A stretch of 54,325 bases of DNA from Cytophagaceae bacterium (lineage in GTDB: Bacteria; Bacteroidota; Bacteroidia; Cytophagales; Spirosomataceae), in NCBI GenBank assembly GCA_947494535.1, contig CANLVU010000006.1, positions 1-54,325 of the forward strand. The letters are read 5' to 3'. Below the pieces are notes generated by a model. The model was not told the DNA's origin, searched no databases, and saw only the letters and a list, made by a program, of their open reading frames with translations. Shown here piece after piece: positions 1 to 54,325 of this stretch. The position numbers and the translations under genes were made by a program. Positions within the stretch are counted from its first letter, which is position 1. Every line of letters starts with the position of its first letter.

Positions 1-38
1 ATTACCTTGCAACCCAAGGCATCCCGATGCGCATTTAA
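1..38 (+). CDS. hisF: Imidazole glycerol phosphate synthase cyclase subunit HisF, 3' end only (partial)
   Basis: Frame from position 3 reads YLATQGIPMRI*, a typical HisF C-terminus, immediately upstream of hisIE. Partial at window edge. Confidence 0.6.
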   Translation, partial: YLATQGIPMRI

Positions 39-45
39 TAGAAAT

Positions 46-645
46 ATGTCCAAGCAACCCGATTTTTCCAAAGGCCTCGTGCCCGCCATCATCCAAGATG
101 CCAGCACCCGTACCGTTTTGATGTTAGGCTACATGAATGAGGAAGCCTATGCAAAGACCGTTTCCGACCAGCGCGTGACCTTTTTCAGCCGCTCGAAGAA
201 CCGTCTTTGGACCAAAGGTGAAGAATCAGGCAACTTCCTAGACTTAGTCAGCCTTTCAATAGATTGCGACGCAGACACCATTTTAATTCAGGCCAAACCA
301 GCTGGACCTACTTGCCACACCGGAGCAGACACCTGTTTCGATGAGTCAAACGCGGACAACGCAGCTTGGTTAGATCAATTAAAACACGTCATCCGTAGCC
401 GCAAGACGGCTCCTGCATCGTCTTCATATACCGCTTCTTTATTCCAATTAGGCACCCACAAAGTCGCCCAAAAAGTAGGCGAAGAAGCCGTCGAACTCGT
501 TATCGAAGCCTTAATGCAAAACGATGACCTTTTCAAAGGCGAAGCGGCGGATTTAATTTTCCACCTATTAGTCTTGTTAGAGGACCGCGGAATCGATTTA
601 AGCGAAATCATCGCCGTTCTTCAATCTCGTCACGCTGCTAAATAA
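46..645 (+). CDS. hisIE: Bifunctional phosphoribosyl-AMP cyclohydrolase / phosphoribosyl-ATP pyrophosphatase
   Basis: MSKQPDFSKGLVPAIIQD...TRTVLMLGYMNEEAY...SRSKNRLWTKGEESGN...CDADTILIQ...GPTCHTG, then C-terminal HisE (KVGEEAVELVIEA). Start moved from TTG at 7 to ATG at 46. Confidence 0.95.
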   Translation: MSKQPDFSKGLVPAIIQDASTRTVLMLGYMNEEAYAKTVSDQRVTFFSRSKNRLWTKGEESGNFLDLVSLSIDCDADTILIQAKPAGPTCHTGADTCFDESNADNAAWLDQLKHVIRSRKTAPASSSYTASLFQLGTHKVAQKVGEEAVELVIEALMQNDDLFKGEAADLIFHLLVLLEDRGIDLSEIIAVLQSRHAAK

Positions 646-653
646 TCTTTATT

Positions 654-992
654 ATGATTGGATTCATTATTCGTTACATCATCATCGCTGGGGTGGTATT
701 AGTAATCCCGCGCTATTTAAAAGGAATAACTGTGGATGGTTTTACGACTGCCCTTTTAGTCGCTTTAGCGATGGGCTTCGTGAATTCATTCATTAAACCC
801 GTATTGAAGATCATCAGTTTCCCTATTACGTTTATTACTTTAGGGTTGTTTTCTCTTGTTATCTCTGTAGGTCTAGTCTATTTAGTCGCAGCCTATGTGC
901 CAGGATTTGAAGTAACTGGGTTTATTGCACCGTTGATTTTTAGCTTTCTGGTGTCGCTGTCAACTTCTTTTGTAGGGCTGTTTACACGGTAG
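654..992 (+). CDS. Phage holin family / YvlD-like small membrane protein
   Basis: Multi-TM 112 aa with pattern ...GFVNSFIKPVLKIISFPITFITLGLFSLVI..., typical of the PF04020-type family. Confidence 0.8.
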   Translation: MIGFIIRYIIIAGVVLVIPRYLKGITVDGFTTALLVALAMGFVNSFIKPVLKIISFPITFITLGLFSLVISVGLVYLVAAYVPGFEVTGFIAPLIFSFLVSLSTSFVGLFTR

Positions 993-1019
993 GGCACTTT
1001 TTGTTATTATAAGCCGCGC

Positions 1020-1062
1020 GGTACTGAGTGGGCTTTTCAGGTATTGACATATTTTGTCAATA
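1020..1062. repeat. Dispersed palindromic element, copy 1 (core TTGACA-TATTT-TGTCAA at 1044-1060)
   Basis: GGTACTGAGTGGGCTTTTCAGGTATTGACATATTTTGTCAATA; first 30 nt match the copy-5 arm at 27/30 positions. Confidence 0.8.
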
Positions 1063-1093
1063 GTAGAAATTGCCGTTTATGGATGACCTCTCT

Positions 1094-1294
1094 TCATCTA
1101 TTCCTCAAATCATTCAAGAACTTCTTGGAATCAAAAATCAACTGATTCCTGGATACAGGGGCCACAATGACCGATTCGGTGTAGACTTCTTGGTTTTTTT
1201 CGATGATTGTAATGGTCACTTTAGTGAATTTGTAGGGGCCCATATGACCATTGTAGAAAAGTAGGGGATCTTTAGGGGTGAAGAAATTGAACAT
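1094..1294 (-). CDS. Hypothetical small protein (66 aa)
   Basis: ORF in apparent operon with the XRE gene 1307-1726; no recognised family. Confidence 0.4.
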   Translation of the reverse strand: MFNFFTPKDPLLFYNGHMGPYKFTKVTITIIEKNQEVYTESVIVAPVSRNQLIFDSKKFLNDLRNR

Positions 1295-1306
1295 GTCTTT
1301 AGAGGT

Positions 1307-1726
1307 TTAGTGGTTAGTGACGCCGTGGCGGCGGAATTGAAAATGTCTAAGGGTTACAACTTTTTCTGGATCATAAGTGATGGCATTTTTGAGGAAAATT
1401 TTGAAGTTGAATTTTCTTTCTTGTTTTACCCTGTGAAGTTTAAGAAAATAGAGCAGGTCTTTTTCTGAGTCCGCCAAAGCATCTTCTGCTAAATGTTCAT
1501 AGCCCACAAAGGATCGTTTTATCCGCTCCCGCATCCAATACACGCAAAGTTCGCGTACGTTTACCTGGTGGTAATGGGCAAAAATGATGACGAGGTCAAG
1601 ATCTGGGATGCGGTTACCGTTTTCGTATTTGCTCAAAAGCCCGGCGTCGATCCCGAGATCCTGCGCCATCACGTGCAGTGGAACGGCACGGATGAGCTTC
1701 AGGTATCTAGAGAAGTGGTTAAACAT
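1307..1726 (-). CDS. XRE-family helix-turn-helix transcriptional regulator
   Basis: N-terminal HTH: FSRYLKLIRAVPLHVMAQDLGIDAGLLSKYENGNRIPDLDLVIIFAHYHQV. Confidence 0.75.
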   Translation of the reverse strand: MFNHFSRYLKLIRAVPLHVMAQDLGIDAGLLSKYENGNRIPDLDLVIIFAHYHQVNVRELCVYWMRERIKRSFVGYEHLAEDALADSEKDLLYFLKLHRVKQERKFNFKIFLKNAITYDPEKVVTLRHFQFRRHGVTNH

Positions 1727-1801
1727 ATTGATTAGTGGTTTGGTGTTCCAAATATATTCCCTCCATTCCCCCTAACCTAACAGCTTACTGATAATGTGAA
1801 T

Positions 1802-2098
1802 TTAAAGCTTGATATTTATAATTAATCGACCTCCTAGGCCTAATTCGATAATCTTTTGTAAAGTTGAAATCCGGATTTCTATGAGGTTATTTTCTGCAAT
1901 TGAAATGGCGTATTTAGATGTTCCGCATTTTACAGCAAATTCTTTTTGTGTTAGCCGAAGCTTGTGCCTGGCAATTTTAATCAAGGCGCTTATTTTGAAT
2001 AGTTGTGCTCCCCATTCGAATTCATTTCTGGAGGGAGAGCCTATTTTGCCATAAGTTTCTTCGATGAGTTGATCTAATGTTCTTAAGTTCGATTTCAT
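1802..2098 (-). CDS. XRE-type HTH protein, HigA-like antitoxin family
   Basis: LIKIARHKLRLTQKEFAVKCGTSKYAISIAENNLIEIRISTLQKIIELGLGGRL. Likely start is MKSNLRTL (2098); the ORF-track N-terminus (2099-2173) overlaps a palindromic repeat. Confidence 0.7.
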   Translation of the reverse strand: MKSNLRTLDQLIEETYGKIGSPSRNEFEWGAQLFKISALIKIARHKLRLTQKEFAVKCGTSKYAISIAENNLIEIRISTLQKIIELGLGGRLIINIKL

Positions 2099-2130
2099 AG
2101 TGGTTGTTTTATTTAAAATTGATTTTGCGA

Positions 2131-2175
2131 TTTTCAGGTTTTGACAGATTCTGTCAATAACTGGAAAAGCCATTT
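2131..2175. repeat. Dispersed palindromic element, copy 2 (core TTGACA-GATTC-TGTCAA at 2141-2157)
   Basis: TTTTCAGGTTTTGACAGATTCTGTCAATAACTGGAAAAGCC; arms TTTTCAGG... and reverse-complement TTTTCCAG... extend the palindrome. Confidence 0.75.
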
Positions 2176-2207
2176 ATACAATTGTAAGTCAAATTAACAT
2201 AAACTGC

Positions 2208-2549
2208 CTATAGGTTCTTCAGAGCTAATATTACCAATTTTAGTTCCGGAATCACCACAACCGTGGTATCCCAGATCACATCCATTTTGATTGCATGGTA
2301 TTCATGCAGAATGAAATTGCGGAAAGCCTTTACCTTATACCAAGGGTATTCGATTTTTTCCAAAAGAGATTTATCAATCAATAGGGAGGCCTCGCCAATG
2401 ATAGTGTAGTTGAAAAGGCAGGCTTCTACGGTTTTAGGGTCGTTTAAAAAGGTTTGTAATGTGTGCTCTGAGGTGTATTGTTGAATCTTGTTAATGGCTA
2501 GCAGAATGTGCTCGATTCGCTCTTTCGAGCTTGGGGCTAAGGTTTTCAT
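2208..2549 (-). CDS. hepT: HEPN-domain toxin of MNT-HEPN (type VII-like) toxin-antitoxin system
   Basis: DUF86/HepT-like; contains RNFILHEY (RX4HXY). Adjacent to and overlapping the MNT gene. Confidence 0.85.
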   Translation of the reverse strand: MKTLAPSSKERIEHILLAINKIQQYTSEHTLQTFLNDPKTVEACLFNYTIIGEASLLIDKSLLEKIEYPWYKVKAFRNFILHEYHAIKMDVIWDTTVVVIPELKLVILALKNL

Positions 2550-2832
2550 AAATTAAAATTTTGTCGTGGTTAAGTTGTTTTGCAATGCTCTTTAATGGAG
2601 CGCCTAGCATGACTAGGTCGACCTCTAGTGAAAGAAGTAGAGTGAGATCTTGTTGGATTTCAGCTAGGTCAAATAAGGTAAAGGGGGTGTTTTTGAAAAC
2701 TTGGATCTGAATGTCGATGTCGCTGGTGGGCGATTGGGTGCCACGGGCGTGGGAGCCAAAGAGCCAGGCGCGTTTGATTTGCGCTTTTTCAAGGAAGTAG
2801 GAGGCGATTTTATCGAGATTTTCCGCTGTCAT
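2491..2832 (-). CDS. mntA: Minimal nucleotidyltransferase (MNT) antitoxin
   Basis: AWLFGSHARGTQSPTSDIDIQIQV = GSX10DXD nucleotidyltransferase motif; overlaps the HEPN gene by 59 nt. Confidence 0.85.
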   Translation of the reverse strand: MTAENLDKIASYFLEKAQIKRAWLFGSHARGTQSPTSDIDIQIQVFKNTPFTLFDLAEIQQDLTLLLSLEVDLVMLGAPLKSIAKQLNHDKILIYENLSPKLERANRAHSASH

Positions 2833-2928
2833 AGTGAAAGGTAGTGAAATAAGGGATAGAAAATGTCGAAAAGCAACGATGAGATAGTGATATTTTGCGT
2901 ATTTTTAGGAATAAAATGCGATATCCAT

Positions 2929-4287
2929 ATGCAAGAGTTCGATAATAATAAAGTACCCATAAAGAAGTTGTGGCAGGTGATAGTGGCGTCGAGTGTGGGA
3001 ACGGTTATTGAGTGGTATGACTTCTATATTTTTGGGAGTTTGAGTGCGATTATTTCGTTGAGTTTCTTTCCCAAAGAGGATCCGACAGCCGCGTTCATTT
3101 CAACACTTGCGGCTTTTGGGGCGGGGTTTGTGGCGAGGCCTTTTGGTGGCGTGCTTTTTGGGAGACTGGGGGATTTGATCGGGAGGAAGTACACGTTTTT
3201 GTTGACACTGATGCTGATGGGTGGGTCGACGTTTGCGATTGCGTTTATACCGAGTTATGAGAAGATTGGGTTAGTAGCTCCAGCTATACTTCTATTATTA
3301 AGAATTATTCAGGGATTAGCCTTAGGGGGGGAGTATGGGGGCGCCGCGACTTACGTCGCGGAATATGCACCAGACGCCGAACGCGGGAAGTACACGTCCT
3401 ACATCCAAACAACCGCCACGCTCGGTTTCTTTGTTTCTATCCTCGTTATCTTGGCTACGCAACAGCTTTTAGGCGATGCGGCCTTTAAGGACTGGGGCTG
3501 GCGGGTGCCTTTTGCGCTTTCTGGCATTCTAGTGGTTGTCTCTTACTTCATTAGACGAAATATGGATGAATCTCCTCTCTTCTCTAAACTCAAGGTGGAA
3601 GGCAGACTCTCCGAAAATCCTTTAAAGGAAGCTTTCGCCAGTAAGGCGAATCGCCGCTTAATGTTAATTGCGATGTTTGGGGCGATTGTGGGGCAGGGGG
3701 TTGTTTGGCATACAGGACAATTTTATGCCCAAATCTTCATCAACAAAATCCTTCAAGTCGATTTCATTACGACGAACCTCATTATCGCCGCGAGTCTGGT
3801 GGTGGGCACTCCCCTCTTCGTGTATTTCGGGAGCCTGTCTGACCGGGTGGGTCGCAAGAAAATTATGCTTGGCGGTATGGCCCTCGCTGCGCTCGGGTAC
3901 TACCCCCTTTTCTCGTGGATGTCTACGATTGTAGCCCAGGAGGGCACGATGGTCAATGGCGCGATCTTCCTGACTTGGACTGGAAAGCTCGAACTAGCTT
4001 TCATTTGCAGCTTATTGGTGACTTTCGCGGCGATGGCCTACGGCCCGATCGCCGCGTTCCTAGTCGAACTTTTCCCTACCAAAATCCGCTATACCTCCCT
4101 CTCCATCCCTTATCACTTTGCTAATGGGGTGTTCGGCGGATGTGCCCCTTTTGTGGCCACTTGGCTGGGAGCCGTCACTCATTCGAATTTTGCCGGATTA
4201 TTCTATCCCATCGCCCTAGCGGCCTTAACGGTCGTCGTGGGCGCGATTTATTTACCTGAAACCAAAGGCAAAGCCCTCAGCGACTAA
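2929..4287 (+). CDS. MFS transporter, metabolite:H+ symporter (ProP/ShiA-like) family
   Basis: VIVASSVGTVIEWYDFYIFGSLSAIISLSFFP...FGRLGDLIGRKYTFLLTLMLMGGSTFAIAFIPSYEKIG...LRIIQGLALGGEYGGA. Start at MQEFDNN preferred over upstream 2863. Confidence 0.9.
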   Translation: MQEFDNNKVPIKKLWQVIVASSVGTVIEWYDFYIFGSLSAIISLSFFPKEDPTAAFISTLAAFGAGFVARPFGGVLFGRLGDLIGRKYTFLLTLMLMGGSTFAIAFIPSYEKIGLVAPAILLLLRIIQGLALGGEYGGAATYVAEYAPDAERGKYTSYIQTTATLGFFVSILVILATQQLLGDAAFKDWGWRVPFALSGILVVVSYFIRRNMDESPLFSKLKVEGRLSENPLKEAFASKANRRLMLIAMFGAIVGQGVVWHTGQFYAQIFINKILQVDFITTNLIIAASLVVGTPLFVYFGSLSDRVGRKKIMLGGMALAALGYYPLFSWMSTIVAQEGTMVNGAIFLTWTGKLELAFICSLLVTFAAMAYGPIAAFLVELFPTKIRYTSLSIPYHFANGVFGGCAPFVATWLGAVTHSNFAGLFYPIALAALTVVVGAIYLPETKGKALSD

Positions 4288-4350
4288 AATAGGATTTTTC
4301 GAATAATTCGATGGATAAAATTTTAAATATTTCCATTAAATAAATTAGAC

Positions 4351-4381
4351 TTGGCGCTAAACCAAAATGGGGGTATATTTG
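4351..4381 (+). promoter_or_regulatory. Candidate Bacteroidota-type promoter for the glycan operon (TTG...TAnnTTTG)
   Basis: TTG at 4351-4353, 20-nt spacer, TATATTTG at 4374-4381, upstream of legB. Confidence 0.4.
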
Positions 4382-4514
4382 TTATTAAAATCATTTTTCT
4401 GAGGCAAATTATTTTGTGACTCAGAATGGCGAAGCCGTGGAGAAAGATAGGCTCACGATAATTATTGTATTAGTTCCATATCTTACTCAAATTTAATCTA
4501 AGTCAAAATTAAGA

Positions 4515-5513
4515 ATGACATTGAAGCAAAAAAAAGTACTTATAACCGGTGCTGATGGATTTATAGGTTCGCATCTTACGGAAGCATTAGTTAATCAAGG
4601 GTATCATGTCCGTGCATTTGTATACTACAACTCATTTAATTCATATGGTTGGCTAGATTCAATTTCTGCTGAAACGAAAAGTAAGATTGAGTTTTTTGCA
4701 GGAGACATTCGTGATCCTAACGGAGTAAGGGAGGCAATGAAAGGGATTGATATTGTATTTCATTTAGCGGCATTGATTGCCATACCTTTTAGTTACCATT
4801 CTCCAGATTCATACATTGACACGAATGTAAAGGGCACTTTAAATATAATTCAAGCTGCAAGAGATAATAAAGTAAGTCGTGTTTTAGTCACTTCGACATC
4901 AGAGGTGTATGGAACGGCTCAATTTGTTCCTATTACTGAGTTGCATCCGAAGCAACCTCAGTCACCTTATTCTGCATCTAAAATAGGTGCTGATGCTATT
5001 GCCGATTCATTCTATAGATCTTTTGATTTGCCATTGACTATTGTAAGACCATTTAACACTTTTGGTCCTAGACAATCTGCAAGAGCTGTAATTCCTACCA
5101 TCATTTCTCAGTTATTAAATGGTGCTGAAGAGATAAAGCTTGGTGATATTACGCCTACTAGAGACTTGCTTTTTGTGAAAGATACCGTAAATGGATTTTT
5201 GAAAATTGCAGAATGCGATAAACTAATCGGGCATGAAGTTAATATTGCCACGCAATCAGAAATTACTGTAGGTGAATTAGCTCAGTCATTAATTAATCAA
5301 ATAAATCCTAGTGCGAAGATTGTTTCGGATTCAATCAGGCTTAGACCTGAAAAATCAGAAGTTTTTAGATTGTTTGGATCAAATGAGAAATTGAAATCAT
5401 TCACTGACTGGAAACAAAACTATAGCCTTGAAGAGGGCTTAGCAGAAACAGTAGAATGGTTCTCTAAAAAGGAAAATTTGCAACAATATAAATCTGACAT
5501 TTATAATGTCTAA
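4515..5513 (+). CDS. legB: NAD-dependent 4,6-dehydratase, LegB-like
   Basis: SDR: VLITGADGFIGSHLTEALVNQGYHVRAFVYYNSFNSYGWLD; YSASK motif; followed by the LegC aminotransferase. Confidence 0.85.
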   Translation: MTLKQKKVLITGADGFIGSHLTEALVNQGYHVRAFVYYNSFNSYGWLDSISAETKSKIEFFAGDIRDPNGVREAMKGIDIVFHLAALIAIPFSYHSPDSYIDTNVKGTLNIIQAARDNKVSRVLVTSTSEVYGTAQFVPITELHPKQPQSPYSASKIGADAIADSFYRSFDLPLTIVRPFNTFGPRQSARAVIPTIISQLLNGAEEIKLGDITPTRDLLFVKDTVNGFLKIAECDKLIGHEVNIATQSEITVGELAQSLINQINPSAKIVSDSIRLRPEKSEVFRLFGSNEKLKSFTDWKQNYSLEEGLAETVEWFSKKENLQQYKSDIYNV

Positions 5514-6648
5514 TTATTCTGAAGTAATTGGTTTCATCAAAAACCAATTTAATAACAAAGCGTTTATTCCATTACACGAACCTCGATTTTTAGGGAACGA
5601 GAAGAAGTATGTTGAAGACACAATAGACTCTACATTTGTATCTTCGGTCGGAGCCTATGTTGATAAGTTCGAGTTAATGATGTCTTCTATTTCTGGGACA
5701 AATAAATCAATAGCTGTAGTTAATGGAACCTCAGCTTTACAAGTCGCTTTGAGACTTGCTGGGGTTAATGCTGGAGATGAAGTTATTACGCAAGCACTAA
5801 CGTTTATAGCTACAGTTAATGCGATTATTTATAATGGAGCAGCTCCCATTTTTATTGATGTTGATATAGACACTATGGGGCTTTCTCCTAAGGCTATGGA
5901 TGCCTTTTTAGAAGAGTTTGGGGAGATGCGAGAAGGAATCTGCTACAATAAGAAAACAAATAAAAAAATTGCCGCGTGTATGCCCATGCATACGTTTGGG
6001 TTTCCAGTGCACTTAGATGAATTATTAAAAGTGTGCAACAAATGGAATATACCTCTCGTGGAAGATGCTGCTGAAGCTATTGGAAGCGAATATCATTCGA
6101 AACCCATTGGTAGTTTCGGGAAATTAGGGGTATTTTCTTTCAATGGGAATAAAATCGTAACCAGTGGTGGTGGTGGTGCTATTGTAACTAATGATGTTGA
6201 ATTGGGAATTAAAGCAAAGCATTTGACAACCACTGCAAAAGTCCCTCATCCTTATGAGTACGTTCATGATGAAATTGGATACAATTTTAGAATGCCTAAT
6301 TTAAATGCTGCGCTAGCTTGTGCTCAATTAGAGCAACTTTCAACATTTATTGAAAGTAAACGGATTCTCGCTCAGGAGTATAATTCTTTTTTTAAGTCTA
6401 AAGGAATCAACTTCCGAACAGAACTACCTCAAACCAAAGCCAATTATTGGCTAATGTGCGTTGAATTAGAAAATAAACAAGAGAGGGAGTCTTTTTTAAA
6501 AGTGACGAATGAAAATGGCGTAATGACAAGGCCAATTTGGCAATTGATTTTTAAATCTCCATTGTATTCCGGATTTCAAAAAGACGAGCAGATAAATGCC
6601 ATGTATTTGGAAGATAGAATTGTTAATATCCCAAGTAGTGTCAGATAA
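5506..6648 (+). CDS. legC: LegC family PLP-dependent aminotransferase
   Basis: DegT/DnrJ/EryC1 fold: VVNGTSALQVALRLAGVNAGDEVI...EDAAEAIGSEYHSKPIGSFGKLGVFSFNGNKIVTSGGGGAIV. Confidence 0.9.
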   Translation: MSNYSEVIGFIKNQFNNKAFIPLHEPRFLGNEKKYVEDTIDSTFVSSVGAYVDKFELMMSSISGTNKSIAVVNGTSALQVALRLAGVNAGDEVITQALTFIATVNAIIYNGAAPIFIDVDIDTMGLSPKAMDAFLEEFGEMREGICYNKKTNKKIAACMPMHTFGFPVHLDELLKVCNKWNIPLVEDAAEAIGSEYHSKPIGSFGKLGVFSFNGNKIVTSGGGGAIVTNDVELGIKAKHLTTTAKVPHPYEYVHDEIGYNFRMPNLNAALACAQLEQLSTFIESKRILAQEYNSFFKSKGINFRTELPQTKANYWLMCVELENKQERESFLKVTNENGVMTRPIWQLIFKSPLYSGFQKDEQINAMYLEDRIVNIPSSVR

Positions 6649-7261
6649 GAAAATTATATTAGTTGGTTATTCTGGGCATGGTTTAGTAGTTGCTGACACT
6701 GCTTTAGAAAATAATTTGAATGTAATTGGGTACACAGAAAAATCTGTAAATGAAGTAAACCCATTTAAGCTAGAATATTTAGGCGATGAATCTAGTTCAA
6801 ATTTCAAAGAATGGGATTTAGATGTTTCTTTTATTTTGGGAATCGGAGACAATATACTTCGAGAAAAAATTTATAAACATATTCTTAAAAACGGCAAAAA
6901 AGTAATCTCATTGATTAATTTATCATCATCTATATCGAGTTTTGCAGCAATCGGAGATGGAGTTTTTGTTAATAGAAATGTGACGATTAACGCTTTTGCA
7001 AAAATTGGAAGTAATGTAATTCTAAATACAGGGTGCATAGTTGAACATGAATGCGAAATTCACGACAATGTCCATATTGGCCCTGGAGCGGTATTGGCAG
7101 GGAATGTTAAAGTTGGTTCTGGTTCTTTTATTGGCGCAAATTCAGTAATCAAACAAGGGGTAGAAATAGGTAAAAATGTCATTGTAGGCGCAGGAACTGT
7201 TGTATTAAATGATATTTCAGATGGGAACAAAATAGTAGGAAACCCCCATCGGTTTATATAA
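6638..7261 (+). CDS. legH: Sugar O/N-acyltransferase, left-handed beta-helix (LegH/PglD/NeuD type)
   Basis: N-terminal KKIILVGYSGHGLVVADTALENN, then hexapeptide repeats IGDGVFVNRNVTINAFAKIGSNVILN. GTG start at 6638 overlaps legC stop. Confidence 0.8.
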   Translation: MSDKKIILVGYSGHGLVVADTALENNLNVIGYTEKSVNEVNPFKLEYLGDESSSNFKEWDLDVSFILGIGDNILREKIYKHILKNGKKVISLINLSSSISSFAAIGDGVFVNRNVTINAFAKIGSNVILNTGCIVEHECEIHDNVHIGPGAVLAGNVKVGSGSFIGANSVIKQGVEIGKNVIVGAGTVVLNDISDGNKIVGNPHRFI

Positions 7262-7263
7262 TT

Positions 7264-8280
7264 ATGAATAAGGTAATCATAATAGCAGAGGCTGGAGTTA
7301 ATCACAACGGTGACATTGAATTAGCAAAAAAGCTTATAGATGTTGCTGTAGACGCTGGTGTTGATTATGTTAAGTTCCAAACATTTAAGTCTGAAAGTTT
7401 AGTCTCAAAATTTGCAAAGAAGGCTTCCTATCAAATTGAAAACACTAAAGATGCTGTTGAAAGCCAATTGCAAATGTTAAAAAAGTTGGAGTTGTCAAAT
7501 TCTCAACATTTTGAATTAGTACAATATTGTAACAACAAAAATATCTCCTTTTTTTCTACTGCTTTCGATTTAGAATCATTAAGCTTTTTAAAAGAGTTGG
7601 GTCTAAATATTGTTAAAATCCCATCAGGAGAAATAACAAATTTACCCTATTTACGAAAAGCGGCTGCGTTATTCAAAGAAGTCATTATTTCTACAGGGAT
7701 GTCATCAATGGTAGAAATTGAGGAAGCTCTTGATGTATTTCTTCAAGCGGGGATCAAAAAAAACGACATCACGATTTTACATTGTAATACTGAATACCCT
7801 ACACCCATGTCTGATGTCAATTTGAATGCGATGTTAACTATTCAAAAGATGTTTGGTGTTAAAGTGGGATATTCAGACCACACCATGGGAATAGAAGTCC
7901 CTATTGCGGCCGTTGCATTGGGTGGCACTATGATTGAAAAACATTTTACACTAGACAGAAGCTTGCCTGGTCCAGATCAATTAGCTTCTCTTGAGCCAGA
8001 TGAACTAAAGAATATGGTTTATTCCATTCGGAACATTGAGAAAGCTATCGGAGGAACAGGTATAAAAGAACCTAGCGAGTCTGAAATTAAAAATATTTCA
8101 ATTGCCCGCAAAAGCATAGTAGCAAAGACTTCAATTCAAAAAGGGGATAGGTTTACTGAATTTAATATCACTACAAAAAGACCAGGAATGGGTCTTTCTC
8201 CTATGAAGTGGGATGAAGTTATTGGAAAAGTAGCTTGTCAAGATTTCGATGAAGACGAGTTAATAAAGTTAGGATTATGA
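7264..8280 (+). CDS. legI: N-acetylneuraminate/legionaminate synthase (NeuB family)
   Basis: IIAEAGVNHNGDIELAKKLIDVAVDAGVDYVKFQTFK; C-terminal SAF domain (RKSIVAKTSIQKGDRFTEFNITTKRPGMGLSP). Confidence 0.93.
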   Translation: MNKVIIIAEAGVNHNGDIELAKKLIDVAVDAGVDYVKFQTFKSESLVSKFAKKASYQIENTKDAVESQLQMLKKLELSNSQHFELVQYCNNKNISFFSTAFDLESLSFLKELGLNIVKIPSGEITNLPYLRKAAALFKEVIISTGMSSMVEIEEALDVFLQAGIKKNDITILHCNTEYPTPMSDVNLNAMLTIQKMFGVKVGYSDHTMGIEVPIAAVALGGTMIEKHFTLDRSLPGPDQLASLEPDELKNMVYSIRNIEKAIGGTGIKEPSESEIKNISIARKSIVAKTSIQKGDRFTEFNITTKRPGMGLSPMKWDEVIGKVACQDFDEDELIKLGL

Positions 8281-9389
8281 AAATTGGAGTTTTAACTAGT
8301 TCAAGAGCTGATTATGGAATTTATTTGCCATTGCTTTTAAAGCTTAAAGCTGATCCATTTTTTGAATTAGAGATAATTGCTTTTGGAACACACCTATCAA
8401 AATTTCATGGCTTTACAATTACTGAAATTGAACAAAACGGATATAATGTTATTCACAAAATCTCCTCTCTATTGTCAAATGATGATGAGCAATCTATTGC
8501 AACTTCGTATGGATTAACTGCAGTCAAATTTGCTGATTTTTGGCAGTCGAATAAATACGATTTAGTTTTTTGTTTAGGTGATCGATTTGAAATGAGCGCT
8601 GCTGTCCAAGCAGGAATTCCATTTGGTGTTAAATTCGCACATATTCATGGAGGAGAAACAACTTTAGGCGCAATTGATAATATTTATCGACATCAAATAA
8701 CAATTGCTTCTATCTTACATTTTAGTGCAGCATCATCATTTTCTGAAAAAATCACAGAACTAATTGGTAATAGTAATGGAGTGCATACAGTGGGATCCCT
8801 AAGCTTAGATGGGATTGAAAGTTTTAAACCTATTGAAAAATCACTTTTTTACGATCGCTTCAAAATACCATACCAAGAATTTGCCCTAGTAACTTTTCAC
8901 CCTGAGACAATTGCCACGCAATTAAATAAGGAATATGCAATTGAAATGAGATTAGCTCTTGCTCAAATTGCTAAAAAGCTACTTTTAGTTATTACAATGC
9001 CTAATGCTGATACGATGGGATCAGTTTATAGAAAAGAAATAGCGAAATTAAAAGAGGAATACCCTGAGAGGGTATTGTGTGTAGAAAACTTTGGAAAGGA
9101 AAACTATTTTAGCGCGATGTATTATTCCAAAGTGCTTATTGGTAATACTTCTAGTGGCATAATTGAGGCGGCCTCTTTTGGTAAATATGTTGTGAATGTT
9201 GGAGAAAGGCAAAAAGGACGTTTGCAAAGTGACAATATTATTAATGCCTCATTTAACTGTCAAAATATAGTTAAAGCAGTTGACAAAGCGCTAGTTAACA
9301 ATATATTTGATGGTATAAATAATTATTACAATAAACATTCAGCCGATTTAATAACAAACCAGATCAAGCAATTCAATGAGATCCTATAA
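8277..9389 (+). CDS. legG: UDP-N-acetylglucosamine 2-epimerase, hydrolysing (NeuC/LegG)
   Basis: GVLTSSRADYGIYLPLLLKLK...GDRFEM...HIHGGETTLGAIDN...GNTSSGIIEAASFGKYVVNVGERQKGR. Confidence 0.92.
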   Translation: MKIGVLTSSRADYGIYLPLLLKLKADPFFELEIIAFGTHLSKFHGFTITEIEQNGYNVIHKISSLLSNDDEQSIATSYGLTAVKFADFWQSNKYDLVFCLGDRFEMSAAVQAGIPFGVKFAHIHGGETTLGAIDNIYRHQITIASILHFSAASSFSEKITELIGNSNGVHTVGSLSLDGIESFKPIEKSLFYDRFKIPYQEFALVTFHPETIATQLNKEYAIEMRLALAQIAKKLLLVITMPNADTMGSVYRKEIAKLKEEYPERVLCVENFGKENYFSAMYYSKVLIGNTSSGIIEAASFGKYVVNVGERQKGRLQSDNIINASFNCQNIVKAVDKALVNNIFDGINNYYNKHSADLITNQIKQFNEIL

Positions 9390-10425
9390 AGAACATTTAA
9401 TCTTAAACGGGAGCACTATAAAACAGGCGCTTGGCGTACTTAATGATTTATCGCAGGATGCTATTTTATTTGTTGTTGATGATAATGACAAATTAATTGG
9501 TTCATTAACGGATGGTGATGTGAGACGTGGTTTATTGAATGATTTTACAGTAGAAAATAAAATCGAAGAAATTATCCAGCCGAATCCTAGATATATAAGA
9601 AAAGGAAATTATGATATTCAAAAAATTATCAAATACCGGGAAGAAGAATACAGAGTAATTCCTGTTTTAGACGATAATGATGTTGTCATAAATGTGATTA
9701 ATTTTAGATATATAAAATCTTATTTGCCAATTGATGCTGTGATTATGGCAGGAGGTAGAGGCCAGAGGTTACAACCATTAACTGATACTACGCCAAAACC
9801 TTTATTAAAAATTGGGAATAAGCCCATAATGGAACACAATTTGAACCGGTTAGCCATGTATGGAATCGATGATTTTTGGGTGTCAGTAAAATATTTAGGG
9901 GAACAAATTGAAGGTTATTTTGGATCAGGAAAACAAAAAAATATTAACATTGAATATGTTTGGGAAAATGAACCACTAGGAACTATTGGTGCTGTTTCTC
10001 AAATATCAAATTTCAAGCATGATTATGTGTTAGTTACGAATTCTGATCTACTAACAAATATTGATTACGAACAATTCTTTTTAGAATTTATTAAGCAAGG
10101 TGCAGATTTGGCTGTATTGACCATTCCATATCATGTAGCGATACCTTATGCTGTGCTAGAAACTGAAAAGGGGGAGGTGAAAAGTTTCAAAGAAAAGCCT
10201 ACCTATACTTATTATTCAAATGGGGGTATTTATTTGATGAAGAAAGAGATGATTAACTTAATTCCTCAAAGTCAATTTTATAATGCTACTGATTTAATGG
10301 AAGACTTGATTAATCAAAATAAAAAAATTATTTCATTTCCATTTTCAGGCTATTGGTTAGATGTGGGTAAGCACGAAGATTTTGAAAAGGCTCAAATTGA
10401 CATTAATAATATTAAATTTCAATGA
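9376..10425 (+). CDS. ptmE: CBS-domain plus nucleotidyltransferase (PtmE-like, GDP-GlcN type)
   Basis: N-terminal CBS pair (FVVDDNDKLIGSLTDGDVRRGLL), then VIMAGGRGQRLQPLTDTTPKPLLKIGNKPIMEH nucleotidyltransferase. Confidence 0.85.
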   Translation: MRSYKEHLILNGSTIKQALGVLNDLSQDAILFVVDDNDKLIGSLTDGDVRRGLLNDFTVENKIEEIIQPNPRYIRKGNYDIQKIIKYREEEYRVIPVLDDNDVVINVINFRYIKSYLPIDAVIMAGGRGQRLQPLTDTTPKPLLKIGNKPIMEHNLNRLAMYGIDDFWVSVKYLGEQIEGYFGSGKQKNINIEYVWENEPLGTIGAVSQISNFKHDYVLVTNSDLLTNIDYEQFFLEFIKQGADLAVLTIPYHVAIPYAVLETEKGEVKSFKEKPTYTYYSNGGIYLMKKEMINLIPQSQFYNATDLMEDLINQNKKIISFPFSGYWLDVGKHEDFEKAQIDINNIKFQ

Positions 10426-11111
10426 GAATTTTATATCTAATACCTGCTAGAAAAGGTTCCAAGGGTTTACCAGGTAAGAATATTAAATTTCTAGGTGACA
10501 AACCATTGATTGAGTACTCAATTGATTTCGCTTTGAATAATTTAAAGTTTGATGACGAATTGTGTATTTCTACCAATGATGAAGCTGTTATTGAAATTGC
10601 TAAATCTAAAGGAATATCCATTCCATTCATTAGGCCAGAAGAGTTGGCAAATGATAATTCTTCTAGCTATGATGTGATTATTCATGCAATAAATCAGTAT
10701 GAAAAGTTAAATCAAACATTTGATGCAGTATTATTATTGCAACCCACGTCACCTTTTAGAATTCAAGATGATTTTGCTCGCTTAATCAAGGAGTACAACT
10801 TTGAAATAGACATGGTAGTTAGTGTTAAATTGGCAAAAGAAAATCCATATTTTACGCTTTTTGAAGAAAATAGTAATGGGTTTCTAAATAAAAGTAAAGT
10901 AGGAAATTTTGAAAGAAGACAAGACTGTCCTAGAGTATATGCATTTAATGGTTCAATGTATTTGATTAATGTAGAATCGATTAAAAAATCAAGAATTGCA
11001 GAATTAAAAAGTATAAAAAAAATAATAATGCCAGAAGAGCGAAGTGTTGATATAGATACATTAGCAGATTGGGCATTAGCAGAATTTTATTTAAAAAATG
11101 AAAACAGTTAG
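10422..11111 (+). CDS. legF: CMP-N-acetylneuraminate/legionaminate cytidylyltransferase
   Basis: LIPARKGSKGLPGKNIKFLGDKPLIEYSI...LQPTSPFR. Confidence 0.92.
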   Translation: MRILYLIPARKGSKGLPGKNIKFLGDKPLIEYSIDFALNNLKFDDELCISTNDEAVIEIAKSKGISIPFIRPEELANDNSSSYDVIIHAINQYEKLNQTFDAVLLLQPTSPFRIQDDFARLIKEYNFEIDMVVSVKLAKENPYFTLFEENSNGFLNKSKVGNFERRQDCPRVYAFNGSMYLINVESIKKSRIAELKSIKKIIMPEERSVDIDTLADWALAEFYLKNENS

Positions 11112-11943
11112 AATTATACCGCGATTGGATATTAAAGGTCCTAATTTAGTGAAAGGTATTCATCTGGAGGGTTTACGTGTGTTAGGCAAACCATCAGATT
11201 TTGCCAAATACTATTATGAACAAGGTGCTGATGAACTAATGTTTATGGATGTTGTAGCTTCTCTTTATGAACGGAATAGTTTGCATGATATTATTTCAGA
11301 AACAGCAAAGAGCATTTTTATTCCAATTACTGTTGGAGGTGGATTGCGTTCTATTTCAGATATAAAAGAGGTACTTAGGGTTGGTGCTGATAAAGTTTGT
11401 CTTAATACTGCAGCAATCAAGAATCCTCAATTAATCAAAGATGCTTCACGAATGTTTGGATCCTCTACAATTGTAGTTGCAATAGAAGCTATTAAAGAGA
11501 GTAATGGAAAATATTTAGCATACACCGATAATGGGAGAGAGTATACCGGTGTCGATGTCTTTGAATGGGCTCAAAAAGTTGCAGAATTAGGCGCAGGGGA
11601 GATCGTAATTACATCAGTTGATAAAGAAGGAACTGGACAGGGATACGATTTAGAGTTGGTATCCAAGATTACTAATTTAGTTGGAATTCCAGTAATAGTA
11701 CATGGAGGAGCAGGTAAGCAAGATCATGTTGTTGATGTATTAAAAGATTGTAATATAAGTTCAGCGATGATTTCGTCCCTTTTTCATTATCATTTCATTA
11801 AAGAAAATGAATCGCATGCTTCTGTTTTAGAAGGTAATGTTGAGTTTTTGAACCAAAAAAGAAGTTTTCATACATTTGAGCCATGTTCTATTGAAGATGT
11901 AAAAAGAGAATTAAAACGTAACCAGATTGATTGCAGATTATAA
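11098..11943 (+). CDS. HisF-like protein of glycan amidotransferase module 1 (281 aa)
   Basis: HisF fold: RIIPRLDIKGPNLVKGIHLEGLR...VGGGLRS...GAGEIVITSVDKEGTGQGYDLEL; sits between legF and HisH-like gene. Confidence 0.9.
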   Translation: MKTVRIIPRLDIKGPNLVKGIHLEGLRVLGKPSDFAKYYYEQGADELMFMDVVASLYERNSLHDIISETAKSIFIPITVGGGLRSISDIKEVLRVGADKVCLNTAAIKNPQLIKDASRMFGSSTIVVAIEAIKESNGKYLAYTDNGREYTGVDVFEWAQKVAELGAGEIVITSVDKEGTGQGYDLELVSKITNLVGIPVIVHGGAGKQDHVVDVLKDCNISSAMISSLFHYHFIKENESHASVLEGNVEFLNQKRSFHTFEPCSIEDVKRELKRNQIDCRL

Positions 11944-12599
11944 TGGATAATAATTTAAAAAAAGTAGTAATAATTGATTACCAGCTAGGTAATCTATTTA
12001 GTGTCAAACAAGCATGTGACACTGTAGGCATGAATGCTCTGATAAGTTCAAACAGTGAAGATGTATTAAATGCAGACGCATTGATTTTACCTGGGGTTGG
12101 AGCATTTATTGAGGCGATGAATAATTTGAAAAAATTCGGACTAGACGTTGCAATTCAAAATAAAGTAACAAGAGGTACACCTATTTTTGGAATATGTTTA
12201 GGGCAACAATTGTTGTTTACTGAAAGTGAGGAGTTTGGTGCCGGCAAAGGCTTAGATTTGATTTCAGGTATTATAAAACGTTTTCCTGAAGCCATTATTG
12301 AACGAAAAGTTAAGGTGCCTCATATTGCTTGGAATACAGTTTTCAAATTAAATCAAGAATGGGACAACTCAGCATTAATTGATTTGAATAATAACGATTT
12401 TATGTATTTCATACACTCTTATTATGTAAAACCTAGTGATGATGATTGCGTTTTGACACTTACAAATTATGATGGAATTGAGTTTTGTTCTTCGATTTTG
12501 AAAAATAATATTTTTGCAACACAATTTCATCCAGAAAAAAGTGCTGATAAAGGAATATCGATATATAAAAATTGGGCTTTAATTAATAACTTATTATAA
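11943..12599 (+). CDS. HisH-like glutamine amidotransferase, module 1
   Basis: GICLGQQLLF nucleophile Cys; QFHPEKS His/Glu; starts within the hisF-like stop codon. Confidence 0.93.
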   Translation: MDNNLKKVVIIDYQLGNLFSVKQACDTVGMNALISSNSEDVLNADALILPGVGAFIEAMNNLKKFGLDVAIQNKVTRGTPIFGICLGQQLLFTESEEFGAGKGLDLISGIIKRFPEAIIERKVKVPHIAWNTVFKLNQEWDNSALIDLNNNDFMYFIHSYYVKPSDDDCVLTLTNYDGIEFCSSILKNNIFATQFHPEKSADKGISIYKNWALINNLL

Positions 12600-13831
12600 T
12601 GGCAGAAAATAAAAAATTAGAGGCATATTACGGGTTGCCAGAGGAAGTTGCATTTTGTTCAAAATGTGTTATGTCTAATCAAAGACCAACTTCAGCAGTT
12701 GAATTTAAACATACAAAAGACAGTAAAAAAACCACCATGAACTTTGATGACGAAGGTGTTTGTGATGCTTGTCGAACTGCAGAAATTAAGGACAATATTG
12801 ATTGGGGAATGCGCGAGGATGAATTAATCAAATTATTGGATAAGCATCGCAAAAATGACGGTTCTTATGATTGCTTAGTCCCAGGTAGCGGAGGTAAAGA
12901 CAGTGCTTATCAAGCTCACGTTTTGAAGTATAAATACAATATGAATCCTCTTACTGTCACTTGGCCACCAATATTGTATACTGATTATGGTTTGCAAAAT
13001 TGGAAAAATTGGTTGGATAGTGGTTTTGATAATATTTCCTTCTACCGTAACGGAAAGGTTATGAAATTACTTACTAGATTGTCGATTGAGAATTTATTGC
13101 ATCCTTTCCAAACGTTTATTTTAGGCCAAAAAAATCTAGCCCCTAAAATCGCTGCTCAACATGGAATTAATTTGATCTTTTATGGAGAGAATGAAGCTGA
13201 ATACGGGAATCCTTTGGCCGATAATATGTCATCACTAAGAGATAAGTCATATTTTAGTTTTGATCATCTAGACGATGTCTATTTGGCAGGTGTTTCCATA
13301 AAAGAATTATTGGAAAAGTACGATGTTAGATTAAGTGATTTAATGGCATTTTTGCCTCCTAAAGTTGAAGATTTAGAGAAAGCAAATATCGAAGTGCATT
13401 ATTTAGGGTATTATTTAAAGTGGACACCACAGGAGGTATACTATTACGCTGTAGAGAATACGGGATTTAAAGCAAGGCCGCATAGAACTCAAGGAACATT
13501 TAGTAAGTATAGCGGAATTGATGACAAAATAGACGATCTACATTTCTATACAACATTTATAAAATTTGGAATTGGAAGAGCAACTTACGATGCTGCACAA
13601 GAAATTAGAAATAGACATTTGACAAGAGAAGAAGGTGTGGCATTAGTTAACCGTTTTGATGGAGAGTTTCCTGACAGATATTTTAATGATATAATGGAAT
13701 ATATTGGAATGAAACCTGATTATTTTCATGAACTGTGCAATAAATTTAGATCCCCTCATCTTTGGGGAAAAGATATTAATGGTAATTGGAAACTGAGACG
13801 TAATGTGGCAAAAACTGGTTTAGATGATTAA
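12599..13831 (+). CDS. N-acetyl sugar amidotransferase (PseA/PtmG/WbpG superfamily)
   Basis: N-terminal CSKCVMSNQRP...CDAC putative Zn motif and PP-loop PGSGGKDSAY; 410 aa. Confidence 0.88.
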   Translation: MAENKKLEAYYGLPEEVAFCSKCVMSNQRPTSAVEFKHTKDSKKTTMNFDDEGVCDACRTAEIKDNIDWGMREDELIKLLDKHRKNDGSYDCLVPGSGGKDSAYQAHVLKYKYNMNPLTVTWPPILYTDYGLQNWKNWLDSGFDNISFYRNGKVMKLLTRLSIENLLHPFQTFILGQKNLAPKIAAQHGINLIFYGENEAEYGNPLADNMSSLRDKSYFSFDHLDDVYLAGVSIKELLEKYDVRLSDLMAFLPPKVEDLEKANIEVHYLGYYLKWTPQEVYYYAVENTGFKARPHRTQGTFSKYSGIDDKIDDLHFYTTFIKFGIGRATYDAAQEIRNRHLTREEGVALVNRFDGEFPDRYFNDIMEYIGMKPDYFHELCNKFRSPHLWGKDINGNWKLRRNVAKTGLDD

Positions 13832-14321
13832 ATTACTATTGGGGTTGCTTTTTATAAAATTCGAAATTTTTAAAAATCAATGTATATATTCATTATTTAT
13901 AAAAAAGTATAAAATTAATAATACTTTTAGATTTAATGGTAGCAACATTTTGTTTTATGGCGAGGGCGATATTGAAATTGGGCATAATTCATACATTGGA
14001 GAGCTTTCAACTATTCAAGCAGTAAAAGGCTTTAAAGTTAAAATTGGAAGTAATTGTCAAATAAGTCATAATGTTAGGATTTATACAGAGACGGATATTT
14101 CTAATCAAGATTTTTCACTTGATGTTAGATTAACAAAGAAAGGTAATGTGATAATAGGAAGCTACGTGTGGATAGGAGCTAATGTTTTAATTGTTCCAGG
14201 TGTTGTAGTTGGTGATAATTCAATAATTGGAGCAAATAGTGTGGTTACCAAAAATATCGAAGAAAATGCAATCGTAGGTGGAGTCCCTGCTAGAGTTTTA
14301 ACAAAGAAAAATACGCAATAA
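13824..14321 (+). CDS. Acyltransferase, hexapeptide repeat (LbH/maltose acetyltransferase-like)
   Basis: VIIGSYVWIGANVLIVPGVVVGDNSIIGANSVVTKNIEENAIVGGVPARVL. Confidence 0.88.
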   Translation: MIKLLLGLLFIKFEIFKNQCIYSLFIKKYKINNTFRFNGSNILFYGEGDIEIGHNSYIGELSTIQAVKGFKVKIGSNCQISHNVRIYTETDISNQDFSLDVRLTKKGNVIIGSYVWIGANVLIVPGVVVGDNSIIGANSVVTKNIEENAIVGGVPARVLTKKNTQ

Positions 14322-14324
14322 ATT

Positions 14325-15620
14325 ATGTCAAAAGTATTAGAATCATATTATAATAAAAAAAAAATAATTTCTGTAACAGGATTAGGATATGTTGGATTAC
14401 CTCTTGCTTTAGAATTTGCTAAATATTTTAAAGTAATTGGGTTTGATATTAATTCTTCTAGAATAGAATTAATGAAAAAGAAGATAGACCCCTCGAATGA
14501 GCTTGATTCTAATGTTTTTGATGGGTGCGATATTTTGTTTACATCAGATTTGGAGGATTTAAAGAAAGCACATTTCCATATAGTAGGTGTACCAACAGAT
14601 ATTGATGAAAATAAAGTTCCCAATCTAAACCCATTATTGAATGCTTCAAGAAGTGTAGCTTTAGCTTTAAAAAAAGGAGATTATGTTGTTTTTGAATCAA
14701 CCGTATATCCTGGTTGTACAGAAGAAGATTGTATCCCCATTTTAGAAAATATTTCAGGATTAAAAGGAGGAGTTGATTTTAAATTTGGATATAGCCCAGA
14801 ACGAATTGTACCTGGAGATAAAGTGAAAACACTTACTAATATACTGAAAATTGTTTCGGGGAATGATCAAGAGGCTTTGGATTTGATTTCAGAGATATAT
14901 GGTACTATTATCAAGGCAGGGTTACACAAAGCTGAGTCAATAAAGGTCGCAGAAGCAGCTAAAGTTATCGAAAATACACAAAGAGATATAAATATTTCAT
15001 TGATGAATGAACTCGCTATCATCTTTGATAAGATGGGTATTGATACGAAATCAGTTATAGAAGCAGCAGGGACCAAATGGAATTTTCATAAATATCAGCC
15101 TGGATTAGTAGGAGGACATTGTATAAGTGTAGATCCATTTTATCTTATGCATAAAGCTAGACAGATCGGGATAGACCCACAAGTTATTGCTGCAGGAAGA
15201 AGAGTTAATGATTTTATACCTAGCTTCATTGCTAAAAGAATAGTTCAGGCTCTTATTGAGAAAGATAAAAATCCTGCAAAAGCTAAAGTTTTGGTTATGG
15301 GGATTACATTTAAAGAGGATGTTTCTGATATTAGAAACTCAAAAGTTGTAGATTTAATTGAGGAGTTACTTGATTATTCAATTAAAGTAGATGTTGTAGA
15401 TCCACATGGATGCCCTAATGAAATTGTTAATGAGTATAAAATTAGAATAATTGATGAACCCGCTGGAAAATATGATATTATTGTATTAGCAGTCGGACAT
15501 CAAGAGTATATTAAATTGATGCCAGAAGATTTTCAAAAATTCTCAAAAGACGAAGTCCATATGTTTGATATAAAGGGGGTATTGGAAAGGGCAAATTTTA
15601 AAAATTATTGGCGATTATAA
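14325..15620 (+). CDS. Nucleotide-sugar dehydrogenase (WbpA/TviB/WbpO-like UDP-HexNAc 6-dehydrogenase)
   Basis: ISVTGLGYVGLPLALEFAKYFKVIGFDIN...ESTVYPGCTEE...GYSPERI.PGD...GGHCISVDPFYL. Confidence 0.93.
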   Translation: MSKVLESYYNKKKIISVTGLGYVGLPLALEFAKYFKVIGFDINSSRIELMKKKIDPSNELDSNVFDGCDILFTSDLEDLKKAHFHIVGVPTDIDENKVPNLNPLLNASRSVALALKKGDYVVFESTVYPGCTEEDCIPILENISGLKGGVDFKFGYSPERIVPGDKVKTLTNILKIVSGNDQEALDLISEIYGTIIKAGLHKAESIKVAEAAKVIENTQRDINISLMNELAIIFDKMGIDTKSVIEAAGTKWNFHKYQPGLVGGHCISVDPFYLMHKARQIGIDPQVIAAGRRVNDFIPSFIAKRIVQALIEKDKNPAKAKVLVMGITFKEDVSDIRNSKVVDLIEELLDYSIKVDVVDPHGCPNEIVNEYKIRIIDEPAGKYDIIVLAVGHQEYIKLMPEDFQKFSKDEVHMFDIKGVLERANFKNYWRL

Positions 15621-15686
15621 TTTAAAATTTTAATTTATCGGGAGTTTTATTTCATTTAATTTATGGATAATGATATTTGATTTTTA

Positions 15687-16979
15687 ATGGCAGTTAAATT
15701 TTTTAAATCTTCCTTGTTTAAATCATCGGGTATTTATTCGATTTCTTCAATTATTAGCGCGAGTATTCCTTTTTTATTTATTCCATATTTGACTAGAGTT
15801 TTTTCGCCTCACGATTATGGTGTACTTTCAATGGCCGTGATAATTATTAATATAATATCTCCATTGATAGGACTTAGTGCAAATGCGGCGATACATCGTA
15901 AATTTTTTGATTTAGATAAATCTATAGATTTATCACGATACATTGGCAATGTATTCATCCTTTTATTTTTTAATTTTTTAATTTTTTTAATAATATTTTT
16001 ATTAATCGGTAAGTACGTTAGTGAGTATACATTAGTTCCTTATTGTTGGTTATTATTAGTTTTACTAATAGCAGTTTGTCAGTTTATCACCACTATTTTA
16101 TTAACTATATGGCAGGTTAATCTAAAATCTGTAAAGTATGGGATTTTACAAGTTTTCCAATCTTTACTGAATATTGGATTCACCTTTTTATTTATTTATA
16201 TATATAATTTAGGTTGGCAAAGTCGTATTTTGGGGCAATTAATAGCTGTATCAGTGACAGCTTTAATTAGTTTGGCAATTATAATTAAATATAAATATGT
16301 TAGATTTATTTATAATAAAGATGATTTATTAGATATATTGAAATTCAGCCTCCCATTAATACCTCATAATCTTGGCACATTGGTTATTGGATTTACCGAT
16401 CGAATATTAATAACAAATTTAATTAATGTAACAGAGACTGGTGTGTATACAGTCGCATTTCAAATTGGAAGTGTTTTGGGATTAGTTAATGCGGCTTTTA
16501 TTAATGCTTATGTACCGTGGCTTTATGATAAACTTAATCTCAACAATTTTTCAATTAAGTTAAAAATTGTAAAGCTAACCTATTTTTATTTTTTAGCTTT
16601 GATTATAATAGTATTATTTTCAATATACTTTTTACCTCTAATTTTATCAATTCTATTAGGAAAGGCTTATGTCAGTGCTAATCAATTTGTTTTATGGATT
16701 ATTTTAGGATATGCATTTAATGGAATGTATCTAATGGTTTGTGGTTTTATATTCTATGTAAGAAAAACTAAATTATTGTCTATAATAACAGTTATTACAT
16801 CAATTATCAATTTCCCACTATGTTATTTTCTTTTAATTAATTATGGAACAATAGGAGCTAGTATTTCCATGTCATTAATTTATTTTATCTCTTTCATTGC
16901 TACTTGGTATTTAAGTAATAAAGTATACGAGATGCCTTGGTTGGCCCCTTTTCGTTTTATAAAAATATTGAAAATATAA
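15687..16979 (+). CDS. Wzx-like polysaccharide flippase
   Basis: Multi-TM; GIYSISSIISASIPFLFIPYLTRVFSPHDYGVLSMA typical of O-antigen translocases. Confidence 0.9.
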   Translation: MAVKFFKSSLFKSSGIYSISSIISASIPFLFIPYLTRVFSPHDYGVLSMAVIIINIISPLIGLSANAAIHRKFFDLDKSIDLSRYIGNVFILLFFNFLIFLIIFLLIGKYVSEYTLVPYCWLLLVLLIAVCQFITTILLTIWQVNLKSVKYGILQVFQSLLNIGFTFLFIYIYNLGWQSRILGQLIAVSVTALISLAIIIKYKYVRFIYNKDDLLDILKFSLPLIPHNLGTLVIGFTDRILITNLINVTETGVYTVAFQIGSVLGLVNAAFINAYVPWLYDKLNLNNFSIKLKIVKLTYFYFLALIIIVLFSIYFLPLILSILLGKAYVSANQFVLWIILGYAFNGMYLMVCGFIFYVRKTKLLSIITVITSIINFPLCYFLLINYGTIGASISMSLIYFISFIATWYLSNKVYEMPWLAPFRFIKILKI

Positions 16980-17026
16980 ATAATAAATAAGTAGTATTTG
17001 TTTAGATTAAAGAAATTAAAAATGCT

Positions 17027-18526
17027 ATGAAATTAGAGCAAATAAATGATACTTTTAAAGACGTTGAATTGCGGTTTGACGTTGATAATTGGGAAATAGA
17101 TGGGGTGAAATTGTGGCCATTTATAAGAGTAGAAAATTACATGTTGCAGAGCTTCAGAGCTCTTGGATCAAATCCTTCCCAAACTCGAACTTTCTATTTT
17201 ATGGTAAGGATAATAAAGTCAAAGATTGCACATTTTTATACTTTAGTATCAGATATTAAAAATAATTTTAATTCTAAGGGTAACGCTGATATTGTTTTTT
17301 TGAGTGATGGAATGTCTTTCGTAAATTTAGAGCAAAGGTGGTATAGTAAATTTTTTGATCCCTTAGCATCAGAGTTTAGTTTACGGGGATTCACCTCTAT
17401 CCGTTTTGATCTAGGTCATAATTTTTATAATCCTACGTTCACTTTATCTCATTTTATTCAACCACAGATTGATAACATTATCATAAAACTTTTAATTTTG
17501 GCAAAGATATTTTCGCCAAAATTTGCTAATGAAGAATGGGGTGATTTTGAAGTATTTAGAACCGATATATTTGTAAACAAATATTTTATTAAAGTCCCTT
17601 CCAAGGAATCACTCAGGAAAAAAATTCAAAAGATCAATAATCTTAAATTTTATTATATAACTAAATTAAAAAGGATTAATCCTAAATTAGGGTTTGTGGT
17701 TAATTTTTATGGAGACGAACAAATGGCATTTATTTTAGCATGTAAAGAGTTAAATATTACTACTATTGATATTCAACACGGAGTTCAAGGACCGCTTCAT
17801 TTGGGGTATGGAAATTGGAATAGAGTGCCAAAATATGGTTACCCTCAATTACCTAATTATTTCTGGGTATGGTCAAAATTTGAAAAAGAAAATATTGATA
17901 AATGGTCAAAAAAAATCGGATGCAATAAAGCTGTTGTGGTTGGTAATTTATTTAGCCAAATATGGAAAGATGGAGATTCGAAATTAGTAGTTGAATTTGA
18001 TAAAAAATTTCAAAATCTAAAAAAATATAAAGCAAAGTATTCGGTATTAATTACTTTAAGTCCTCATACCGAATCCTTAATGGGTGAATTATTGAATGTT
18101 TTAAAAAAAACTCAATATGATTTTAATTGGTTCATTAGGCTGCATCCAGGAATGGTTAAAGATCTAAATAAAATAAAGGCAAAACTTAATGGTCTAGATA
18201 TACATAATTATGAAATATCGGAAACATCTTGTCTACCCTTACAAACTATACTGAGAAATGTGGATGCTCATATAACTTGCCAGTCTTCTTGCGTTATTGA
18301 AGCAGCAGATTTCGGTGTTTTATCTATTATTACTTCTGATTATGGGAAAGCTTTATATAAAGATATAATTGATTCAAAAAAGGCTTTTTACATTAATAAA
18401 GAAGATGATATTATAATTTTATTGAATAAAATAATTAATAAAAAGAATTTTTTATTAAAAGATTCAGAAGTATTTGCTTCTAAAAACAAAGCACTAGAAG
18501 AATTAATTTCAAACTATTTGATTTAG
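17027..18526 (+). CDS. Putative GT-B-like surface carbohydrate transferase
   Basis: Motifs DIQHGVQG, WVWSKFEKENI, VVGNLFSQ, FIRLHPGM, CQSSCVIEAADFGV resemble GT-B capsule/CDP-glycerol/Kdo-type transferases. Confidence 0.55.
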   Translation: MKLEQINDTFKDVELRFDVDNWEIDGVKLWPFIRVENYMLQSFRALGSNPSQTRTFYFMVRIIKSKIAHFYTLVSDIKNNFNSKGNADIVFLSDGMSFVNLEQRWYSKFFDPLASEFSLRGFTSIRFDLGHNFYNPTFTLSHFIQPQIDNIIIKLLILAKIFSPKFANEEWGDFEVFRTDIFVNKYFIKVPSKESLRKKIQKINNLKFYYITKLKRINPKLGFVVNFYGDEQMAFILACKELNITTIDIQHGVQGPLHLGYGNWNRVPKYGYPQLPNYFWVWSKFEKENIDKWSKKIGCNKAVVVGNLFSQIWKDGDSKLVVEFDKKFQNLKKYKAKYSVLITLSPHTESLMGELLNVLKKTQYDFNWFIRLHPGMVKDLNKIKAKLNGLDIHNYEISETSCLPLQTILRNVDAHITCQSSCVIEAADFGVLSIITSDYGKALYKDIIDSKKAFYINKEDDIIILLNKIINKKNFLLKDSEVFASKNKALEELISNYLI

Positions 18527-18575
18527 GTTATTTTTAATATTAACGGCTCTTTTAGGTAGGATTAAATTTATTTTC

Positions 18576-19628
18576 ATGAATTATTCTAATTATTTTAAGA
18601 TTAACAAAACAGATATTATACTTTATCTATATCTTTTTGTAGCATTTGTGTTTTTAATTACAATTGGAATTAGTTCAGTCAATGGTGAATTAGATTTTGA
18701 ATTTTATGCTGATTCAGAAACATATATTGAATTCATGTCTGAAAAGCATAGTTTTTCCAATATACTGTTATTATTTCCTAACATGCTTGGCCCCACGGTA
18801 ATCTTGACACTTTTAAATGAAAATTTTATTGCTGTTTTTCTTTTAAATGTATTTATTGTCCTGTTCTTTTATTATAATTTTTCATTATTGTATAAAAATA
18901 AAAGGAGTGTTTTAATCTTATATTTCTTTCTAAGTTTTATGTTCTTTTCGAGCATTATTTTAATTAATAAAGAAATTATTAGTCTTTTATCTATAGCCTT
19001 ATTTTTTCGCTATTTTAAAACAAAATCTTTCATTTTTTTAATTTTATCTATTCTTATATCTGTTTTAGTTCGCTGGCAAATGACGTTATTTATTATTTCT
19101 TTGACATTTCTACTATCAAAGTGGAATCCTTTAAGAAATAATAAATATATTTTAGTGCTATTATTTTTATTTTCAATATCAACGGTTTATTATTTTAATC
19201 TATCAAGTTTTGAACAGTTTAATCTAATTGCTGAGTTAGGGCAAGAGACTTCTGAAGAAGGATCTGGAATTTTCTATTTTATTCTTAATATACAAAATTC
19301 TAGTTTTTTAGGTTATTTTTTTGTGTTTATCCCTAAATTTTTTCTCCTATTTATAGGAGTTTTGGCAAGATATTACAAGGTATTTGATACTTCAGATTTT
19401 TATAATAATGTTGTCGTATTTTCTCAAAGTGTTGCTAATGTTTTTGTTTTATTTAATGTCATAAGGTTAAAAATTGGACTCAACAATATTTTTTTATTTA
19501 GCGCAGTTATTTATTGTATTATTTTCGCGTTGTCACCCATATTTTCGCCAAGGTATTTTTTCCCTGCCTATATTCTATTTTCGCTATCAATAGCAAATCA
19601 TAGGGGTAAAACTCCTTGTTGTTTTTAA
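18576..19628 (+). CDS. Polytopic membrane protein, candidate Wzy/EpsG-like polymerase
   Basis: 350 aa, about 9-10 hydrophobic segments, gene context between transferases and flippase. Confidence 0.55.
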   Translation: MNYSNYFKINKTDIILYLYLFVAFVFLITIGISSVNGELDFEFYADSETYIEFMSEKHSFSNILLLFPNMLGPTVILTLLNENFIAVFLLNVFIVLFFYYNFSLLYKNKRSVLILYFFLSFMFFSSIILINKEIISLLSIALFFRYFKTKSFIFLILSILISVLVRWQMTLFIISLTFLLSKWNPLRNNKYILVLLFLFSISTVYYFNLSSFEQFNLIAELGQETSEEGSGIFYFILNIQNSSFLGYFFVFIPKFFLLFIGVLARYYKVFDTSDFYNNVVVFSQSVANVFVLFNVIRLKIGLNNIFLFSAVIYCIIFALSPIFSPRYFFPAYILFSLSIANHRGKTPCCF

Positions 19629-19701
19629 TTAATTTTTGGGTTAATTATTCCGTACCAGAAATTGCGTAAAATTCATAAAATAGTTAAATTCTTAGCAAGT
19701 T

Positions 19702-20211
19702 ATGGTTATTAGAATCAAATTGATTATTCATTTTATTATCAGATACATCCGTGGTCGTATTGTGCTATATCAAGTTAAATCACATTGTAATGAAATATCT
19801 GTCGGTGGTCCTACCCGTTTATCAAGTGAAACTCACCTCGGGAAGAACCCTAATTTCAATGGTTTAATTGTAAATGGTATCGGAAGGGTCGTGATTGGTG
19901 ATAATTTTCATTCCGGAACTGGATGTTTAATTATTACTAGTATTCACAATTATGATTTTGGTAAAAGAATACCATATGATGAAACTCATATTGAAAAACC
20001 TGTTCTTATTAAAGAAAATGTTTGGTTTGGAGATAAAGTTACAATTTTAGGCGAAGTTACAATTGGAGAAGGAGCAATTATTCAGGCTGGTGCAGTAGTT
20101 GTTAAAGATGTACCTGCTGGGGCAATTGTTGGAGGAAATCCTGCTCAAGTTTTCAAGTATAGAGACATGGATCATTATTTTAAACTTAAAAACTCCAACA
20201 TGTTTCATTAA
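19702..20211 (+). CDS. Acyltransferase, hexapeptide repeat (WcaF/colanic-acid type)
   Basis: IGDNFHSGTGCLIITSIHNYDFGKRIPYDETHIEKPVLIKENVWFGDKVTILGEVTIGEGAIIQAGAVVVKDVPAGAIVGGNPAQV. Confidence 0.88.
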   Translation: MVIRIKLIIHFIIRYIRGRIVLYQVKSHCNEISVGGPTRLSSETHLGKNPNFNGLIVNGIGRVVIGDNFHSGTGCLIITSIHNYDFGKRIPYDETHIEKPVLIKENVWFGDKVTILGEVTIGEGAIIQAGAVVVKDVPAGAIVGGNPAQVFKYRDMDHYFKLKNSNMFH

Positions 20212-20263
20212 TATTTTTTAAATATTTTATTTTAATTTATAGTATTTAAGTTTTTATGGAAAA

Positions 20264-21442
20264 ATGAATTTAGAAAGTATTAATAAGAAAAAAATTCTGG
20301 TATTAATTCCTCATTTTTTACCGGGTTTTAAACTTGGTGGTCCATTGACTTCAGTTATTAACTTGATAGAAAATTTATCTTGTGATTTTACGTTTGAAGT
20401 ATTGACATCAGACCGAGATATGGGGGATAATAAACCATATGATAATATTAAATTTAATTCCTGGATTAAGAAACCTAACTTTAATGTTCTATATATTAGT
20501 CCTGGCTTTTTCAGTATTTACAGATTGATATTACATGTAAATAATTCAAAAGCAGATGTTGTCTACTTAAATAGTTTGTTTAGTCCTATTTTTTCAATTT
20601 CTATTGTTTTGGCTAGCAAAATTGGTTTATTAAAATCAAAAACAATTATTCTAGCTCCGCGTGGTGAGTCATTCAGCGAAGCGTTGGATTTTAAAAAATT
20701 AAAAAAGAAATGGTTTTTATTTTTTGCAAAAAATGTTAGTTTGTATAAACATGTATTTTGGCATGCATCAACTGAAATTGAAAAGAAATCAATTGTTAAA
20801 AATTTGGATATTGAGTCTCACATGGTTCACGTAGCACTTAATCTAGCACAAAAGAGAGTATTTGATGAAAAAAAAATAATTAATATAATTTCAAAAAATA
20901 GCTATAACCTTTATGTTGTTTTTTTATCAAGAATATCTAAAGATAAGAATCTTGAGTTTGCTTTAGATATTTTAAAGAAAATTAATTCTAATGTTGTATT
21001 CCACATATATGGTCCTATTGAAGATAGTTATATTTGGGAAATATGTAAAGGGAAAATAAGCGATCTCCCTGATAATGTAATCGTAGAATACAAAGGTTCA
21101 GTTGCAAAAGATGATGTTAAAGTAGTATTATCTAATTATGATTTAATGTTTTTGCCAACTTTTGCGGAAAATTTTGGTCATGTAATTGTTGAATCCTTAT
21201 CTGTCGGTACTCCTGTCTTATTGAGTGATAATACTCCTTGGAGGGATTTAGAAAACAAAGAATTTGGTTGGGATTTTTCTTTAAAAGAACCAGAGTTATT
21301 TATTAATGCAATATATCGAATGTCTAATTTTTCAATTGAAGAGAAAAATGATATGAGGTTCAGAATAAGAAATAATTTTTCAGTTTTTTTAAATAATTCT
21401 GAATCATTGAGCGCAAATAAAAAAATGTTTGGGTCATTATAA
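20264..21442 (+). CDS. Glycosyltransferase family 4
   Basis: FLPGFKLGGPLTSVINLIENL...VVFLSRISKDKNLEFALDIL...FLPTFAENFGHVIVESLSVGTPVLLSDNTPW. Confidence 0.88.
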   Translation: MNLESINKKKILVLIPHFLPGFKLGGPLTSVINLIENLSCDFTFEVLTSDRDMGDNKPYDNIKFNSWIKKPNFNVLYISPGFFSIYRLILHVNNSKADVVYLNSLFSPIFSISIVLASKIGLLKSKTIILAPRGESFSEALDFKKLKKKWFLFFAKNVSLYKHVFWHASTEIEKKSIVKNLDIESHMVHVALNLAQKRVFDEKKIINIISKNSYNLYVVFLSRISKDKNLEFALDILKKINSNVVFHIYGPIEDSYIWEICKGKISDLPDNVIVEYKGSVAKDDVKVVLSNYDLMFLPTFAENFGHVIVESLSVGTPVLLSDNTPWRDLENKEFGWDFSLKEPELFINAIYRMSNFSIEEKNDMRFRIRNNFSVFLNNSESLSANKKMFGSL

Positions 21443-21456
21443 ACAAAAGTATTAAT

Positions 21457-22599
21457 ATGAATATTCGTCATTATCAAATGTGCTCAAAAACAATCATGGA
21501 TACCTCAGATATCTCTATAGTATTTAACGAAAAAGGAGAAAGTGATTACTATACTAATTTTATTGAGACAATTTTGCCAAATTGGGATACAAATGAAAAA
21601 GGCTATGCCGAATTAATTAAAATATCCGATAAAATAAAAAAAGAAGGTAAGGGAAAAGATTTTGATTGTATAATAGGTTTAAGTGGAGGGTTAGATAGTT
21701 CTTATGTAGCTTATGTTGCTAAAGAGATTATGGGTTTAAGGCCATTATTATTTCATGTTGATGCAGGATGGAATACAGATAGAGCTGTTGGTAATATTGA
21801 GAAATTGTGTAATGGCTTAGGTTTAGATTTATACACAGAGGTGATTAATTGGGAGGAAATGAAAGATTTACAAGTAGCATTTCTTAAATCTCAAATTGCT
21901 GACCAAGATCTTCCACAAGATTATGCTTTCTTTTCAGGACTATATAAGTTTGCTAAAAAAAATAAAATTAAATATGTTTTAACTGGAGGGAATTTCTCTA
22001 CGGAATGTTGTAGAGAACCTGAAGAATGGGGCGGGTTCCCTGGCATTGATACCCTTTTAGTTAAAGATATTCATTCTAAATTTGGTAAGAGGGCACTTAA
22101 GACATTCCCTTTAGTTGATATTCTGTCTTACAAATTATATTACAGGTATATATTAGGAATGCAGGTTTTTAAGCCTCTTAATTTAATACCCTATAAAAAA
22201 TCTGACGCTGAAAATCTTTTAATGGATAAATATGGTTGGGAGCCTTTTCAACATAAGCATCATGAATCTAGATTTACGCGATTTTATGAAGATTTCTGGC
22301 TACCCCGTAAGTTTGGATTTGAAAAAAGGCGCGCGCATTTCTCAAGTCTAATATTAACCGGTCAAATGACTAGAAAGGAAGCGCTAGAGCGTATTTCTAA
22401 GCCAGAGTTATCAGAGGAATTTTTGCAGAAAGAATTTGACTATGTAGCTGATAAATTAGATTTAACAAGAGTGGAGTTGCAGGAAATTTTTGAGGGGCAA
22501 AACAAAACATTTCATGATTACAAAAATAAAATAAAGTTGATCGGAATCGGAGCTCAAATCATGCAAAAGTTTGGACTTGAAAAACGCCTTTTCAGATGA
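21457..22599 (+). CDS. N-acetyl sugar amidotransferase (WbpG/LfnA-like), module 2
   Basis: CSKTIMDTSDISIVFNEKGESDYY; PP-loop IIGLSGGLDSSYVAY; LTGGNFSTECCREPEEWGG. Confidence 0.88.
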   Translation: MNIRHYQMCSKTIMDTSDISIVFNEKGESDYYTNFIETILPNWDTNEKGYAELIKISDKIKKEGKGKDFDCIIGLSGGLDSSYVAYVAKEIMGLRPLLFHVDAGWNTDRAVGNIEKLCNGLGLDLYTEVINWEEMKDLQVAFLKSQIADQDLPQDYAFFSGLYKFAKKNKIKYVLTGGNFSTECCREPEEWGGFPGIDTLLVKDIHSKFGKRALKTFPLVDILSYKLYYRYILGMQVFKPLNLIPYKKSDAENLLMDKYGWEPFQHKHHESRFTRFYEDFWLPRKFGFEKRRAHFSSLILTGQMTRKEALERISKPELSEEFLQKEFDYVADKLDLTRVELQEIFEGQNKTFHDYKNKIKLIGIGAQIMQKFGLEKRLFR

Positions 22600-23210
22600 T
22601 AACTCTAATCGATTATGGGGTTGGAAATATATTCGCTTTCCAAAATGTATACAAAAGACTTAATATCCCCACCAAAATAGCCAAAACTAGTAGTGAATTA
22701 CTAGATGCCGAAAAACTAATATTACCTGGGGTTGGTTCGTTTGACTATGCCATGAGTCAATTAAATAATTCAGGAATGCGGGAAAAGTTGGATGAATTAG
22801 TCATAGAAAAACGTGTCCCGATAATTGGAATTTGTGTGGGGATGCAAATGATGGGAAATTGTAGTGAAGAAGGTAAATCCGATGGATTAGGTTGGATAGA
22901 TGCTGATATCTTAAAATTTGACGAAAATCTTATTAGTCACCGCACTAAGCTCCCCCATATGGGATGGAATGATGTAAAACCAGTCAATGGCAATTTGTTA
23001 TTTGAGGGATTGGAAAAAGACGCCATATTCTATTTTTTACATTCATTTTATTTTAAATGTAATAATCCGCATGAAAGTATTGCTGTTTCAGATTATGGAA
23101 TAACATTTACATCTGCAGTAAATTATAATAATATATATGGAATTCAATTTCATCCAGAGAAAAGTCATCAAAATGGAGAGAAATTATTACACAACTTTGC
23201 AAAGCTCTAA
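22596..23210 (+). CDS. HisH-like glutamine amidotransferase, module 2
   Basis: ITLIDYGVGNIFAFQNVYKRL...PGVGSFDYAM...GICVGMQMM...QFHPEKSHQNG. Confidence 0.93.
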   Translation: MITLIDYGVGNIFAFQNVYKRLNIPTKIAKTSSELLDAEKLILPGVGSFDYAMSQLNNSGMREKLDELVIEKRVPIIGICVGMQMMGNCSEEGKSDGLGWIDADILKFDENLISHRTKLPHMGWNDVKPVNGNLLFEGLEKDAIFYFLHSFYFKCNNPHESIAVSDYGITFTSAVNYNNIYGIQFHPEKSHQNGEKLLHNFAKL

Positions 23211-23212
23211 CA

Positions 23213-23983
23213 ATGTTACGTCCTAGAATTATTCCAAGTTTATTGCTTCATGACAAGGGCTTAGTTAAAACTGTTAATTTTAAATTTCCCAAATATGTTG
23301 GAGACCCCATCAATGCAGTTCGAATTTTTAATGAAAAAGAGGTAGATGAATTAGCATTTTTTGATATTGATGCAACAGTATTAAACAAAGAGCCAGATTA
23401 TATTTTAATTGAAAAGCTAGCTAACCAGTCCCGAATGCCATTATGCTATGGAGGTGGGGTTAAAACTATTGAACAAGCACAAAAAATTTTTGGTTTAGGG
23501 ATTGAAAAAATTGCTTTAAGTAGCGCTGTTGTCAAAAACCCTCAATTAGTGACCCAAATAGCAGAAAGAGTTGGCTCTCAGAGTGTCATTGTTGTTTTAG
23601 ATATTAAAAAAAAATTATTGGGAGGATATGAGGTATACACACACAATGGCAAAAAATCTACAGGAATCAACCCCATAAAATTTGCAAAAGAATTAGAACT
23701 GCTTGGTGCTGGGGAGATAATAATAAACTCCATTGATCAAGATGGGGTAATGAAAGGGTATGATTTGGCTTTGATTGAAAAGATAGCAGAATCAATTTCT
23801 ATCCCTTTAACTGTTTTGGGAGGAGCAGGTTCTCTTGTTGACATTGAAAAAGTGATTGATAAACACGGTGTAATTGGAGTTGCAGCAGGCAGTCTTTTTG
23901 TTTTCAAGGGGCCTTATAAAGCAGTATTAATAAATTATCCTTCACAAATAGAAAAAAATAAAATATTTAAAATTGAAGACTAG
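23213..23983 (+). CDS. HisF-like protein, module 2 (256 aa)
   Basis: RIIPSLLLHDKGLVKTVNFKFPKYVGDPINAVRIFNEKEVDELAFFDIDAT...YGGGVKT...GAGEIIINSIDQDGVMKGYD. Confidence 0.9.
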   Translation: MLRPRIIPSLLLHDKGLVKTVNFKFPKYVGDPINAVRIFNEKEVDELAFFDIDATVLNKEPDYILIEKLANQSRMPLCYGGGVKTIEQAQKIFGLGIEKIALSSAVVKNPQLVTQIAERVGSQSVIVVLDIKKKLLGGYEVYTHNGKKSTGINPIKFAKELELLGAGEIIINSIDQDGVMKGYDLALIEKIAESISIPLTVLGGAGSLVDIEKVIDKHGVIGVAAGSLFVFKGPYKAVLINYPSQIEKNKIFKIED

Positions 23984-25017
23984 TGGAAATAAAAAATAAA
24001 ATACTTTTAATAACTGGAGGCACAGGATCATTTGGTAATGCTGTTTTACAGCGTTTTTTGGTTACCGATCATTTTAAGGAAATCAGAATTTTTTCTCGTG
24101 ATGAAAAAAAGCAAGATGATATGCGGAATCAATTAAAGAATTCTAAGTTGATGTTTTTCATTGGTGATGTTAGAGATTATGATAGTGTTGAGCCAGCAAC
24201 GCGTGGAGTTGATTATATTTTTCATGCTGCAGCGTTAAAGCAAGTTCCATCATGCGAGTTTTTCCCTATGCAAGCAGTAAAAACTAATGTAGAAGGCACT
24301 CAGAATGTTATAAAAGCGGCAGGGCAAAATAATGTAAAGAAAGTAATATGTTTGAGTACTGATAAGGCTGCTTATCCAATTAATGCAATGGGTATTTCCA
24401 AAGCAATGATGGAAAAAGTAGCAATTGCAGAGTCCAGGAATTTACAAAATACGATTGTCTGTTTAACTCGCTATGGCAATGTAATGGCATCAAGGGGTTC
24501 TGTCATACCGCTCTTTATTAATCAAATAAAGAGTGGTTTACCATTAACAATTACTGACCCCAATATGACTCGTTTTTTAATGAGTTTGAACGATGCTGTT
24601 GATTTAGTCTTATTTGCTTTTAAAAATGGTAATCAAGGAGATTTGTTTGTAAATAAAGCACCAGCGGCAACGATAGGAGAGCTAGCTAAAGCCGTAAAGG
24701 ACTTAGCGAAAGCTGATAATGACATTAATGTCATTGGTACACGTCACGGCGAAAAATTGTATGAAACGCTATGCACAAGAGAGGAAATGGCTAAAGCTGA
24801 GGACATGGGAGATTTCTATCGGATTCCTGCAGATAATCGAGATTTAAATTACTCTATGTATTTTTCACAAGGAGAGAAAAGTATGGCTGAAATTGAGGAT
24901 TATCATTCGCACAATACACAAAGATTAGATGTAGATGGAGTGAAAAGTCTTATTTCAAAATTGGCAATTGTGAGAAAAGAAATATTTGGTGAAGAGGTTG
25001 ATGAGTTTATGGTTTAA
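23983..25017 (+). CDS. fnlA: UDP-GlcNAc C4,6-dehydratase/C5-epimerase (WbjB/FnlA/CapE)
   Basis: ILLITGGTGSFGNAVLQRFL...IRIFSRDEKKQDDMR...HAAALKQVPSCEFFPMQAVKTNVEGTQNV; GTG start. Confidence 0.92.
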   Translation: MEIKNKILLITGGTGSFGNAVLQRFLVTDHFKEIRIFSRDEKKQDDMRNQLKNSKLMFFIGDVRDYDSVEPATRGVDYIFHAAALKQVPSCEFFPMQAVKTNVEGTQNVIKAAGQNNVKKVICLSTDKAAYPINAMGISKAMMEKVAIAESRNLQNTIVCLTRYGNVMASRGSVIPLFINQIKSGLPLTITDPNMTRFLMSLNDAVDLVLFAFKNGNQGDLFVNKAPAATIGELAKAVKDLAKADNDINVIGTRHGEKLYETLCTREEMAKAEDMGDFYRIPADNRDLNYSMYFSQGEKSMAEIEDYHSHNTQRLDVDGVKSLISKLAIVRKEIFGEEVDEFMV

Positions 25018-25055
25018 TCTTAAATTATTGGGGTCAATTAAAATTTTATATTACA

Positions 25056-26174
25056 ATGATTAGGGTCGGTATTACAGGAAACACTGGGTTTATAGGTTAT
25101 CATTTGTACCAGACCTTAAGTCTATATAAAGACGAATTTTCTTTAGTAGAATTTGAAAAAAGCTATTTTAACGAATCGTTAAAATTAGATGCTTTTGTTT
25201 TTTCATGCGATGTAATTGTTCACTTGGCTGCGTTAAATCGTCATAATGAACCTGAGGTTATCTATGAAACCAATACTTCCTTAGTTAAAAATTTAATTAA
25301 AGCATTAGAAAGAACAGAAAGTAAAGCTCATTTGATCATCTCTTCTTCTACTCAGGAAGAACGCGATAATCTGTATGGGAAGTCTAAAAAAGAATGTAGA
25401 ATCTTACTCTCAGAATGGGCGAATCAGAATAAAGGGAAATTAACAGGTTTAATTATACCCAACGTATTTGGACCTTTTGGTCAACCCTATTATAACTCCG
25501 TTGTTGCTACATTTTGTCATCAAATAGCAAAAGGTGAAACCCCTAAAATTGACGTAGATGGAGAATTAAAATTGATTTATGTTGGAGAATTGGTTGAAAA
25601 AATCATTCAAGTCATTCGAGATAAAGACGATACACATGAATTATTAATACCCCACACAGCAGAAGCAAAAGTTTCGGAAATATTGGCCAATTTAAAATAT
25701 TTTCGAAACTCATATCAAGAAACAGGTGAGATTCCAGTCCTTCAAAATGAGTTTGAATTAAAGCTTTTTAATACTTATCGGTGTTACATGGATATTGCAT
25801 CCTATTTCCCAAAGAAATTTATACAACACTTAGATGCTAGAGGAGGATTTGTAGAAATTGCTCGGCAGGGAATTCCAGGTCAAACGTCATTTTCTACAAC
25901 CTTTCCTGAAATTACAAGAGGTAACCATTATCATACAAGAAAAATTGAGCGATTTGCTGTTATTAAAGGTAAAGCATTGATTCAATTAAGAAGAATAGGC
26001 ACTGATGATGTTCATGAATTTTATTTAGATGGTGATTATCCAGCATATGTAGATATGCCTATTTGGTATACGCATAATATTAAAAATATTGGGGATGATA
26101 TCCTTTACACTATCTTTTGGATTAATGAACCATTTGATCCTAATAGTCCAGATACATATTTCGAAATAGTATAA
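25056..26174 (+). CDS. fnlB: UDP-2-acetamido-2,6-dideoxy-hexulose reductase (WbjC/FnlB/CapF): SDR plus cupin domain
   Basis: VGITGNTGFIGYHLYQTL...; C-terminal TFPEITRGNHYHTRKIERFAVIKGKALIQLRRIGTD cupin. Confidence 0.9.
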   Translation: MIRVGITGNTGFIGYHLYQTLSLYKDEFSLVEFEKSYFNESLKLDAFVFSCDVIVHLAALNRHNEPEVIYETNTSLVKNLIKALERTESKAHLIISSSTQEERDNLYGKSKKECRILLSEWANQNKGKLTGLIIPNVFGPFGQPYYNSVVATFCHQIAKGETPKIDVDGELKLIYVGELVEKIIQVIRDKDDTHELLIPHTAEAKVSEILANLKYFRNSYQETGEIPVLQNEFELKLFNTYRCYMDIASYFPKKFIQHLDARGGFVEIARQGIPGQTSFSTTFPEITRGNHYHTRKIERFAVIKGKALIQLRRIGTDDVHEFYLDGDYPAYVDMPIWYTHNIKNIGDDILYTIFWINEPFDPNSPDTYFEIV

Positions 26175-26176
26175 TT

Positions 26177-27316
26177 ATGAATAAGTTAAAAGTGATGACT
26201 GTTGTAGGCACAAGGCCTGAAATCATTAGATTAGCAAGAGTCATGAATGCCTTAGATTCTTCTGATGCGATTGAGCATTTAATTGTTCATACAGGTCAAA
26301 ATTACGACTATGAACTAAATCAAATATTTTTTGATGATTTAGCGATTCGGAAGCCGGACTATTTTTTAAATGCTGCAGGAGCTACTCCCATAGAAACAAT
26401 TGGAAAAATTCTAATAAATATTGATCCTTTATTAGAAGAATTAAAACCTGATGCTTTTTTAGTTTTAGGGGATACAAATAGTTGTTTATGTGCAATTCCT
26501 GCTAAAAAAAGACACATACCAATATTCCATATGGAAGCAGGTAATCGTTGTTTTGATCAACGGGTACCTGAAGAAACTAATCGTAAGATAGTAGATCATA
26601 TTTCAGATATAAATATGACTTATAGTGATATCGCTCGTGAATATCTTTTAAGGGAAGGCATGTCTGCTGATAGAATTATTAAAACAGGTTCTCCGATGTT
26701 TGAAGTGTTGAGTCATTATTTGCCATCAATAAAGTCTTCAAATGTTTTAGAACGTCTATCCTTAGAACCCAATAAATATTTTGTAGTATCAACTCATAGA
26801 GAGGAGAATATAAGTAATGAAACTAATTTTAACAGTTTAATTACTAGCCTAAATGTAGTAGCTGACAAATATGATTTACCCATAATTGTAAGTGCGCACC
26901 CTCGAACTAGAAAAATGATTGATGCAAAAGAAATTGTTCTGCATAAAAATATTCAGTTGTTAAAGCCTTTGGGTTTTAATGATTACAATGCTTTACAGTT
27001 ACATTCTAAAGCAGTTTTATCAGATAGCGGAACAATCTCAGAAGAATCTTCCATCTTGAATTTCCCAGCATTAAACTTGAGACAAGCACATGAGCGACCT
27101 GAAGCGATGGAAGAAGCTTCAGTTATGATGGTTGGACTGAATCCCGAGAGAATATTACAAGGATTAATTCAGCTAGATACACAAAAAAGAGGTGATGAAA
27201 GGTCGTTTAGATATGTTGCAGATTATTCTATGCCAAATGTTTCAGATAAAGTCGTTCGAATAATTGTTAGTTATGTTGATTATATCAAAAGAGTAGTTTG
27301 GAGCGAAGAAATTTAA
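26177..27316 (+). CDS. fnlC: UDP-N-acetyl sugar 2-epimerase, non-hydrolysing (WbjD/FnlC/CapG)
   Basis: VMTVVGTRPEIIRLARVMNAL...VHTGQNYDYELNQIFFDDL...HMEAGNRCFDQRVPEETNRKIVDHISDINMTYS. Confidence 0.93.
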   Translation: MNKLKVMTVVGTRPEIIRLARVMNALDSSDAIEHLIVHTGQNYDYELNQIFFDDLAIRKPDYFLNAAGATPIETIGKILINIDPLLEELKPDAFLVLGDTNSCLCAIPAKKRHIPIFHMEAGNRCFDQRVPEETNRKIVDHISDINMTYSDIAREYLLREGMSADRIIKTGSPMFEVLSHYLPSIKSSNVLERLSLEPNKYFVVSTHREENISNETNFNSLITSLNVVADKYDLPIIVSAHPRTRKMIDAKEIVLHKNIQLLKPLGFNDYNALQLHSKAVLSDSGTISEESSILNFPALNLRQAHERPEAMEEASVMMVGLNPERILQGLIQLDTQKRGDERSFRYVADYSMPNVSDKVVRIIVSYVDYIKRVVWSEEI

Positions 27317-28545
27317 AAAAGGTATTAATTCATTCTATTGTATTTAGTCCTGATGGAGTATCTACAGCCTATTTATACAATGATATTGCTCTTGGGCTTG
27401 TTGAAAATGGATTTGATGTTGTTGTTTTAACAACAACTCCACATTACAATTTAATTGAGTCGGAATTGGTTAAGCAACCAATAGCTAAAAAGTTGTTTGG
27501 ATTGTATTGTCAAAGTGACTTTAAGGGTATTCAGGTATATCATATACCACTAAAAAAATACAAAAGTACGGTTAAGAGATTAATGTCTTTTGTTTATTGG
27601 CACATTCTGTCTTTGTTTATTGGTTTCTCAATTAAAAAAATCAATTTCGTTCTTAGCCCTTCTCCTCCCCTAAGTATTGGTTTTATTTCTTTGTTAATTG
27701 CGAAATTAAAAAGAGCAAAATCGGTTTATAATGTCCAAGAAATTTATCCAGATTTGTTGATTAATCAAGGGAGTTTAAAATCTCCAATCATCATAAATCT
27801 TCTTAAATTATTTGAGAAATTTATTTATAACTATTCTGCTGCAGTTACCACAATTGATGAAGTATTTTATGCTACAATTTCATCAAGATTTTCTGATACC
27901 AGCAAACTTAAAATAATACCAAATTTTGTAGATACTGAATTATATAAGCCATTAGTACAAAAGCTAGAATTACCTTCTATTTTCGGTGGTGATAATGGAA
28001 AAATTAAAATACTTTATGCAGGTAACATCGGTTTTTTTCAAGATTGGGAACCTGTTTTGTTCGCAGCTAAAGAACTTTTAAAAGATAATGTAGAGTTTTG
28101 GGTAATTGGAGAAGGAGTACGAAAAGAGTATCTAGAAACAGAAGTCCAGAATCAAAATTTATCTAATGTTAGAATCTTTCCCTATCAAAGCAGGGAGCTT
28201 ATTCCCATCATAAATAATTACGCTGATATACATTTTATTGCAATAAATCAGCAAATGGAGCAAGAAGGATTTCCATCTAAGGTGTATACAATTATGGCGT
28301 GTGCAAAACCAATTGTAGTTGTAACCGGAGAAAATACTCCTTTGTATAATTTTTTAAAGGATATTAATTGCTCAGAACTTATTACGAATAATCGAAATGT
28401 AAATTTTACTGAGGCAATTAGAAAGTTAGCTTTTGATAAAGAATTAAGATTAAGGTTAGGTAATAATGGCTATGAGGAGATTATAAAAAATTACTCAAAG
28501 AAAGTAGTTGTGTCAAAATACGCTAATCTTCTAAAATCTTTATAA
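27298..28545 (+). CDS. Glycosyltransferase family 4, WbuB/WbjE-like (candidate L-FucNAc transferase)
   Basis: TTG start overlapping fnlC by 19 nt; SPPLSIGFISLLIAKLKRAKSVYNVQEIYPD...LYAGNIGFFQDWEPVLFAAKEL. Confidence 0.85.
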   Translation: MERRNLKKVLIHSIVFSPDGVSTAYLYNDIALGLVENGFDVVVLTTTPHYNLIESELVKQPIAKKLFGLYCQSDFKGIQVYHIPLKKYKSTVKRLMSFVYWHILSLFIGFSIKKINFVLSPSPPLSIGFISLLIAKLKRAKSVYNVQEIYPDLLINQGSLKSPIIINLLKLFEKFIYNYSAAVTTIDEVFYATISSRFSDTSKLKIIPNFVDTELYKPLVQKLELPSIFGGDNGKIKILYAGNIGFFQDWEPVLFAAKELLKDNVEFWVIGEGVRKEYLETEVQNQNLSNVRIFPYQSRELIPIINNYADIHFIAINQQMEQEGFPSKVYTIMACAKPIVVVTGENTPLYNFLKDINCSELITNNRNVNFTEAIRKLAFDKELRLRLGNNGYEEIIKNYSKKVVVSKYANLLKSL

Positions 28546-28553
28546 GATTAATT

Positions 28554-29444
28554 ATGAAGAGTATACTTATAACAGGGGGGGCTGGATTTGTTGGGAGTAA
28601 TTTGATAAAACTTTTCTCTTCCATTTATGAATTTGAAACTTATAAAAAAGGAACTTTAGTTCAGGTTCATCAAGATGTAGTTATTCATCTAGCCGGCAAA
28701 GCCCACGATCTAAAAAATGTTTCATCTTCTGATGAATATTACAAAGTTAATACTGAATTAACTAAAGATATATTTGATGCTTTTTTAACTTCAGATGCGA
28801 AAGTATTCATTACTCTAAGCTCTGTTAAAGCCGTAGCCGATGAAGTTGATGGCGAATTGACGGAAGATGTCACTCCCAATCCAATCACTCACTACGGAAA
28901 GAGTAAATTATTAGCAGAGCAGTATATTCTTTCTCAGCCAATTCCAGAAGGCAAACGAGTTTATATATTACGTCCTTGTATGATTCATGGCCCAGGGAAT
29001 AAAGGGAATCTTAATTTGCTTTACAGTTTAGTATCTAAAGGTTTGCCTTGGCCGCTAGGATTATTTAAAAACTCCCGATCCTACCTATCAATTGAAAACC
29101 TTTGCTTTATAATTAAAGAGTTAATTGAAAGAGAAGATATTCCATCTGGAGTTTATAATGTAGCAGATGATATTCCACTATCTACAAATGAAGTAATTAA
29201 AATGATTGCCGAATCAAAAGGAAAGCAAGCAAGAATTTTGAATCTGAGTCAGAACCTCGTAAAGGTGCTATCACGTGCTGGCGATTTATTAAAATTGCCA
29301 CTTAATTCTGAGCGATTACAGAAACTTACTGAGAGCTACATAGTAAGTAACACTAAGATTAAAAAAGCCTTAGGCAAGCAATTACCCGTCTCATCTAAAG
29401 AGGGATTAATGCAAACATTTAAATCTTTTGCTGATAATGTTTAA
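28554..29444 (+). CDS. NAD-dependent epimerase/reductase (WbjF/WbpV-like)
   Basis: ILITGGAGFVGSNLIKLF...VVIHLAGKAHDLKN...YGKSKLLAEQYIL. Confidence 0.85.
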   Translation: MKSILITGGAGFVGSNLIKLFSSIYEFETYKKGTLVQVHQDVVIHLAGKAHDLKNVSSSDEYYKVNTELTKDIFDAFLTSDAKVFITLSSVKAVADEVDGELTEDVTPNPITHYGKSKLLAEQYILSQPIPEGKRVYILRPCMIHGPGNKGNLNLLYSLVSKGLPWPLGLFKNSRSYLSIENLCFIIKELIEREDIPSGVYNVADDIPLSTNEVIKMIAESKGKQARILNLSQNLVKVLSRAGDLLKLPLNSERLQKLTESYIVSNTKIKKALGKQLPVSSKEGLMQTFKSFADNV

Positions 29445-29988
29445 CCGTTTATTCGCCCTCATCGTTCTGATAATTCTGTCACCTATCTTTCTAGCTGTTG
29501 CTTTGGCCATATTCATTGAAGATGGATCGCCCATATTCTTCAAACAAAAACGAGTAGGCATTAATTATACTTTCTTTAATATCTACAAGTTCAGAAGCAT
29601 GAAGAAGAGTACGCCGAATGTCGCGACGCATTTATTAGAAAATCCTGCCTCCTATTTGTTGAGAATAGGAGGGGTGTTGCGGAAATTGAGTTTGGACGAA
29701 TTACCTAACCTAATCAATATCATCAAAGGAGAAATGGTATTTGTGGGGCCTAGACCGGCCTTGTATAACCAAGACGATTTAATGGCCTTACGGGTCGCAG
29801 CAGGGGCAGACAAATTGAAGCCAGGAATCACTGGCTGGGCACAAATTAATGGGCGCGACGAGATCTCTATTGAGGCTAAGGTAGCGTTGGAGACAGAGTA
29901 CTTAGAGAGAAAGTCGGTTTGGTTTGATTTGGTGATAGTGGTGAGGACATTTACGATTGTGCTGGGTAGTAAAGGGGTTAGTCATTAA
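29437..29988 (+). CDS. Undecaprenyl-phosphate sugar phosphotransferase (PglC/WbpL-like short initiating transferase)
   Basis: FFKQKRVGINYTFFNIYKFRSMK...LRKLSLDELPNLINIIKGEMVFVGPRPA...KPGITGWAQINGRD. ATG at 29437 overlaps preceding stop. Confidence 0.92.
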   Translation: MFNRLFALIVLIILSPIFLAVALAIFIEDGSPIFFKQKRVGINYTFFNIYKFRSMKKSTPNVATHLLENPASYLLRIGGVLRKLSLDELPNLINIIKGEMVFVGPRPALYNQDDLMALRVAAGADKLKPGITGWAQINGRDEISIEAKVALETEYLERKSVWFDLVIVVRTFTIVLGSKGVSH

Positions 29989-30009
29989 CGGAACGTTATT
30001 TTGGAAAAC

Positions 30010-30036
30010 AAAAAAGGGAGCATCGCTCCCTTTTTT
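30010..30036. terminator. Bidirectional intrinsic terminator between convergent genes
   Basis: A-tract, GGGAGC-ATC-GCTCCC stem-loop, TTTTTT, between stops at 29988(+) and 30041(-). Confidence 0.85.
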
Positions 30037-30040
30037 AGTT

Positions 30041-31096
30041 TTAAACCATTTCCTTTCCACTCCACGAATCATTGATTTCTTGAAAGGTAGTTTTGAGATC
30101 TTTCGTGATGTTCCAACTGGGGTAATCTGATTTGATTTTATGTAAGTCTGATATGTAGCAGATGTGATCGCCTATTCTGTTTTCATCTAGGTAGGTGTAT
30201 TTCATGGGTTTGCCTGAAATGCTTTCGATGAGTTTGAATGCTTCTAGGATGGAGATCGAGTTTTCGCGTCCTCCGCCTATGTTGTAGACGGCGGCTACTT
30301 TGGGGTTTTGGATAAATAAATCAATAAAGCGCGCGACGTCATAGGAATGAATGTTGTCTCGGACTTGCTTCCCCTTATACCCGTAAATTTTGTATTCTAT
30401 TTCGTGGACATTGCATTTAATTAAATAGCTTAAAAAGCCATGTAATTCAACTCCACTATGATTAGGACCAGTTAAACATCCGCCACGTAAACAACAGGTG
30501 GGCATATTAAAATAGCGACCATATTCCTGGACTAATATGTCAGAGGCAACTTTAGAGGCGCCGAATAGGGAATGCTTGCATTGATCGATACTGAAAGATT
30601 CATTAATCCCATCGAAATAGGCCTCATCGGCATAGTCGTATCTTGTTTCGCTCTCCATGAGACTTAGGAAATTGGGATTATCGCCGTAGACTTTGTTCGT
30701 CGATAAATGGACAAAAGGGACGGAAGTATTATATCTTCTGGTGGCTTCTAACAAATTCAGGGTACCTACCGCATTGACATCAAAATCCTCAAAGGGCATG
30801 GAGGCGGCTAGGTCATGACTGGGTTGTGCCGCCGTATGAACAATGGCATCGGGTTGAATGTCTAAGATGAATTTTGCGACCGCTGCACGATCGCGGATAT
30901 CTAAGGCATGATTTCTAAAGTTTGGATTTTCTTTTTCGAGTTTTGAAATATTCCAGGTTGTATCTCCTTTTTCGCCAAAAAACACCTGGCGCATGTTATT
31001 ATCGATGCCGATGACTTCTAGTCCTTTTTGGCAAAAGAAACGAACAACTTCACTTCCAATTAATCCTCCTGCACCAGTTACTAAAATTTTTCTCAT
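30041..31096 (-). CDS. NAD-dependent epimerase/dehydratase (CDP-paratose 2-epimerase-like)
   Basis: [46 protein letters not shown]. Confidence 0.82.
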
Positions 31097-31854
31097 TTGT
31101 GAAGCTTGACTATTTTCAATAAAATTAAATAAATAAATGTAGAATTCGTGAACAAATACCTTTTCCAGAGCCTTCCTGGCTCCTGAATAAGCCTAAAAAG
31201 CCATTCCAGGCCATTATTTTGCATCCAAGCGGGAGCCTGCTTCAGGGTTTGGGCATGGAAGTCAAACGCCGCACCCACTGCCATCATGACACCTGGAATT
31301 TTACCAATGTGCTCTGCCACCCAGATCTCCTGCCTAGGACATCCTCTCCCCACTAAAATGAGCTGAGCTCCAGACTGATTGATCTTTTGAATGTCTTGCT
31401 CATCTTCCGCTGGAGTAGCTTCACGAAATCGATCCACGTGATGCCCGACTAATTGAAGTTTCGGAAAGTTTCGACTAATATTCTCTTCAAATTTTTGCAA
31501 AGTTTTCTCCGTACTTCCATACAGATATACCCGCAGTTTATATTCATTTGCTTGTGCTAACACCTTCCAGGTTAAGGTAGGGCCATATACCCGATCCTTC
31601 AGCTGCGTGTTGTAAAAGTAATTTAAACACCACTTAATGGGTTGCCCATCGGGCACCACATAATGGATGGAATTTACTAAGGTAGTTAATTGTGGATTTT
31701 GATAGCTTTCGATCAGCCCATGTACCGCTAAGGCGCTGACCCCGATGGATTGCTTGGCAATGGCATGCGCAATAATGGCCTGCGTGATATGCTCGTAATC
31801 AGATGCGGTATACCGAATTCCGAGTAACTCATGTGTAGGCAAGGTGTTTTGCAT
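31093..31854 (-). CDS. WecG/TagA/CpsF family glycosyltransferase
   Basis: [15 protein letters not shown]...[13 protein letters not shown]...[35 protein letters not shown]...[28 protein letters not shown]. Confidence 0.93.
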
Positions 31855-31956
31855 GCGGGGATGGTGATTCTTTGGGGGAAATTCTTTTGGCCAAAATTAA
31901 CAATTATAGAGATGAATTAGTCAATAAATGTACGGCAATTCCTAACTTCGTAACCA

Positions 31957-32910
31957 ATGAAAAACAAATTACGTAAAGCTTTCCTTTTTTTAACGTCTCC
32001 ACTCACCTTAGCTTCGGCCATCTGGATGAAGTTTGTGAGGAGTAAAGGGTCAAGTCCTTTCAGTGATTTTCTATTCATGAAAGTGGGTGTCTTCCCTATT
32101 TTAGATCATTATTATGAGCCCATGATTAATCCGGGCAAGTACCTAGAAAGGCCATTAACGGAGGACCGCACGTTAGCAGCTATTGATCTAAATGAAAAGG
32201 GTCAGCTTAGTTTATTAAACGACTTTCAGTATGCAGAGGAATTAAAGGCCTTTCCTCTACACAAAGAAAATAAGGCATCCTATTATTACTTTAATGATTC
32301 CTATGGACCAGGAGATAGCGAATATCTCTACCAGATGATTCGTCATTTTCAGCCTAAAAAACTCATCGAAATAGGAAGCGGAAACTCTACGCTGATGGCC
32401 CAAAATGCGATCAGAAAAAATCAGCAATCTAACCCTTCCTATCAATGCAAGCATAGCTGCATTGAACCTTTCGAGCAACCCTGGTTAGAAGAATTAGGGA
32501 TAGAGGTGAGCAGAGAGCGGGTGGAGAAAATAGATCTGTCTGTATTCAAAAGCCTAGAGGAAAATGATATTTTATTTATTGATTCTTCTCACATCATCAG
32601 ACCGCAAGGCGATGTGCTGCATGAATATTTAACAATTTTACCGCTATTAAAGCCGGGCGTACTAATTCATATCCATGATATTTTTACTCCAAAGGACTAT
32701 CCAGAAAAGTGGGTAATTGAAAATCACCATTTTTGGAATGAGCAATATTTACTGGAGGCCTTTTTATCCTTTAATGGGTCATTTGAAATTATAGGAGCAC
32801 TTAATTATTTAAAACACCACCATTTCGATGCTTTGGCAGCCCAATGTCCGGTGTTAGGACAATTCCCCTTCTCAGAGCCTGGGGCATTTTGGATGAAAAA
32901 ACTTAAATGA
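31957..32910 (+). CDS. Class I SAM-dependent methyltransferase-like protein
   Basis: KKLIEIGSGNSTLMAQNAI; ILFIDSSHIIRPQGDVLHEYLTILPLLKPGVLIHIHDIF. Confidence 0.75.
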   Translation: MKNKLRKAFLFLTSPLTLASAIWMKFVRSKGSSPFSDFLFMKVGVFPILDHYYEPMINPGKYLERPLTEDRTLAAIDLNEKGQLSLLNDFQYAEELKAFPLHKENKASYYYFNDSYGPGDSEYLYQMIRHFQPKKLIEIGSGNSTLMAQNAIRKNQQSNPSYQCKHSCIEPFEQPWLEELGIEVSRERVEKIDLSVFKSLEENDILFIDSSHIIRPQGDVLHEYLTILPLLKPGVLIHIHDIFTPKDYPEKWVIENHHFWNEQYLLEAFLSFNGSFEIIGALNYLKHHHFDALAAQCPVLGQFPFSEPGAFWMKKLK

Positions 32911-34022
32911 AATCAGCCTTGAAATTACATCTGGATCCGCATAGAGTTTTAGGCTTAGACATTTTAAGAGCCGCAGCCATCTTATTTGTGATCATAGACC
33001 ACGGGGGTTTGCTACTCACTCCAGAATTAAGAAAGTGGACTGATTGGATGGTCTTCGATGGCGTTTCGATCTTTTTTGCATTAAGTGGGTTTTTAATCGG
33101 TGGAATTTTAATCAAATTGCTTCAAAAGGAGGGCAAATTTGATCTGCTAGATTTCTGGAAGCGGAGATGGTACAGGACGCTACCTAATTACTTTTTGGTA
33201 TTAACACTTGTATTACTTATCGAGGTTTTATTTTCAGATCGGTTTGATGCTAGTGTAGCAGCCCCTTACTTTGTCTTTTTCCAAAATTTCAATACCATTC
33301 ATCCTATTTTCTTTCCAGAGGCATGGACCCTTTCTGTAGAAGAGTGGTTTTATTTGTTCGTTCCATTGCTAATTTTCTTGCAATGGAATTATTTAAAAAT
33401 CTCTTCTAGAGCGGCGATCCTTATTACAGCCATCACCCTCATTACGGTGGTAACCAGTTATCGCTATGTTCAATTTCTAAACTATACAGCTATTTCTGAA
33501 GAGTTGTGGGATAATGTGTTTAGAAAACAAGTACTAGGGCGTCTTGATGGGATCATGTTTGGCGTTTTAGCGGCCTATGTGTATCATTATAAGCCTGCAG
33601 CGTGGAATAGATTTCCGAAAGCATTATTGATAATAGGGTGTTTGCTATTTCTCTCTTCTAAATTCCTTTTGCCCGTACTTATGCCTAAAATTGGGATTTT
33701 TCAGGCAGTATTTTCGTTTACACATAATTCCATAGCGGCAATTTGTTTATTGCCTTTTTTGTCAAAATATAAACCACGACCAGGTTTTATCCCCTCTGTA
33801 ATAACCTTTGTAAGTGTACATTCATATGCGATGTACCTGATTAATTTGTCATTAGTCCAAAGCTGGATTTTGCGTAAAATTCCTTGGAGTTTATTCATTG
33901 AATCACGCGCCTGGAAAGGGGGAATTCGCTACTTACTTTATTGGGGCCTCGTCATCGGTATTGCACATCTGATTTATACCTATTTCGAATCGCCCATGAC
34001 TAAATTGCGAGATCGAAAATAA
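32907..34022 (+). CDS. Acyltransferase 3 family (OafA/YrhL-like)
   Basis: RVLGLDILRAAAILFVIIDHGG...VFDGVSIFFALSGFLIGGIL...WTLSVEEWFYLFVPLLI. Confidence 0.93.
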   Translation: MKSALKLHLDPHRVLGLDILRAAAILFVIIDHGGLLLTPELRKWTDWMVFDGVSIFFALSGFLIGGILIKLLQKEGKFDLLDFWKRRWYRTLPNYFLVLTLVLLIEVLFSDRFDASVAAPYFVFFQNFNTIHPIFFPEAWTLSVEEWFYLFVPLLIFLQWNYLKISSRAAILITAITLITVVTSYRYVQFLNYTAISEELWDNVFRKQVLGRLDGIMFGVLAAYVYHYKPAAWNRFPKALLIIGCLLFLSSKFLLPVLMPKIGIFQAVFSFTHNSIAAICLLPFLSKYKPRPGFIPSVITFVSVHSYAMYLINLSLVQSWILRKIPWSLFIESRAWKGGIRYLLYWGLVIGIAHLIYTYFESPMTKLRDRK

Positions 34023-34126
34023 TGCAGGGTTTTCCCTTTTAATAATTTTTTCACGGCTTCATAAAATAAAATGGTACTTTTGTAAATTGGTTTAATGCCT
34101 TTAGGCATGACCTAAAAATGAGAGAC

Positions 34127-36568
34127 ATGAAAGCATTCCGAATACTTATATTATTCTTACTAACCTTGCCTGCTATTGCGCAAGATATTCCAGTAGATAT
34201 AAACAATATCAGCGATCAGCAACTAGCTCAGATCATGTTGAAATACAAATTACAGGGGATGTCGCCTCAAGAGGTAGAACAAACCTTGAAAGAGAAGGGG
34301 GTTCCTCCGGATCAGATTATTGTGTTAAATCGCCGTATTGCCTCTCTGGACCCATTGAGTGGGAAATCTGAGAATGGATACCGCACTAAAACCTCTGAGG
34401 AGGTAACCATCCCGAGAAAGAATATTGGAATCTCTAGTCCATCTGGTTCTTTTGCTAGTTCATCTTTACGGGTGTTTGGTGCGGAGATCTTTGAAAATCA
34501 AAACCTAAGTTTCGAGCCTAATCTTAGTATTTCTACTCCCCGCAACTATGTAATTGGAGTGGGAGATGAGTTGATCGTGGATATTTACGGCCTAAGTGAG
34601 AGCACGAAAAAATTGAAAGTGAGTACGGAGGGTTATATTCGCTTCCCTAATCTAGGACCTATTAAAGTAAGTGGTTTGACGATCGATGAGGCACAGGTTC
34701 GCATTCGCGAGTCTGCTGGTAAAATCTATACGACTATTGCTGGAGGCAGCACGCGAGTGATGGTTACCTTAGGTCAATTGCGCTCTATTCGAGTGACCTT
34801 AGTGGGCGAAGTTAAGAAGCCAGGTAACTACACTGTTTCATCTCTTTCTACCCTAATGAATGCTTTGTATGCGTCTGGAGGTCCTTCGGATCTAGGTTCA
34901 TTCCGTAAGATCGAGCTTGTTCGTAACGGAAAAACCATTACTTCCTTAGACTTATATGATTTCTTATTAAAAGGGGATTTGTCTAAAAATAGGATCTTAC
35001 AAGATGATGATGTGATTCGCGTGGGGACCTACGAGTCTCGCGTGGTGGTGACTGGTTCTGTGAAGAAAAATGCCTTGTTTGATTTGAAAAAAGGAGAAAA
35101 TGCAGCTGACATCTTGCGTTATGCGGGTGGATTTGCAGATGGGGCCTATAAAGAGCGAATTCGCGTGAAGCGCATGGGCACAACAGGTTTTGAGGTACAA
35201 TCAGTGAAGTCAGAATCCTTAGCTTCGTTTAATTTACATTCGGGAGATACGTTAGTCGTGGATGCTTTGGCAAAAACCTATACAAACAGAACGTCTATCG
35301 ATGGAGCGGTCTATTATCCAGGGGAATACGGCTTAAACGAGTTTGCTAACTTAAAAGATTTGCTATTAGCAGTGCGCGTTAAAGAAAATGCTTTTACCGA
35401 CCGGGCCCTGTTAAGTCGATTAAATCCCGATTTAACTCCTACCGTATTACATTTTAACGTTAAAGAAGTCTTAAGCGGCAAAACGGATATTCGTTTGCAA
35501 CGCGAAGATAAAATCCATATTTATTCGTTGACAGGCTTACGGGAGAAGTATTCCGTGACTATTAACGGAGAGGTGAATCGCCCCTCCACGTTTGAATATG
35601 CTGATAATATGCGTGTGCAAGATGTCATTCTGCTAGCGGATGGCTTTAAAGAAGGGGCTTCGCGTTCACGCATAGAAGTTTCACGCAGACTTTCTACTAA
35701 GTCTACTTCTGACACTACGGCTTATTCCATTATTCAATCCATTGATTTAGGAAGTGCGAAAGCAGAGGATTTGAACTTCGTTCTACAACCTTTCGATATC
35801 ATTTCGGTACGTAAATCACCTAGCTATCGATCACAAATTTCTGTGTCAGTGGAAGGTGAAGTGCTTTATCCGGGTAATTATAGTTTATCTGGCAACAAGG
35901 AGAGACTTTCTAATATCATTTCGCGTGCTGGTGGTTTAAAACAATCAGGTTATTCGACAGGGGCCATTTTAATTAGGAAGACGCGCGTTAATCAGACATC
36001 AGCGGATGATGCTTTGTTCTCTTCTAAGATCAATACGATTTCGAATCAGTCGAAAAGGAGTTCAAATAATTCCTTCTCAGCAACTGATACGGCGAAAATT
36101 GCCTCTAATGTCAATGGCTTATTAGTAGATCAAAAACCCGTAGGTATTCGTTTAGATGAGGCCATGAAACGTCCAGGATCTATTTACGATATTATTTTAG
36201 AGGAAGGGGATGTCATTAAAGTACCTAAGTTAACTCAAACGGTGCAGACATTTGGGGCAGTTAATGTTCCCCGTCAAGTGGCCTATCGAAATGATTTAGG
36301 CTTCCGCCGATTAATTGCCGAATCAGGCTGGTTTGCCCCTAATGCATCTCGTCGTTATGCCTACATGGTACGTCCTAACGGTGAGATTAAAACCACGAAG
36401 CATTTTTTATTCTTCCACTTCTACCCTAGCCTGGAACCAGGAGCGGAGGTTTATGTTCCCGCTAAGAAAGAGAAAATCCCTATTTCGACTCCTGAGTATA
36501 TAGCTTTAGGGACCGGCTTAGCATCCTTAGGGGGTTTAATTATCGCCTTAATTAACACGGTGAAATAA
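34127..36568 (+). CDS. SLBB-domain polysaccharide export protein (Wza-like)
   Basis: RNYVIGVGDELIVDIYGLSESTKKLKVSTEGYIRFPNLGPIKVSGLTIDEA plus repeated SLBB-like segments (VGEVKKPGNYTVSSLSTLMNALYASGG). Confidence 0.9.
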   Translation: MKAFRILILFLLTLPAIAQDIPVDINNISDQQLAQIMLKYKLQGMSPQEVEQTLKEKGVPPDQIIVLNRRIASLDPLSGKSENGYRTKTSEEVTIPRKNIGISSPSGSFASSSLRVFGAEIFENQNLSFEPNLSISTPRNYVIGVGDELIVDIYGLSESTKKLKVSTEGYIRFPNLGPIKVSGLTIDEAQVRIRESAGKIYTTIAGGSTRVMVTLGQLRSIRVTLVGEVKKPGNYTVSSLSTLMNALYASGGPSDLGSFRKIELVRNGKTITSLDLYDFLLKGDLSKNRILQDDDVIRVGTYESRVVVTGSVKKNALFDLKKGENAADILRYAGGFADGAYKERIRVKRMGTTGFEVQSVKSESLASFNLHSGDTLVVDALAKTYTNRTSIDGAVYYPGEYGLNEFANLKDLLLAVRVKENAFTDRALLSRLNPDLTPTVLHFNVKEVLSGKTDIRLQREDKIHIYSLTGLREKYSVTINGEVNRPSTFEYADNMRVQDVILLADGFKEGASRSRIEVSRRLSTKSTSDTTAYSIIQSIDLGSAKAEDLNFVLQPFDIISVRKSPSYRSQISVSVEGEVLYPGNYSLSGNKERLSNIISRAGGLKQSGYSTGAILIRKTRVNQTSADDALFSSKINTISNQSKRSSNNSFSATDTAKIASNVNGLLVDQKPVGIRLDEAMKRPGSIYDIILEEGDVIKVPKLTQTVQTFGAVNVPRQVAYRNDLGFRRLIAESGWFAPNASRRYAYMVRPNGEIKTTKHFLFFHFYPSLEPGAEVYVPAKKEKIPISTPEYIALGTGLASLGGLIIALINTVK

Positions 36569-37647
36569 TGGCAGAAAAGAAAACAATTGTTCTGGGAGAT
36601 GTTATTGAAACAATTAAAGGCTTCTTTAGCTATTTGCGTTCACAAGGGAAGTTAATAGCACTTTGTGCTGTTTTGGGTCTTGTGATTCCCATCATTTATC
36701 GGGCCTTTCAAAAACCAGCCTATGCAGCATCGACTACCTTCATTCTAGAGGAGAAATCTGCTGGTGGTGGGGGTCTTGCCGGCATCGCTTCCCAGGTCGG
36801 ATTAGACCTTGGAAATTTAGGTGGAGGTGGATCGAGTCTATTTTCCGGTGACAATATTCTCGATATCATTAAATCTCGAATGATCATTGAAAAAGTATTA
36901 CTCACGCCTATATCGGGTACTTCAGGGAAGACATTAGCCGATTTATATGTAGATTTTTCAGGCTTACAAGAGGAACTTCCATCACCCGTCTCATTTGCTA
37001 TTCCCGCAGCAATTGCGACAGACAGTGCCGTGAATTCGAGCCCATCCGCTGCATCATCTGCTGTTTCAGCGCCACACACGGTTTACCAAGATTCTGTATT
37101 GTATGTGATGTATGAGCGGATTGCTAAGAAGAACGTTTCCGTTGATCGATTAAATAAGAAGGGGTCTATTTTTAAGATTAGTATTGTTTCGCAAAACCAG
37201 ATTTTTTCAAAGAATTTTTCCGAGCGTCTTTTGAGAGAGACAACCACTTATTACGTGAACGTGAAGACGAGTAGTGCCCTAGCGAATGTAAAGCGATTGC
37301 AAGCGCGAGGAGACTCTTTATTGCGGGTTTTAAATGCGAAATCATACAATGCAGCTTCTTTCCAAATTTTAGATCCGAACGTGGCTTATAAGTCCATGTC
37401 CGTACCAGCGGAAGTTAGCTCTCGCGACAAGTCGATTGTGTTCAGTATCTATGCCGAGGTGACTAAGAATTTAGAGATGAGCCGCATCGCCCTTGTTTCT
37501 CAGACTCCTGTTATTCAACTGTTAGATGTTCCTAAGTATCCTTTAATGGATGACCGCAAATCGTTTTGGCTTCTGTCTTTAATTGGTTTATTAGCGGGCA
37601 TTTTTGTAGGTGTTTTTCTTTGCCTCTACCTTTATACGGATAAATAA
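36568..37647 (+). CDS. Wzz/chain-length determinant-like polysaccharide co-polymerase without kinase domain
   Basis: TM at about 30-50, FILEEKSAGGGGLAGIASQVGLDLG, C-terminal TM then stop; no Walker kinase domain. Confidence 0.82.
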   Translation: MAEKKTIVLGDVIETIKGFFSYLRSQGKLIALCAVLGLVIPIIYRAFQKPAYAASTTFILEEKSAGGGGLAGIASQVGLDLGNLGGGGSSLFSGDNILDIIKSRMIIEKVLLTPISGTSGKTLADLYVDFSGLQEELPSPVSFAIPAAIATDSAVNSSPSAASSAVSAPHTVYQDSVLYVMYERIAKKNVSVDRLNKKGSIFKISIVSQNQIFSKNFSERLLRETTTYYVNVKTSSALANVKRLQARGDSLLRVLNAKSYNAASFQILDPNVAYKSMSVPAEVSSRDKSIVFSIYAEVTKNLEMSRIALVSQTPVIQLLDVPKYPLMDDRKSFWLLSLIGLLAGIFVGVFLCLYLYTDK

Positions 37648-38366
37648 TGCGTCGGGTGTTTCTTTTGCGCGCTTACGGAGATTTTGCAATAGCGGTGCAA
37701 GGCCTAGCACCCACGGATGAAGTGATTGCGTCTTTGCATTTGAAACCTTTGTACGAGGCACTTGTTTCTAGAGCTTGTATTTCGCCGCGTGAGATAGAAT
37801 TTGTAGATTTTGGAATCCAAGGTTCGCAATTAAATCTATTTACCAATAAGCAGTTTTTGCGCATTGACACATTTCGTCAACTCGCGAAAATCAAAGCTTA
37901 CATTGAATCAAATCCCGGACAAAATGACTACGTAGAACAGAGCGCACGCTTAGGCCTTTTGAATCTATTCACTGGGCACCAGTTTAAATCAATTTTCGAG
38001 ACGGGCAATCCGGTTTACGCAGCGTATGACCTCCAAGTACAGGGATTAGGTAAACAGGGTAATCAGGTGTTAATTCTCCCGGATGCACGACTGGCTAAAA
38101 GAGAAATTCCTGCATCGATTCTTGTGCGTATGAAGGGTAGAGTAGCCCGCTTTGGCAAAGATTATTCAAATTTCGAGCAATTAATCGAATTAATTCAAGC
38201 TGCAGATTATATCTACACGGCTGATTCCTTGCCCCTTCACCTTGCTTATCTATGCCAAAAACCGCATTTCGTTTTATACCCGGAAGGGGGCAAAATAGAT
38301 TTTTTTACGCCCCATGTATTGGCATCTGGCGCATACAGCACGTTTAACCAATTTAACCATGTTTAA
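37647..38366 (+). CDS. Glycosyltransferase family 9-like/heptosyltransferase-like protein
   Basis: MRRVFLLRAYGDFAIAVQGL...; C-terminal YIYTADSLPLHLAYLCQKPHFVLYP. Confidence 0.55.
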   Translation: MRRVFLLRAYGDFAIAVQGLAPTDEVIASLHLKPLYEALVSRACISPREIEFVDFGIQGSQLNLFTNKQFLRIDTFRQLAKIKAYIESNPGQNDYVEQSARLGLLNLFTGHQFKSIFETGNPVYAAYDLQVQGLGKQGNQVLILPDARLAKREIPASILVRMKGRVARFGKDYSNFEQLIELIQAADYIYTADSLPLHLAYLCQKPHFVLYPEGGKIDFFTPHVLASGAYSTFNQFNHV

Positions 38367-39051
38367 GCGCGCCTTTGTTCTCTTTTCTGAACACGAGACA
38401 GAGCGATTTGCTCATGTCGAAAAGATGCGCGCTATTATTCCCGCTTTAGAGGTAGTGGAGCCCATTTTCCCGTCTAGAGTACATGTTCCTTTTTTAGACG
38501 CGATGATTGAAAAGTCTCACAATCGGACTGGGAAGGCTTTATTAGCAACGGAAATTGGCGTGATTTTGAGTCATCGAAAGGTGTGGTCTTTAATTGCCCG
38601 CGATAAGTCGGAGGAGCACTTTTTAGTGTTAGAATCAGATAGCCGAATGTTGAAGCCAGAACTTTTGAAAGCTGAACCAGCGAAAAAATATGATCTATTT
38701 TTCTGGGGTGCCTGGAATGGCTATGTGAGTCTGAAGAAATCAACTGTTCAAAATGGCGTGGGCGAACCCTTGATTAAATCTGTATATGGAGCTTATGGTT
38801 ATTCTCTGAATTCGAAAGCTGCACAGTATTTATTACAGAAAACGGCTCAGATTGCTTACCCAGTCGATATGTACAAGCGTTTCGTGGATCCAACAGAAAT
38901 TTCTTTAGGGGCAATTGTCCCAGAGGTGATTTCTACCTGGCGAACCTCAGGTTCATTGATTCGACGGGAGAGTCGCTGGAATCTGATGACCACTGAATTA
39001 ATTAGGTTGATTTTCTATTGCCGAAACACGATACAATCGTACTTTTGTTAA
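38359..39051 (+). CDS. Glycosyltransferase family 25-like (LPS biosynthesis)
   Basis: GEIG-like ATEIGVILSHRKVWSLIARDKSEEHFLVLESDSRM; AYGYSLNSKAAQYLL. Start MFKRAFV at 38359. Confidence 0.75.
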   Translation: MFKRAFVLFSEHETERFAHVEKMRAIIPALEVVEPIFPSRVHVPFLDAMIEKSHNRTGKALLATEIGVILSHRKVWSLIARDKSEEHFLVLESDSRMLKPELLKAEPAKKYDLFFWGAWNGYVSLKKSTVQNGVGEPLIKSVYGAYGYSLNSKAAQYLLQKTAQIAYPVDMYKRFVDPTEISLGAIVPEVISTWRTSGSLIRRESRWNLMTTELIRLIFYCRNTIQSYFC

Positions 39052-39052
39052 T

Positions 39053-39874
39053 ATGAGTCAACCAGCTTCTATCGTAGCCATTACCTGGGACGGGAAATCG
39101 AGTCCTATGGATCACATCCATTTTGATGCGGATCCGGCGTTTGATTGGTTGCTATACGATTATAGTGGGGCGGTATCAGAAGCTCCAATGCCCGTGGTAC
39201 ACTATATCTCCATAAAATCAGAGTGCAAGGGCGATGTGATGCAAAATATTTACTCATCCTTGGTGTCCACTCCATTGACATATATAGGCTTTTTAGATGA
39301 TGATCAAATCATCTCGGTTTCCGATCTGAACAAGCTCTTTTTTATAGCCAACTTGGAGAAATTAGATGTTTTCCAGCCTAGCTTACATCACGATTCTTAC
39401 TATAATTTGCGTCAATTTTTACATAAGCCAGGTTATTTAGTCCAAGACACGTGGTGGGTGGAAATTATGTCCCCTTTCTATAGTGAGGCTGTTTTTCAGG
39501 CTGCGGGACCTCATTTTAAACATTCGATTTCCGGTACGGGACTCGATGTGTATTTGATTCCTACGATTCAGCGCCTAATAGGGAAAATGAAGACGACTGT
39601 GGTGCATGGAGTGCAATTAAAGCATGCTCGCCCCATTAGAACTGATAACCGCGTATTCTCTAACGGTAAAACGAATTTAGAGGAAATACGGCATTTACAG
39701 GAGGTTTGTCGAGCCATGGCGGCAGAGAAACCGGAGCTATTTGATTCAGAATTTCATGCGCAGGTTTTAGATAGACGCTATATACATGGGGTACCTTTGG
39801 CTTATAAAATCCAGCGTATTCCGCGTATGTTACGCAACTTGTACAAACTCATTGTAGACGCTAGTTACCGCTAA
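39053..39874 (+). CDS. Putative GT-A-like transferase of uncharacterised (possibly DUF707-like) family
   Basis: YIGFLDDDQIISVSDLNKLFFIANLEKLDVFQPSL; HSISGTGLDVYLIPTI. Acidic DDD motif, gene context. Confidence 0.5.
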   Translation: MSQPASIVAITWDGKSSPMDHIHFDADPAFDWLLYDYSGAVSEAPMPVVHYISIKSECKGDVMQNIYSSLVSTPLTYIGFLDDDQIISVSDLNKLFFIANLEKLDVFQPSLHHDSYYNLRQFLHKPGYLVQDTWWVEIMSPFYSEAVFQAAGPHFKHSISGTGLDVYLIPTIQRLIGKMKTTVVHGVQLKHARPIRTDNRVFSNGKTNLEEIRHLQEVCRAMAAEKPELFDSEFHAQVLDRRYIHGVPLAYKIQRIPRMLRNLYKLIVDASYR

Positions 39875-41325
39875 TGGAAACCCGGAAAAATGTCTTTTAT
39901 AACGTTTTACTAGCAATTACGCAGGTATTGTTCCCGCTGATCACTTTCCCTTATTTAGCTCGAACCCTGGGTCCTGAGCACGTAGGAGTTTTAAATTTTG
40001 CAGAAAGCTTCGCTCGTTATTTTGTTCTTTTAGCGGCTCTTGGTATCCCCATTTATGGAGTTCGCGAAGTGGCAAAAGTGGCAGCCGATCGTACGCTGTT
40101 AACGAAAACTGCCACGGAAATTTTCATCATTAATGCCTTAGGAACAGTTTTTTTAAGTTTGATTTTTTTGGCATTTATCTATTGGCTACCCCAGTTATCG
40201 GCGGAAAAAACCTTGTTTAACTGGGCGCTGCTTTATTTTATTCTACAAGTCTTCCAATTAGAATGGTTTTTTTCCGGAATGAATCAATTCAAGTTTATCG
40301 CGATTAGGTCACTGCTGATTCGTTTATTCTTTATTGCAGTTGTTTTTTTATTTATTCGGAGCACAAATGATTACGTTAATTATTTTCGGATGCAGGTGGG
40401 GCTGGCCGTCGTATTAGCCGCATTAAATGGGAAAAGATTGTGGGATTTATTGGACTTTTCTAGCCTTTCATTCGCAAAATTAGAGCTGAAGAAACATCTG
40501 AAACCTTTAGCGCTGTTATTTTTAACCATTTTCACGATATCGGTTTATTTTTCTTTAGATACCATTTTATTAGGCTTCTTAGCGGATAATGAGAGTGTGG
40601 GTTATTACTCTTCTGCCTTAAAATTAAATCGATTATTTATCGGGGTTTTAAGCGCCATCTCCGTGGCTATGTTTCCTGGTTTAGTGAATTTATATCACCA
40701 TGGTAATAAAGAGGAATTTGTTGTGATGGTCAAACAATGTTTTTACGTGTTACTTAGCCTATCCATGCCGCTAGTCCTAGGAATCATCACCTGCGCACCT
40801 GAAATCATTCATATTTTATTTGGTAAGGCTTTTGATAGAGCGATTCTTCCATTACAAATTACGGCACCCTTGATATTGATCATTAGTATGTCTGGGATTT
40901 TTGGCTTCCAAATTCTTAGCGCCGTAGGCAAGGATAAATCAATCTTGATTTCCGCATTTATGGGGATGTTAATTAGCATCATTTTGGCCTTTCAATTGGT
41001 GCCTATTTACCAAGAAAATGGTGCAGCGTTGACAATTCTACTGACAGAATTAACGGTATGTCTGGCATTTATTTTCTTTACTCGTAAGGAAATTGCCTTG
41101 TCAAATTATAGCCTTGTCTTTTTTCAGCAAATAGCCGGTTTGATTCCTTACTTAGGGATTGTCTTTCTTTTTAAACTTTTCGTTCCTACGCTTTTATTGC
41201 GACTGCTGGTGATAGGGATATTTTCACTCGCATGGTTTGTGGTATTACAAATGTTTATTTTGCCTAATTCCCTCTTTAGAATGCAATGGAATCGTTTAGC
41301 TGATCGCTTTACCAAAGAGGTATAA
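39874..41325 (+). CDS. Second Wzx-like flippase/oligosaccharide translocase
   Basis: LAITQVLFPLITFPYLARTLGPEHVGVLNFAESFARYFVLLAALGIPIYGVREVAK. Confidence 0.93.
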   Translation: METRKNVFYNVLLAITQVLFPLITFPYLARTLGPEHVGVLNFAESFARYFVLLAALGIPIYGVREVAKVAADRTLLTKTATEIFIINALGTVFLSLIFLAFIYWLPQLSAEKTLFNWALLYFILQVFQLEWFFSGMNQFKFIAIRSLLIRLFFIAVVFLFIRSTNDYVNYFRMQVGLAVVLAALNGKRLWDLLDFSSLSFAKLELKKHLKPLALLFLTIFTISVYFSLDTILLGFLADNESVGYYSSALKLNRLFIGVLSAISVAMFPGLVNLYHHGNKEEFVVMVKQCFYVLLSLSMPLVLGIITCAPEIIHILFGKAFDRAILPLQITAPLILIISMSGIFGFQILSAVGKDKSILISAFMGMLISIILAFQLVPIYQENGAALTILLTELTVCLAFIFFTRKEIALSNYSLVFFQQIAGLIPYLGIVFLFKLFVPTLLLRLLVIGIFSLAWFVVLQMFILPNSLFRMQWNRLADRFTKEV

Positions 41326-42186
41326 ACTAGCGCGTAGCTGGAAATAAGTCTTTCCATATGCTGCGTAAATCTCAATTTGTTCCTGAATCTTCGCCTTGTT
41401 CATATAGGGCAAATCCAAATTCGTGTAGAGTCGCTTCATCGAAGATTTCCACGTAGCAAAATCTTTCATCACGGGGATTCCATCGTATAAGGCCATATTA
41501 AATGCACGAATTTTTTCTATTTCTACCATTTCTCCCCCTACTTGTTGTTTTGCATGAATACGGTAGCGAAAAAGCTTCTCGGGGTTTGCGGCTAACCGAT
41601 TTTGTGAGGCATAATACAAGCCTATCCAGCCGTCATGTAATAATCCAGGTAAGGAGGGGATATCATTTAGCAGAAATGCGTCATCTCGTTTTATGGCTAA
41701 TCCAGCCCCGGTAACCACATTGTCTACCCGCTGAATGAATTCTGTTAATGATACCTCAGAAAAAGGAAATCCAATGATGTCCCATAAAGACCTGTGCGCT
41801 GTCTTTTTTCCCGCCTCGTCAATAAGGGTGGCATTGCTAAATACGGCGTCTATACCCGCGTTTTTTTCGAAAAAAGCGATAGTCTTCTCTACTTTATCTT
41901 CTTCCCACACATCATCCTGATCCGCTAAAAATAGCATATCTCCACTAGTCAACCGAAGGCATTGTTGCATATTCGCCACCGTACCTAGGGTCTTTTTATT
42001 CAAATAAAGTTGTATTTGGGGATAGTTAGCGGCATAGTGCTGAAGTATTTCTCGCGTGCCATCAGTCGAACCATCATCACAAACGATGATCTCATGGACA
42101 GGAATACTTTGGCCTAAAATCGAATCCATTTGCGCCTTTACATATGCCGCGCCCTGGAAGGTGATCATGGATACAGATAAATTCAT
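41296..42186 (-). CDS. Glycosyltransferase family 2 (rhamnosyltransferase-like)
   Basis: VSMITFQGAAYVKAQMDSILGQSIPVHEIIVCDDGSTDGTREILQHYA...DMLFLADQDDVWEEDKV. Confidence 0.92.
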   Translation of the reverse strand: MNLSVSMITFQGAAYVKAQMDSILGQSIPVHEIIVCDDGSTDGTREILQHYAANYPQIQLYLNKKTLGTVANMQQCLRLTSGDMLFLADQDDVWEEDKVEKTIAFFEKNAGIDAVFSNATLIDEAGKKTAHRSLWDIIGFPFSEVSLTEFIQRVDNVVTGAGLAIKRDDAFLLNDIPSLPGLLHDGWIGLYYASQNRLAANPEKLFRYRIHAKQQVGGEMVEIEKIRAFNMALYDGIPVMKDFATWKSSMKRLYTNLDLPYMNKAKIQEQIEIYAAYGKTYFQLRASLYLFGKAIS

Positions 42187-42222
42187 AACTTTGTTAAATT
42201 ATCAAAAATAGGACGATTTTCA

Positions 42223-43794
42223 ATGAATTTGCGACGCATAATTTTTTCTAGCCTGCTGTTTACGTCCTTTTTTTCAATGGCCCAAAACGCAATCCCCATT
42301 GGATTCTCAGACATCGATGAACAAGTACGAAACTTACAGTTACTAGGCAAGGTAGATGCAAATCAATCCATGATGGCCAGGCCCTTTTATTCTACGGGCA
42401 AACAAAGTTACCAAGACTTATATCGATTACTAGATCCGACCGCTAAAGACTCTATAAAAAGTCTTAAGAAAGGAGTTTTTCAGGCCATTTTGTTGCCTGC
42501 TTCTTTCACCCAAAAGCTGAATACCTCCCGTCCATATGGTTGGAATGATCAAGCAATGTCTTATTCTAATGGGTATCAGATGCAGGCGAGCGCCGGAATC
42601 TATGCCCGCTTGAGTATTCTGCATATTCAATTTAAACCGGAATATGTTCATACTGGATCAGCAGATTATCAAACGAGTGACTCGTGGGGCCAAGTAAACC
42701 CCTCCTTAAATCGCCTAAGTTTAGGCCAATCTTCTGTTCGATTAGAGGCAGGTGGCATCTCGGTGGGAGTTTCTAATCAAAATTTATGGTGGGGTCCTGG
42801 ACGTTATTCATCGTTATTAATGACGAACAATGCTGCAGGATTTTTGCATTATAGCCTAAACACTACTAGACCGCTGAAGACCCCGCTCGGCAGTTTTGAA
42901 TTTCAATTGATCCTAGGCAGGATGACAAGAGACTCCTTGCAAGGCTTTGAAAATAATGCTTTGAAAACGCGGGAATTATCCGCTAATCCGAAAAACCGTC
43001 AATACAGCGGCATCATTCTAACCTACCAGCCGCGGTTTTTGAAGAACATCTTCTTTTCGGTATCTAGAGCATTTCAGAATTACGAAGTTTCAAAGCCTGA
43101 GGCAAAGGTGATGAATACCTATTTTCCTGTTCTGAACAATCTATTTAAAAACGAATATAATGACGATACGCTGAGTAAGGATCAAATTCTAAGCTTTTCT
43201 ACGCGGTGGTTAATGCCTAAAAATCACGCTGAAATCTATGCGGAATTTGGGTATAATGATGCGAAAGAAAATATGCGGGATCTTTATTTAGATATGGGTC
43301 ACTCGTCAGCTTGGATGGTCGGATTTAAAAAATTGCATCCCTTGAATAGTCGATCTTTCCTTTCATTAGAGGCAGAGGCGATTCGAATCTCAGAATTACC
43401 ATCTTACTTGACTCGCCCAGCTGGGAATTGGTATGAACATGGTCAAGTATTAGAAGGGTTTACGAATAATAATCAGATAATAGCGAATGGGGCTGGCCAT
43501 GGAAATGATGCGCAATCATTTGCCATTAGTTGGAATCAAGGTTGGACAAAATTAGGGTTTTCGTTTCAACACATCTCCAATAAGCCACGCACTTATGTGA
43601 GTGGGGGTAACGCCGTTTGGTTAAGGGATGTGAAATGGGATGACTATGTTTTTGGATTACAAGGAGGCTATCGTTATAAAAAACTATTATTTACCGGGGA
43701 TCTTAAGTGGGTAAATGCCTCTAATTATTTATGGGAAGCCGGGAATTCAAAATCGAATCTTTTTGCCTTCATTAATACAATTTTTCTATGGTAA
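42223..43794 (+). CDS. Capsule assembly Wzi family outer-membrane protein, paralog 1
   Basis: Signal peptide; VGVSNQNLWWGPGRYSSLLMTNNAAGFLHYSLNTTRPLKTPLGSFEFQ. Confidence 0.88.
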   Translation: MNLRRIIFSSLLFTSFFSMAQNAIPIGFSDIDEQVRNLQLLGKVDANQSMMARPFYSTGKQSYQDLYRLLDPTAKDSIKSLKKGVFQAILLPASFTQKLNTSRPYGWNDQAMSYSNGYQMQASAGIYARLSILHIQFKPEYVHTGSADYQTSDSWGQVNPSLNRLSLGQSSVRLEAGGISVGVSNQNLWWGPGRYSSLLMTNNAAGFLHYSLNTTRPLKTPLGSFEFQLILGRMTRDSLQGFENNALKTRELSANPKNRQYSGIILTYQPRFLKNIFFSVSRAFQNYEVSKPEAKVMNTYFPVLNNLFKNEYNDDTLSKDQILSFSTRWLMPKNHAEIYAEFGYNDAKENMRDLYLDMGHSSAWMVGFKKLHPLNSRSFLSLEAEAIRISELPSYLTRPAGNWYEHGQVLEGFTNNNQIIANGAGHGNDAQSFAISWNQGWTKLGFSFQHISNKPRTYVSGGNAVWLRDVKWDDYVFGLQGGYRYKKLLFTGDLKWVNASNYLWEAGNSKSNLFAFINTIFLW

Positions 43795-45419
43795 AGTACG
43801 TGTTAGGCCTCTTATTGCTATCATGCTCGGTCTTCGCTCAGACGACTTTACTGGATGATATTTCCTTATTAGATACACACCGCAATGCACAGCTATTGAA
43901 TGGGGCAGATTCAGGTTCGTATCAGAATCAATCATTTATGATTCGATCTACCTCTGCCTTACAACAACTCGTCTCTGTACCACATAAGGAGTCTTCAATT
44001 CTCCAAAATGTCACCCTTCGACATACCATTCATTATAATGACGTTATGCCTCTTGGTTATAACCAAGGGACCCTCTATCCAGCAGTTGGATTTCAACGTC
44101 GATCGAGTTTAGGAGTACATTTGTCGTGGAAATTTTTAGATATTAATCTTCAACCGGAGTGGGTGATCGCGGAAAATTCACCTCCTCCTGTCTTTGTCGG
44201 TAATCCGCAAGATGGTAATTACATCACACGTATATTTTTTATTATTAATAATCAGATCGACTATTATAGTCGATTTGGGGAGGAGCCATTAAAAACTTTT
44301 TTCCCAGGGCAATCACGGATTGCTTTTCAAGTTAAAAACATCGCGACAGGAATTTCCACCGAGAATAATTGGTGGGGGGCGGGCTATAAAAACAGCCTAA
44401 TGATGACCAATGAAGCTGCCGGATTCGTGCATTATTTTCTACAAACTAGAAAACCAGTACTTACGCCAATCGGAACTTTTGAAGGGAAAGGGCTCATAGG
44501 TATGCTAGAAAATCCGAGCATGTATTCGCCAGAAGATAAATATTTTAGACCCTTGTGGGCAGGAGGGATTGAGAACAAAAATAACTCTGTTCGAATGTTA
44601 AAGGCCTTTATTGTTAATTGGCAGCCTAAATGGGTGCCTAATCTTTTTGTAGGTTATTCTGTAGCTCGCCAAACCTACTTCACAAATGTAGAACCACAAC
44701 CCGGCAAAGAATTTATTGCTAATCCTAAAATGGATTTAGGGGCCTTCTTATTTAGGGTTGCTTTGCCTAAAGACCATGCAGAAATTTATGCAGAATTTGG
44801 ACAACCAGATAAGTTAGTGGGGCCTGCCAGTTTTTTTGGAGATTCAACTAAAACAGGATTTATCATAGGAGGGAGAAAGCTGTTTCCACTCAATAAACGG
44901 AATAAGTCGTTTATTCAATTCGATATAGAATTTGCGCAATTGCAACTAATGGACCCTGCTTTAGTGATTAGGGCTACTGCTGGTGAACCTAATCGATATA
45001 GCTGGTACACAAGTACACAGGTTCGCCAAGGCTATACCCAAAACGCCAAAATGCTTGGGGCATCCATAGGACCAGGTTCAAATAGCCAAACCATTAATCT
45101 AAGCTGGCACAAAGGCAATAATTTAATAAGACTTCACGCGGAGCGTTTAGCTCGAAATAATGACTTTTATCTCTATCAATATTATGCTACGGGGTATACG
45201 AATAGGTATTGGGTGAATTTGATGTTGGGAGCAGAAGCTCAAGTAGAATTAGGAAGACACCTCCTCCTAGGGGGATCCGTTTTTCAAACTTCCGTTAATA
45301 ACTACATGTGGGTCAGACTTGAAGATGGATCCGGATGGTCTGATTCTTCGTCTAAATCAGATTATACTAACCTCCAGTGGCAGGTATCTCTAAAATATAG
45401 TCTTCATGGAAGTCGTTAA
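43788..45419 (+). CDS. Capsule assembly Wzi family outer-membrane protein, paralog 2
   Basis: TGISTENNWWGAGYKNSLMMTNEAAGFVHYFLQTRKPVLTPIGTFEGK. Confidence 0.88.
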   Translation: MVKYVLGLLLLSCSVFAQTTLLDDISLLDTHRNAQLLNGADSGSYQNQSFMIRSTSALQQLVSVPHKESSILQNVTLRHTIHYNDVMPLGYNQGTLYPAVGFQRRSSLGVHLSWKFLDINLQPEWVIAENSPPPVFVGNPQDGNYITRIFFIINNQIDYYSRFGEEPLKTFFPGQSRIAFQVKNIATGISTENNWWGAGYKNSLMMTNEAAGFVHYFLQTRKPVLTPIGTFEGKGLIGMLENPSMYSPEDKYFRPLWAGGIENKNNSVRMLKAFIVNWQPKWVPNLFVGYSVARQTYFTNVEPQPGKEFIANPKMDLGAFLFRVALPKDHAEIYAEFGQPDKLVGPASFFGDSTKTGFIIGGRKLFPLNKRNKSFIQFDIEFAQLQLMDPALVIRATAGEPNRYSWYTSTQVRQGYTQNAKMLGASIGPGSNSQTINLSWHKGNNLIRLHAERLARNNDFYLYQYYATGYTNRYWVNLMLGAEAQVELGRHLLLGGSVFQTSVNNYMWVRLEDGSGWSDSSSKSDYTNLQWQVSLKYSLHGSR

Positions 45420-46662
45420 AAAACTTTATTTACAGGCTTATTTCTTTGTGATGGCACTCTATGTGTTTTTTAACAAGGGCATTGCTTATAGTTTTTTAGC
45501 AGAAGCGATTTGGGTAGGGGGATTTATTGTCTTGTTTCTAACGAGAAAGGAATACACTTTTGGCTGGGATAAGCGTACTAAGATTTTAGGTTTTTTTCTT
45601 CTTATTACGCTGGGCTATATTGGTTGGGGATTAAGGTTCTATACCCTCTTTGATGTGGTTCGCGATTCCTTTGTTATTCAATATGCCTGGTTTGCCTTCT
45701 TTATGTTTTTGTTTAAGGATTTACAGCAAATGATTTGGAAGTATATAGTGGTCATTTATACCTGGTTTCCCTTATTTGCGCTATTTAATTTTTACATTCA
45801 GAATTTTTCGGAATTTTTCGATAACCGGGTTTTCTTCGGAACGGTTCCTTTCGCACTGTACAAATATGGGGATATGGGAGTCCATCTGCTGATTTCCTCC
45901 CTAGTTTTGCTATTGTATTTGAGAGATCGTTCTGTTCGTTTCCAAATAACAATGGCTATCGCTATCCTCTTGAATTTGCTCATTATTACTGCTTACTCCC
46001 GTTCCGGTATGCTGGCTTATGTGATCGGAATTGGGCTATTCGTAATGTATACAAAACAGCAAGCGGTACGGGATTTAATGAAGAAATACCTGCGTTACCT
46101 TCCGCTTGTTTTATTAGTGGTGCTCCCCCTGTATGGTTCGATAAAGGTGAGGGAAAATTTCCAAGGTCGAAAGGTGGGGATGGAGCAATTAGTGGAGAAT
46201 GTAAGCTCCATCTTTGGAACAGGTAAAGATGTAACCTTAGAAGACAATAAAATATGGCGATTGGTCTGGTGGGCCAATATTTTAGAGTATAGCGTGAGTC
46301 CTGAATTTGTATTGCAAGGGAAGGGGTTAGGGATGAGTTTAGCCGAAAGCGATATTATTACAACTGATTCGGAAGATCTAAGATCGCCTCATAATTTTAA
46401 TTTAACGATGTTGGCCCGTTTTGGTTGGCCCCTGTTTCTCTTGTGGTCTTATTGGTTATTCTGCTTATTCAAGCCCATGTTTAAACGTCAACTTTCGGAT
46501 CAGCAACTGATGATTTCTTGTGTGCTGTTTACTTTTTGGTTGAATGGTAGCTTTGATGTGTTTCTAGAAGGGCCTATGGGAGCCTTTCCTTTTTGGACCT
46601 GGGTAGGACTCTACTTTATAGTCGATTTTTTCCCAGAAAAACCGGAGGTTATAGAAGATTAG
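45406..46662 (+). CDS. O-antigen ligase/polymerase-like (Wzy) membrane protein
   Basis: Multi-TM; YSRSGMLAYVIGIGLFV, QGKGLGMSLAESD...SPHNFNLTMLARFGWPLFLLWSYWLF. Confidence 0.8.
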   Translation: MEVVKKLYLQAYFFVMALYVFFNKGIAYSFLAEAIWVGGFIVLFLTRKEYTFGWDKRTKILGFFLLITLGYIGWGLRFYTLFDVVRDSFVIQYAWFAFFMFLFKDLQQMIWKYIVVIYTWFPLFALFNFYIQNFSEFFDNRVFFGTVPFALYKYGDMGVHLLISSLVLLLYLRDRSVRFQITMAIAILLNLLIITAYSRSGMLAYVIGIGLFVMYTKQQAVRDLMKKYLRYLPLVLLVVLPLYGSIKVRENFQGRKVGMEQLVENVSSIFGTGKDVTLEDNKIWRLVWWANILEYSVSPEFVLQGKGLGMSLAESDIITTDSEDLRSPHNFNLTMLARFGWPLFLLWSYWLFCLFKPMFKRQLSDQQLMISCVLFTFWLNGSFDVFLEGPMGAFPFWTWVGLYFIVDFFPEKPEVIED

Positions 46663-48047
46663 TACGCGTTCTGGTCGCCCCTAAAGAAGTTAATGACGGT
46701 TTGAAGGATGATTTGGCAATCTAACCAAAACGACCAGCGGTGAATATAACTCAAATCAAAGTCCACGCGTTCTTGCATATCCTCTGTTGTTCGCGTCTCT
46801 CCTCTGCATCCGTTTACCTGAGCCCAGCCACTTATTCCTGGCAATACGATGTGGCGTAACATGTAATTATCCACTGTATTCATTGATTCGATGTTCAATG
46901 GCGTCGGGTGCGGCCTAGGACCTACCACTGACATATTGCCCAGCAATACATTCCAAAACTGCGGAATTTCATCCAAGTTCGTCTTGCGTAAAAATGCTCC
47001 AATTCGGGTAATCCGAGGGTCATCTTTGTGCGCCTGCCGGTAATTTCCGTCTTTATCTATGTCCTCACTTTCTTGGACCATCGTGCGGAATTTATAGCAG
47101 ATTAAGGTCTCATTATTTAATCCCCAGCGTTCTTGCCTAAAGAAAATTGGCCCCTTGGAGGTCAATTTGATCAGTAAGGCTATCAAAGGGAACAAAATAA
47201 GTCCAAAGGTACAGAAGAACAAAATCGAAAAACACACATCGAAAATGCGTTTCAAAATACGGTTTTCCAAGCGGTCTAGCGGCAAACGCCCCACGTTCAC
47301 TACGGGTAATTGTCCAATCGTTTGAATACTGACAGCTGAAGTGGAATATTGTTTGAAATCAGGTAGAATTCGGACTTTAGTCTTATAATAATCGCAAATG
47401 TTGATGCAGCGTTGGATGGTGGAATAATCGTCTGTTGGTAATGCAATCACCACTTCATCAATATATCTGGATTTTAGAATAAGGTCTAGCTGGCTAATTT
47501 TACCTAGGTATTCACAACCAGGGATATTATTAAGTTCGTCATCGATGATACCTTCCACCTTGTAACCGTAGTAATAATATTTCTCTACTGTATCAAAAAA
47601 ATTCTTCGCCGCCGCTGTCGCACCCACTAATAAAACTACGTCATCCATTCGGCCTTGGTAGAATGCGGCGTGGCGATTTTTTCTTAAAATATACTTGGTT
47701 ACGGCAGCCAAGACAAAATTCGCCCCAATGAAGTAGATGAAAAAGAGCAAATCATAAGCGCCACTCGGCCTCAAAAAGAAGAGACTCGAGCTGAGTAATA
47801 TGGTAAATAATACGAGGTGGTAAACGATGAAAATAATCTCTTCTGCATATTTATTTGATCTTCTGTCTGCGTACAACTTTGAAAAAGAGGAGACAAAATA
47901 CCAGATGATAAGAGAAAGCAATCCAAAAGCGGGATTCAACTGCTCTAGATGTCCAGTGCCCCAAACAGCCAACGTATAAGCCGCGAAGACTACAAGGGCA
48001 TCGTTCACATAGCGAATCAGCGCAAATCGATTGGACTTTTTGTTCAT
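46659..48047 (-). CDS. Exopolysaccharide biosynthesis polyprenyl glycosylphosphotransferase (WcaJ-like, long form)
   Basis: N-terminal TMs plus [24 protein letters not shown]...[28 protein letters not shown]...[16 protein letters not shown]. Confidence 0.94.
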
Positions 48048-48104
48048 AAAAATCTTTAATGCTCAAATTTACAACATTGCGCGTAATCCTCCCTAAATTT
48101 GTTC

Positions 48105-49631
48105 ATGCTAAAATGGATCTTTTTTTTCTTTTTAACGTCACAAATCTATGCCCAGACAATTCCTGTGGGTATTCCAGATTATTCAGAAGAGCGCCTTCGC
48201 AATCAACAATTGATTTCAGGTGCTCGTAATTCGTTTACTATTAGGCCTGTAGCGGACACCACTCAGCCCCACCTACTACCGGTTACTATCCTGACTTCCT
48301 ATAATTCTCTGGTTCCCATGGGCTGGAATGACGGTGCCATGATTCCAGCGAGAGGATTACAAACTTATCTTACTGCGGGGTTTTTCACGAAATACAAGGG
48401 TTTGAGTTTACAAGTAAAGCCGGAATTAGTCGTGGCAGAGAATAAAGATTTTGAGACTTTTTCTTTGCAGGGGGCTTTGCGCGCGCCTATGATAGTCTTA
48501 TGGAATAGTACGGATATTCCGGAACGTTTTGGAACCTCTACTTATACTCGTTTACGTTTAGGCCAAACAGCTCTTCGGCTTTCCTCTCCTTCTGTTTCTG
48601 TCGGAATTTCAACAGAGAATCTTTGGTGGGGTCCTGGTTTTAGAAATTCTTTATTAATGTCAAATAATGCCCCAGGATTCTTACACGGCACATTTAATAG
48701 TGTTAAACCGCTTAAAACTTTTTTAGGATCATTTGAATTTCAATGGGTTGGAGGTCGATTAGAAGGCTCAGGTGTGCAGCCTGATCCGAATGAGTATATT
48801 GTGGATGGAATTAATTTTTTAGAGCCAAAACCCATGCCAGGGACTCGCTATTTTACCGCCATTACTGTGAATTACCAGCCGCGCTGGATACCCGGATTAT
48901 TCCTCGGAGTTTCACGTTCTTTTCATCTTTATACTTCGGATCTAGGGAGTGGTTTTTCAGACATTTTCCCATTTTTCTTGCCTTTAGAGAAGAAAAGAGT
49001 GCCTCTAGAGGATGGAAAACGCAGGGACCAATTAGCGTCTATATCAGCTCGGTGGGTTTTTCCTGCTTCGCAATTAGAGATTTATGGGGAAGTGGGTTGG
49101 AATGATTACAAGAATAGTTTAATTGATTGGTATTTATCTTTAGAACATTCAAGGGCCTATTTATACGGAATTCGCAAACTTTTTTTGCAGTCCCCTGGAA
49201 AATATGTTCGCTTGGCTTTAGAAAATACGGCTATGGAAATGACCGCAGATAGAATTGTTCGAAATAATGGACCTTGGTATCGCCACGATTTTGTCCGTCA
49301 TGGGTATACGAATGAGGGCCAAGTACTAGGTGCAGGAATAGGACCAGGGTCGAATCTTCAAACTTTCGATGTAGCCTTTGTCCGTCCCACTACTGTCGCT
49401 GGATTTACAATTGAGCGGTATGCGCACAACATGGACTATTATTATGATGCGTTTAAAAATTGGGAATCTAAGTGGGTTGACATACATTTTGGAGGATATT
49501 ACCAACGACGAATGAAGCAAGTCGTACTCTCCGCTAAATTGAATTTCGCCCTCATTAGAAATTACCAATGGGTAATGGAACGGGTCGAATTAAATACGCA
49601 ACTTCAATTATCAGCAACTCGTTATTTTTAG
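48105..49631 (+). CDS. Capsule assembly Wzi family outer-membrane protein, paralog 3
   Basis: VGISTENLWWGPGFRNSLLMSNNAPGFLHGTFNSVKPLKTFLGSFEFQ. ATG at 48105 preferred over TTG at 48099. Confidence 0.88.
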   Translation: MLKWIFFFFLTSQIYAQTIPVGIPDYSEERLRNQQLISGARNSFTIRPVADTTQPHLLPVTILTSYNSLVPMGWNDGAMIPARGLQTYLTAGFFTKYKGLSLQVKPELVVAENKDFETFSLQGALRAPMIVLWNSTDIPERFGTSTYTRLRLGQTALRLSSPSVSVGISTENLWWGPGFRNSLLMSNNAPGFLHGTFNSVKPLKTFLGSFEFQWVGGRLEGSGVQPDPNEYIVDGINFLEPKPMPGTRYFTAITVNYQPRWIPGLFLGVSRSFHLYTSDLGSGFSDIFPFFLPLEKKRVPLEDGKRRDQLASISARWVFPASQLEIYGEVGWNDYKNSLIDWYLSLEHSRAYLYGIRKLFLQSPGKYVRLALENTAMEMTADRIVRNNGPWYRHDFVRHGYTNEGQVLGAGIGPGSNLQTFDVAFVRPTTVAGFTIERYAHNMDYYYDAFKNWESKWVDIHFGGYYQRRMKQVVLSAKLNFALIRNYQWVMERVELNTQLQLSATRYF

Positions 49632-49691
49632 CCATCAGGACAAAATTTCGTTTATTTTAAGGTAGCTTTGATTTCAAATCAAGATGCCTAC

Positions 49692-49958
49692 ATGAAAAAT
49701 TTCGCTATTGTCTTATTAATCAGTTTATTAAGTTCATTTACGCCTTCTGGGACTAAGACTATTTTAGTTAAATCGGATCCTTCTGGCGCAGAAGTTATTT
49801 TAAACGGATACTTTGTAGGAAAAACCCCCATCGAAATTAAGATTGATGAAAAGCAGTACAATTTTCTTTCGATTTCAAAATCTAGCTACAAGCGTCAGAG
49901 AGTCGAATTAAAAGGAATCGATAAAGAAGTCGAGGTAAAACTAGAGAAAGATCTCTAA
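49692..49958 (+). CDS. PEGA-domain secreted protein
   Basis: MKNFAIVLLISLLSSF signal; VKSDPSGAEVILNGYFVGKTPIEIKI. Confidence 0.8.
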   Translation: MKNFAIVLLISLLSSFTPSGTKTILVKSDPSGAEVILNGYFVGKTPIEIKIDEKQYNFLSISKSSYKRQRVELKGIDKEVEVKLEKDL

Positions 49959-51082
49959 ATCGTTTTAAGGGCTTGTTCTAAGTCTGCCCATAAATCATCC
50001 ACATGTTCTAAGCCGATCGAGAAACGCAACAGATTTCCGGGTGTTGTGCTTTGTGGACCCTCAATAGATTTGCGGTGTTCTACCAACGATTCTACGCCAC
50101 CAAGGCTGGTGGCTTGTTGGAAAATTTGCAGTTTACCAGCCATTTCCCTGGTCTCGGTTTCCCCTGTTTTGACTTGTAAGGCAATCATTCCACTAAAGCC
50201 CTGAGGCATTTGGGCTTTTGCCAAGGCATGTTGAGGATGTGATTCCAAGCCTGGGTAATGTACTTTTTCTACTTTAGGGTGTTTTTCTAGGCGCTTCGCT
50301 AATTCCAACGCGTTCGCGCTGTGCTCGCGCATTCTGAGCGGCAAGGTCTTTAAGCCTCTCGCTAATAAGTAGCAGTCCAAGGGATTTGGAGTTGCCCCCA
50401 TCAAAATTTGAACACGTTCAATTCTTTTTGCCCATTCGTCATCTTCCTTTAAAAGCACGGCTCCACCCATAATGTCGGAGTGCCCACCAATGTACTTCGT
50501 TGTCGCGTGCATCACGATGTCCGCGCCGAGGGCGATAGGGTTTTGCAGAACGGGAGTTCCTAAGGTATTATCTACGCCTAATTTTAGGTTGTGTTTTTTA
50601 GAGATGGTAGCCAGTCCTTTGATGTCCGTGATGGAAAGCATCGGATTTGCTGGCGTTTCTGCCCAGATGAGTTTGGTGTTCTTTTGAATCGCCTTCTCCA
50701 CTTTTGCTAAGTCTGTCATGTCTACCTGAGTCACTTCGAGACCCCAGGGACCCAAAATTTCTTCCGCCAGTTTATAAGAGGCATAATAGCCGACTTCTGG
50801 CATTAAGATGTGGTTTCCGGATTGGAGGCATTGGAAGACGGCGTTTACGGCGGCGAGGCCTGAGCCGAAGGCGAAGCCTCGCGACGCCCCTTCTAAGGCC
50901 GCCAGGCCTTTTTCAAGTGCGATACGGTTCGGATTCGAGTTGCGAGAATACATGTGGCCTTTCGGATAAGTTCCATCCAAAGCCCGTTCAAAAGTCGTGG
51001 TCAAAAACACCGGTGCAGCAATCGCCCCCGCCGTTTCATCCTTTAAATGACTCCCATGTACCGCAATCGTCTCCTTTTTCAT
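49955..51082 (-). CDS. Trans-sulfuration PLP enzyme (cystathionine gamma-synthase/lyase family)
   Basis: YSRNSNPNRIALEKGLAALEGASRGFAFGSGLAA...TKYIGGHSDIMGG...QQATSLGGVESLVEHR. Confidence 0.94.
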   Translation of the reverse strand: MKKETIAVHGSHLKDETAGAIAAPVFLTTTFERALDGTYPKGHMYSRNSNPNRIALEKGLAALEGASRGFAFGSGLAAVNAVFQCLQSGNHILMPEVGYYASYKLAEEILGPWGLEVTQVDMTDLAKVEKAIQKNTKLIWAETPANPMLSITDIKGLATISKKHNLKLGVDNTLGTPVLQNPIALGADIVMHATTKYIGGHSDIMGGAVLLKEDDEWAKRIERVQILMGATPNPLDCYLLARGLKTLPLRMREHSANALELAKRLEKHPKVEKVHYPGLESHPQHALAKAQMPQGFSGMIALQVKTGETETREMAGKLQIFQQATSLGGVESLVEHRKSIEGPQSTTPGNLLRFSIGLEHVDDLWADLEQALKTI

Positions 51083-51083
51083 C

Positions 51084-51815
51084 CTACTTTTTTTCTCTCA
51101 ACTTAAAGTTTTTACCTAAATAAAGTCGACGAACTTGTTCGTCGTCCGCTAATTCTTTTGGCGTTCCCGCCTTCAAAATCTTTCCTTCAAAAAGTAAATA
51201 AGCCCTGTCCGTAATCGACAAAGTCTCATCCACATTGTGATCCGTAATCAAGATCCCGATATTTCTATATTTCAATTTTGACACAATCGTCTGAATCTCC
51301 TCCACTGCGATGGGATCGACCCCCGCGAATGGCTCATCTAATAAGATGAATTTGGGATCTACCGCTAGTGCTCTCGCGATCTCTGTTCTTCTTCTTTCTC
51401 CCCCAGAAAGCACCTGGCCTAAACTTTTACGGACATGGGTTAATGAGAATTCTTCCAAAAGGCTTTCCCCCTTTTCTTTCTGTGCGGCTTTCGACAAATC
51501 CGTCATCTCTAATACCGCCTGGATGTTTTCCTCCACGCTTAATGTTCTGAAAACCGATGCCTCTTGTGCTAAATATCCGATGCCTAATCTCGCCCTTTTG
51601 TACATAGGCAAGTCTGTTACGTCCAAATCACCTAAATACACTTTCCCCTCATTCGGCTTAACTAACCCTGTGGCAATATAGAAGGAAGTGGTTTTCCCTG
51701 CGCCGTTTGGCCCTAATAATCCCACAATCTCGCCTTGCGCCACTTGATACGAAATGTGATCATTCACTAATCGCTGTCCGTATTTCTTGACTAAATTCTC
51801 TGTCCGTAAAATCAT
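51084..51815 (-). CDS. lptB: LPS export ABC transporter ATP-binding protein
   Basis: [59 protein letters not shown]...[16 protein letters not shown]...[14 protein letters not shown]. Confidence 0.96.
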
Positions 51816-51934
51816 GTCCTAAAAATACGAATTATTTCGATGTATTGGTGCTTTGCTTTCTCTGTCGTTCTCAGGTTTAAACCCACTAGGGGCTCTGATT
51901 GTTCAGAATGGCCGGGTTGTGAAATAAATCGTTC

Positions 51935-52136
51935 GGTGCTGAGAGGCATTTTCGGGTATTGACAAATTGTGTCAATACCTAAGTTATCTGGTGCTGAATA
52001 TATAGACCCGGCACCGGTAGCTGTTTTCGACTATTGACAGAATGTGTCAATAAGCGGATATTGATTTTCGTAGCGTTAAATACTATTTTCAGTTGTTGAC
52101 AGAAAGTGTCAATACCTGAAAACGCCTCTCAGTACC
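51935..52136. repeat. Composite palindromic repeat: three TTGACA-N5-TGTCAA cores within 30-bp outer inverted repeats
   Basis: Cores 51959-51975, 52034-52050, 52096-52112. Outer arms GGTGCTGAGAGGCATTTTCGGGTATTGACA (51935-51964) and reverse complement of 52107-52136 GGTACTGAGAGGCGTTTTCAGGTATTGACA match 27/30. Confidence 0.85.
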
Positions 52137-52285
52137 TTGAAGGTATTTGAACACTATGCCGTTTCAGGCAATTAGAGACTTATTGTGGATTATAAACTCT
52201 ATGGAAATTAATACATTCTCTATACTCTCTTATCTATATTCTCCCGTCGAACTAATCCGTAGGCTACCAAGTCACGCAGTGACGA

Positions 52286-52825
52286 CTAGCGACTAGTGAC
52301 TGCACGAAGTGCTTCCCCCCTAACCGTATACCTAGTAGGCGTAGAAAACCAGCGCAAAGCTTGAGAGCCTGAAATGGTATAAGAAACCACACGACCGCTG
52401 ATTAGGCGCATGGATAGTTTTTTAGATGTCGTGTAAATGAGATTTTCGGAGGAAATGACAAATTCTACTACAGCTGGTCTGCCTGCGGAGTCTAGATCAA
52501 TTTGAAAAGATCGAACGGGAAGGTCTTCTCCTTTTTTCAACACGTAATGTATGATGCCTGGGGCGGAGCGATCTTCGTAACTGAGGGCGTAGGCCGGTTT
52601 GTTGAGATCGGCTTCCTGGAAGAGGGCCCATTCTTTAGTTAAATCAATCTGAACGGAATCAATTATTTCTGTGGTTCCATCGAGGATGACGGTCTTTTTT
52701 ACCGAAAGGGGGGAAGATGATAGGCGGTTTAGCTCTTTTTTCCAATCATAGAAATGGGTGGCCGGCTCCGGGGAGGGGGTGCACGCAATGAGTGTAAAAA
52801 GAAGCAAAATGCTGAGGCGAATCAT
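52286..52825 (-). CDS. Putative lipoprotein, unknown function
   Basis: MIRLSILLLFTLIACTPSPEP lipobox (LIAC). Confidence 0.75.
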   Translation of the reverse strand: MIRLSILLLFTLIACTPSPEPATHFYDWKKELNRLSSSPLSVKKTVILDGTTEIIDSVQIDLTKEWALFQEADLNKPAYALSYEDRSAPGIIHYVLKKGEDLPVRSFQIDLDSAGRPAVVEFVISSENLIYTTSKKLSMRLISGRVVSYTISGSQALRWFSTPTRYTVRGEALRAVTSR

Positions 52826-52846
52826 CCCCCCAAAGGTAAGAAAAAT

Positions 52847-53053
52847 TTAGGCCGAGAATACATCCTCAATAGGAATCTTCAGGACTTGGATGAGTAGGTA
52901 AATTTTGGTGGCGTTCGGATAATGTTTGCCAGATTCCCAGTAATTGTAGGCGCTTTGGGAAACTCCTACGGCGGTGGCGACTTGGGATTGTGTCATCCGT
53001 AAGGTCAAGCGGGACTTGATCAAAACGGTTGAAAAGACTAGTTTGGTTTTCAT
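52847..53053 (-). CDS. Small XRE-family HTH regulator
   Basis: LRMTQSQVATAVGVSQSAYNYWESGKHYPNATKIYLLIQVLKI. Confidence 0.85.
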   Translation of the reverse strand: MKTKLVFSTVLIKSRLTLRMTQSQVATAVGVSQSAYNYWESGKHYPNATKIYLLIQVLKIPIEDVFSA

Positions 53054-53179
53054 AATTATTAGTGGTTACAGTGATATTTTTGATAATATTCAGAGAATAA
53101 ATGCAAAAACAAAACTTAAGTCATAATATAACTCAACTTTATGAAAACACTGATAATTAGGCGCAATCAAAGTATAAAA

Positions 53180-53217
53180 AAAGTCCTCAAAAGACAAAAT
53201 CGGCTTTTGAGGACTTT
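53180..53217. terminator. Hairpin/intrinsic terminator downstream of the amidohydrolase gene
   Basis: AAAGTCCTCAAAA (53180-53192) ... TTTTGAGGACTTT (53205-53217), 13-bp perfect stem, 12-nt loop. Confidence 0.75.
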
Positions 53218-53239
53218 ATATTCTAAACTTTAATTCAAC

Positions 53240-54325
53240 CTATTTTAGGTTATACTTGTATTTATAACGTTCAAATAATTGAGAATGCTTGTTATCTAAA
53301 TTCAAGGCGCGCCCCTGAATGAAGGCATTCGTTACCACGCTTGAACGCATGTCTAAAATATCACCGGTAGAGATGATGACGTTTGCGTCTTTGCCAGTTT
53401 CGATGCTGCCGGTGCGATCGGCGATGCCCAAGATTTTGGCAGCATTCAAGGTAATAGTTGAAAGTGCCTCTTCCTTCGTCATTCCATAAGCGGCCATCGT
53501 TCCAGCGTGGAAAGGAAGGTCACGTTGACGCCAGTTTCCATCTCCGCCTTCAAAGCTCATCGAGAACAAGACACCTGCTTTTTGTAACATGCTTGGTGTC
53601 TTATAGGGTTGATCGACTGCATCATCTTCAGAAGCTGGTAAGCTGTGGATTTCTCCCAAAATCACCGATACGTTATTCTCCTTCAAAATGTCCGCAATCA
53701 TCCAGCTATCCGTGGCTCCTACGAGAACAAGTTTGAAGTTGAATTCTTTGGCAAAATGAATGGCCGTTAACATTTCCTTTACTAGGTCGCAATGCACGAA
53801 AAAGGGCTTGCTTCCGTCGAACAATCCTCGTGTTGCTTCGAACTTCAAGTTCGTGCCCGTATGCGTTTTCTCGTTCAAATACGCTTTTGCTTCCTGAAAA
53901 AAGGACCGCGCCTCTTCGAGGCGCGCCAAACCAGCCGCCACTGGATCCGCGTTCGCCCCTCTGCGCTGGAACGCTAATGGACGATTAATTAAGGCGGGCA
54001 TTTTAAAGTGAACTCCATTGTCCGTGGCGTAAGCCGCATCTTGCCAGTTCCAAGCATCTAGTTGTACGACGCTAGAAGATCCCGGGATCATTCCGCCCTG
54101 AGGGGTGATTTGCGCGAGTAAAACACCATTCGAACGCACCGTGTTGATGATTTTCGAATCGGTATTATAGGCTACGATCGAACGGATGTTGGGGTTCATT
54201 TCACCTAATTCCTGGATATCTACCGTTGATTTGGTGGAAACGAATTCCACTAAACCTAAGCTAGAATTAGGGGCGATTAAGCCTGGATAGACTTGCTTTC
54301 CTGTGGCATCGATGCGCTCCACGTC
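53240..54325 (-). CDS. Amidohydrolase family protein (imidazolonepropionase-like), 5' end outside window
   Basis: DATGKQVYPGLIAPNSSLGLVE...; MTKEEALSTITLNAAKILGIADRTGSIETGKDANVIISTGDILDMRSSVVTNAFIQGR. Open frame continues to window edge. Confidence 0.85.
   Translation of the reverse strand, partial: DVERIDATGKQVYPGLIAPNSSLGLVEFVSTKSTVDIQELGEMNPNIRSIVAYNTDSKIINTVRSNGVLLAQITPQGGMIPGSSSVVQLDAWNWQDAAYATDNGVHFKMPALINRPLAFQRRGANADPVAAGLARLEEARSFFQEAKAYLNEKTHTGTNLKFEATRGLFDGSKPFFVHCDLVKEMLTAIHFAKEFNFKLVLVGATDSWMIADILKENNVSVILGEIHSLPASEDDAVDQPYKTPSMLQKAGVLFSMSFEGGDGNWRQRDLPFHAGTMAAYGMTKEEALSTITLNAAKILGIADRTGSIETGKDANVIISTGDILDMRSSVVTNAFIQGRALNLDNKHSQLFERYKYKYNLK

Follow-up and report, generated by a model that had tools for sequence, protein, structure and literature searches.

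Composite palindromic elements built on a near-invariant core and confined to the origin region in one Aquirufa clade

Two composite palindromic sites in one contig

The window, a 54,325-nucleotide stretch of a Cytophagaceae metagenome-derived contig, carries two members of one family of composite palindromic elements. Site A, at 51935-52136, lies between an lptB ortholog and a gene for a short lipoprotein-like protein, as an earlier note on this DNA had placed it. The lptB gene is also its neighbour in genomes G002, G007, G008, G013, G019 and G021, and the lipoprotein-like ORF has no Pfam match. The features of site A and its neighbours are as follows, with cores and interiors given without a strand.

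51084-51815, minus strand: lptB ortholog (ABC transporter ATPase), left neighbour
51909-51958, plus strand: left arm on the lptB side, ending in ...GTTGTGAAATAAATCGTTCGGTGCTGAGAGGCATTTTCGGGTA; half-site profile 47.7 bits
51959-51975: core 1, TTGACA-AATTG-TGTCAA
51976-52033: interior between cores 1 and 2, with a short hairpin GGTGC...GGCACC
52034-52050: core 2, TTGACA-GAATG-TGTCAA
52051-52095: interior between cores 2 and 3
52096-52112: core 3, TTGACA-GAAAG-TGTCAA
52113-52162, minus strand: right arm on the lipoprotein-gene side, an inverted copy of the half-site; profile score 62.9
52286-52825, minus strand: short lipoprotein-like ORF, right neighbour

The layout is therefore L-core-58 bp-core-45 bp-core-R. 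The three palindromes reported in the earlier note are all present, its 30-nt inverted arms (51935-51964 against 52107-52136) match at 27 of 30 positions, and the site is non-coding as claimed, with no ORF of at least 60 aa over it. When extended, the arms are inverted copies over 46 nt at 83% identity. Ortholog alignment shows that the outer part of the right arm, TGCCTGAAACGGCATAGTGTT, is common to the orthologous sites of other species. Fold prediction, a check proposed in the same note, found the site A strand far more stable than shuffled sequences (z = -8.2 as DNA and as RNA). Across the window, six matches to the core with one mismatch or none occur, where 0.31 would be expected, and none of 100 dinucleotide shuffles gave more than two; a 1-mismatch core at 37864, inside an apparent coding region, was taken as chance.

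Site B, at 994-2207 in the same window, is a second family member that carries genes between its cores, in the layout L-core-[F2, F3, F26]-core-R.

994-1043, plus strand: left arm; profile score 57.9
1044-1060: outer core 1, TTGACA-TATTT-TGTCAA
1094-1294, minus strand: F2, a 66-aa ORF of no known family, between the cores
1307-1726, minus strand: F3, a 139-aa Xre-type HTH protein (PF01381), candidate core binder
1802-2098, minus strand: F26, a 98-aa HTH_3 protein, HigA-like
2141-2157: outer core 2, TTGACA-GATTC-TGTCAA, about 40 bp upstream of the F26 start codon
2158-2207, minus strand: right arm; profile score 19.0, orthologs aligned

Element anatomy and conservation

The family core, (TA)TTGACA-N5-TGTCAA(TA), is built on the 17-bp TTGACA-N5-TGTCAA and is near-invariant outside N5. 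The spacer is itself non-random, with G/C, three A/T and then G/C/T. Inverted half-site arms flank the core and reach beyond the 30 nt seen initially, to about 45-75 nt outward. Their consensus, GGCACTATTGTGTGAAATAAACGTCGAGGTACTCAGAGGGCTTTTCAGGTA-TTGACA, reads into the core, with the mirror image on the other side. A half-site profile of 56 columns gives real arms about 7-78 bits, and a reversed-sequence control gave no score above -8.9 in 661,456 positions. Nearly all loci follow one order, namely L arm, core, optional cargo with one or more further cores, and R arm, with L always before R. Some copies are one-armed, and a few cores stand without any arm.

Conservation peaks at the centre of the element. 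Orthologs are 0.44 identical 100 nt away from the core and about 0.9 identical at it; for paralogs the rise is from 0.23 far out to the same level. In the contiguous region of genome G007, an unbiased sample, each detected arm adjoins an exact core, and paralogous arms are 0.4-0.7 identical. Similarity between arms is no greater within an element (0.58) than between elements (0.57), so pairing in a hairpin is not what selection keeps. Judged from these patterns, a site for a dimeric protein would fit drifting arms around a fixed core better than a hairpin would. It is quite probable that a dimeric DNA-binding protein recognises the core sequence specifically and that the arms extend its half-sites instead of pairing as a hairpin.

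Within a genome, arms resemble each other a little more than they do across genomes, and consistently so (0 of 500 shuffles); this points to gene conversion, re-insertion or a binder that coevolves with the arms. Genome G008 has an arm variant of its own, seen at several sites. Of 64 core sides that lack an arm, 46 keep at most 2 nt of it, and foreign, often low-complexity sequence starts at the core edge. These junctions are the strongest support for recombination or mobility, and selection on the core alone would give the same pattern equally well. As a separate observation, low-complexity fillers (CTTTGAACTTTG, TCTACTCTATAATC and similar) stand in place of the missing arm and often end in TC right at the core (L029:2842, L078:1604, L078:9745, L150:2693, L157:2486 and L159:1605).

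Distribution within Aquirufa

A scan of the genome collection identified the relatives as Aquirufa antheringensis and uncultured Cytophagaceae MAGs; a lone Streptococcus match was taken as chance. The window's own genome, a 2.03-Mb MAG that is 81% complete, has 11 exact cores against one for a reversed-pattern control, several of them with matching arms. Among 38 genomes of the same genus, exact cores number 7-15 each in ten and 0 or 1 in the other 28, where the single cores are regarded as chance occurrences. Core counts, apart from those of the G007 scan, were ascertained by the core itself. Two exact cores in genome G000, at C7:31602 and C22:24861, were likewise set aside as chance, being armless, isolated and coding-looking. 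Each carrier genome, from one freshwater group of Aquirufa, has about ten intergenic element sites. The earlier note's proposal of a dispersed composite palindromic element is thus borne out in the source genome and its relatives and, because intergenic copies occur at many sites, the element is neither unique nor tied to lptB.

The family has a single origin in the clade. In an MnmG tree of 30 genomes, which includes eight carriers and leaves out G000 and G027, the carriers group in a single clade supported at 100/100, and element presence changes state once. The intergenic sites are shared in synteny by up to nine species. They include lptB/lipoprotein, holin-like/MFS, rsmG/LytTR-like, phosphoglycerate-mutase-like/FtsB-like, GH3/TlpA-like and others, with gene names read from the sequences by the present analysis. 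The genes on either side of an element in G007 are never divergent: they converge or run in the same direction. Searches of viral, phage and plasmid collections, including 2.9 million viral contigs, returned no match to the element.

Confinement to the origin region

Positions were mapped on G007, a complete genome in a single 2,505,188-bp contig with dnaA at its start. Its 18 detectable arms make up nine elements, all within 1,015,817-1,453,039. The origin of replication is placed at 1,241,620, where ten exact DnaA boxes fall within 600 bp, and two exact parS sites lie beside mnmG at 1,235,666 and 1,237,247. Relative to oriC, the elements therefore run from -226 to +211 kb. Exact cores show the same distribution: 475 kb of the origin region holds 13, and 320 kb sampled from the rest of the chromosome holds none. 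The chance of such clustering is about 2e-7 for nine random sites and 3e-5 with clusters merged. In G019 and G013, parS and an oriC of 9-10 boxes also lie inside the element clusters.

Neither total GC skew nor skew at 4-fold sites switches clearly at the G007 oriC, so the call rests on DnaA boxes, parS and mnmG. These three occur together in G007, G013 and G019, and dnaA lies nearly opposite in G007. With dnaA at the start of the G007 contig, the elements first seemed to cluster at the terminus; the parS sites and the DnaA-box cluster disproved this. By a crude count, the non-coding fraction is 0.057 near the origin against 0.090 away from it; since it is not higher near the origin, available space does not explain the confinement.

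A second intergenic repeat, of CGCGAAGCGATGACTAA / TAGTC type, was seen about 100 bp from several cores, for example at 1181863, 1198810 and 1228241 in G007. That genome has eight copies in the origin region (L167-L186) and none in 320 kb outside it, and a similar sequence occurs in the window at 52262-52310.

Cargo genes and a candidate binding protein

Genes found between duplicated cores encode HTH_3 proteins, a DUF4160 pair, a PIN_3 protein with DUF6364 and unknown proteins, and they are small and often toxin-antitoxin-like. Cargo can differ at a single site. At the GH3/TlpA-like site, G007 has a 168-aa protein, and G008, G013, G019 and G030 have the DUF4160 pair. At site B, F26 is present in some carriers only. 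A PIN toxin with DUF6364 adjoins a core in G030 and G002. Two elements in G013 enclose a pantothenate/CoA gene set (coaBC, panC, panB, panD and type III pantothenate kinase) at L071:2180-6272; no counterpart of this set was found in the G007 origin region.

F3 lies between the site B cores in every carrier where site B was seen, and in several species a core stands 120-215 bp upstream of it. It is present in eight of ten carriers and in none of 28 non-carriers of the same genus; the two carriers in which it was not found, G002 and G023, have assemblies 81-83% complete. Its HTH half, residues 1-75, is 92-100% identical to the window protein across carriers, and the remainder is 44-92% identical. 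A fixed HTH half is expected if the DNA target of F3 is fixed. Because F3 and the element are both markers of the clade, their association is confounded by common descent, and F3 stands as a candidate and no more. Its relatives elsewhere in the order are general HTH proteins only (roughly 24-38%), and no homologs were found in phages or plasmids. The AlphaFold prediction was uninformative (pLDDT 51), and Foldseek gave no match with E < 1.8. It is tentatively suggested that F3, an Xre-type HTH protein encoded inside site B, binds the cores and regulates its own expression there.

Interpretation and alternatives

The family is clade-specific, origin-confined and syntenic, with composite palindromes built around a near-invariant core. 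The best explanation, offered tentatively, is that site A belongs to a set of about ten protein-binding elements, inherited vertically, which mark the chromosome origin region in one Aquirufa clade. A dimeric protein would grip the core with the arms as extended half-sites, F3 would be that protein and would control its own gene at site B, and the ten bound sites across about 440 kb would bridge, condense, anchor or insulate the origin domain. This last step, drawn by analogy with MatP/matS, is conceivable but somewhat doubtful. A broader proposal, that F3 and about ten elements within ±226 kb of oriC form an independently evolved origin-domain organiser of Bacteroidota, a convergent origin-side counterpart of MatP/matS, is unlikely as it stands. 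Some features sit poorly with origin-marking sites: the arms greatly exceed matS, parS or NBS sites in length, and cargo genes, one-armed copies and rearranged neighbours would be unexpected for purely architectural sites.

A minority possibility is a non-autonomous mobile or cassette element. The arms would then serve as terminal inverted repeats, or else cassettes would be inserted at the core by site-specific recombination. L-core-R would become L-core-cargo-core-R, and nearness to the origin would come from biased insertion, or from repair or tolerance being better there. Frequent, species-variable cargo between duplicated cores, the PIN toxin pair beside cores, foreign sequence at core edges, concerted arm evolution within genomes and the constant L-before-R order are all in keeping with it. 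However, conservation that is highest at the centre and fades outward is the reverse of transposon ends, the sites are syntenic across the clade, viral, phage and plasmid collections lack the element, and strict origin confinement is left unexplained. Nor was a dedicated recombinase found: the 99%-complete genome of A. antheringensis encodes just two tyrosine recombinases, each of them Xer-like by length and score, the count for G019 and G000 is two each of the same description, Xer-like genes are present in every member of the genus, and carriers have no Y1 transposase. The earlier note had also raised a MITE, and this is possible; inverted arms are present, but their conservation fades outward, and a MITE should have sharply conserved ends. 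One polymorphic site, beside tRNA-Phe, was examined; it is rearranged and offers neither a clean empty/filled pair nor a target duplication. At that site, G019 has an armed element and G000 a bare core (L077:11666 and L030:2829), and G007 (1462300-1462700) has only GGTATACCTG, possibly a core deletion. Strict origin confinement, syntenic retention and centre-peaked conservation place the origin-organising explanation slightly ahead of cassettes.

Cores might instead be local operators of the flanking Xre/HigA-like repressors and toxin-antitoxin-like cassettes, with other armed copies left behind by lost cassettes. The cores upstream of F26 and F3 and the nature of several cargo genes agree with this, but most copies lack a repressor gene and lie at a distance from promoters, flanked by convergent or co-directional genes, and an operator does not need arms of 45-75 nt, which makes the explanation improbable. 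A transcribed RNA hairpin or bidirectional terminator would account for the strong predicted fold (z about -8) and the frequent position between convergent genes, yet it is very unlikely: an RNA family was rejected for want of an Rfam match, the arms of one element show no covariation beyond the common half-site, single-stranded pairing needs no invariant core sequence, and nothing about a terminator would tie it to the origin region. Least credible of all is the BIME-like element suggested in the earlier note, that is, REP/BIME repeats moved by a RAYT. The elements are indeed palindromic, intergenic and sometimes composite, but Y1_Tnp (PF01797) was found in none of the ten carriers by a search that recovered Y1 proteins in 12 other genus members, copies number about ten rather than the hundreds, or at least more than 100 per genome spread genome-wide, expected of such repeats, neither GTAG nor CGTC occurs at the edge of the palindrome in the half-site consensus, and confinement to ±226 kb of oriC is unlike REP behaviour. 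The sister species G015, which has RAYTs and is element-free, carries a REP-like CAAGGTT palindrome family; this was considered as a diverged origin-confined counterpart and rejected because it is genome-wide. Nested CAAGGTT/AACGTTG palindromes were noted throughout that genome (C8, L187-L204; L247-L262), and its AAAGTTGACAAATCT repeats look enriched near parS (12 vs 3).

Relation to known systems and significance

The E. coli Ter macrodomain is marked by matS, a 13-bp site with 23 copies in 800 kb (PMC3330122, PMC5023128). The Aquirufa family likewise is a repeated sequence-specific site limited to one replication domain, with multiple short palindromes in one domain of about 0.4-0.8 Mb. Unlike matS, it lies at the origin rather than the terminus, has long conserved arms and cargo genes, and has as its candidate binder a predicted Xre-type HTH protein. 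It is therefore matS-like in distribution and not a member of the matS family. The 17-bp maoS of the E. coli Ori macrodomain (PMC5023128) is also a specific origin-region sequence with the gene of its partner, here a candidate one, beside a site, but maoS is a single site and Aquirufa has about ten long composite elements. The parS sites of ParB, which cluster near oriC (PMC7383237), and the NBS sites of Noc are short palindromes too. Their sequences are unrelated to the element (TGTTTCACGTGAAACA and TATTTCCCGGGAAATA): its palindrome differs from both consensuses, genuine parS sites were found separately, and the elements reach 226 kb from oriC.

REP sequences form a 20-40-bp hairpin with the tetranucleotide GTAG (or CGTC) at its base (PMC3733652; see also PMC2817692). 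REP, BIME and REPIN repeats share intergenic composite palindromes with the Aquirufa family, which differs in having no RAYT and no GTAG-tagged end, in its low copy number and in its confinement. MITEs and integron- or CALIN-like cassettes resemble it in inverted arms and in variable toxin-antitoxin-like cargo between repeated sites. The Aquirufa elements, in contrast, hold fixed syntenic positions and conserve the centre rather than the ends, searches for tyrosine recombinases and Y1 proteins found no integrase or transposase for them, and no target duplication was seen at the tRNA-Phe site.

Few known systems, such as parS and matS, have repeated sites limited to one chromosome domain, and none was found for Bacteroidota in the literature searched. 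The family suggests either previously unrecognised protein-binding sites of the origin region or an oddly placed mobile element, and not an ordinary REP. If the elements are mobile cassettes, they would be a rare mobile family restricted to the origin region, and targeting would become the question. If they are origin organisers, Aquirufa would offer a compact and directly testable case, with a cultivable host in A. antheringensis and a named candidate protein.
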